Assembly (NCBI GenBank): GCA_021828835.1
Contig: JAJZCY010000010.1
Location: 1 to 37,467, forward strand
DNA: 37,467 bases
Source of the DNA: Acidobacteriota bacterium
GTDB taxonomy: Bacteria; Acidobacteriota; Terriglobia; Terriglobales; Acidobacteriaceae
Reading direction: 5' to 3'
This document shows, one piece after another, positions 1 through 37,467 of this stretch (position 1 is its first letter; each line of letters starts with the position of its first letter). Position numbers and translations under genes: made by a program. The notes under the pieces are model-generated. The model saw only the letters and a list, made by a program, of their open reading frames with translations. It was not told the DNA's origin and made no database searches.

Positions 1-46
1 TCTGCTGAAAACTGGGATGAAAATCACAGCCTATAATCATCATGCT

Positions 47-110
47 CGGCTCCTTCTCCCGAGCTACATGGTCGTCTAGCAGCAACCAGTCTACTCAGCC
101 GAAGGAGCCG
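47..110. repeat. Spaced inverted repeat near window start
   Basis: The 10-mer CGGCTCCTTC at 47-56 is repeated as its exact reverse complement GAAGGAGCCG at 101-110, with a 44-base loop. A smaller hairpin (GCTCGG/CCGAGC, 44-64) overlaps the left arm. It lies just beyond the 3' end of the transposase gene. It could be a terminator or an element boundary; neither is shown by the sequence alone. Confidence 0.4.
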
Positions 111-116
111 ACGCTG

Positions 117-698
117 TCATGCAATCACCCAAGCCGCGCCTTTGGCGGCTTGGGTGGGAAAGCAGAACCGTTCGCCTACCTTCAGGCGCATTCCCTCCGG
201 CAACTGGTTTCCGCGCTGGAACGCAGTCCATTGCGATTCGATCTCGACCGCGCCTTCCATGCCCGTCGCGTAGTGCCGGAAGCTGGACCACGGCCAGTCT
301 TCCGGTTTCTCGACCAAGCCGCGCACCACCGGATTGAGGTGAATATAGCGGATTACTTCGGAGCAGGCCTTCTCTCCGTAAACGTTGCTGTCATAGTAGC
401 GGTTCTGCCAGAACTGCTCGCGCGACCCGCGCAGCTTCCGTGAAGTTATCTGCTTGACGGCTTTCAAGAGTTGCGCCAGTACGATTTGCGGCGGCTCGTT
501 CATCAACAGATGAACATGCTCGGGCATCAAGACGTAGGCGTAAAGGCGCGCCTGATGCCGCGCGCGAGTTTGTTCGAGTACGGTTTCGACAAACTCGCGG
601 GCTCCCGCTGCGGTCAACAGCGGGAGCCGGTGGAAGCAACTGAAGGTGACGAAGTGCAGCGCTTCCGCTTGCTGAAACCGTTTCAAGCCGCTCGGCAT
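117..698 (-). CDS. REP-associated tyrosine transposase (RAYT, IS200/Y1-like)
   Basis: A 193-residue single-domain Y1-type HUH nuclease. The HUH metal-binding motif is H61-V-H63 in MPEHVHLL. The helix EVIRYIHLNPVVRGLV carries the probable nucleophilic tyrosine (about Y118) in the context usual for RAYTs. The FWQNRYYDSNVY segment before it is also typical. RAYTs are domesticated relatives of IS200/IS605 transposases that act on short REP hairpins and are usually single-copy. The gene is intact and lies between two inverted REP-like hairpins (126-161 and 758-796), which fits a RAYT acting on its own repeat family. No left/right-end IS structure or accessory tnpB was found. Confidence 0.9.
   Translation of the reverse strand: MPSGLKRFQQAEALHFVTFSCFHRLPLLTAAGAREFVETVLEQTRARHQARLYAYVLMPEHVHLLMNEPPQIVLAQLLKAVKQITSRKLRGSREQFWQNRYYDSNVYGEKACSEVIRYIHLNPVVRGLVEKPEDWPWSSFRHYATGMEGAVEIESQWTAFQRGNQLPEGMRLKVGERFCFPTQAAKGAAWVIA
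126..161 (-). repeat. REP-like hairpin at the 3' end of the transposase gene
   Basis: A perfect 12-bp stem (CACCCAAGCCGC at 126-137 with GCGGCTTGGGTG at 145-156) closes a 7-base loop. Read on the minus strand, the element begins with TTTCCCACCCA (161-151), the same 11-mer that heads the hairpin at 758-796 on the plus strand. The two are therefore inverted relative to each other around the RAYT gene. This copy overlaps the last codons of that gene. Confidence 0.7.
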
Positions 699-757
699 GA
701 AGCCATCTTACCCCCGGTCATCGGAAAAAGAACCGGCCACCTGGCCGAGGTTCGTGG

Positions 758-796
758 TTTCCCACCCATTCACGATGAAACTGTGAATGGATGGGG
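758..796 (+). repeat. REP-like hairpin upstream of the transposase
   Basis: TTTCCCACCCA (758-768) begins an imperfect palindrome: 761-773 pairs with 783-795 across a 9-base loop, giving 12 paired bases with one C/A mismatch. It lies 60 bases upstream of the RAYT start. It shares its 11-base head with the inverted copy at 151-161. From memory, hairpins of this general form (CCCACCC...GGGTGGGGCAC-like) are common between genes in Acidobacteriota; this was not verified here. Confidence 0.75.
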
Positions 797-854
797 CACT
801 CGGCGTTTTCGGCTAATTCATGGCCGGGCCACCTGCCGCAGGTTCGTTGCGGAC

Positions 855-1742
855 TTAGCGCCGGCTGCCGGCCGGTTCCACCAGCCGCAGGTACTCGCGC
901 GTCAGGATAGACCGCAACCGTCGCGCCACCGCCGGGTCGCAGGTGGCGTCCATCGCCCGGCAGCGGTCGATGGCCCCGCGCAGGTCGCGCAGAAAGGCCA
1001 CGCACGAGGGGCAGCCCTCGATATGCTGGCGGATCTCCTCGCAGGTGCGCGGCTCCACCCGCTCATCCAGATACTCGCTGAGATTAGCGAACAGCTCGCG
1101 GCACGCCGCCGGCACCCGGCGCGATGTCTTTGCCCTTTTAGGCGCGGGCTTGGGCGGCGCGGCGGCAGCCTCCGCCGGCTGGGCCAGCTCCTTGCGCACC
1201 GCCAGCCGCGCACGGTGCAGGCGCACCCGCACCGTCCCCGGCTTCACGTTCAGGATCTGCGCCACATCCTCGGTCGGCAGCTCCTCCATATCGTGCAAAA
1301 TCAGCACGATCCGAAGCTGCGGCGGAATCCGCAACACCGCCTGGTGAAGCTGCTCGATCTGCTCTTCCACCAGCGCGGCCTGCTCGGGTCCGGCGCCTGG
1401 ATCCTGGAGCAGCCGCGCCAGCTCGGCGTCGGTGGGCACCAGCTCATCCAGCGAAAGCGTCTGCCGCGGCGCGTACGAGCTGGTCTTGCGCATGCGCCAG
1501 CAGCGGTTGCGCGTCACCGTGTACAGCCATACCGCCAGCGCCCGCGGCTCCTCGATGCGGGCCAGGTGGCGCAGCGAACGATACAGCACCTCCTGCATGG
1601 TGTCTTCCGCATCCTCGCGGTGCCCGCACAGCTTCATGCTGAACGAGAAAACCGTGTTCTGGAGCAGCGCCAGCGCCTGGTCCACCGCCTCGGGCGTGTT
1701 GGTCCGCAGCAAACTTACGGCTTGATTGAGTTCGGGGCGCAT
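855..1742 (-). CDS. ECF RNA polymerase sigma factor with C-terminal zinc-finger anti-sigma-like domain
   Basis: A 295-residue protein. Residues about 25-90 are sigma region 2 (DAEDTMQEVLYRSL at 44-57 and WLYTVTRNRCW at 72-82). Residues about 125-185 are region 4, with a helix-turn-helix (LPTEDVAQILNVKPGTVRVRLHRAR). After an Ala/Pro-rich linker (about 188-210) comes a second module at about 213-262 that resembles the zinc-binding anti-sigma fold: C214, then H240-x3-C244-x2-C247. Such domains normally sit in a separate membrane-bound anti-sigma factor. Here there is no membrane segment, so the protein may sense zinc or redox state itself. ATG start at 1742; no clear Shine-Dalgarno. No separate anti-sigma gene is adjacent. 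Confidence 0.9.
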   Translation of the reverse strand: MRPELNQAVSLLRTNTPEAVDQALALLQNTVFSFSMKLCGHREDAEDTMQEVLYRSLRHLARIEEPRALAVWLYTVTRNRCWRMRKTSSYAPRQTLSLDELVPTDAELARLLQDPGAGPEQAALVEEQIEQLHQAVLRIPPQLRIVLILHDMEELPTEDVAQILNVKPGTVRVRLHRARLAVRKELAQPAEAAAAPPKPAPKRAKTSRRVPAACRELFANLSEYLDERVEPRTCEEIRQHIEGCPSCVAFLRDLRGAIDRCRAMDATCDPAVARRLRSILTREYLRLVEPAGSRR

Positions 1743-2303
1743 GGGTAGACGGGCTCACAGCCAGTATAGGCGTGCAGGCAGCAGGCTGCGGCCCAGGCAA
1801 CAAAACGCAGGCACAACTGCCCTGCCAGAAAACAGCAGCGCCCGCCGCCACAGCCGGGAATCACCCTTTGCGAGCTGTTTCGTGGCAAGGCGCATACTCG
1901 GAATGGAGAGAGAGCAGCAGGGAGCCGGAGCCGCCGCGAGCCCCCATGACCTCCAGCAAGTCCCGTGCTTTCACGAAGATAAACGCAAGCCTCCCGAAAT
2001 CAGGTACTTGGAAGGCGAGCAAAGCTGAACCATCCTGGAATCACGAATTTGCGGAAAAATAGAGGGGGGGGGACGGGCACCCCCGGCCTACCTCTCCGGA
2101 TCGACTCTCTCCCTGCGTTCCTCCAGCCGGCGCCCGGGGCGCGAAGGTGCTCGCCGCCTTTCCCAGGGATTCATAAAGCCCGATGATTCGATGCAGCCGC
2201 CGCAGGCGCCGAACCGGCTGGTTGCACCTGCAATCCGCATTGCGGTCTCCAGGCCCGGCGCGACGGCCGCCCTCGCCCGCCGCGGCGGGTACACTGTTGG
2301 GCG
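1743..2303. other. Intergenic region between divergent genes, no gene recognised
   Basis: A 561-base gap between the divergent sigma-factor and glycosidase genes. Short open frames here show no recognisable protein features. A run of nine G (2064-2072) followed by a C-rich stretch (about 2079-2085) can form a G/C hairpin. Promoters for both flanking genes presumably lie here, but no convincing -35/-10 pair was found. Confidence 0.5.
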
Positions 2304-3839
2304 ATGGCGAAACTCACTCGACGCACTTTTCTTGCCGGCGCGGCGGCCTCTGTGGCCGCTGCACGTCTCCACGCGCAAGCAGCCGTGCACGTTTCGCTGG
2401 CCCTCCCGGCGCAGGCAGCCGGGCCGCAGATGCCCGCCGGCTTTGTGGGTCTCTCCTATGAAATCCAGCAACTGAAGGACCCGGCGTTCTTCTCCGCCTC
2501 CAATACCGGCCTCATCCACCAGTTCCGCGCGCTCTCCAGCCGCGGCGTGCTGCGCCTCGGCGGCAACACCAGCGAGTACGGCTGGTGGAAGCCCGCGCCG
2601 GACTCTCCGGAGCCGCAGCATCCGCAGACCCGCGCGGCCGCCGGCGAACCGCAGGCCCAGTATTATCCGGTCTCCGCCGAGGCCGTGAACAACCTGGACG
2701 CCTTCCTGCGCGCCACCGGCTGGAAGTGCATCTACGGCCTCAATCTGGGCACCAACACGCCCGCGCGCGCCGCTCAGGAAGCCGCCTACGTGGCCAAAAC
2801 GCTGGGTCCGCGCCTCGAGTACTTCCAGGTCGGCAACGAGGTCGATCTCTTCAGCCGCCATCTGCGCGACCCCAAGACCTGGAATCCGCGCACCTATCTG
2901 GAGCAGTGGCTGACCTTCGCCCGCGCCATCACCGCCGCCGTGCCCGATGCGCAGTTCGGCATGCCCGACATTGCCGGCCGCCTCGACTGGCTCACCGAGA
3001 TCGCCGCCCTCTGGCCCACCGTCAAGAACCCGCCCAAGGTGGTCTGCCTCACCCACCATCATTACTTCGGCGGCCCGGCCACCAACCCGAACGTGAACAT
3101 CCCCAATCTGCTGAGCCCGCAAACGGCGGCCACCGTCCAGGGAATGGCCGATATCGCCAGGGCTGCATCCCGCAGGATGGGCGTGAGCCTGCGCATGACC
3201 GAGGGAAATACCTGCTTCCGCGGCGGCAAGCCCGGCGTCTCCGACGTCTTCGCGGCGGCGATGTGGGCCGCGGACTACGCCCTGCACCTGGCCGTCAACG
3301 GCTACAGCGGCGTAAACCTGCACGGCGGCAGCGGCCCGTCCGTAGCCAACTCGGTGGGCGGCTCGCTGCCCGGCGACCAGTTGCTGCGCGACCAGGGCGA
3401 AACTGCCGCGCAGATCGCCTCACACCCGCACCCCTTCTACACCCCGATCGCCAGCTTCGGCGCGGAGTACAGGATGGAACCGGTGGCCTACGGGCTCAAG
3501 TTCGCCGGCGAGATGATCGGCGGCAGGTTCTATGCGGATGATTTCTCAGGCCGCCTCCTCGCCGCCGGCATCGACGCCCGCGCCTACGCGGCCGGCATGC
3601 CCAACGGCGAGCGCAGAATCACCATCCTCAATAAGGACGCGCAGCGGGACCTGACCATCGATCTGCGATGCGGAACGCGCCCGAGCGGCACCATCGAAGC
3701 CACCACGCTGCACGCGCCGGCGCTCGACAGCCGCACCGCGGCCATCAGCCATTCGAGTCCATTGGGAAAGTTCAACGACGGCCGCTGCACGCTCGCCGTG
3801 CCGCGCGCCACCGGCATGTGCTTCACGCTGCGGGCGTAG
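2304..3839 (+). CDS. Exported glycoside hydrolase, GH79-like (beta-glucuronidase/heparanase type)
   Basis: A 511-residue protein with a twin-arginine-type signal (LTRRTFLAGAAASVAAARLHAQA, about 4-26), so it is probably folded before export. The body is a clan GH-A type (beta/alpha)8 barrel. FVGLSYEIQ near residue 47 and LRLGGNTSEYGWW (83-95) resemble the start of GH79 enzymes. The probable acid/base is E179 in QVGNEVDLF and the probable nucleophile is E300 in LRMTEGNTC. The last ~110 residues look like the GH79 C-terminal beta domain. Substrate cannot be read from sequence: family members cleave beta-glucuronosyl or 4-O-methylglucuronosyl linkages in heparan-type, arabinogalactan or plant glycans. 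The gene stands alone and is convergent with the Nudix gene. Confidence 0.8.
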   Translation: MAKLTRRTFLAGAAASVAAARLHAQAAVHVSLALPAQAAGPQMPAGFVGLSYEIQQLKDPAFFSASNTGLIHQFRALSSRGVLRLGGNTSEYGWWKPAPDSPEPQHPQTRAAAGEPQAQYYPVSAEAVNNLDAFLRATGWKCIYGLNLGTNTPARAAQEAAYVAKTLGPRLEYFQVGNEVDLFSRHLRDPKTWNPRTYLEQWLTFARAITAAVPDAQFGMPDIAGRLDWLTEIAALWPTVKNPPKVVCLTHHHYFGGPATNPNVNIPNLLSPQTAATVQGMADIARAASRRMGVSLRMTEGNTCFRGGKPGVSDVFAAAMWAADYALHLAVNGYSGVNLHGGSGPSVANSVGGSLPGDQLLRDQGETAAQIASHPHPFYTPIASFGAEYRMEPVAYGLKFAGEMIGGRFYADDFSGRLLAAGIDARAYAAGMPNGERRITILNKDAQRDLTIDLRCGTRPSGTIEATTLHAPALDSRTAAISHSSPLGKFNDGRCTLAVPRATGMCFTLRA

Positions 3840-3848
3840 CGGGACGCG

Positions 3849-4310
3849 CTAGCTCGACGCAAGCAGGTTGTGGAGCGCGTCGAGAAACGGGCGCTGACCG
3901 GCGATCAGCTTTTCGCGGGCTTCGGCGAGCGGGAACCAGGCGGCGCGATCCACCTCGGGAATCTCCAGGCTCTTGCCGGAGCGCGGCGGCCACTCGATGG
4001 TGCAGGTATTGCTGACCAGGGCGGCAGGATCGAAGTCGCCCTCCACCGCCCAGGCAGTCACCAACTTGCCGCTGGGCTGGCGCACGGTGCCCAGTTCCAG
4101 AAAAACGCCGCAGACGGCCTGCCCCGTCTCTTCCGCGAACTCGCGCTGCGCGGCCGCGAGCGGCTCTTCGCTTTCGGCGTACTCGCCTTTGGGAATGGAC
4201 CACGCGCCGAGATCTTTCTTCGCCCAGAACGGCCCGCCGGGATGCACGAGGAAGACCTCGAGTCCCTTCCGGCGGCGGTAGAGCAGAAGGCCTGCGCTGC
4301 GTTTCGGCAT
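3849..4310 (-). CDS. Nudix hydrolase
   Basis: A 153-residue single-domain protein with a complete Nudix box, G42-x5-E48-x7-R56-E57-F58-x-E60-E61-x-G63, which binds Mg2+ and cleaves nucleoside diphosphates linked to another moiety. The preceding PFWAKKDLGAWSIPKGEY segment resembles the phosphohistidine/diadenosine-polyphosphate-type NUDIX proteins, but the substrate is uncertain. No signal peptide, so cytoplasmic. It lies 67 bases upstream of the next minus-strand gene's stop and is convergent with the GH79-like gene, 9 bases apart. Confidence 0.9.
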   Translation of the reverse strand: MPKRSAGLLLYRRRKGLEVFLVHPGGPFWAKKDLGAWSIPKGEYAESEEPLAAAQREFAEETGQAVCGVFLELGTVRQPSGKLVTAWAVEGDFDPAALVSNTCTIEWPPRSGKSLEIPEVDRAAWFPLAEAREKLIAGQRPFLDALHNLLASS

Positions 4311-4377
4311 AAGGGAAATCGTAGGCGGGAGATTTTGGTCTCCCAGCCTCCTGCGAGACCTGGGTCAAGCGCTTGCG

Positions 4378-4899
4378 TTAGGGGACAACGCGCCAGGGAA
4401 CCGTCGAGAGACGCACGCCCGGCGGGGGATAGCTGAGCTCCTTGGTATGCGGATCCCAGGTGAGGTCGAGAGCGTTCTGCTTGGCTCCGTTGACCAGAAT
4501 CGCCACCAGCAGCACATTGCCGTACATGCGCGCCGCGGCGATGTGGTGGCTGCGCCACTGGTGATACTCGGCGTTGGGGCTGCTCGGGTTCCAGTCGTCG
4601 GAGAAACGCTGGAACGTGTAGAACTTGTGCTGATTCGGATGCTGTTCCCAGTTGGGATCGTGGATCCAGACGCCGTAGGCCGCCTTCAGATCGCCCTTCT
4701 CCAGGTCGTCCATGAAGTGGTTGACGGCCATCCGGCCGAAGAGGTGGTTGTTCCAGTTCCACGGCCAGTCGATAGGCCGCCCGGCCAGGAGCCACCAGAA
4801 GATCACGAGCGCGAAAAAGGCGCTCACGGAGGACCACACGAGGATGCGATTGCGGCGCGCGCGCCGTTCGTCAAATGCGGGAGCATCGAGCAGAGTCAT
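4378..4899 (-). CDS. Hypothetical membrane-anchored protein
   Basis: A 173-residue protein, not recognised as a named family. One hydrophobic segment (IRLV-like region about 18-39, ending in WWLL) follows a basic RRARRNR stretch, so it is probably a signal anchor with an outward C-terminal domain. The body (MAVNHFMDDLEKGDLKAAYGVW) resembles the first helices of NTF2/SnoaL-like folds, which is a guess. It is Trp-rich near the membrane. It lies between ddl and the Nudix gene on the same strand, and could be cotranscribed with either. Confidence 0.7.
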   Translation of the reverse strand: MTLLDAPAFDERRARRNRILVWSSVSAFFALVIFWWLLAGRPIDWPWNWNNHLFGRMAVNHFMDDLEKGDLKAAYGVWIHDPNWEQHPNQHKFYTFQRFSDDWNPSSPNAEYHQWRSHHIAAARMYGNVLLVAILVNGAKQNALDLTWDPHTKELSYPPPGVRLSTVPWRVVP

Positions 4900-4970
4900 G
4901 AGACCGGTTGTCCTCCCTCCCTATTAGACACCATCAAAATCTAGTTTTGTTTGCAGCAAGTTCGGCCGGC

Positions 4971-6122
4971 TTACTCGGCGCGGGTGTAGACGGTGCGATC
5001 CTTTTCCGCCTTGCGGTCCAGAGCCAGTTCGATGAGCCGGGTGATGAGGTCCTTGTAGGAGATGCCGCTGCCCCCCCAGAGCTTGGGATACATGCTGATC
5101 TGGGTGAAGCCGGGCAGCGTGTTCACCTCATTCAGATAGATGCGGCGTTTACCCTCGGGCTCCATCAGGAAGTCCACGCGGGCCAGGCCGGAGAGATCGC
5201 AGGCTTGGAAAGCGGCCACCGCCATCGCGCGGATCTGCTTGCTCTCAGCGCGGCTGAGCTTCGCGGGAATGACCGGTACCGAACCCTCCGCGAGGTACTT
5301 GGCCTCGTAGTCGTAGAACTCCCTGCCGGGAATGATCTCGCCGACCACGCTGGCCTCGGGGCGATCGTTGCCGAGGACGGCGACCTCGAGTTCTCGGGCG
5401 CGGCTCCTTTTGCCGCCCACGCTCTCTTCGACCACCAGCTTGCGGTCGTACTTGGCGGCCAGTTCGAGAGCTGGGCCGAGCCCCTTGCGGTCGTGCGCCT
5501 TGCTGATGCCCACCGAGGAGCCCAGATTGGCGGGCTTCACAAACAGCGGGTACTTGAGCGCGGCTTCGATGCGCGCCACGGCCTTGCGCGGCGAAGCTTC
5601 CCAGTCGGAGCGCAGCAGCGTAACATGCTTCACAATTGGCAGGTGGGCCTGGGCAAAGAGCCGCTTCATGGCGTCCTTGTCCATGCCGGCCGCAGAGCCA
5701 AGCACGCCGGAGCCGACGTAAGCGATGCCGGCCAGTTCGAACAGGCCCTGGATGGTGCCGTCTTCGCCGAAGGTGCCGTGCAGCACCGGGAAGACCACGT
5801 CGAGCGCCTTGCCGCCGGGTTTCTGCGGATCGGGCGAAGGCGCCAGCAGCGTGGGCATGCCCTCGTGGAGCAGGCGGGCCCCGGGCGTCACCTCCGGATC
5901 GCCGGCACGCAGATGGCGGCCTTCGGCATCGTGGGCGCCCTTGAGCAGGCTGTGCGCATCGGCGGCCGCCAGCCAGCGGCCCTGCTTGGTGATGCCAATG
6001 GGGACCACGTCGAAGCGGGTGCGGTCGATGGACTGAAGGATGGAAGCGGCGGACAGCAGCGAGACTTCATGTTCGCCGCTGCGCCCGCCAAAGAGAATGC
6101 CCACGCGGAGTTTTCGTTTCAT
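4971..6122 (-). CDS. ddl: D-alanine--D-alanine ligase
   Basis: A 383-residue ATP-grasp ligase that makes the D-Ala-D-Ala dipeptide for peptidoglycan. The N-terminus has GILFGGRSGEHEVSL (Ddl signature 1). The ATP-grasp core includes PLFVKPANLGSSVGISK and VEESV. The omega-loop has EFYDYEAKY, with the Tyr usual for D-Ala rather than D-lactate enzymes. The C-terminus has LNEVNTLPGFTQISMYPKLW, containing the Mg2+-binding Glu/Asn. The ATG at 6122 is chosen because the family's N-terminus starts there; the open frame extends 44 codons further without family similarity. It diverges from the symporter gene with a 122-base gap. Confidence 0.96.
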   Translation of the reverse strand: MKRKLRVGILFGGRSGEHEVSLLSAASILQSIDRTRFDVVPIGITKQGRWLAAADAHSLLKGAHDAEGRHLRAGDPEVTPGARLLHEGMPTLLAPSPDPQKPGGKALDVVFPVLHGTFGEDGTIQGLFELAGIAYVGSGVLGSAAGMDKDAMKRLFAQAHLPIVKHVTLLRSDWEASPRKAVARIEAALKYPLFVKPANLGSSVGISKAHDRKGLGPALELAAKYDRKLVVEESVGGKRSRARELEVAVLGNDRPEASVVGEIIPGREFYDYEAKYLAEGSVPVIPAKLSRAESKQIRAMAVAAFQACDLSGLARVDFLMEPEGKRRIYLNEVNTLPGFTQISMYPKLWGGSGISYKDLITRLIELALDRKAEKDRTVYTRAE

Positions 6123-6244
6123 CGTCACTCCGATTGTAGGCTGCGGCGGCCGCCCCGCGCAGTCTTCTGGACGCGGCGGGCTGCAACTACGTACAGTGGA
6201 CAGAGACCGAACAGGAAACTTCCGATGTTTCAAGGAGTTCGCGC

Positions 6245-8071
6245 GTGACGCCAATCTCTTCCGTCGACTGGATCATTCTGCTGATCTATCTCTTTTTCAC
6301 GATCAGCATCGGCCTTGGCCTGCGGGAGTCGATGACCGGCAGCAGGCAGTTCTTGGTGGCCGGCCGTTCCTTGCCGGGCTGGCTCTGCGGACTGGCCCTC
6401 GCCGGCGTCAGCCTGGGCTCGCTGGAGGTGCTGGCGATGGGCGCGGCCGGGGCGCGATACGGTCTCTCCAGCGCGGCCTTCTTCGGCTTAGGTTCCGTGC
6501 TGCCGCTCCTGTTCGCGGCCCTTTACATCGTGCCGGTCTACTACCGGTCGAAGGCCCGCTCGGTGCCGGAGTATCTGGGCCTGCGCTTCGACGTCAAGAC
6601 GCGCGGTCTGGCTGCCATCTTCTCTGCTGCGAGCGCGCTGCTGGCGGCAGCGGTTGCGGTCTACATCATGGCGCGGATCAGCGCCTCGCTCCAACTTTTC
6701 GTAATCCTCTTCCATGCGGAAAAGCTGGGCTCGCGGGGAGTGCTGCTGCTGACCAGCGGCATTCTCTGCGCGATCGTGCTGCTCTACGTGGTGCTGGGCG
6801 GACTGGCAGCCAGCATGTACACACAGGTGATGCAGTTCTTTATGCTGGTGGCGGGATTCTTTCCGGTAGTCTTCTTCGGGCTGCGGGAGGTTGGCGGCTG
6901 GGAAAAGATGCGGGCAGCATTCGCCTCCACCGCCGCCACCCGGCCGTGGCTAGCCGGTCATACGGGTGGATTTGGAGCGCTGCTGCTGGCCGTCGCGATC
7001 GGCTGCCTGCTGACCGCCGGCTACTGGTTCACCGACTTGAGCGTGCTGCAGACGACCTTCGCCGCGGAGAACCTGAAGGCCGCGCGGCGTGCGCCGTTGC
7101 TGGCGGCGGCGCTGCGCGCGGTGCTGCCCTTCCTGCTGATTGTGCCCGGGGTGATCGCCATTGCGCTGCCCACGCCGCACACCTCGATCGTGGAGCACAA
7201 CGAGAACGGCTCGATCTTCCGCGAGATCTACGTCGTTCCGCAGGCACAGGAGAACGGCCAAGGGTTCGTTCCGGCGCGCACCGATTCCATTGTGGATCCG
7301 ATGTACGGCAAGGTGCTGCACGACAGCGCCGGCCATGCTGAGCTCGACTACACCGCGGCCACCTCCGGGCTGTTGGCGCACGATGTTCCCACCGGGTTGC
7401 TGGGGTTGGCGCTCACTGCGCTGTTTGCCTGCCTTACCTCGGTGGTGGCCGGACGCATCGCGGCCTTCAACACCATCTTCACCTGCGACATCTACCAGGT
7501 CTGGCTCCGCAAGGAAGCGCCGGACCGGCACTATATGGTGGTGGGGCGATGGGCCGCGCTGGGCGGGATCGTCGTGACCATGCTGCTGACCTGGCTCGGG
7601 CTGCGGCTGTCGAGTGGCCCGGGAGCAATCGACCTGCTGCTGATTTCGCTTGCCGTCTTCAATGCGCCCCTGCTGGTCACGGTGTTGCTGGGCATGTTTT
7701 GGAAACGCACCACGGGCGAGGGCGCTTTTGCGGGATTGCTGCTGGGGATTCTGGCGGCGGTGGCACACTACGGGCTCACCCTGCCGCCCGGCGCCGAACG
7801 CGGATTGGCAGGCGGCTGGATCGCTCCGCTGCACCACACCGCGAGCGCCCTCACGCAGAACGTAGGCACGGCACTGCTGGCGGTTGTGGTGAATGGGATT
7901 GTGACCGTCGTGGCAAGCCTGTTGACCACACCCCGCGAGCAGAGCGAGGTGGCGGCGCTGATGTACAAGCCCGCCCCGGCACCCAGCAATGTTGCCGGAT
8001 GGAAGCGGCCCGAGTTCCTTGCCAGCGCCATCCTGGTTTTGTCGATTCTTGTGACCGCCATCTTTGCCTGA
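6245..8071 (+). CDS. Sodium:solute symporter (SSS family)
   Basis: A 608-residue polytopic membrane protein with about 13 hydrophobic segments and SSS hallmarks: an early FLVAGRSLPGWLCGLALAG segment and LTSVVAGRIAAFNTIFTCDIYQ late in the protein. These transporters couple Na+ entry to uptake of sugars, amino acids or other solutes; the substrate is unknown. An unusually long polar loop (about residues 315-385) separates two membrane segments. The GTG start at 6245 is preceded by AAGGAG at 8-base spacing. A small membrane gene follows 13 bases after the stop, suggesting an operon. Confidence 0.93.
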   Translation: MTPISSVDWIILLIYLFFTISIGLGLRESMTGSRQFLVAGRSLPGWLCGLALAGVSLGSLEVLAMGAAGARYGLSSAAFFGLGSVLPLLFAALYIVPVYYRSKARSVPEYLGLRFDVKTRGLAAIFSAASALLAAAVAVYIMARISASLQLFVILFHAEKLGSRGVLLLTSGILCAIVLLYVVLGGLAASMYTQVMQFFMLVAGFFPVVFFGLREVGGWEKMRAAFASTAATRPWLAGHTGGFGALLLAVAIGCLLTAGYWFTDLSVLQTTFAAENLKAARRAPLLAAALRAVLPFLLIVPGVIAIALPTPHTSIVEHNENGSIFREIYVVPQAQENGQGFVPARTDSIVDPMYGKVLHDSAGHAELDYTAATSGLLAHDVPTGLLGLALTALFACLTSVVAGRIAAFNTIFTCDIYQVWLRKEAPDRHYMVVGRWAALGGIVVTMLLTWLGLRLSSGPGAIDLLLISLAVFNAPLLVTVLLGMFWKRTTGEGAFAGLLLGILAAVAHYGLTLPPGAERGLAGGWIAPLHHTASALTQNVGTALLAVVVNGIVTVVASLLTTPREQSEVAALMYKPAPAPSNVAGWKRPEFLASAILVLSILVTAIFA

Positions 8072-8084
8072 GAGGACTATTCCG

Positions 8085-8315
8085 ATGAATCTCGACCTGC
8101 GCATTCCCATGGGCATGATGTTTGCGATGACGGGCGCCGTGCTGCTGTCGTTTGGACTGGCCGTGCACAACCGCTCCGAACTGGCCGCCAGGATTCCGCA
8201 CGCCGAAGCCGACCTGTGGTGGGGAGTCGTGCTGCTGGTCTTTGGCATGATCGTGCTGTCCTTGGGCCGCCGCGGGCAGGGGCGCATCGAGGCGCGCAAG
8301 CAGGCGAAGAAGTAA
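8085..8315 (+). CDS. Small hypothetical two-helix membrane protein
   Basis: A 76-residue protein with two hydrophobic segments (MGMMFAMTGAVLLSFGLAV and WWGVVLLVFGMIVLSLG) separated by a short polar loop, ending in a basic tail. The start at 8085 is preceded by GAGAGGA at a suitable distance; an in-frame start 7 codons upstream lacks one. It begins 13 bases after the symporter stop. Small partners of this type often accompany SSS transporters, so an accessory role is inferred. The family was not recognised. Confidence 0.75.
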   Translation: MNLDLRIPMGMMFAMTGAVLLSFGLAVHNRSELAARIPHAEADLWWGVVLLVFGMIVLSLGRRGQGRIEARKQAKK

Positions 8316-8354
8316 GCAGCGCCAAGGAACGTTCCCGCATAGAATGGAACTGTG

Positions 8355-9263
8355 ATGGATCTGGTGCAGATCGAACCGGCACGGCGCGTACCCGCCCCCA
8401 AGCCGGAGTGGCTGAAGGCGCGCGCCCCGGTGGGCGAGAACTACCACGACCTGAAGCGGCTGGCGCGCTCGCTGGGCCTGCACACGGTGTGCGAAAGCGC
8501 GCAATGCCCGAACATCGGCGAGTGCTGGCATCACAAGACCGCGACCTTCATGATGCTCGGCAACCTGTGCACGCGCCGCTGCGGCTTTTGCGCAGTGCCC
8601 AAGGGACGGCCCGAACCCATCGACTACGATGAGCCGCGCAAGGTCGCCGAGGCAGTCTCCAAGCTAGGGCTGCTCCACGCAGTGGTCACCAGCGTGAACC
8701 GCGACGACGATCTTCTGGGTGGCGCGCGCATCTTCGCCATGGTGATCGAGGAGATTCGGCGGCAGGCGCCGGGATGCCGCGTGGAAGTGCTAATTCCCGA
8801 CTTTCAGGGCGATCGCGAGGCGATCCGGATTGTGGTCGAGGCCAGGCCGGAGATTCTGAACCACAATATCGAAAGCGTGCCGCGGCTCTACCGCGTGGTG
8901 CGATCCGGAGCGCGCTATGAGCGGACGCTGGAGCTGTTGCGCTACGCCAAGGAGCTGAATCCGGCAGGCGTCACAAAATCCGGCGTGATGGTGGGCTTAG
9001 GCGAAGAGACGCCGGAGCTGCTCGAGGTCTTCCGCGATCTCGCCGCGGTGGGCTGCGACATCCTGACCGTAGGCCAGTATCTGCGCCCCTCCCGCGACCA
9101 TCTGCCCATGAAGCGGCTGTACACTCCACGCGAATTTGCCGAGCTCAAGGCCGAAGCTCTCAAGATGGGCTTTCGCCACGTGGAGTCAGGCCCGCTGGTG
9201 CGCTCCAGCTACCACGCACACGAGCAGTCGCAGGCCGCGGCGCTCCCCTCTTCGTCCTGTTAA
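8355..9263 (+). CDS. lipA: Lipoyl synthase
   Basis: A 302-residue radical-SAM enzyme that inserts two sulfur atoms into octanoyl groups on lipoyl domains. C46-x4-C51-x5-C57 binds the auxiliary [4Fe-4S] cluster. C72-x3-C76-x2-C79 binds the SAM cluster. HNIESVPRLYRVVR, TKSGVMVGLGE and the C-terminal RSSYHA serine-containing motif are all diagnostic. Start is ATG at 8355; a GTG lies directly before it in frame at 8352. lipB is not in the window. It is a housekeeping gene of normal length, and the nearest neighbours do not suggest a shared pathway. Confidence 0.97.
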   Translation: MDLVQIEPARRVPAPKPEWLKARAPVGENYHDLKRLARSLGLHTVCESAQCPNIGECWHHKTATFMMLGNLCTRRCGFCAVPKGRPEPIDYDEPRKVAEAVSKLGLLHAVVTSVNRDDDLLGGARIFAMVIEEIRRQAPGCRVEVLIPDFQGDREAIRIVVEARPEILNHNIESVPRLYRVVRSGARYERTLELLRYAKELNPAGVTKSGVMVGLGEETPELLEVFRDLAAVGCDILTVGQYLRPSRDHLPMKRLYTPREFAELKAEALKMGFRHVESGPLVRSSYHAHEQSQAAALPSSSC

Positions 9264-9344
9264 GCCCGCGTGCGGTTCATTCCCGGGAACGGGCCTGAAA
9301 CATTTCCAATCTGAAGCGCAGCGGAACACTGGTTCCTGGAGGAG

Positions 9345-10370
9345 ATGACCGGGTTGATTTCGTTGCTGGCGTCAGAACGACGCAAACTCGCACTCGCCGA
9401 GCTCCTCGCGATCTCGTTCATGGGCTTCATCGCCCTTCTGGCCAGAACCACCGGCGTCAGTCTCTTTCTTTTTCCCGAACTGGCAGCTCTTGCGCACGAC
9501 GTACTTGCGCGTCCGCGAGGGAAATGGGCCAGTCAGCCTCTTCGCTTGATCGCCACTCCGGTGCTGACGGCGACGGCCGGTCTGTTCGTCACCCGGCACC
9601 TGCCCTACGGCGCGCTCTCCCTTCTTCTGATTGTTATCGTCAGCCTGGCAGTGATCCGCTTGCTGCGCTCAGCCATCGGCCCGGCCATCTCCGCCGGGCT
9701 GCTGCCGCTGGTTGTCGGGGAACGCCACTGGCTCTATCCAGCCGCCATCGCAGGCGGCCTGGTCTCTCTCTCAGTCATCCTCTGGCTCTGGAAAAGATGG
9801 GTTCCACACGCAGCGGAAGCGGAGAACAGCGCCGAAGAGTGGTTGATCGATGACACCCTCGAAACCCCTGCCCACGATCGCTTCTGGCTCTTGCACCTGC
9901 TGGGTCTGGTTGCCGTTCTTGGCGTGGCCGGCCAGCTGACGGGACTGCGGTTCCTCCTCTTCCCGCCTCTGGTTGTGATGGCCTATGAGCTCTTTGGCCA
10001 TCCTGAACTGCCCGGTTGGATCGAGCGCCCCGCCTTTTTCCCTCTGGTGTGCTTTCTGACGGCTCTGACCGGCCTGCTCGATCTGCACGCGCTGGGGAAC
10101 ACGATGCTGAGCGTGGTTCTCACCGTGGCTGCCTCCATCGTCCTGCTGCGTCTCTTCCGCATGCACATGCCGCCTGCGCTCGCGGTCGGACTGCTGCCCT
10201 TTGTCAGCCCCTCGCCCACCTTCTGGTATCCCATCTCCGTTGCCATCGGCACGATGGTTCTGAGCGTCTGGTTTGCCCTGCGTTGCCGCGGCAACGGTCC
10301 TTCTCGCCCAGCGCTTCTCCGTGCAATCGGCGCTCGACCGGCTTCGTCCTTGAGAATCCGCGCCTTGTAG
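9345..10370 (+). CDS. HPP-family-like membrane protein with internal duplication
   Basis: A 341-residue polytopic protein of two similar halves. The first half (about 40-165) has LFLFPELAALAHDVLARP, then AIGPAISAGLLPL and HWLYPAAIAGGLVSLSVILWLWKRW. The second (about 205-320) repeats the order with FLLFPPLVVMAYELFGHPELP, MPPALAVGLLPFV and FWYPISVAIGTMVLSVWFAL. The PxxxxGLLP elements resemble the HPP motif of small 4-helix HPP proteins, some of which are plastid or cyanobacterial nitrite transporters. This protein would hold two such bundles fused. The acidic linker (AEAENSAEEWLIDD) lies between them. GGAGG directly precedes the ATG at very short spacing. Convergent with the peptidase. Confidence 0.75.
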   Translation: MTGLISLLASERRKLALAELLAISFMGFIALLARTTGVSLFLFPELAALAHDVLARPRGKWASQPLRLIATPVLTATAGLFVTRHLPYGALSLLLIVIVSLAVIRLLRSAIGPAISAGLLPLVVGERHWLYPAAIAGGLVSLSVILWLWKRWVPHAAEAENSAEEWLIDDTLETPAHDRFWLLHLLGLVAVLGVAGQLTGLRFLLFPPLVVMAYELFGHPELPGWIERPAFFPLVCFLTALTGLLDLHALGNTMLSVVLTVAASIVLLRLFRMHMPPALAVGLLPFVSPSPTFWYPISVAIGTMVLSVWFALRCRGNGPSRPALLRAIGARPASSLRIRAL

Positions 10371-10405
10371 CTGCCCGGCCTGCAGATGGCTGGAAAGATG
10401 CAGCC

Positions 10406-11902
10406 TCACTTCCGGCTTGGGACCGGCGCCACTGCCTGACTGCAGATGCCCTTCGTGGTGCACGCCCTCACGCCGAAGAAGACATTGTCCTTGGAGATCG
10501 GAAGACGCACGCTGTCAGGCGTGCCGCCCGGAAAGCGCGCGGCATCCACGCCATACTGCCAGTCGTTGATGCGGGTCTCGCGCCACACGATCTGATACTT
10601 CACAGGCTGGGCCCAGTTCTGCGGAGGGTCCCACCTGAGGACGGTATCGTTGTCCAGCTCCGACGTGATCACCCGGACTTTTCGCGGCACTCCCGGCGCG
10701 CTGGCCAGCGTCGCCAGGGTTGCAATATTGAGCCGCGCCACCCGGGCAATGTAATGGAAGTCGACGTATTTGATCAGATCGCCGTACTGCTTGCCATCCT
10801 GCACGCGCACATCCTGGTGCTGGTGGTCGAAGTTCTCGCGCCAATCCGTCAGCCGCACCGCGGCAAATCCCTCCTGGTTGAAGGAATAATGGTCGCCGCC
10901 GCGCAGAAAGCGGTCGAGCCGCAGCTCCATCACCGGGTCCAAGCTGCCGGGCAGATAGGTGCGTCCCACGGCCATCACCTCGCGGGCAAGCTGCCGCGAA
11001 GGCGAGTCGCTATCCGCGCCCGTTATCAGCTCGCGGCGGATCTGCTGGAGCGGCGCTGAGGGATCGATGCCCTGCGAAAACACGCGCACCCGGCGTTTCG
11101 ACTGAAGCCTGTCGCCATGTGTGGTGTCGCCGCCCACAATGTCATTGTTGAGCACCGCCTCCAGGTCCCAGCCCTCTTTGCGGGCCCGCTCGGCGAGAGC
11201 GTGCGATCCGTACAGGCCCTGCTCTTCTCCCGCCACCGCGACGAAGACGATGGTTCCCGGAAACTTATATCGGCTCAGCACACGCGCCGCTTCCAGCGAA
11301 ACCGCGGTGCCGCTGGCGTCATCGTTGGCCCCGGGAGCCAGACCGGCGGTGTTCATCACGTCGGTTTCGCGGGAGTCGTAGTGGCCGGTGACCAGCACGA
11401 TCCGCTTTGCCGCGACTGGGTCGGTCCCCTTCAGAATGGCCACCACGTCGCGCAATGGAGTCGGCTGCACAATGCGCGGACTTCCGCCGCCGAAGCCGGC
11501 CTTCTCCGGCTGCACCACGGAGTCGTCGAAGGAGACCTCCAGACAGCCGCCGCACGCTTTGCTGTCGCCGTCGAACTGAGCTTTGATCCAGTCGGCTGCG
11601 GCCAGCACGCCGGTTCCCGGGGCAAGATTCTTCTCAGCCGAGCCGACCGTATTGCGATTGCGGAATGCTACCAGCCGCTCAATGTCCTGGCGGATACGCT
11701 GCGGCGAGACCTGCTTCAGCGCCGCCGCAATCTGCGGATCGACCGGTCCAGGCTGCAACGGAGCACCGACGGCTTGAAAGTCGAGCCGCGGTGCGACGGT
11801 GCCGCGAGAGGCCTGCTGTGCCGGCGCGGCACTGGCCAGAATCAGGGAAGCAAGGGTGAAAAGCAGGACAGCGGGGAACCTTCGCATCAACCCTGCGATC
11901 AT
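10406..11902 (-). CDS. Exported M28-family metallopeptidase with C-terminal fibronectin-III-like domain
   Basis: A 498-residue protein with a signal peptide (MRRFPAVLLFTLASLILASAAPAQQ, about 6-30). The peptidase domain shows the di-zinc M28 ligand order: H174 in VTGHYDSRETD, D194 in PGANDDASGTA, E226/E227 (base and ligand) in AGEEQGLYGS, D254 in NNDIVGGD, and a late His in GGDHYSFNQEGF. These enzymes are aminopeptidases or carboxypeptidases acting outside the cytoplasm. The final ~90 residues (RVITSELDNDTVLRWDPP onward) look like a fibronectin-III-type domain. Start at 11902 is preceded by CAGGAGA; an upstream in-frame start lacks a signal-like N-terminus. Diverges from frr. Confidence 0.92.
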   Translation of the reverse strand: MIAGLMRRFPAVLLFTLASLILASAAPAQQASRGTVAPRLDFQAVGAPLQPGPVDPQIAAALKQVSPQRIRQDIERLVAFRNRNTVGSAEKNLAPGTGVLAAADWIKAQFDGDSKACGGCLEVSFDDSVVQPEKAGFGGGSPRIVQPTPLRDVVAILKGTDPVAAKRIVLVTGHYDSRETDVMNTAGLAPGANDDASGTAVSLEAARVLSRYKFPGTIVFVAVAGEEQGLYGSHALAERARKEGWDLEAVLNNDIVGGDTTHGDRLQSKRRVRVFSQGIDPSAPLQQIRRELITGADSDSPSRQLAREVMAVGRTYLPGSLDPVMELRLDRFLRGGDHYSFNQEGFAAVRLTDWRENFDHQHQDVRVQDGKQYGDLIKYVDFHYIARVARLNIATLATLASAPGVPRKVRVITSELDNDTVLRWDPPQNWAQPVKYQIVWRETRINDWQYGVDAARFPGGTPDSVRLPISKDNVFFGVRACTTKGICSQAVAPVPSRK

Positions 11903-12032
11903 CGGGGCACTCTCCTGAAACAACGGCTTGGCGAAGCAGCGTGAAGCGGCCAAAGAACGGAATGCAATGCGCCCCACCGGAGTTTTTTGTAGAATAACCC
12001 TTGCGCATCAGGAACCAGCAAGGAGTTTTGCA

Positions 12033-12620
12033 ATGTCAGCTTCGACGATGGCCGGAATTCCGGCGCTCAAGGAACTCAGTGCCGACCTCAAGCGGCGCAT
12101 GGATCAGTCGGTAAGCGATTTTCAGGCTACGCTGGCTTCCACACGGACGGGCCGGGCCAGCGCGCACATGCTGGACCAGGTGAAGGTGGACTACTACGGC
12201 ACGCCGACGCCGATCACCCAACTGGCGCAGGTCTCCACACCCGAGCCGCAGCTCATTGTGATTGCTCCCTGGGACCCGACCGTGGCTAAGGAGATCGAGA
12301 AGGCGATTCAGACCTCGGATCTCGGCTTCAATCCGCAGTCGGACGGCAAGGTGATCCGCGTCCCGGTTCCGCCCATGACCGAGGAGCGCCGCCGCGACGT
12401 CTGCAAGCACCTGAACAAAGCTCTCGAGGAGCACCGCACGGCCATCCGCAACGTGCGCCGCGACGGCAATGAGGCGGTCAAGAAGCTGGCCAAGGACAAG
12501 AAGATCAGCGAGGACGACGAGAAGCGGGCCATGGAAGAGGTGCAGAAGATGACCGACGCCGAAATCCGCAAGATGGAAGAGATGGGGCAGAAGAAGGAAG
12601 CCGAAGTGATGCAGGTGTGA
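12033..12620 (+). CDS. frr: Ribosome recycling factor
   Basis: A 195-residue cytoplasmic protein that splits post-termination ribosomes together with EF-G. It has the long helical domain I (LKRRMDQSVSDFQATLASTRTGRASAHMLD at the start, and VRRDGNEAVKKLAKDKKISEDDEKRAMEEVQKMTD near the end) and the hinge-flanked domain II (VDYYGTPTPITQLAQVSTPEPQ). AAGGAG lies 7 bases before ATG 12033, deciding that start over an in-frame upstream ATG. It is about 10 residues longer than the usual 185. pyrH and tsf are not adjacent. Confidence 0.97.
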   Translation: MSASTMAGIPALKELSADLKRRMDQSVSDFQATLASTRTGRASAHMLDQVKVDYYGTPTPITQLAQVSTPEPQLIVIAPWDPTVAKEIEKAIQTSDLGFNPQSDGKVIRVPVPPMTEERRRDVCKHLNKALEEHRTAIRNVRRDGNEAVKKLAKDKKISEDDEKRAMEEVQKMTDAEIRKMEEMGQKKEAEVMQV

Positions 12621-12782
12621 GGGGCAGCAGGGCCCGGAGCCTACCGCGGGTTGCGGGCCTAGTGAGCAACACCCGGCAAAGCACCGGTGCCCAGGCGCGA
12701 CTCTGGCCGCTCCAGAAGGTAAAGACTGAACGGAAGGCGCGGTGCAGGAGATCTCCATACACCGGCGTCTGCACGCAGTTCC

Positions 12783-14690
12783 TCAATGGGTGCAGGAGCG
12801 CTCTGTTAGGCCATCGGATGTGCTTTCTTTCGCGCGGTCATGGACAGCATTCGATTCCTTGGCAACGTTCAAGACGACGAGATCCCAGTATTTGAGCGAA
12901 GCCAGGTTGACTTCGATGTATCGCTTGCCCGCGGTGCATCCGTAGGTGTAGGCGAGTGCGTGAAACCGTCCGCCATCTACGTCGGGCGAGGCCCAGCCTG
13001 CGGAGAGAATCTTCTGCGGCCAATCGATGCGGACGCGAACCTGGTGCAGGAGTGGTGCGTCCGGGCGATCCACATTGACATCTCGCCAATGATCGCTGTT
13101 GGAGCCCAGCAAGTTGATCAGATGAACCATAATGCGATCATTCTTTCGACGGCTGATGGTCCAGACGGTATTCGGTGTGCCGTTCGAACTGGACGCATGG
13201 CCTGGTAGTTCCACTGAAAGCGGGAGTGGGTGCAGGTTGTCGCGAAGGATATTTTCGTAGGCAGTGAGAAAGTCATAGTAATGCCGCAAAGCGACGTGCA
13301 GAGCGGGAGACACCTGCAGCTTCGCGTCATTGGGGAAGTAGTCGCTGGAGAGCATGCGCGTGCCATCGCCCAATTCGATATGTCCCGCGCCGGCAGCAAA
13401 AATCGTGGCGTCGGCAAGCAGGACGCTGGGCATGTTGAACTCGGTAGCGGCCGGTGCAGCGGCCGACTTTCCGTCGCGGCGATGCAGATAGGCTGCAAAG
13501 ATCAGGCCGGCATTGGGATTGGCCTGGTGCACCTGATCGGCAGCGGTAAGAATGCTGTCATAGGTTTCGTTCTGATCCCACAACTCCGAATAGACAAAAT
13601 CAGCATTGGAGCGAGCGATCTGTTCCTGGCCGAGCGTGCTTACGGTGTTCAGGAGCACACGCTTGTGAAGCGTCTCGCTGGCGCGGTTTACAAAGGAGCG
13701 AAAGCCCGAGATGAAGTCCAAGTAGCTACCGTCGTAGGCGTAAGCGCCGTGTCCACCGTAGGTGTCGATATGCCAGCCGTCGAACGGATAAACCTGAAAG
13801 AGCTGTGCCATCCGGCCGAATAGATAGTTTTGCCAGGCCATGCAGTCCAGATTCATGATGATGAGTCGGTGGGTTTGCCAGCTTCCATTGGTGGGCAGAT
13901 TCAGCGAGTTGGCGGTCTTCAGGGTTCTGGGGCCGCTCCCCGTATTCCACGTGGCCCACTGCAACCGGACGCCGGAACCGTCGGCGAATGCACTGGAGTA
14001 GGCGCTATACGCGCTGTCGTACGCCATGGCCATCATGTGGTGCTGGTGAGCGGCGGCAAGATAGCCGTCCAGCACGCTACGGTCGATCTCGCGGCCGGCG
14101 ATGTCGAGCCAGTGAGAATCGGGATGGGCGACCGTTCCAGCCAGCGGCTGCTCGTGCCGGTCCTGGAAGTCGTAGAACTGCAAGCCATCGATATGAAATT
14201 CGTTCAGTTCACTGATCCAGGCCTTGGGATCTGCTCCTTCGGCACGGCTGTAATGGGCGAGATAGCCGTAGCGGGGAAAGCGATTCCACTCCGAGGAGAC
14301 ATCAACCGCGGTTTCGGACCGGGCCAGTTCCCGTCCGGTGCCATCGAGGAATTGCACGTCCACGAAGTAGCCCGTAAAGTCGCGATGGGGCGGTTGCCAG
14401 CGGATGTTGACCGTGCGCGTTGCGGATCCAGAAAGATGAACCGGCTCAGAAATGGGGGATCCCACCGGTTCCCCGACATGGAAGAAGGAGACCCTGAGCA
14501 GCCCGGTCTGCGGAATGGATTCGCCACCAGGGTTGATCGCGATGTGAATCGAGACAGGCTCACCGGGAGCGTAGCGGGCCAGATCGGTGGAGACGTCCTG
14601 GATGCGAATGGAACTGGCGGGAGCCGCGGATGCGAGGCCGCGAAGAAAAGGAAAAAAGAGGAAGAGGATGAGGCCGCGCCAGATCTTCAT
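12783..14690 (-). CDS. Secreted glycoside hydrolase family 66-like enzyme (dextranase / cycloisomaltooligosaccharide glucanotransferase type)
   Basis: A 635-residue protein with a signal peptide (WRGLILFLFFPFLRGLASAAP, about 4-24), an N-terminal immunoglobulin-like beta domain (about 28-130), a (beta/alpha)8 barrel from FPRYGYLAHYS (138), and a C-terminal beta domain. The probable nucleophile is D309 in GWHIDTYGG and the probable acid/base is E369 in YSELWDQNETY, matching the GH66 pattern. GH66 enzymes cut alpha-1,6-glucans by retaining chemistry, either hydrolysing dextran or forming cyclic isomaltooligosaccharides. The CI transglucosylase subgroup usually carries a CBM35 insert, which is not evident here, so dextranase is favoured. 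It is followed upstream by the regulator gene on the same strand, 76 bases apart. Confidence 0.85.
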   Translation of the reverse strand: MKIWRGLILFLFFPFLRGLASAAPASSIRIQDVSTDLARYAPGEPVSIHIAINPGGESIPQTGLLRVSFFHVGEPVGSPISEPVHLSGSATRTVNIRWQPPHRDFTGYFVDVQFLDGTGRELARSETAVDVSSEWNRFPRYGYLAHYSRAEGADPKAWISELNEFHIDGLQFYDFQDRHEQPLAGTVAHPDSHWLDIAGREIDRSVLDGYLAAAHQHHMMAMAYDSAYSAYSSAFADGSGVRLQWATWNTGSGPRTLKTANSLNLPTNGSWQTHRLIIMNLDCMAWQNYLFGRMAQLFQVYPFDGWHIDTYGGHGAYAYDGSYLDFISGFRSFVNRASETLHKRVLLNTVSTLGQEQIARSNADFVYSELWDQNETYDSILTAADQVHQANPNAGLIFAAYLHRRDGKSAAAPAATEFNMPSVLLADATIFAAGAGHIELGDGTRMLSSDYFPNDAKLQVSPALHVALRHYYDFLTAYENILRDNLHPLPLSVELPGHASSSNGTPNTVWTISRRKNDRIMVHLINLLGSNSDHWRDVNVDRPDAPLLHQVRVRIDWPQKILSAGWASPDVDGGRFHALAYTYGCTAGKRYIEVNLASLKYWDLVVLNVAKESNAVHDRAKESTSDGLTERSCTH

Positions 14691-14766
14691 GGCCTCAGCT
14701 TAGCTACAGGACTCCGAGGAAAGAATGGGGCATGTCTGAGGTTTTCCTGAGATTGCCGGAATCGCT

Positions 14767-16968
14767 CTACGGCTGGCTCTCAATCAGGGTAATGTTACTG
14801 CTCGCCTCGGCGGTGGTCGCATAGACGAGCCATCGGCCATCGGGTGAAGCACTCAAACCCGCCAGGGGGGTGGGCATGGCGACCAGTTTGTGCACGAGGA
14901 CCGACCGGTCCAGAGCGGAGAATGAAGTAAACCGGATCTCACCAGGGCGGTTGGTGGTGTCGAGGTAGAAGATGCCATCGCGGGTGAGCGCCCAGTACCC
15001 CTGAAAGCCATTCGCAGGGCTATGGAGAACCTGCTGCTCGGCGCCTCCCGCGATCGGGACCCGCCATAGTCCGGCCTGAGCGTTCTTGGTGTAGTAGAGC
15101 CACTTTCCGTCGGGTGAAGGCAAGGCGATCATGCCGCCTTGCGAGGTCACCTGATGCGGAGTGCCCCCATCGGCCGGTTGGGCCCAGATTTGCCAGCTTC
15201 CGCTGCGCGTAGAGCCGAAGTAGATCCACTTCCCGTCGGGCGACCAACTGGGAACAATATCGTTCGATTGGCCCGAGGTCAGCGCCCGGGACGTGCCGCC
15301 GTCAGGGGACACTATATAGATGTGCGGCCGGCCCTCGGGCCGGGAATCGAAGGCGATCTCCTTTCCGTCGGGAGACCAACGCGGGCTGCCGGTCAATGCG
15401 CCGCCAGAGGAGGTCAGTTGCACCGGGTCGGATCCGTCCGCGTTGCATATCCAGATCTCCTGGGTTCCCGAGCGCCAGGATTGGAAGGCGATCCGGGCAC
15501 CATCCGGAGAATATTGGGGGGCCGAATCCTGTTCGTTGGAGCTGAGAATCTGCCCGGCCTCATCTTTCGCCCGGAAAGTTTTCAGATCCAGGCGAACAAT
15601 ATCCCATTTGCCGGTTCCGTGCGTGTAAGCAAGCAGGTTTCCACGCCGGGAGATGGCAGGACTGTAGGCGTTGTCGCCGCCCACCGGAAGTGGCGTCACA
15701 CCTCCTCCCGCGGCGGGGACCTGCCAAAGCGAGAAGCTGCCGTTGCGATTGGAGGAGAACACAACATTGTGGCTGTCAGCCGTCCATGCCAGGCCCACAA
15801 TCAGCCGCCCGTCATTGGTCAGCCTCTTCGGCTCCCCGCCAGCAGCGTTCATCACATAAAGATCCCGCACCGCGCTCTCCGGTCCGCGAACAAAAGCAAT
15901 CTTTCGGCCGTCGGGCGAGAGAACAGGGGTCCAATCGCCATCCCAGGAGGCTGGCGGAGCGGTCAGACGCTGGACTTCCAGAGTATCCAGCGCGATGGAG
16001 AACAACGTCGATGGCTCCTGCTGGGATATTCGATCGGGATAGATAAGACGCTTCCCGTCGGCCGACCAGGTCACTCCAGCGTAGTCCCAGGAGGTTGGAT
16101 CGGACAGGATATGAACCCGGCGCTCCGGACCGCCGATGGCGGGAACAATATAGAGAGCGTTCTGCTGGCTCGATCGGCGAATGAAAGCGACAAATCGCCC
16201 GTCCGGGGACCAGGCGGGATCCACGTCGTCGGCCCCATCCGAGGTGAGGCGCAGCGGCGTCGCGGTGCCCAGAATTTTCACATAGATTCTTTTGTTGCCG
16301 CCGTTTTCACCGTTCCAGACAAAAGCGATCTGGTTGCCATCCGGAGAAAAAGCGGCCTGCCCCTCGGAGCCGGGATAGCTGGTAAAAGGGACCGTCCGGT
16401 AGTGGGCAAACCGGTTGTTGTCGGAAGCACTTGGCCAAAAGTGCCAGATCGTCAGTGCAGCCGCGCAGGCCAGCACGCCTGCGCCAGCGACAAGCCAGCC
16501 AAGCCGGCGCTTCCGATGCGCGGCCTGCGGGAGGCTGAATTCAATCGGGCTTGAGGAACTGGAGAGGACCGGAGGTGGGGCGATCACCTCAATTTCAGGG
16601 GCGCCGACGTGTTCCCCCGGGATTGGCTCCTGCGCTGTTTCCACGGTCGCCACTTCGAATTGAATGGGCGCGATCAGCCGGTAGCCGGTCTTGGGGATGG
16701 TCTGAATGATGCGCGGCGCGCGGGCGCTGTCACTGAAGACACGGCGGATCTCAGAGATGGCGCGGGTCAGGACGTCGTCCCCCACGAAGACTCCCGACCA
16801 TACGGTCTGGAGCAGGCGCTCCTTGGAAACCAGCTCGCCGGGATTGGAAGCCAGCAGGACCAGCACCTGCATCACCTTGGGCTCGAGGTGGAAAGTGAAT
16901 TGGCCTTTATGGATAAGATTGATCTGTGGCTGGACGTGCCACTCGCCAATGGAGAAATCGCCCTGCAA
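14767..16968 (-). CDS. CadC-like transmembrane regulator: winged-helix domain with PD40/TolB-like beta-propeller
   Basis: A 733-residue one-component regulator. Residues about 10-105 form an OmpR/PhoB-type winged-helix DNA-binding domain (LVSKERLLQTVWSGVFVGDDVLTRAISEIRRVF). After a linker comes a membrane helix (about 155-180, LGWLVAGAGVLACAAALTIWHFW). The outer part (about 195-733) is at least nine WD40-like PD40 repeats with the recurring SPDGxxIAF/WSPDGKxI motif, forming one or two propellers. The geometry suggests sensing outside the membrane and DNA binding inside. The TTG start at 16968 follows GCGGAG; a stop closes the frame nearby. Likely partners are the adjacent GH66 gene and the divergent receptor, an inference from position. 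Confidence 0.9.
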   Translation of the reverse strand: MQGDFSIGEWHVQPQINLIHKGQFTFHLEPKVMQVLVLLASNPGELVSKERLLQTVWSGVFVGDDVLTRAISEIRRVFSDSARAPRIIQTIPKTGYRLIAPIQFEVATVETAQEPIPGEHVGAPEIEVIAPPPVLSSSSSPIEFSLPQAAHRKRRLGWLVAGAGVLACAAALTIWHFWPSASDNNRFAHYRTVPFTSYPGSEGQAAFSPDGNQIAFVWNGENGGNKRIYVKILGTATPLRLTSDGADDVDPAWSPDGRFVAFIRRSSQQNALYIVPAIGGPERRVHILSDPTSWDYAGVTWSADGKRLIYPDRISQQEPSTLFSIALDTLEVQRLTAPPASWDGDWTPVLSPDGRKIAFVRGPESAVRDLYVMNAAGGEPKRLTNDGRLIVGLAWTADSHNVVFSSNRNGSFSLWQVPAAGGGVTPLPVGGDNAYSPAISRRGNLLAYTHGTGKWDIVRLDLKTFRAKDEAGQILSSNEQDSAPQYSPDGARIAFQSWRSGTQEIWICNADGSDPVQLTSSGGALTGSPRWSPDGKEIAFDSRPEGRPHIYIVSPDGGTSRALTSGQSNDIVPSWSPDGKWIYFGSTRSGSWQIWAQPADGGTPHQVTSQGGMIALPSPDGKWLYYTKNAQAGLWRVPIAGGAEQQVLHSPANGFQGYWALTRDGIFYLDTTNRPGEIRFTSFSALDRSVLVHKLVAMPTPLAGLSASPDGRWLVYATTAEASSNITLIESQP

Positions 16969-17187
16969 AATGGCTCCGCTGTGAAAGTTGGATTATAGCA
17001 AAGCACTGAATCGTTCCCTTCGCTACTTCTAACCTCCTCTGAATAGGAAAGTTGCAGGCTCGGAAGTTCTTCAGGAAAATCTCACCCTTCCTGCGGGACA
17101 ACTCCACTGCGGTCCAATAGTGTGCTCCCGAAAGCAATATTCGGCGTGGGAGCAGCCGCTGTGCTCCACGGACGAAACGGAGGCACA

Positions 17188-20100
17188 ATGACGAAGTTGA
17201 ATTTGCAATTCCTGAGGAGGCAACGACCAGCACAGAGGCTTTCCCGGCTTCTGCCCTTGCTGGTTCTCGGCCTGGTGTCGGCGTTCCTGACGGGACGAAC
17301 CCAGGCCCAAGCCCTGAGCGGCATCACCGGAACCGTCGCGGATTCGAACGGTGCGGTGGTCGCTGGAGCTCAGGTAGCCGTTCGCAATGAGGCGACAGGC
17401 ACGACCGCACACACGGTGACCACCTCGGTGGGAACCTACGCTTTGACCGGCCTGATGCCCAGCCAGTATTCCATCACCGTTGAGGCTCCCGGCTTCCAGC
17501 GCTATCTGCGCAGCGGCGTCCGCGTCGAGGTGGGCATGACGCCTACCGTCGACGTCCAACTATCCCCCGGCAGCGTATCCCAGACCGTCGAAGTCAAGGC
17601 CGACAGCCTGGCGCTCGACACCACCCAGCCCCAACTGGGCACCACGCTGGAGTCGAGCGTCCTCAACGCGTTGCCCATCGAATTGAGCGGTAATGCCCGG
17701 CAGATCGATCAGTTCGTATTTCTGGCGCCCGGCGTCCAGGGCAGCGCCTGGTCCAAGGAGATCAGCGGAGGCATCAACTTCGAAAGCGGTGTAGTTTTCA
17801 ACGGCATCCCCCTGGTGCAGCCGAATATGCAGGGGCAGCAGACTTACATGAACCCACCCTTCGAGATGGTGAACGAGTTTCGGGTGGAGCGGTCCACCTT
17901 CTCGGCGCAATATGGTTTGGCCCAGGGCGTGGTGACCTACAGCATGGCCTCGGGGACCAATAATTTTCACGGTGATGCCTTCGAGATCAACCGCAACAAC
18001 TTCTTTGATTCCAACGGCTTCTTCCCCTCGAACTTCAACGCCCAGGGCAAGCCCATCCCGCCGGTCGACCACCAGAACAACTATGGTTTTACCCTCGGCG
18101 GCCCCGTCATCCTGCCGCACCTGTACGACGGCCGGAACCGCACCTTCTTCCTGTTCAGCGGAGATTGGTTCAAGCAGAACCAGGCGCTGACCTCGATCGG
18201 AACCGTGCCAACCGCGGCCATGAAGCAGGGCGACTTCAGCAACTTTGTGGACTCCACGGGCAAGCAGATTCCCATCTTTGATCCGCAGACCGGCCAGCAG
18301 TTCCAGTGCAACGGCGCAGCGAACGTGATCTGTCCGGATCGTTTCAGCTCCATCTCCAAGGCGCTTCTGCCGCTGCTTCCCAATCCCGACCGCACCGGCA
18401 CCAACTACGGTTTGCAGAGCAACAAGTCCCCGACCGTGACCTCCGCCCCGCTCAGTGACAATCTGTGGGGCTTCACGGTGGATCAGAACATCAATTCAAG
18501 CCAGAGCCTTCACTACTCGCAGTGGGAAGATAACCAGGTCACCAAGAACTACGGCGCCGCGCCCATCGTACCCATCTCCAATCCGCTGCAGAGCGAGATG
18601 AACGACTACAACTACGCGGCCGGTTACCTGCTGAACTACGTCAATACCGTCACCCCGAATCTGGTGGCCACCGCAGGAATCGCATGGTTGGGCAAGCTGG
18701 ACGGGCAAGCCAATGGCAACCAGAACGTGAATTTTCCGGGAGTACAGAACAGCAACGTGTTCCCCGGCGTCTCCTTCAACGGCCAGAACTCCATCACATC
18801 GTGGGGCGTGAACTCCGGCCTTCTGAAAAACTCCGACCGCCAGCTCGGCATCAGCATCGTGAACAACTGGCTGTGGACCAAGGGCCGGCATACCTTCAAC
18901 ATCGGCGGAGAATTCCGGCGCGCTTACGACGACACGCTTTCGTGCACGCAGTGCGGCGGCCAATTCAACTTCAGCAACGCAGAGACCTCGACGCCCAATC
19001 CCAGCGATCCGAACTTCGGCAGCGATGGCAGCTCGTTCGCCAGCTTCCTGCTCGGCCAGGTCGACTCCGCAAGCCGCGTGGAGGCCTACGAGATGGCCCT
19101 GCGCAACCTGGATTTCTCCTCCTACATTCAGGACGATATCCGCGTCACCTCGCGCCTGACCGTGAACGCCGGCCTGCGCTGGGACATCATGGTGCCGTTC
19201 ACTGAAAAACATAATCAGATCGTTTTCCTGAACGAGCAGGCGAACAATCCGGCGGCAGGCGGTCTGCCCGGCGCGGCCAGCATCTTCGGAAACTGCCCGA
19301 CATGCGCCGGCTTCACCCGCGCCAACATTGCATGGGGTCATTTCGGTCCTCGCCTCGGGTTCGCCTATTCACTGAACCAGAAGACCGTCCTTCAAGGGGG
19401 TGCTTACCTTGTCTTCCTGGACGGCGGTGCCTATGAGTTCGGCAGCAGTAACGTCTCCGTGAATATGGGCAATGTTCTGTTCGGCGAATTCAACCGGCAA
19501 TCGACCGGCAGCAATGTTCCCGGTTATGGCAGCTGGGACTCGACCACGCTGCAGAAGCCGCCGGCGATTCCATTCAACCCATCGATGGCCAATGGCGCCA
19601 ACATCACCTATTTCAACCGCAACCTGGGAATTGCCCCTTACAACCAGGTCTGGACTCTCACGGTTCAGAGGGAACTTCCCTGGAACATGTTCCTGACCGT
19701 TTCCTACCTGGGCAGCCGAGACATTCATCTGCCCTCCGCCCTCAACCCGATTAATCAGCCGAATCCGTCAATCCTGCAATACGGTTCGCTGCTGAGTCAG
19801 CCGGTGGACTCGCCCGCGGCACAGGCCGCCGGCATCAAGAGCCCTTATCCGAACTTCGTGCAGGACTTCGGCGGCGGCGCCACCGTGGAACAGGCTCTGC
19901 GCCCCTTTCCCCAATATGCCGGCATCCAGAATCTCTACGACATGACCGGCACGTTCTTCTACAACGCGTTTCAGGCTCAGGCCGAGAAGCGCCTCTCCAA
20001 TGGGTTGAGCTATCTGGCCTCCATCAATCTGGACCGGCAGATGTCGAACTTCGATCGCTACTGGTTTACCGGCTGGTACAGCAGTCCGCTTAACAAGTAC

Positions 20101-20715
20101 AACCAGAGGCAGGAATGGTCGATTTCGGCCTTCGATCCTCGCTACCAGGCGAAGTTCGCAGCCTACTATCAACTCCCGTTCGGGCGAGGACAAGCATTCC
20201 TCAATCGCGGCGGCCTGATCAATGAACTGGCCGGTGGCTGGCAGGTGAGCGGAATCTTCGACTATGAAGGCGGCACACCATTCGGCGTCAGTGAGAACGG
20301 CAGTGGCATCAACGGCAACAACCGGCCCAATGTCGTGCAAGGCACCAAGCCCACCACCTATGGCTACAGCAGCGTGCGGAACTACTTCCTGGGCACCGGC
20401 GCCGTTCCGAAGGTGTTCAGGACTGCGGCCTTCACTCCCACCGCCAGCCAGTATGTGTTGGGTAATGCCGCCCGCATTTACGCATCGCTGCGCGAACCTG
20501 CCCAGTTGATGGAAGATCTGGACGCAATCAAGTCCTTCAATCTGGGTGAGAATGTTCGCGCCTCTCTGCGCGTGGACTACTTCAACGCCTTCAATCGCAC
20601 CCGGTTCAACAATCCCGATAACAACATCAGTGATGGAAGCTTCGGCGAAGTTACCGGTGAGGGATCGCAGATCATCAATCGCCAGGGACAAGTCACTTTC
20701 CGGGTAGAGTTCTAA
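17188..20715 (+). CDS. TonB-dependent receptor with carboxypeptidase-regulatory-like domain (Oar-like)
   Basis: An outer-membrane protein of 1,175 residues. A signal peptide (LSRLLPLLVLGLVSAFLTGRTQAQA) is followed by a carboxypeptidase-regulatory-like beta domain at about 45-125 (GITGTVADSNGAVVAGAQVAV). Then come a plug (LNALPIELSG region) and a long beta barrel ending in VTFRVEF, with the terminal Phe recognised by the Bam machinery. Such receptors are abundant in Acidobacteriota and are thought to import glycans or large substrates, as SusC does. GGAGG at 6-base spacing fixes ATG 17188. It diverges from the CadC-like regulator, and the secreted glycosidase follows after a terminator. Confidence 0.93.
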   Translation: MTKLNLQFLRRQRPAQRLSRLLPLLVLGLVSAFLTGRTQAQALSGITGTVADSNGAVVAGAQVAVRNEATGTTAHTVTTSVGTYALTGLMPSQYSITVEAPGFQRYLRSGVRVEVGMTPTVDVQLSPGSVSQTVEVKADSLALDTTQPQLGTTLESSVLNALPIELSGNARQIDQFVFLAPGVQGSAWSKEISGGINFESGVVFNGIPLVQPNMQGQQTYMNPPFEMVNEFRVERSTFSAQYGLAQGVVTYSMASGTNNFHGDAFEINRNNFFDSNGFFPSNFNAQGKPIPPVDHQNNYGFTLGGPVILPHLYDGRNRTFFLFSGDWFKQNQALTSIGTVPTAAMKQGDFSNFVDSTGKQIPIFDPQTGQQFQCNGAANVICPDRFSSISKALLPLLPNPDRTGTNYGLQSNKSPTVTSAPLSDNLWGFTVDQNINSSQSLHYSQWEDNQVTKNYGAAPIVPISNPLQSEMNDYNYAAGYLLNYVNTVTPNLVATAGIAWLGKLDGQANGNQNVNFPGVQNSNVFPGVSFNGQNSITSWGVNSGLLKNSDRQLGISIVNNWLWTKGRHTFNIGGEFRRAYDDTLSCTQCGGQFNFSNAETSTPNPSDPNFGSDGSSFASFLLGQVDSASRVEAYEMALRNLDFSSYIQDDIRVTSRLTVNAGLRWDIMVPFTEKHNQIVFLNEQANNPAAGGLPGAASIFGNCPTCAGFTRANIAWGHFGPRLGFAYSLNQKTVLQGGAYLVFLDGGAYEFGSSNVSVNMGNVLFGEFNRQSTGSNVPGYGSWDSTTLQKPPAIPFNPSMANGANITYFNRNLGIAPYNQVWTLTVQRELPWNMFLTVSYLGSRDIHLPSALNPINQPNPSILQYGSLLSQPVDSPAAQAAGIKSPYPNFVQDFGGGATVEQALRPFPQYAGIQNLYDMTGTFFYNAFQAQAEKRLSNGLSYLASINLDRQMSNFDRYWFTGWYSSPLNKYNQRQEWSISAFDPRYQAKFAAYYQLPFGRGQAFLNRGGLINELAGGWQVSGIFDYEGGTPFGVSENGSGINGNNRPNVVQGTKPTTYGYSSVRNYFLGTGAVPKVFRTAAFTPTASQYVLGNAARIYASLREPAQLMEDLDAIKSFNLGENVRASLRVDYFNAFNRTRFNNPDNNISDGSFGEVTGEGSQIINRQGQVTFRVEF

Positions 20716-20776
20716 TCGCATTCCCAAGCCGGTCCATCTCATTGCCCGGCTTGCATAGGACTGCTCATCCTCACGC

Positions 20777-20810
20777 AAAGGCCGGATCGCTCCGATCCGG
20801 CCTTTGCTTT
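20777..20810 (+). terminator. Strong stem-loop terminator after the TonB-dependent receptor
   Basis: A perfect 13-bp stem, 20777-20789 with 20793-20805, has a CTC loop and is followed by GCTTT. It lies 61 bases downstream of the receptor stop. The U-tract is short and interrupted. It probably separates the receptor transcript from the next gene, which then needs its own promoter or read-through. Confidence 0.8.
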
Positions 20811-20866
20811 CGCGCGTGCGCAACAGAAGTGCATCGCTATTCCGGCATCCATACGGATAGGGAGCT

Positions 20867-23143
20867 ATGACAGCAACAAGCGAACAAAACGATCGCCAGC
20901 AGCGTCAAACGAATCAAAACTTGCGGGGTTCAGGAAAACCCGCAGCAATCGTCCTGTTCCTGGCCGGGATCGTCTCAGCAGGAGCGCAACCTATCAAACC
21001 CTTCTACCAATCCGCGCAGTTCAGCGTGTCGGCCAACGAGGTAGTCGAAGGACCGTACCGGGCGCGGGCGGTTTCTCCGATCGAAGTCGTCTCCAATTAT
21101 CCCCTGAACAAGAACGCTACAGCTCAGGAGAGGCGATGGAAACTTCATACCAATCTTTCTGCCTTTCCTGCTCTCCGTTCCAATTTCCCGCTGATCGATG
21201 CCATCTACAACCTATCGCTCGAAGAACTGACCCAGGACATCTCGCGAGAAGGTACCTTCGATGCCGGCGCCCTGTGGCCGGGAGTGTGGACCAGGGACAC
21301 CAGCTACAGCACCTTGCTCTCCCTTGCCGCCATCGCCCCGCAAACCGCAGAGAAGAGCCTGCTGCGCAAGGTGAAGCGTAACCGGATCGTGCAGGATACG
21401 GGAACCGGCGGTTCCTGGCCGGTCTCGAGCGATCGTGTCTGCTGGGCGCTGGCGGCCTGGGAGGTCTATCTGGTGACCGGCGACCGGCAGTGGCTGGAGC
21501 AGAGCTCGACGATCCTCAAGAACAGCATCCGCGACGATGAGCAGGTGGTCATCGATCCGGCCACTGGGCTCGCGCATGGCGAAACCTCGTTTCTCGACTG
21601 GCGTGAGCAGACCTACCCGCGCTGGATGCAGCCGGCCGACATCTACAGCGGCGAAGCGCTGAGCACGAATGCGGTGTACTACCGCGTGTACCGTATCCTG
21701 GGCGCGATGGATCGAGCTCTTGGGAAAAACGACAGTGCATGGGACGTAAAGGCGGAGCGCATCCGTTCCGCGATCAACCAGCGCATGTGGATCGAGAGTC
21801 AGGGCCGCTATGGGCAATACCTCTACGGCCGTATCTGGCAATCGCTCTCTCCGCGCGCGGACGCGCTGGGCGAGTCGCTCGCGGTGCTGTTTGAAATCCC
21901 CTCGGCAGCCCAACGCGCGTCTCTCATAAAGGTGCAGCCGGTGATGCCGTATGGCATTCCCACCGTATATCCAGAGACGCCTGACATTTCTCCATACCAC
22001 AACCGCTCCGTCTGGCCCTTCGTGCAGGCATTCTGGAATCTCGCCGCAGCCAAACAGGATGACGAACCAGCTCTGCTCGATGGCTTGGCCGCCATGTATC
22101 GCGCAACTGCACTGTTTCTCACCAACAAGGAAAACTTCGTCGCCGAAAACGGCAGCCCGATCGGGACCGCGGTCAACTCCGATCGTCAGTTGTGGAGCGT
22201 GGCCGGCAGCTTGGCCATGGTCTACCGCGTCTTCTTCGGGATGGACTTCACGGAGGACGGCCTGCACCTCCATCCGGTCGTTCCCGAAGCGCTGAGCGGC
22301 TCGCGCAGGCTGACCAACTTTCACTACCGCGGCGCGGTTCTCTCCATCACAGTGCATGGATTCGGCGGGATGGTGCGCAGCATGACCATCGATGGGGAAC
22401 GGACTGAGCCCATCGTGCCCGCCGATCTCCGCGGCCATCATGCCATCGTGATCGAGATGGACAACCGTTCCGGTCCAAGTTCACCCGTGCATTTAGTTCA
22501 AAGCGTCACGGCACCGGAAACTCCAAAGTCCCGCCTGACGAACGACACTCTCTCGTGGGAGCCTGTGCAAGGCGCAGCGCGTTACGAGATCTATCGCGAC
22601 GGCAGTCCACAGAGTACGATTGACACAACCTCGCTTCAGGTCCAGCCTGCGAGCGTGTTGCAGGAGCTCCAGGTGGCCGCGCGTTCGCTCGATGGGATGG
22701 AGTCATTTCTTAGCGAGCCGACCTCCTCCGGCGGTCAACCCATCACGATTCCCGCGATCTCTGCTGCGGGGATACCAGGTGTCCAGACGTTTGCAACGCT
22801 CGAACAGTCCGGCGTGACTGGGTTATCGCTCACCGGCGAGGTGCCCGCCGATGGCCGCTACGCCATCGCCTTTCGCTACGCGAACGGCAGCGGCCCGGTG
22901 AAGACCGGCAGTCGATGCGCCATCCGCACTCTGTTCATCGACGGCCAGCGCATCGGGCCGATCGTATTGCCGCAGCGCGGCGCGAACGCCTGGGATCAGT
23001 GGGGCATGAGCAGCGTTCAGACTATTTCGTTGCGAAAGGGAAAGCACACGATCCAACTGCGCTTCCTCCCTGCGGACATCAATATGGATGGCGTCGTGAA
23101 CACCGTCCGCATTCAGTCCGCCCAGTTGCAACGCATCGACTAG
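20867..23143 (+). CDS. Secreted six-hairpin (alpha/alpha)6 glycosidase-like protein
   Basis: A 758-residue protein with a signal segment (AAIVLFLAGIVSAGAQ, about 26-41). Residues about 95-490 form an (alpha/alpha)6-barrel glycosidase of the six-hairpin type. WPGVWTRDTSYST (138-149) and FLDWREQTYPRWMQPADIYSGEAL (242-264) are the most family-like stretches; acidic residues such as D144 and D244 are plausible catalytic or binding residues, not proven. Beyond 495 come a beta-sandwich segment, a fibronectin-like part (DTLSWEPVQGAARYEIYRDG) and a C-terminal CBM-like region (FIDGQRIGPIVLP to the end). A specific GH family was not assigned. It may trim oligosaccharides produced by the GH66 enzyme. 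AGGGAG precedes the ATG closely. Confidence 0.75.
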   Translation: MTATSEQNDRQQRQTNQNLRGSGKPAAIVLFLAGIVSAGAQPIKPFYQSAQFSVSANEVVEGPYRARAVSPIEVVSNYPLNKNATAQERRWKLHTNLSAFPALRSNFPLIDAIYNLSLEELTQDISREGTFDAGALWPGVWTRDTSYSTLLSLAAIAPQTAEKSLLRKVKRNRIVQDTGTGGSWPVSSDRVCWALAAWEVYLVTGDRQWLEQSSTILKNSIRDDEQVVIDPATGLAHGETSFLDWREQTYPRWMQPADIYSGEALSTNAVYYRVYRILGAMDRALGKNDSAWDVKAERIRSAINQRMWIESQGRYGQYLYGRIWQSLSPRADALGESLAVLFEIPSAAQRASLIKVQPVMPYGIPTVYPETPDISPYHNRSVWPFVQAFWNLAAAKQDDEPALLDGLAAMYRATALFLTNKENFVAENGSPIGTAVNSDRQLWSVAGSLAMVYRVFFGMDFTEDGLHLHPVVPEALSGSRRLTNFHYRGAVLSITVHGFGGMVRSMTIDGERTEPIVPADLRGHHAIVIEMDNRSGPSSPVHLVQSVTAPETPKSRLTNDTLSWEPVQGAARYEIYRDGSPQSTIDTTSLQVQPASVLQELQVAARSLDGMESFLSEPTSSGGQPITIPAISAAGIPGVQTFATLEQSGVTGLSLTGEVPADGRYAIAFRYANGSGPVKTGSRCAIRTLFIDGQRIGPIVLPQRGANAWDQWGMSSVQTISLRKGKHTIQLRFLPADINMDGVVNTVRIQSAQLQRID

Positions 23144-23799
23144 GTGGGGCCCTCCTGCGCCGCGCTTGTCTTTGGCGTTTGGTCCTGTGGACGAGCGGAT
23201 GGATCGCACCGGTTTTCGGTCCAGGTGCAAAGTAGATTGCTCTGCCTCGACTGCCTGGCCGGGCCGCAGTACGGTCGACTTTACAAGCGCCGGCTCCCTC
23301 GCCACGAGGCCATGCACTCGCTCCTCAGCATCCTGTCGCAACGCGGCAGGGGGTGTAGCAAACCATCCAGCAGATCGCGGCGCTTCTCTTCCCAGCTCAA
23401 CTGGACCACCTCGTAGTCTTTGGTGTGCAACATGGACGCCAGGTGTCGGGGGTGTAGTGCTCATAATCGAGCTACTTCTTCACATCCACACCCCGGGTGT
23501 GTTCCAGCTCCCGGAGGAGCTGGTGCAGCATAGCAAGATCCACCGCGCCGTCGGCTTCTAGCTTGCCCTGCTGAAGGACATTTTCATGCGCAATCTCATG
23601 GCCTTTATGCAGCCGCACTGCACGAAGACGGGGTGGATGCCCAGAGTGCCAGCGCACTCCCATCCCAAGGACGACATAACTTCCAGGGCAGATTCTTTCG
23701 CGGCACACCACCCGTTGCAGCAATACTATTGACTGCAATAATGGCTTGGAAATGTCCATTATTCCGGCGCCCACGTTAGAAATCGAACCTGACTTGCGA
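23144..23799. other. Unassigned region with possible remnant minus-strand ORF
   Basis: A 656-base stretch with no confident gene. A 100-codon open frame on the minus strand (23472-23774) ends in an Asp/Leu/Glu-rich sequence (GAVDLAMLHQLLRELEHTRG) that looks protein-like but was not recognised. A second short minus-strand frame (about 23280-23430) includes QLSWEEKRRDLLDGLLHP, also protein-like. Stops and frame changes separate them, so this may be a decayed gene. An 8-bp perfect hairpin (CCAGCTCC/GGAGCTGG, 23504-23523) lies inside it. Confidence 0.35.
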
Positions 23800-23955
23800 T
23801 TAAGAAAGTAAGGTTAAGGCGTCGCTCGTCGGGACTGTGGCACCACTCTCGGTTTCGCGAACCTCAAGCACTTCGATCGTTGGCGTCTCGCACCGCTGCT
23901 GCACCTGCGCAGGGGCGCCGGCGTTCGGTTCACTCAAAGACTCTTGGGGATTCAT
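23800..23955 (-). CDS. Candidate lasso-peptide precursor
   Basis: A 51-residue ORF, 84 bases downstream of the B2-like gene on the same strand. GGAGG precedes ATG 23955 at short spacing; a longer upstream frame is possible. The leader contains C22-E-T-P25-T-I27, close to the YxxPxL motif recognised by lasso B1/RRE proteins, with Cys for Tyr and without the usual Gly. D45 is the only acidic residue after E36. Counting to D45, ring closure could be A39 (position 7), G38 (position 8) or S37 (position 9), all within the 7-9 range of lasso rings. T35 at -2 favours S37; motif spacing from the leader favours A39; Gly is the commonest first residue. The C-terminal Ser51 resembles sites phosphorylated by lasso HPr-like kinases. 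Other small peptides remain possible. Confidence 0.55.
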   Translation of the reverse strand: MNPQESLSEPNAGAPAQVQQRCETPTIEVLEVRETESGATVPTSDALTLLS

Positions 23956-24039
23956 AAGCCTCCAGATTGTGCGGGGAAATGACGATTGTTTCTTAAAGAT
24001 GCTCCTATGCCGGTCCGCACGTGGTACCACGACAACCTC

Positions 24040-25176
24040 TTACCGAGCAAAATGGCCGATCTCGACGCATCGGTGTGCTTCTGGGTAACCAGTCACCTCG
24101 ACGCCACTCGCATCCAGCCATGCATGAGTCCGAAGCTGGGCGCTGCCAGAATCGCGCGAGGCGCCGAAGTGTAGACGCGCCGCGATGTTTCGCCTATGCA
24201 GCATGTGCCACGCCGCAAGCGCGCGCGGGAAGCAAACCACCGACACCGGCAACGCGCGAGCTGCTCGGTCGATTGCCCACGAAATTTCGCGCGCAGCAAA
24301 TTCCCCGTTCGGCCTATCTTGCGCCGGGCCAGGCGGCCGTAGCGTGCCAAGAAGACGGGCAATCCGCGGAAAGGGAAGTACACGAATGACGCATTCGGCG
24401 ATCAGGAGCCAGAACACTGCCTCCATCAGCAGCAGCTGCCGGCTGCGATGGAGAGATCGGAATTTAGACCACCTGCTAAGAATCGATCTCAATCGCATCT
24501 TGTGTGACCAGCTTCTCCAGGAACGCAAGAACCTCGGCGCGGATACTTGCAGGGCTGCCGAGCCGGCGAAGTACGATGCTTCCATGTCCATTGCAGAGAC
24601 GAGCGCAGGACGATATGCATTGCGCCTCAGTTCTCTCATGCCTTCCAGCGTTCGCAGTCGCCGAATGGAATCAGGCTCATCCGGCAAGGCGTCATGTATC
24701 AGATATACTGCGCCCACAGTTTGCGCGGCAAGTCGGTTTCCCGGCGGAGCAACGAAGTACTTGTCCAGATCGCTGCGCACAGCTCTCTGGGCCGCCGTTC
24801 TCCACTCCAGGAAGTCCAGCGAATTGGACCACAACTTGAGCATGCGTCCGTCCGGCCGCACCACATAGCGATCATCCGCCGAGAGCTTCAGATTGCAAAT
24901 GTCATCGCTGATCAGGCCATATCCCCGTCGGCACAGAAGCGCTGCAAGCGTGGATTTTCCCGCTCCCGACGCGCCGCAGAACAGCACTGCGCGTCCACCC
25001 ACTGAAATTGCGCTGGCATGGAGCACAAGTTCACCGCGCTGCTGCAAGAGGATGGCAAAGCAGGTTCCCACGAGGTAGAGGGCGATCGTGTGCAACTCGC
25101 ACCCAGAAATCGGCTTAAACAAGATACGCCGGCCTTCGCTGATCAGGAAATCCGCCACTTCCGGAACCCGCAGCAA
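24040..25176 (-). CDS. HPr-kinase-like domain fused to lasso-peptide B2 leader protease
   Basis: A 378-codon frame with two modules. Residues 1-205 are HPr-kinase-like: LVLHASAISVGG (50-61), P-loop GASGAGKS (68-75) and LISDD (88-92). Residues 227-378 are lasso B2 (transglutaminase-like cysteine protease): C315 in SVVCFPRALAAWHML, H351 and D355 in THAWLDASG, the expected triad. B2's own start would be M227 (ATG 24498). B2 removes the leader before macrolactam closure, and lasso kinases phosphorylate a C-terminal Ser. The kinase's missing N-terminus lies in another frame upstream (25175-25495), separated by one extra base in an A6 run (25175-25180). The TTG at 25176 is therefore unlikely to be the true start. 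The junction at residues about 205-227 contains a B1 remnant in another frame, suggesting a deletion. Confidence 0.85.
   Translation of the reverse strand: MLRVPEVADFLISEGRRILFKPISGCELHTIALYLVGTCFAILLQQRGELVLHASAISVGGRAVLFCGASGAGKSTLAALLCRRGYGLISDDICNLKLSADDRYVVRPDGRMLKLWSNSLDFLEWRTAAQRAVRSDLDKYFVAPPGNRLAAQTVGAVYLIHDALPDEPDSIRRLRTLEGMRELRRNAYRPALVSAMDMEASYFAGSAALQVSAPRFLRSWRSWSHKMRLRSILSRWSKFRSLHRSRQLLLMEAVFWLLIAECVIRVLPFPRIARLLGTLRPPGPAQDRPNGEFAAREISWAIDRAARALPVSVVCFPRALAAWHMLHRRNIAARLHFGASRDSGSAQLRTHAWLDASGVEVTGYPEAHRCVEIGHFAR
24476..24538 (-). pseudogene. Remnant of lasso B1 (PqqD/RRE-like) protein C-terminus
   Basis: In the frame shifted by one from the kinase-B2 fusion, the minus strand encodes AEVLAFLEKLVTQDAIEIDS and then TAG (24476-24478). 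This resembles the last helix of PqqD-like leader-binding proteins (DVLxFLxxLxxxGLI). It overlaps the natural B2 start (24498) by 23 bases, as B1 and B2 genes often do. The rest of an approximately 85-residue B1 is absent: upstream in this frame the sequence is already kinase coding. The fragment is short, so the resemblance is suggestive, not conclusive. Confidence 0.5.
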
Positions 25177-25495
25177 AAAATTCCCCGCGCCTTGCCTCCC
25201 ATGCGGCGGTCGAATGCCGTGGGTCGCACAGGTGCACGGGCACTTCGCCCGCCACGATGGTCACGTCGGGGATATCGTACGGTGCCGCTGCCTCCACGGC
25301 GGAGGGCAACTCGAGAGCCGAGTCAACCAGCAGTCCTGAGATGACATATCGTCGCGCACAGGAGTTTGGTTCTACCGCATGGGGTGCGGACGGCCGCACA
25401 GTAGGATCTTTTGCAGGGCCTCGCCGAGCGAGGACCGATGCTGAATTGCCTCTCGCACGGAGAGATCCCTGGACTTCGCTATGGCCGCTATCCAA
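25175..25495 (-). pseudogene. N-terminal part of the HPr-kinase-like gene, frameshifted
   Basis: The minus-strand frame contains RRYVISGLLVDSALELPSA (from about 25351), then PDVTIVAGEVPVHL and WEARRGEFF, the usual opening of lasso-associated HPr-kinase proteins. At the T6 run (plus-strand A6, 25175-25180) the frame leaves the kinase. Dropping one T joins GEF to LLRVPEVADFLISEG in the downstream frame, giving a continuous family-like sequence. A TTG at 25495 follows AGGGAG and could be the start, though the first ~45 residues are not family-like. The frameshift may be real, a sequencing error, or slippage. Confidence 0.65.
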
Positions 25496-26259
25496 GTTTC
25501 TCCCTTTTCACTGTTCGTTGACCGCGAAAATGCCGTTCCAGCAGATGCAGAATCGCAGCGTCAGGAAAGGCTGTCAATTCGGAGAGCCTTGGTTGCCGCC
25601 GATCCGGAAGGCGCAGGGAGTTCGGCGCGCGTTGTGAACCGCATGACGAACAAGCAAGCGAATGAACGACAGTGTAATTTGCCATCGCCGGCCGGTGGCC
25701 CGCATTCCCCAATTTGGATTATGTTGAGCTTTCTCCAGGGGAAACGCGCCCCTTCGCACAGTGATTATACTGCGGAAAGAAGACGAAGACGGTGAAGATG
25801 CCGTAGAAGGTCTCCGCGCTTGAGTCCCGGCAGGAGGCGGTGCGCTTGATGGAATTGGGGCAGAGCGTTTCCGAAGCTTGGAATAGTGGAATAGACGTTG
25901 GCGAGCTGAGTGACGGCGCAGCGGGCCGGTAAGCTGGGCTGCTCTGGCCGGAACGCGGAATTGGCGGCTGGCCATATGGAGACCCTGCGTCTGCATGTGG
26001 AGTTGGCGCAGCTAACGATCAAGCCTCAGATCTTGGGAAATGACACACCATACTGCTCCGTGCGTTGGCACGAGTTCACCGCGCTGGCCGGTGCCCTGGC
26101 AATTCCTGGATGGTCAATACCTGTTGCATAAAGTGCGCTTAAGTCAACCGCCCGCTGCGGCGCTCAATCCCAAAGCAGAACCCATCCGTTCGTCTCCATT
26201 CTCAGGCTTGACTTTACCACTTTCGCCGATCACCCTCTTTACGTTCAAATGGAAAGATC
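25496..26259. other. Intergenic region between divergent lasso-locus genes
   Basis: A 764-base gap between the kinase start region and the nucleotidyltransferase. Several 70-140-codon open frames exist on the minus strand but overlap each other and are low in family-like features. It is the place where a lost gene, such as a macrolactam synthetase, could once have been; no recognisable ATP-binding SGGxDS motif was found. A TTGACT at about 26204 could be a -35 for the plus-strand gene, without a clear -10. Confidence 0.4.
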
Positions 26260-27528
26260 ATGTCCGTGAGAAGACCTTTCATCGCTGGACCCACACCAGC
26301 TCAATTCTGGCTGCAGGAATGCAGCTCTGCATTTCGCTTATTGATCGCTACATCGTGGTTGGCGCCGGACTCGTGGCGTGCGCATCAGGAAGACGCGATT
26401 CGCCAAGCAGTCGCCGGCGGCCCCGACTGGCAGGAGTATCTCGCGCTGGTTGATCGGCATCGCACGCCGGCGCTGAGTTGGGCCGCTCTCACACGCACGC
26501 CGGGCATCAATGTTCCCGCTGCCGTGCGAGGAGAATTGCAGAGGCGCGACCGAGCCTGCCGCCTGGCGGCGCTTCACCGCACCACGGCGCTGGCGGAGGT
26601 GATTCGCAATTTCAACCGCGCGGAGATTCCGGTCATCCCGCTCAAAGGGCCACTGCTTTCGCTCGAGCTTTATGGAGATACGGGAATTCGGCAGTCCTGG
26701 GACTTGGATGTGCTGGTGACCGAGGAGGATTACCCTAGAGCAACCAAGCGCCTCGAAGACATGGGCTGGCGTACGATCGAGTCTGACCGCTTCCTATCCT
26801 TTTTGACTCCTCAACAGAGCGCAGCAGTTTGGCAGCATGCGCATCACGTTGGCTACGTACATCCACGCAATGGCTTCCTGGAGCTCCACTGGAGCATCCT
26901 TTCTCATCAGCCTGAGCAAACTGCCGGCTGCTGGGCCAGAAGCGTTCATTCAACTTGGTCGGGAGCCACCTTCCGGCGCATGGACTCAATCGACCAAACG
27001 CTCTACCTCTGCGAGCACGGTAGTGAGCACGCATGGTTCCGGGCCAAGTGGCTGGGAGATCTAGCGCGGCTATACGCCATCGAGTACGTGGATTGGAATG
27101 CTGCCGATGCTCGCACCCGAGCGGCAATTCAAGAGCGGCCCCTGCTGTTAGCTCTGCGCTTGCTAAACGAGGTGTATGCTCTTCCTTTGCCTTTCTACGA
27201 CTCAGAGCCGATTGCCAATTTGCCCCCCCTTCTCATCAGACATACGACTCGCCGGCTGCAGCGATTCAAGGAAACGGCCATGGTTCCCTCATTTTCCTTC
27301 CTCTGGAAAAAGCTGTGCGAAATCCGATTCGATCGCGCGCTCAGACCGCACAAAACTTGGCGTCAAAGTCTCAGGGAAGCCACTTACCGTGCGGATGATT
27401 TCGCTTTGGTTCGACTTCCCGACAAATTCTTCTGGGCCTATGCCCCGCTGCGCCCGTTTCTGTGGATTGTGCGGGTGTTACGGCGCTTTTCACCCCATCT
27501 GGGGGATTCAAAGCAGCCCTCTGCTTGA
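26260..27528 (+). CDS. Nucleotidyltransferase-family protein (PF14907-like)
   Basis: A 422-residue cytoplasmic protein. The nucleotidyltransferase signature is IPVIPLKGPLLSLELYGDTGIRQSWDLDVLV (about 123-153), where D148 and D150 are the likely metal-binding pair and K129-G130 lies in the glycine-containing loop. The later half (LTPQQSAAVWQHAHHVGYVHPRNGFLELHWSI onward) is typical of this uncharacterised family. Members recur in lasso-peptide clusters, some with kinases that add phosphate groups to the peptide. Here it is divergent from the kinase/B2 gene. ATG 26260 follows GGAAAG. It ends near a hairpin (27613-27629). Confidence 0.85.
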   Translation: MSVRRPFIAGPTPAQFWLQECSSAFRLLIATSWLAPDSWRAHQEDAIRQAVAGGPDWQEYLALVDRHRTPALSWAALTRTPGINVPAAVRGELQRRDRACRLAALHRTTALAEVIRNFNRAEIPVIPLKGPLLSLELYGDTGIRQSWDLDVLVTEEDYPRATKRLEDMGWRTIESDRFLSFLTPQQSAAVWQHAHHVGYVHPRNGFLELHWSILSHQPEQTAGCWARSVHSTWSGATFRRMDSIDQTLYLCEHGSEHAWFRAKWLGDLARLYAIEYVDWNAADARTRAAIQERPLLLALRLLNEVYALPLPFYDSEPIANLPPLLIRHTTRRLQRFKETAMVPSFSFLWKKLCEIRFDRALRPHKTWRQSLREATYRADDFALVRLPDKFFWAYAPLRPFLWIVRVLRRFSPHLGDSKQPSA

Positions 27529-27612
27529 GGGGTTAGTTGGGTGATCGAGTCAACGCCAAAATCCTCGACTTCCCCAAGCAACGGTGTTGATCGGGATCAC
27601 TCGGTAGCCGAT

Positions 27613-27629
27613 CCGGCTCGTTGAGCCGG
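27613..27629. terminator. Hairpin between convergent genes
   Basis: CCGGCTC (27613-27619) and GAGCCGG (27623-27629) form a perfect 7-bp stem with a GTT loop. It lies between the nucleotidyltransferase stop and the repressor stop, which face each other. No poly-U follows on either strand, so a terminator role is only plausible. Confidence 0.4.
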
Positions 27630-27763
27630 CGCCAACCTATATATAAGGACTCGGGGGCCCCGTGCTAAGCACATGTGACGAGTTTCAGAAGTAGGGTTCG
27701 GTAGATGCCTGTGAGGAGCCGCGAGAAAAGGCCGAGGCCCCGAGCCGCGCTCGGATTCAGCAG

Positions 27764-28867
27764 CTATCCTGCATTTCCCGGGCGTGCTCCACAGGAGCGC
27801 CGAACGATCAGCTTGCATCCCAGAAGCACATCGCGCGTCGGCAGATCGGGATTGGCAATTCTCTCCAACATGACGGCCAGCGCCACCCGGCCGATATCCC
27901 GACAGGGCTGATGCTGTGTGGTCAGCGGGACGGGCAGCAGACGCGCATAACGCACATCATCAATCCCCACGATGCGAATATCATTGGGAATCTGCAGGCC
28001 CAATTCCATGAGTGTATGCATCAGGACGCCCGCGGTAAGGTCATTGCCGCAGACGAAGGCGTCGGGGCGGTGTTTCTTCAGCAGCGCTTTGACCAGCTTG
28101 ACATCGGAAGGATCTCCAACCATAGCAAGATCCGTTCCAAACTGCTGCGATAAGGACTGAATGGCCTCGTGGTAGCCGGCAATGCGCGCATCCACCGTGG
28201 GCGCCGACTGCGGCCGAGCGAAGAATGCGATGCGCTTCGCTCCAGCGTTGATCAGGTGTTCCGTGGCTAGGTACGCCGTGCGGCGGTTATCGATGCCCAC
28301 CAGATCGTAATTACTGCGCCGCGGATAAGGCTCCAGGCAGCGGTCGAGGAGAACTACCGGAATGCGCGCCCGGTCGAGAGCCGCTACGATGCGATGGTTG
28401 GCCTGGTATCTCCCCGGAGAAAACTCCACCGGAGCAAAGAACACGCCGGAAACCTTCTGCGCAATGTAATGCCGGCAAAGCTGCTCTGCAATCTCTTCCT
28501 TCTCTTTCTCCGATCCGGCTCCGGCGTTGCCCCACAGGAGCGAATGGTGAGTGGCCTGCGGCGCTTCCATCATTCCTTTGCAGATGGCCTCGAAGATCTC
28601 AGTCTGCCCCAACTCCGGAATTAGCAGCCCAAACACCAGGCTCCCCGAGTTGGATACCTGAGAGACAAAGGTTCCCGAGCCGACGCGCCGGGTAACCATG
28701 CCCAGGGTCTGCAACTCGTGCATGGCTCGAAAGACCGTCATTCTCGAGGCGCTATAGCGACGCACCAACTCCGCCTCGCTCGGGAGCCGCTGGCCGGGCT
28801 TGTACCGGCCCGAAGCGATATCCCCCTGTATCTTCTCCAAGATCTCGCGGTACTTGTGTTGAATCAT
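27764..28867 (-). CDS. GntR/LacI hybrid transcriptional regulator (AraR-like)
   Basis: A 367-residue repressor-like protein. The N-terminus (about 1-75) is a GntR winged helix (KYREILEKIQGDIASGRYKPGQRLPSEAELVRRYSASRMTVFRAMHEL, GSGTFV). The rest is a LacI/periplasmic-binding sugar domain: FGLLIPEL, PVVLLDRCLE, VGIDNRRTAYLATEHLI, DAFVCGNDLTAGVLMHTLMELG and IVGIDD. AraR of Bacillus has the same architecture and responds to a sugar. It faces the sucrose-phosphorylase module. Start 28867 is set by GGAAGGA 7 bases upstream; an extra 17 codons upstream lack support. Two near-identical 18-mers upstream are its best operator candidates. Confidence 0.92.
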   Translation of the reverse strand: MIQHKYREILEKIQGDIASGRYKPGQRLPSEAELVRRYSASRMTVFRAMHELQTLGMVTRRVGSGTFVSQVSNSGSLVFGLLIPELGQTEIFEAICKGMMEAPQATHHSLLWGNAGAGSEKEKEEIAEQLCRHYIAQKVSGVFFAPVEFSPGRYQANHRIVAALDRARIPVVLLDRCLEPYPRRSNYDLVGIDNRRTAYLATEHLINAGAKRIAFFARPQSAPTVDARIAGYHEAIQSLSQQFGTDLAMVGDPSDVKLVKALLKKHRPDAFVCGNDLTAGVLMHTLMELGLQIPNDIRIVGIDDVRYARLLPVPLTTQHQPCRDIGRVALAVMLERIANPDLPTRDVLLGCKLIVRRSCGARPGNAG

Positions 28868-28940
28868 TTGCGATCCTTCCGGGCAGCTTAAGGAACGATG
28901 AGCAATCTCGCACAACACATTAACACCCGCACACCAGCCT

Positions 28941-28958
28941 ATACAACTTGATTACATT
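28941..28958 (+). promoter_or_regulatory. Candidate operator, copy 1
   Basis: ATACAACTTGATTACATT lies 74-91 bases upstream of the repressor start. A second copy, ATACAACTTATTTACATT, is at 29204-29221 in the same orientation; 16 of 18 bases match. AT-rich repeats in an otherwise GC-rich region, one near each divergent gene, suit autoregulation plus control of the phosphorylase operon by the GntR/LacI-type protein. It is not a clean palindrome. Confidence 0.5.
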
Positions 28959-29054
28959 CGCCGCTGAAATGTCTCACCTCAGTGAATGCGGTGGCCGAGG
29001 ACGCATTCCGTGCCGAGAAGTCCGGGAGGGCGGGATCGTTTCAGATTTGAGGTG

Positions 29055-29074
29055 AACGCTCCCTGAGCGTTTTT
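29055..29074 (+). terminator. Terminator-like hairpin in the phosphorylase leader region
   Basis: AACGCTC (29055-29061) pairs perfectly with GAGCGTT (29065-29071) across a CCT loop, followed by T-rich sequence (five Ts counting the stem end). This is a textbook plus-strand intrinsic terminator shape, though short. No plus-strand gene lies just upstream, so it could be a leader attenuator or an orphan. Confidence 0.5.
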
Positions 29075-29203
29075 GATCGCCCGCCCGCGCGCTTTGTGCC
29101 CGGATAGCACTGTGGAAAGGAAAGGAAAGGGCCTGCCGAAAAGCGTCTAAACCGGACCAGCAAGCAAGCTCCCGTATTCGCTCGCCAGATCGGCAATCTG
29201 TAC

Positions 29204-29221
29204 ATACAACTTATTTACATT
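29204..29221 (+). promoter_or_regulatory. Candidate operator, copy 2
   Basis: ATACAACTTATTTACATT matches 16 of 18 bases with the copy at 28941-28958. It lies about 290 bases upstream of the sucrose phosphorylase start, within an AT-rich patch. A TGTACA palindrome overlaps its left end (29199-29204). Confidence 0.5.
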
Positions 29222-29513
29222 TCTTTGTCCAGCGCCAGAGCCTGAAGCGTTGACAGCGTATACGATGGATTCCTATAGTTCCTTTCGAACCAGGTGCAAA
29301 ATGCGCCCCGAAGGTGCTTGCGGACCGTCCGATGGCTAAGTTCGTGCCGGTGTTGCTTCCACGTCGAGCTATCACCGGGATGTTTGCAGTGGGGCAGAAG
29401 AGCAAGAGGGGAGGCGAGCACGCCACTGGCTTTGAACCGCACCTCTCCTGCCTGACTCGTCTGGTGCAGATATCGGAAATGCCATCTCGTAGAGCAAGCC
29501 AGGGCTCTCCTAC

Positions 29514-30983
29514 ATGAAGAATCAAGTCCACCTCATCGCCTATGTCGACCGCCTCTCCGGAGGCGGAATATCCGCATTGCACTCCCTGCTCAAGGGGCCC
29601 CTCCAGGGCGTCTTCGGCGGGGCTCACCTGCTGCCGTTCTTTGATCCAATTGATGGCGCTGACGCGGGATTTGATCCGATCGACCATACCCGCGTCGATC
29701 CACGGCTGGGCACCTGGGAGAACCTGCGCGAGCTGACACAGACAGTAGATGTGATGGCGGATCTGATTGTGAATCATGCTTCCAGCCGATCCCGTCAGTT
29801 CCAGGATTTCTCTCGATACGGGGCAAGCTCAGCATTTGGACGCATGTTCCTGACTATGGATCGCGTCTTCCCGGACGGAGCGACCGAAGCGCAGCTTCTG
29901 AAGATCTACCGTCCACGGCCGGGCCTGCCGTTTACTTATGCGACGCTGGCAAACGGGGAAAAGCGGCTTTTGTGGACAACCTTCACGCCCGAACAGGTGG
30001 ACCTGGATGTAAACGACGCAAAGACGCAGGAGTACCTGAGCGGAATCCTGCAGCGCTTCCATGAAGCGGGAATCACTTCGATAAGACTCGATGCGGCCGG
30101 ATACGCAATCAAGAAGCCGGGGACCAGTTGCTTCATGATTCCCGAAACCTTCACATTCATCGACGGTCTTTCTCAGCAGGCCAAGGCTCTGGGAATTGAA
30201 GTCCTGGTTGAGATTCACAGCTATTACAAGCAGCAGATCGAGATCGCCCGCCAAGTGGATCTGGTCTACGACTTCGCCCTGCCGCCGCTTGTGCTGCATG
30301 CACTGTTTAGCTCGGATTGCGAGCCGCTGATGAAATGGCTGAAGATTCGGCCACTGAATGCCATTACCGTGCTGGACACGCACGATGGCATAGGCGTGGT
30401 GGATGTGGGCGGTGATGCACAAGACAATCCGGGCCTGCTGAATCCAGCACAAATCAATGCCCTGGTGGAGACGATCCACACTCGCAGCAACGGCGAGAGC
30501 AAGCAGGCAACCGGGGCCGCTGCCAATAATCTCGATTTATATCAGGTGAATTGCACCTATCTGGACGCACTGGGAAGAGACGAAGCGCTCTATCTCATTG
30601 CGCGTGCCATTCAGTTCTTCGTTCCGGGCATTCCGCAGGTTTACTACGTGGGCTTACTGGGCAGCACGAACGATCTGGATCTGCTTGCCCGGACTGGTGT
30701 AGGCCGCGATATCAACCGGCACTACTTCACCGCAGAAGAAATCCAAGCGCGCCTCTCTTCTCCTCTCGTGAATCGGCTGATTGAGCTGATTCGCATGAGG
30801 AACTCGCATCCCGCTTTTGGTGGGGGATGCAGCTTCGCATCTTCGGCGCAGCATCTGCTTGAGATCGATTGGAGGAACGACGAGCACACGGCACACCTGG
30901 ACGTGGATTTGTCGAAGGGACAAGCCCGGCTCGAGTTTTCAGGAAGCGCGGATCGTCTGCCGGCTCATCTGCAGATCGGGTAA
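29514..30983 (+). CDS. Sucrose phosphorylase (GH13_18)
   Basis: A 489-residue cytoplasmic enzyme closely resembling Bifidobacterium sucrose phosphorylase from the first residues (MKNQVHLIAYVDRLSGG) through LPFFDPIDGADAGFDPIDHT. The catalytic triad is D193 (nucleophile, IRLDAAGY), E233 (acid/base, LVEIHSY) and D291 (LDTHDGIG). YRPRPGLPF and NLDLYQVNCTY, which shape the acceptor site, are conserved. The reaction is sucrose + phosphate to alpha-glucose-1-phosphate + fructose. Relatives acting on sucrose-6-phosphate, glucosylglycerol or glucosylglycerate have similar sequences, so those stay possible. It heads a plus-strand run with two transporters. Shine-Dalgarno is weak. Confidence 0.9.
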   Translation: MKNQVHLIAYVDRLSGGGISALHSLLKGPLQGVFGGAHLLPFFDPIDGADAGFDPIDHTRVDPRLGTWENLRELTQTVDVMADLIVNHASSRSRQFQDFSRYGASSAFGRMFLTMDRVFPDGATEAQLLKIYRPRPGLPFTYATLANGEKRLLWTTFTPEQVDLDVNDAKTQEYLSGILQRFHEAGITSIRLDAAGYAIKKPGTSCFMIPETFTFIDGLSQQAKALGIEVLVEIHSYYKQQIEIARQVDLVYDFALPPLVLHALFSSDCEPLMKWLKIRPLNAITVLDTHDGIGVVDVGGDAQDNPGLLNPAQINALVETIHTRSNGESKQATGAAANNLDLYQVNCTYLDALGRDEALYLIARAIQFFVPGIPQVYYVGLLGSTNDLDLLARTGVGRDINRHYFTAEEIQARLSSPLVNRLIELIRMRNSHPAFGGGCSFASSAQHLLEIDWRNDEHTAHLDVDLSKGQARLEFSGSADRLPAHLQIG

Positions 30984-31044
30984 ATGCAGGGTGCAAAGTG
31001 CCCGGCAACCCGAGCGAAGGTATGCTGGCGCGAAAGGATGAGGC

Positions 31045-32412
31045 ATGCGGCCTAATTCCAATCTGATCAAGGCATCCCTCACGGGCGCGCTGGGCGGACT
31101 CCTGTTTGGCTTTGATACGGTCGTCATATCCGGCGTCATCGCCGCACTCACAGCACAGTTTCACCTCAGCGCCTATGGTGAGGGCTGGACGGTGGCCATT
31201 GCGCTGATCGGAACAGTGGTGGGCTCGTTCGGAGCGGGGGTTGTCGGCAACAAGCTAGGCAGCCGCGAGACGCTTCGCCTCACTGCCCTGCTCTACATCA
31301 TCTCCGCCCTCGGAAGTGCTCTCTGCTGGAGTTGGACTTCGTTGATGGTCTTCCGCTTCCTGGGTGGCCTGGGCATCGGAGCCTCGTCGGTGCTGGGTCC
31401 GGTTTATATCGCCGAGCTCTCACCCGCCAAGTGGCGCGGCCGGCTGGTCGGCACCTTTCAGTTCAACGTTGTCCTCGGTATCCTGCTGGCCTACACCTCG
31501 AACTACGGCATTCGGCTGCTCCACTTGGGTGCGATGGAATGGCGGTGGCAAGTGGCGGTCGCTGCCATTCCAGCGATCCTGTTTCTCATACTTCTTTTCG
31601 GGATCCCCCGAAGCCCGCGCTGGTCAGCCGCTCACAACCGCAGCCAGGAAGCTCTCGATGTGCTACGCATCATGGGAGACCCCAACCCAGAGGCGGAACT
31701 GGCCGACATCCAGGCCGCCTTGGCAGAAGAACATGCGAGTGCGCGCGAGCCCATCTTCAAATGGAAGTACCGCTATCCGCTCTTCCTCGCTATCACCATC
31801 GGCGCATTCAATCAGCTCACGGGCATCAACGCCATTCTTTATTACCTGAACAACATCTTTCAGTCGGCAGGGTTCAGCCAGCTCTCCGGTGACCAGCAGG
31901 CAATCGCCATCGGATTCACGAACCTTGTGTTCACCATGGTCGGCATGAGCGCGATCGATAAGCTCGGACGCAAGACCCTGCTCCTGGTGGGCGCTGCAGC
32001 CGATGCCGCCTGCCTTGCCGGCGTGGCGTGGATCTACGCCACCCATACACATGCAAATCTGCTTGTCTGGTTTCTGATCACCTTTATCGCCTTCTTCGCA
32101 CTCTCCCAGGGCGCCGTAATCTGGGTGTACATCGGCGAAGTATTTCCCAATCACGTCCGCTCGAAGGGACAAGGCGTGGGCAATGCCAGCCACTGGACAA
32201 TGAATACGGTCATCTCTCTTGTCTTTCCAGCGACGGCGGCCTACTTTGGCCAAAGCATCCCCTTCGTCTTCTTCGCAGTGATGACTGGCGTTCAGTTCCT
32301 CACTGTCCTCTTCACTTATCCGGAAAGCAAGGGTCTAAGCCTCGAAGAGCTTCAGCGCCGCCTGCTCAAGCAGGATGTTCTTTCGGCCGGAGCTGCAGTG
32401 GAGGAAAGATGA
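31045..32412 (+). CDS. MFS sugar porter
   Basis: A 455-residue, 12-helix major facilitator of the sugar-porter family, probably a proton symporter in the inner membrane. Signatures: LLFGFDTVVISG in helix 1, AELSPAKWRGRLVGTFQFNVVLGIL after helix 4, NQLTGINAILYYLNNIF in helix 7, and the end motif PESKGLSLEEL. Substrate is a mono- or disaccharide; sucrose or its products fit the neighbouring phosphorylase. It starts 61 bases after that gene and its stop overlaps the next start (ATGA), indicating one operon. Confidence 0.93.
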   Translation: MRPNSNLIKASLTGALGGLLFGFDTVVISGVIAALTAQFHLSAYGEGWTVAIALIGTVVGSFGAGVVGNKLGSRETLRLTALLYIISALGSALCWSWTSLMVFRFLGGLGIGASSVLGPVYIAELSPAKWRGRLVGTFQFNVVLGILLAYTSNYGIRLLHLGAMEWRWQVAVAAIPAILFLILLFGIPRSPRWSAAHNRSQEALDVLRIMGDPNPEAELADIQAALAEEHASAREPIFKWKYRYPLFLAITIGAFNQLTGINAILYYLNNIFQSAGFSQLSGDQQAIAIGFTNLVFTMVGMSAIDKLGRKTLLLVGAAADAACLAGVAWIYATHTHANLLVWFLITFIAFFALSQGAVIWVYIGEVFPNHVRSKGQGVGNASHWTMNTVISLVFPATAAYFGQSIPFVFFAVMTGVQFLTVLFTYPESKGLSLEELQRRLLKQDVLSAGAAVEER

Positions 32413-33650
32413 GCACGATGGCTGCGGAAGGATTGAAAGCCAATAAGTTTTTAATCCGGGCACTTACTTACCTGATGTTCATGATGTTCGCCATGACTAC
32501 CGATTCGGTAGGCGTCATCATCCCCGCGGTCATCAAGACGTTCCATCTGAGCATGACGGCTGCCAGCGCTTTTCATTACGCGAGCATGTCTGGAATCGCC
32601 CTGGCTGCAATTTTCCTGGGATTTATCGCCGACCTTCTGGGACGCAAGACCACCATCGTGCTGGGACTCGCGCTGTTTGCCGTAAGCTCCTATCTGTTTG
32701 CTGCTGTTCATGCCTACCTCTGGTTCGTGCTTCTGCTGGGCATCTCAGGAATTGCCATTGGCGTCTTCAAAGCCGGCGCCCTGGCGCTGATCGGCGACAT
32801 CTCGCAATCCACGCGCGAGCACACATCAACCATGAATATGGTTGAGGGATTCTTCGGCGTGGGATCAATCATTGGACCAGCGATCGTGGCCCGCCTGCTT
32901 CTGGCCGACTTCTCCTGGAAGTGGCTCTACGTCATTGCCGGCACGCTCTGCGCGATTCTGCTGCTCACCGCAACCATGGTGCGCTATCCCCGCACCATGA
33001 AACCCTCATCGGAACCTATCGACCTCAGGCGGACATTGCACCTCTTGAAGAATCCCTTCGCGCTCGGATTCTCCCTGGTGCTCTTTCTCTATGTGATCGT
33101 GGAATGCGCGGTCTACGTGTGGCTGCCAACTTATCTGCTGGAGCACAAGGCATCTTCCGCTTTTATGGCGGCATACGTTGTCGCCATCTTTTTTATCTTG
33201 CGGGCCGCCGGAAGGTTCCTGGGCGCATGGGTTATCACTCGGTGGCAGTGGGCAACGGTTGTGATGGTCTTTAGCGGAGCTGTGCTGGCCTGCTTCCTTG
33301 GCGGCATCCTGGGGGGAACCGACGCCGCCGTCTATCTTCTGGCCCTCTCCGGTCTTTTCATGTCGGTTCTTTATCCAACGCTGAACTCAAAGGGCATCAG
33401 TTGCTTCCCCAAGTCGGAGCATGGAGCAGTGGCTGGCGTCCTGCTGTTCTTCACCTGCGGAGGAGCAGCCCTTGGCCCGTTTGCCATGGGTGCAGTCAGC
33501 GACGCCTTTGGCGATCTCCGCTATGGGTTCGCTCTGGCAACTGCCTGCGCTGCGCTGCTGTTCGCGGCCCTGCTCTACAACTGGGTCGCAAAGCCAACCA
33601 ACGCCGTCTTGCAGCGCTCGGACATGACCGAATACAGCGTCTCGGAGTAG
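32409..33650 (+). CDS. MFS transporter
   Basis: A 413-residue, about 12-helix major facilitator. The loop 2-3 motif is FIADLLGRKT, and FKAGALALIGDIS and MVEGFFGVGSIIGPAIVARLL follow. It lacks the sugar-porter PESxG ending, and resembles sugar-permease-like MFS groups such as FHS. Substrate unknown; carrying a sugar is inferred from context. The start at 32409 overlaps the previous stop by four bases (ATGA), so translation is probably coupled. The open frame extends upstream through the previous gene without family similarity. Confidence 0.88.
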   Translation: MSTMAAEGLKANKFLIRALTYLMFMMFAMTTDSVGVIIPAVIKTFHLSMTAASAFHYASMSGIALAAIFLGFIADLLGRKTTIVLGLALFAVSSYLFAAVHAYLWFVLLLGISGIAIGVFKAGALALIGDISQSTREHTSTMNMVEGFFGVGSIIGPAIVARLLLADFSWKWLYVIAGTLCAILLLTATMVRYPRTMKPSSEPIDLRRTLHLLKNPFALGFSLVLFLYVIVECAVYVWLPTYLLEHKASSAFMAAYVVAIFFILRAAGRFLGAWVITRWQWATVVMVFSGAVLACFLGGILGGTDAAVYLLALSGLFMSVLYPTLNSKGISCFPKSEHGAVAGVLLFFTCGGAALGPFAMGAVSDAFGDLRYGFALATACAALLFAALLYNWVAKPTNAVLQRSDMTEYSVSE

Positions 33651-33664
33651 TGCTCGGCCGGATG

Positions 33665-34504
33665 TCATCGAAGCAGGCTGCGCAGGTAGCTGTAACTCTC
33701 CGCAGCCAGGCTAGCGGGCGTGACATCAGGTATCGCCCACAGATACCCTGGTGCGCTCTGCTCGTTTGAGTCAAACCCAAATCCCTCGATCATTAGGTAC
33801 CCCTTGTAGTCGATCTCCCGCAGCGCAGACACGATCTCCGGGAAAGGCACATGCCCCCGCCCTAAAGACCCCCGATCGTTTTCGCTGGCATGTAGGTGCT
33901 TTAGATGCGGACCGAGCAATCGTATGGCGGCCGGGATGCTCAGCTCCTCGATATTAGCGTGGAAAGTATCGATCGTGACGCCGATCCGCGGGTTGCCAAT
34001 CTCCTCGCACAGGCGCTTGGCCTCAGCGGCAGTGCGCAGAAAGAAGGTCTCCGAGCGATTGACCGGTTCGATCGAAAGATTCACTTCGCAGGCCTCCAGC
34101 GGCTCCGAAAGTGACTGGAAAGCCTCAACGGCCCAGCGCCACTCCTCGCTAGTGGGTCGATGCTCAGGGAGATAGCCGATGGGTGAATACAGCGGGCCGC
34201 CCAGCATCCTGCATCCCATCGCTGCTGCAACTTCGATGCAGGCTGTCAGGTGTTCGATGGCTGCTCGCCGGACGAAGGCATCCGGACTGATGGGGTTGAG
34301 CTGGGTTGGCAGGATGGCGCAAACCAGGCATTCGAGTTCCGCCGCTTCAAAGGCGTTCCGGATAGCTCGGATCGGGAGGGCCGCCGGATCGAACATAGGG
34401 ACCTCAACCCCCTCGATCCCCATCTCCTTAAGGGAAGGCAAAAGAGCCAGATGCGAAGATTCGAATTTCGCCGTCCAGGCAAACGCGCTGACTCCCAGTT
34501 TCAT
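33665..34504 (-). CDS. Sugar phosphate isomerase/epimerase, D-tagatose/D-psicose 3-epimerase-like
   Basis: A 279-residue TIM-barrel protein. The metal ligands expected in D-tagatose 3-epimerase relatives are present: E146 (LSIEPVNR), D179 (VTIDTFHANIEE), H205 (LKHLHASENDRG) and E240 (LMIEGFG). E240 and E146 would also do the proton transfers at C3 of a ketose. R211 in the ENDRG motif is also conserved. Some relatives are hydroxypyruvate isomerases or other epimerases, so the substrate is open. It faces the MFS operon, with stops 14 bases apart. The ATG at 34504 follows GGAG at 5-base spacing; a GTG two codons upstream is less likely. Confidence 0.82.
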   Translation of the reverse strand: MKLGVSAFAWTAKFESSHLALLPSLKEMGIEGVEVPMFDPAALPIRAIRNAFEAAELECLVCAILPTQLNPISPDAFVRRAAIEHLTACIEVAAAMGCRMLGGPLYSPIGYLPEHRPTSEEWRWAVEAFQSLSEPLEACEVNLSIEPVNRSETFFLRTAAEAKRLCEEIGNPRIGVTIDTFHANIEELSIPAAIRLLGPHLKHLHASENDRGSLGRGHVPFPEIVSALREIDYKGYLMIEGFGFDSNEQSAPGYLWAIPDVTPASLAAESYSYLRSLLR

Positions 34505-34723
34505 TCTCACTCCACAAATACGGCCGTTGCGCGCGAAGGACTGGTTCGATCGAGGTCTTCGCGCATGTTCACTGTCTTCACAAAATCATACTCTCCGGAT
34601 CGCGGTGGCTCCGCCCGCTCCTGCCCCTACTTCCTTTGGATCTAAACGGAGATTCTTCTAGGCAGCTTTTCTACCCCACACCGAGTATTTCTCGTTGACA
34701 TTCCATCTATCGAAGGAAAGACT

Positions 34724-35254
34724 GTGAGCAGTCGAGTTATGAGTTACACAAGACAGTCCGCGTCCTCACCGAAGAGGGCCAGCCGCCGCATACCCGGCCA
34801 GCCTCTAACGACAGAGGCAATTGCAGCAGCGCGCAGTAAGAGCGCGCCATATGAGCTGCCGGATCGAGACGGACTCTATCTCTGGGTTACACCCACTGCC
34901 GGTAAGTTATGGCGCTGGAATTATCCGCTCGACGGACAGATACGAATCATGCCGTATGGGGAATGGCCAAAGATCAGCCTCGAGCGCGCAAGAGCGGAAC
35001 ACAGGAAGGCCCGGCGCTATCTGCTTTCCGGTGTTGATCCCATGACTGCCAAGAGAGCGGCAGAGAAACACGCAAAATATCTTCGTATAGCCAGGCAGGA
35101 AGAGCGCTCAGTCCTCGCTGCCGCGCAATTGGACCACAGTGACGCGGCGACGGCGTCACCGCCGGGCCGAATGGCCGCTCTTCAGCGACTCTTCACGGCC
35201 AAGGAAACGGCCGGAGATCTCGCTTCACGCAGGAGCATCCTCTCCGACTCCTGA
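34724..35254 (+). CDS. Truncated phage-type integrase (arm-binding DUF4102 domain only)
   Basis: A 176-residue protein. Residues about 28-120 are the N-terminal arm-DNA-binding domain of P4-like integrases (LTTEAIAAARSKSAPYELPDRDGLYLWVTPTAGKLWRWNY, GEWPKISLERARAEHRKARRYLLSGVDP). The core-binding and tyrosine-recombinase catalytic domains (about 280 more residues) are missing; the tail after about 125 is not integrase-like. It is thus unable to recombine by itself. It may be a relic of an integrated island, or a free-standing DNA-binding protein. GTG 34724 follows AAGGAAAG; an ATG five codons later lacks a ribosome site. No tRNA lies beside it. Confidence 0.8.
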   Translation: MSSRVMSYTRQSASSPKRASRRIPGQPLTTEAIAAARSKSAPYELPDRDGLYLWVTPTAGKLWRWNYPLDGQIRIMPYGEWPKISLERARAEHRKARRYLLSGVDPMTAKRAAEKHAKYLRIARQEERSVLAAAQLDHSDAATASPPGRMAALQRLFTAKETAGDLASRRSILSDS

Positions 35255-35439
35255 GGGCCTCTGCTGTCTGGATCCGGGATGAGCGGCTGTCCGGTAGAGC
35301 TTCATTTCTGAAGCAGACTCACAGGTCGCCTTTTTTAAAGCTCGGAGATTCGCCAGAATAGGAGGAAGCGGAGAGCGGCCTTCCGTGAGGACGCAGCTCC
35401 GCCGCTTGCCGTCATTCACTTTCATCTAGTCTTCTTTAG

Positions 35440-35479
35440 AACCGTGAGTACCGCCCAACTGCGAACGGTACTCACGGTT
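35440..35479. terminator. Perfect 14-bp inverted repeat near the receptor stop
   Basis: AACCGTGAGTACCG (35440-35453) and its exact complement CGGTACTCACGGTT (35466-35479) flank a 12-base loop. It lies 15 bases beyond the stop of the minus-strand receptor. The plus strand is T-rich after it (TATATTTCTATTT). A bidirectional terminator is likely, though the minus strand has no U-tract. Confidence 0.7.
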
Positions 35480-35494
35480 ATATTTCTATTTAGA

Positions 35495-37467
35495 TTAACG
35501 GTCGATGCGCAGGCCGAATTGGATCAGCCGTGGATTGTTGAGTTGCTGGACAACCGCCCCCCAGTTGTTTCCGGCAGACATCGATTCGAACGGAGGAGCG
35601 AACTGGACGCGGTTGAAGATGTTGAAGAACTCGGCGTCGAAGGTGACGTTGAACTTCTCAGCCAGGCTTACAACCTTGGCGACCGAGAAGTCCCAGTTGT
35701 CGACGCCCTGCCGTCTCAGAACGCCATCAACCCTGCGCTCGTTGCCAAACTGGAATGATCCTGGCTCGGCAAAGCAGCTCTTGTTGAACCAGTTGCCCGA
35801 CTTCACCCTGGCCACGGCCGAACCAGAGACCTTGCGGTTGCAGCCCGGTACCAGGTTAGGTCGCAGAGGATAACTGACATTCTGATTCTGCAGATATCCA
35901 CCCGCACCGAAGTACTTCATGAGTTGATTTGGCTGGCCGTTTGCGTCACTGGACACGTTCCCATTTGCCCCGATCGGCAACGGCATTCCTGCGATAAGGG
36001 AGGTGATGCCGTTGACGCGCCACCCGGAGACGATCGAGTTTACCGCGGTGGGCACTCCCGAGAGAAACCGCTGGCCACGGCCAAAGGGTAAAGGAACCAC
36101 ATAGCTGACCGTCAGGTCCTGCGGATAATCGTTCAGGCTGAGCGACTTCTCCCCCTTCAGATTGTTATTGTCCTGGACGCCTCCGACGTAGAAGTTTCCG
36201 AAGTTGCCCACATCCAGGAAGCCGGTAATGCTATCGGTGTCGGACAACAGCTTCGACCACGTGTAGGCCGCCGTGATCACGCCGCCCCCACGAAGTTGCT
36301 GGTGGAAGGAGGCCTGAAGAGCGTTGTAGCTCGACATGCCGACGCGGTCGGCTGAAGCCGTTACATACTTGTACTGCGGCATCGGTTTGAAGAACAGGCC
36401 GGAGTAAGCCGTCTGCTGGGTCTGATCAGTAAAGCTGGAGGTACTGAATGCCGGATTTTGATAGAAGGGATTGGGAACCGGGTCTGTGAGACTGTGGCCA
36501 TTGCACTGCGGCTGGGTAGAGTCTACGCCGCAGATATTGTACTGATCCGGCATCTGGTTGATGTTCTGGGCAGACCAGGTGGCGGCGCCCGTCATTTGGA
36601 GGTGGGTACCCCGTGCTCCTGCATAGCCCACGCTGACGCTGGTGCTGCTGCCGAACTGCTTTTCAACGGTAAAGTTCCACTGCTGCACGTAACTGTACGG
36701 CTGGCTGGTAAGCCGCGACTGAATATTCTGCCCGTAGAGCTTCTCGAGAGCCGTGGTATTTCTCCGCGGCGGCTCGATGATGCCGTTGGGAAACGGATTC
36801 AGCGCGGTGGTATTCACCTGAGCGAAGGTGTTATCGGAGTTGTACGGGTTGGTGAGCTGGGTGATGGACGAGTTGATGCTCGAGCTGTTCGGGCCATCCT
36901 GCGACAGCGTCGAGGGAAGATACGTGATGCCGTATCCCGTTCGAATCACGGTGTCGGGCGTCACGCGATAGGCCAACCCGATGCGAGGCCCAAAGAGATC
37001 GTAGTGCAGGATCTCCTCGCGCCGCGACGGATACAACTGGGTGTCGACCAGCGACAGGACTCCTTTCAGCGCCTGTTGTTGGTTGGTTGCCGGATTTGTG
37101 ATGGTGCCGAGCGGGCTGGCAGCGTTGGGTAGGATCACGGTGTCGTAGTTGTTGACTTCGGAGTAGACGCCCGGCTGGTCCCAGCGCAGGCCCAGATCGG
37201 CGGTCAGCTTCTGGGTCACCTGATAGGTGTCGGTGGCGTAAAAAGCGTAGGAGTGCATGAAGGCCCGGCTGCCTCCTACCTGCAGGGTCGACATTGAATC
37301 AGGCGTACCCAGAAGACCTGAGGCAAACGAATAGCCGTTCGCTGCGGATGGCAGGCTGCCGGGATTCGGATTGGCAGTGGCCTGCTGGGAGAAGTTCATG
37401 ATTCCACCATTGCTATCAGGGGCGGCGATCCAGGAGACCTGGCGCACGTTGGCTCCGGCCTTGATGG
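35495..37467 (-). CDS. TonB-dependent receptor, C-terminal part (Oar-like), running off the window
   Basis: At least 657 residues of an outer-membrane beta barrel; the N-terminus, plug and any regulatory-like domain lie beyond the right edge. Typical barrel stretches include TDTYQVTQKLTADLGLRWDQPG, FGPRIGLAYRVTPDTVIRTGYGI, WNFTVEKQFGSSTSVSVGYAGARG, PQDLTVSYVVPLPFGRGQRFLSG and FNVTFDAEFFNIFNRVQFAPP. The last residues are FGLRIDR, not the usual terminal Phe, though an Oar-like ending with a nearby aromatic is common. The frame stays open to base 37467. It is separate from the sugar module and has its own inverted-repeat terminator. Confidence 0.92.
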   Translation of the reverse strand, partial: IKAGANVRQVSWIAAPDSNGGIMNFSQQATANPNPGSLPSAANGYSFASGLLGTPDSMSTLQVGGSRAFMHSYAFYATDTYQVTQKLTADLGLRWDQPGVYSEVNNYDTVILPNAASPLGTITNPATNQQQALKGVLSLVDTQLYPSRREEILHYDLFGPRIGLAYRVTPDTVIRTGYGITYLPSTLSQDGPNSSSINSSITQLTNPYNSDNTFAQVNTTALNPFPNGIIEPPRRNTTALEKLYGQNIQSRLTSQPYSYVQQWNFTVEKQFGSSTSVSVGYAGARGTHLQMTGAATWSAQNINQMPDQYNICGVDSTQPQCNGHSLTDPVPNPFYQNPAFSTSSFTDQTQQTAYSGLFFKPMPQYKYVTASADRVGMSSYNALQASFHQQLRGGGVITAAYTWSKLLSDTDSITGFLDVGNFGNFYVGGVQDNNNLKGEKSLSLNDYPQDLTVSYVVPLPFGRGQRFLSGVPTAVNSIVSGWRVNGITSLIAGMPLPIGANGNVSSDANGQPNQLMKYFGAGGYLQNQNVSYPLRPNLVPGCNRKVSGSAVARVKSGNWFNKSCFAEPGSFQFGNERRVDGVLRRQGVDNWDFSVAKVVSLAEKFNVTFDAEFFNIFNRVQFAPPFESMSAGNNWGAVVQQLNNPRLIQFGLRIDR

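Follow-up and report, generated by a model that had tools for sequence, protein, structure and literature searches.

The window is the whole stretch of DNA analysed, 37,467 nucleotides long, and coordinates without a locus name refer to it. Its lasso-related genes and remnants are given below, with L038 denoting the orthologous locus used for comparison.

23613..23774 (-): lasso cyclase stub of 58 codons (L038 numbering), interrupted near 23746 by a 13-bp gap
23800..23955 (-): lasso precursor gene (A), ATG-initiated, 51 codons, MNPQESLSEPNAGAPAQVQQRCETPTIEVLEVRETESGATVPTSDALTLLS; predicted leader, residues 1-36; predicted core, S37-S51 (SGATVPTSDALTLLS); Cys22 opposite the Trp of L038
24040..24498 (-): B2 leader peptidase with an own ATG and an open frame, 98% amino acid identity to the B2 of L038
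24537..24545 (-): junction of a 321-bp deletion, with short CGCG homology at the deletion ends
24543..25174 (-): fragment of an HprK-like kinase, carrying a P-loop (GASGAGKS) and an SDD motif
25175..25180 (-): frameshift in a T run, six T against five in L038
25181..25495 (-): N-terminal part of the kinase, out of frame; phmmer pairs it, in another reading frame, with the L038 kinase ORF
26260..27528 (+): divergent nucleotidyltransferase (NTP_transf_5), open; PF14907 E 4.6e-51; 98% amino acid identity to L038

The precursor ORF begins 84 bp downstream of the stop codon of the frame that ends in the B2 domain. It was found where the original prediction had placed it, as a 51-residue ORF adjoining a B2-type peptidase, and the two features claimed for its core are present: D45 is the sole acidic residue after E36, and the C-terminal residue is Ser. 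With a start at S37 the ORF has a leader motif, in which the aromatic position is taken by Cys, a Thr at -2 and an acid within core positions 7-9. No NCBIfam model matched above its cut-off. NF033524, the model for paeninodin-family precursors, scored 18 bits (E 0.0017) against the ORF and 22 bits (E 1e-4) against its L038 orthologue, both under the cut-off of 27. Of 100 simulated windows (first-order Markov, start codon not demanded), 21 contained a comparable loose motif one or more times. The motif alone therefore lies within chance, and it is the context, namely the sub-cut-off NF033524 match and an indel-free orthologue in a complete cluster, that lifts the ORF above it.

The B2 leader peptidase was matched by PF13471 (Transglut_core3, E 1.3e-19) and by NF033537 (lasso_biosyn_B2, 75.8 bits, E 4e-21, cut-off 33). 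The kinase fragment scored 34.7 bits with PF07475 (cut-off 33.3) and 46.1 bits with TIGR04352, under its cut-off of 200; the L038 orthologue runs 30 residues beyond the fragment. The nucleotidyltransferase at 26260..27528 is of the kind found alongside phosphorylated lasso clusters. Part of the interval between kinase and nucleotidyltransferase (25724-26046) matched a member of the genus, G350, at 72% over ∼320 bp.

Scanning the kinase-B2 protein against genome contigs gave one distinct locus, L038, on contig DAIDLI010000122.1 of an Acidobacteriaceae bacterium MAG. It is collinear with the window over ∼15 kb and contains the following genes.

L038 ORF 7467-8729: HprK-like kinase
L038 from 8747: PqqD/B1, above the Pfam cut-off
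L038 ending at 9458: B2, above the Pfam cut-off
L038 9543-9698: precursor
L038 9724-11628: Asn-synthase-like cyclase, 634 residues

Precursor, B1, B2 and cyclase are thus all present and open, and the divergent nucleotidyltransferase lies on the other side of the cluster. The cyclase scored 101 bits with PF00733 (cut-off 21) and 206.8 bits with NF033535, under the cut-off of 525, and the kinase scored under the cut-offs of both PF07475 and TIGR04352. The L038 precursor is the in-frame orthologue of the window ORF, with 82% amino acid identity and 20 substitutions over 51 codons, and no indels. Assignment of the ORF to the lasso precursors was therefore right by descent, its orthologue sitting in a complete lasso cluster. 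The comparison of homologous loci that the original prediction had proposed, with another precursor at this position or loss of the frame as contrary outcomes, left it standing: frame, D45 and C-terminal Ser are kept in the single orthologous locus found. When 80 genomes of the genus were searched, L038 came back as G335 and no second orthologous locus was seen; apart from it, window DNA had only short-stretch matches, in 5 genomes.

Lesions in the window were mapped by blastn segments and alignment to L038, and indels were itemised one by one for 23.7-26.3 kb. Lost with the 321-bp deletion are the final 30 residues of the kinase and 70 of the 95 PqqD codons, and the kinase frame now runs in frame into B2. 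The extra T separates the N-terminal part of the kinase from the P-loop part. A 1957-bp deletion ending at 23613 took the rest of the cyclase gene, and the 13-bp gap shifts the frame inside the stub that remains. These lesions all fall within cluster genes, and the three flanking genes compared (nucleotidyltransferase, GntR-type regulator and glycosidase) stay in frame. Close to the start of the kinase, or upstream of it, there are two more small gaps, of 1 base at 25504 and 11 bases at 26088. The window consequently retains the B2 domain that had been predicted next to the precursor, but with its frame fused to the kinase fragment, without a B1/PqqD-type RRE and with nothing of an Asn-synthase-like cyclase beyond the interrupted stub. 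Remnants of both PqqD and cyclase are still present as stubs, and because these gene ends were left behind, we infer that the direction was loss in the window and not gain in L038.

Divergence from L038 is uneven along the locus. Values of dS were 0.05-0.07 for the kinase fragment, B2 and nucleotidyltransferase, 0.21 for the precursor and 0.32 for the glycosidase beyond the cyclase scar. Nucleotide identity was 87% in the precursor segment against ∼98% in B2; in 50-base steps it was 96-100% across B2 but 82-92% over the precursor and as far as the cyclase stub, the change lying near window position 24040 (L038 9458). This pattern suggests a recombination boundary near 24040, in which case the history of the locus would be less simple. 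The dN/dS ratio was 0.17 for B2 and 0.21 for the kinase fragment, which therefore still look conserved, so that the loss was recent or the remainder has been retained. For the precursor (dN 0.12, dN/dS 0.57) the ratio, drawn from only 20 substitutions, is compatible with relaxed selection as well as with ordinary core variation.

At the leader position in question the window has TGC (Cys) and L038 has TGG (Trp). Leader motifs were surveyed in 48 distinct lasso-related loci (L038-L078, L080 and L109-L114; L115 repeats L038) by looking for small ORFs with an aromatic-xxP pattern near lasso genes, a search that other kinds of precursor would escape. We judged 24 of these loci to have a Trp-leader precursor and 6 a Tyr-leader precursor, and in 18 none was recognised. 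The precursors assigned to L046, L047 and L080, whose cyclases are the most similar after L038 (577-615 bits), have a leader Trp. A 23-row precursor alignment was assembled from 22 Trp precursors and the window ORF with its Cys; since rows were chosen by the aromatic-xxP pattern, its Trp column proves nothing by itself, and the independent evidence is the narrower observation on L046, L047 and L080. Partial text of PMC13381572 describes the Trp as almost invariant among the paeninodin-like precursors of Bacillota and as the main determinant of RRE (B1) binding, and a Trp/Val double-Ala variant lost RRE binding (PMC12710340, partial text). The CxxP leader is most likely the product of decay. 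What the original prediction had read as a variant motif is a difference from the Trp of L038, and the missing Gly, which it had called atypical, is usual: most of the related Trp-leader precursors lack the Gly of the classical motif.

Two further kinds of small ORF were observed in the survey. Tyr-leader precursors form a second class in the same family (L064, L067, L070, L072, L074 and L076); five of the six have YxxP followed by YG, and one of the six ends in Ser. The small ORF at L042 4821-4997 has a Trp leader and a C-terminal Ser, is without Asp or Glu at core positions 7-9, and adjoins weak cyclase-like frames and a kinase.

C-terminal Ser was counted by a script that took ORFs fitting a leader pattern within 700 bp of lasso genes and ignored the last residue in the choice. 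Ser was terminal in 19/31 Trp-pattern ORFs near lasso genes and in 9/35 farther off, both sets including chance frames and the far set also including candidates taken as genuine (L051, L054). Near lasso genes the counts for the other leader patterns were 1/11 for Tyr and 3/21 for Phe. The precursor alignment, which was curated with the whole sequence in view, has Ser at the end of 20 of its 23 rows. In paeninodin-like systems the C-terminal Ser is the phosphorylation site (PMC9266682, partial text). L038 combines this Ser with an HprK-like kinase, and the window has the Ser with a broken kinase; the presence of kinases in the surveyed loci is partly built in, as loci were fetched by kinase-B2 or cyclase queries. 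At E <= 1, NF033524 matched five of the 23 alignment rows, the window row included. In 300 family genomes the same profile, of only 30 positions, gave no match, and the controls gave none either, which makes this negative uninformative.

Counted from the leader Trp or Cys, the first usable acid in the 23 rows stood 21 residues away in one (L060), 22 in five, 23 in ten, 24 in six and 25 in one (L071). With a core start at +15, distances of 21, 22 and 23 give rings of 7, 8 and 9, window and L038 belonging to the last group. A distance of 24 gives ring 9 only with a start at +16, and that of L071 fits neither start, reading as ring 10 from +16. The residue at -2 for the +15 start is Thr in 5/23 rows (window, L038, L047, L073 and L080) and Ala in most others of the register. 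The original prediction had left three ring options. S37 is now favoured, because T35 then stands at -2 and the acid distance in 16/23 precursors gives ring 7-9 for the same start; the predicted product would be a 15-residue core (SGATVPTSDALTLLS) with a ring of 9 (S37-D45) and a tail of six. Ring 7 from A39 and ring 8 from G38 were ranked below it as less probable options. The predicted core of L038 is SGVSVPSSDALTLLS. It differs from that of the window at three residues (A/V, T/S and T/S), yet the two are exact isomers, with a computed monoisotopic mass of 1413.7351 Da for the cyclised core and 1493.701 Da with one phosphate.

Replacement enzymes were sought in the source assembly, a draft MAG of 334 contigs that is 87.6% complete. 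The L038 cyclase as query (E <= 0.001) matched only the window's own stub, over residues 14-59 of 634 at 87% identity. None of the 5 Asn_synthase-family matches in the assembly reads as a lasso cyclase; by sequence they look like asparagine synthase, MnmA, NAD synthase, LarE and QueC. PF05402 (PqqD) had a single match, of 31 bits on another contig, which adjoins no B2 or lasso cyclase, as the genome search found neither there. The B2 search of the assembly gave no copy besides that of the window. Given the completeness of the assembly, this absence of a cyclase elsewhere is strong but not final.

Lasso genes were seen in a different arrangement in another genus of the family, where five genomes (G231, G295, G031, G240 and G263) have B2 loci (L039-L041, L043 and L045) apart from loci L044, L051 and L126-L128. 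B2 is present in one copy in four of the five genomes and in two copies in G031. PqqD was recognised beside B2 in four of the five (not L041) and a kinase in three. No precursor or cyclase was recognised near B2 in these genomes, the cyclases lying elsewhere; on one contig of G295, B2 is at 4.06 Mb, one cyclase at 1.25 Mb (locus L051, where a precursor and a kinase are present without B2) and another at 2.27 Mb. These positions suggest a split lasso pathway with a shared B2. The idea is only partly supported, since leader-motif patterns recognised no precursor near the distant cyclases of L126-L128.

We consider it highly probable that a paeninodin-like lasso cluster, kinase-associated and with a Trp leader in its intact form, has decayed in the source genome as represented by the draft MAG, and that the ORF is its precursor gene. 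In L038, PqqD/B1 would bind the WxxPxI leader motif and the HprK-like kinase would phosphorylate the C-terminal Ser. B2 would cut after E36, two residues past T35, and the cyclase would close a ring of 9 by bonding the S37 amino group to the D45 side chain; the nucleotidyltransferase may make additional changes to the phosphate. B1, the cyclase and the complete kinase would have been lost from the window through two deletions and two frameshifts, and the Trp expected to contact B1 would have been replaced by Cys. A threaded lasso product from the source genome, as the original prediction had envisaged, is very unlikely, because these enzymes are gone and B2 and precursor are relics: compared with L038, the window has lost its cyclase and PqqD to deletion and its kinase is disrupted, and the assembly yielded no replacement cyclase.

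An improbable but still arguable alternative is that the deletions and frameshifts are assembly artefacts and that the organism has a complete L038-like cluster and makes the lasso peptide. The fragmented and incomplete draft assembly, the frameshift in a homopolymer and the short homologies at the deletion ends are all compatible with this. Several separate lesions nevertheless fall in cluster genes while the three flanking genes are open, the Trp-to-Cys difference is no typical assembly error, and no second cyclase copy or B2 was found on another contig, where the lone PqqD-family match reaches only 31 bits. That lasso enzymes from other loci in the genome process the precursor in trans we regard as very improbable. 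Lasso genes do seem split between distant loci in the other genus, B2 is preserved, and 12% of the genome is missing from the assembly; against this, the cyclase query finds the stub only, the PqqD-family match elsewhere is without a neighbouring B2 or lasso cyclase, and the leader Trp is lost.

There is next to no likelihood that the kinase-B2 fusion and the precursor form a linear phosphorylated-peptide system without a cyclase, like the LPPs of Bacilli. LPP clusters combine a kinase and a nucleotidyltransferase with no cyclase (PMC13381572, partial text), and the kinase fragment, with its P-loop preserved, continues in frame into B2, but LPP clusters retain a discrete RRE and a signal peptidase, whereas the window PqqD is mostly deleted and its kinase is without both ends. 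That the ORF is a chance reading frame is scarcely credible despite the motif frequency in simulated windows and the lack of an NCBIfam match above cut-off, as it has an indel-free in-frame orthologue in a complete lasso cluster and Trp-leader candidates adjoin lasso genes in many related loci.

Decay of a paeninodin-like cluster remains the preferred reading, and on it an effort to find the peptide in the source organism would probably fail; the sibling locus L038 is the complete target. A wider proposal seems to us evenly poised: that Acidobacteriaceae own a large paeninodin-like lasso branch (Trp leader, C-terminal Ser, HprK-like kinase), with some predicted cores of only 13-15 residues and, in one genus or more, a B2 gene remote from the precursor and cyclase genes, and that the window represents a naturally arisen loss-of-function allele, its complete sibling having a predicted core that is isomeric and of equal mass. 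A Trp-leader, C-terminal-Ser, kinase-linked class recurs in this family, which PMC13381572, a paper on Trp/Tyr leader discrimination, places outside the paeninodins; its available text confines these to Bacillota. The occurrence of lasso clusters in Acidobacteria is not in itself new: lasso precursors with Ile/Val at -2 have been described from Acidobacteriaceae among other hosts (Duan et al., 2023; PMC10368454, partial text), and Acidobacteria lasso clusters have been reported from soil metagenomes (PMC9064862, partial text). Literature joining lasso peptides, Acidobacteria and HprK was not found in our searches, nor was anything that looked relevant on deletion-bearing pseudogene lasso clusters.

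L038 resembles the paeninodin/pseudomycoidin type (NF033524) in its Trp-leader motif, Thr at -2, Asp ring acceptor and C-terminal Ser, and in its HprK-like kinase, split B1/B2 and nucleotidyltransferase. It differs in host, Acidobacteriota against Bacillota, in a precursor that falls under the family cut-off, and in gene order, K-B1-B2-A-C against the firmicute C-A-K-B1-B2-D (PMC5067487, partial text). No transporter gene was noticed in the frames read between regulator and glycosidase. The window departs further from this type in that its cluster is broken. Both loci share kinase-associated lasso precursors with the Bradymonadales and Acidobacteriaceae clusters of PMC10368454 (partial text), which names the same family; those clusters have Ile/Val at -2, whereas window and L038 have Thr. 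Bradymonadales precursors there carry a YxxPxL leader, and phosphorylation of BsfA falls on ring Ser3, in contrast to the Trp leader and C-terminal Ser of L038. The linear polyphosphorylated peptides (LPPs) of PMC13381572 (partial text) are similar in their HprK-like kinase, nucleotidyltransferase and aromatic-xxP leader. Their core genes include no cyclase and a signal peptidase is used, whereas the stub left behind in the window indicates that its cluster once had a cyclase.
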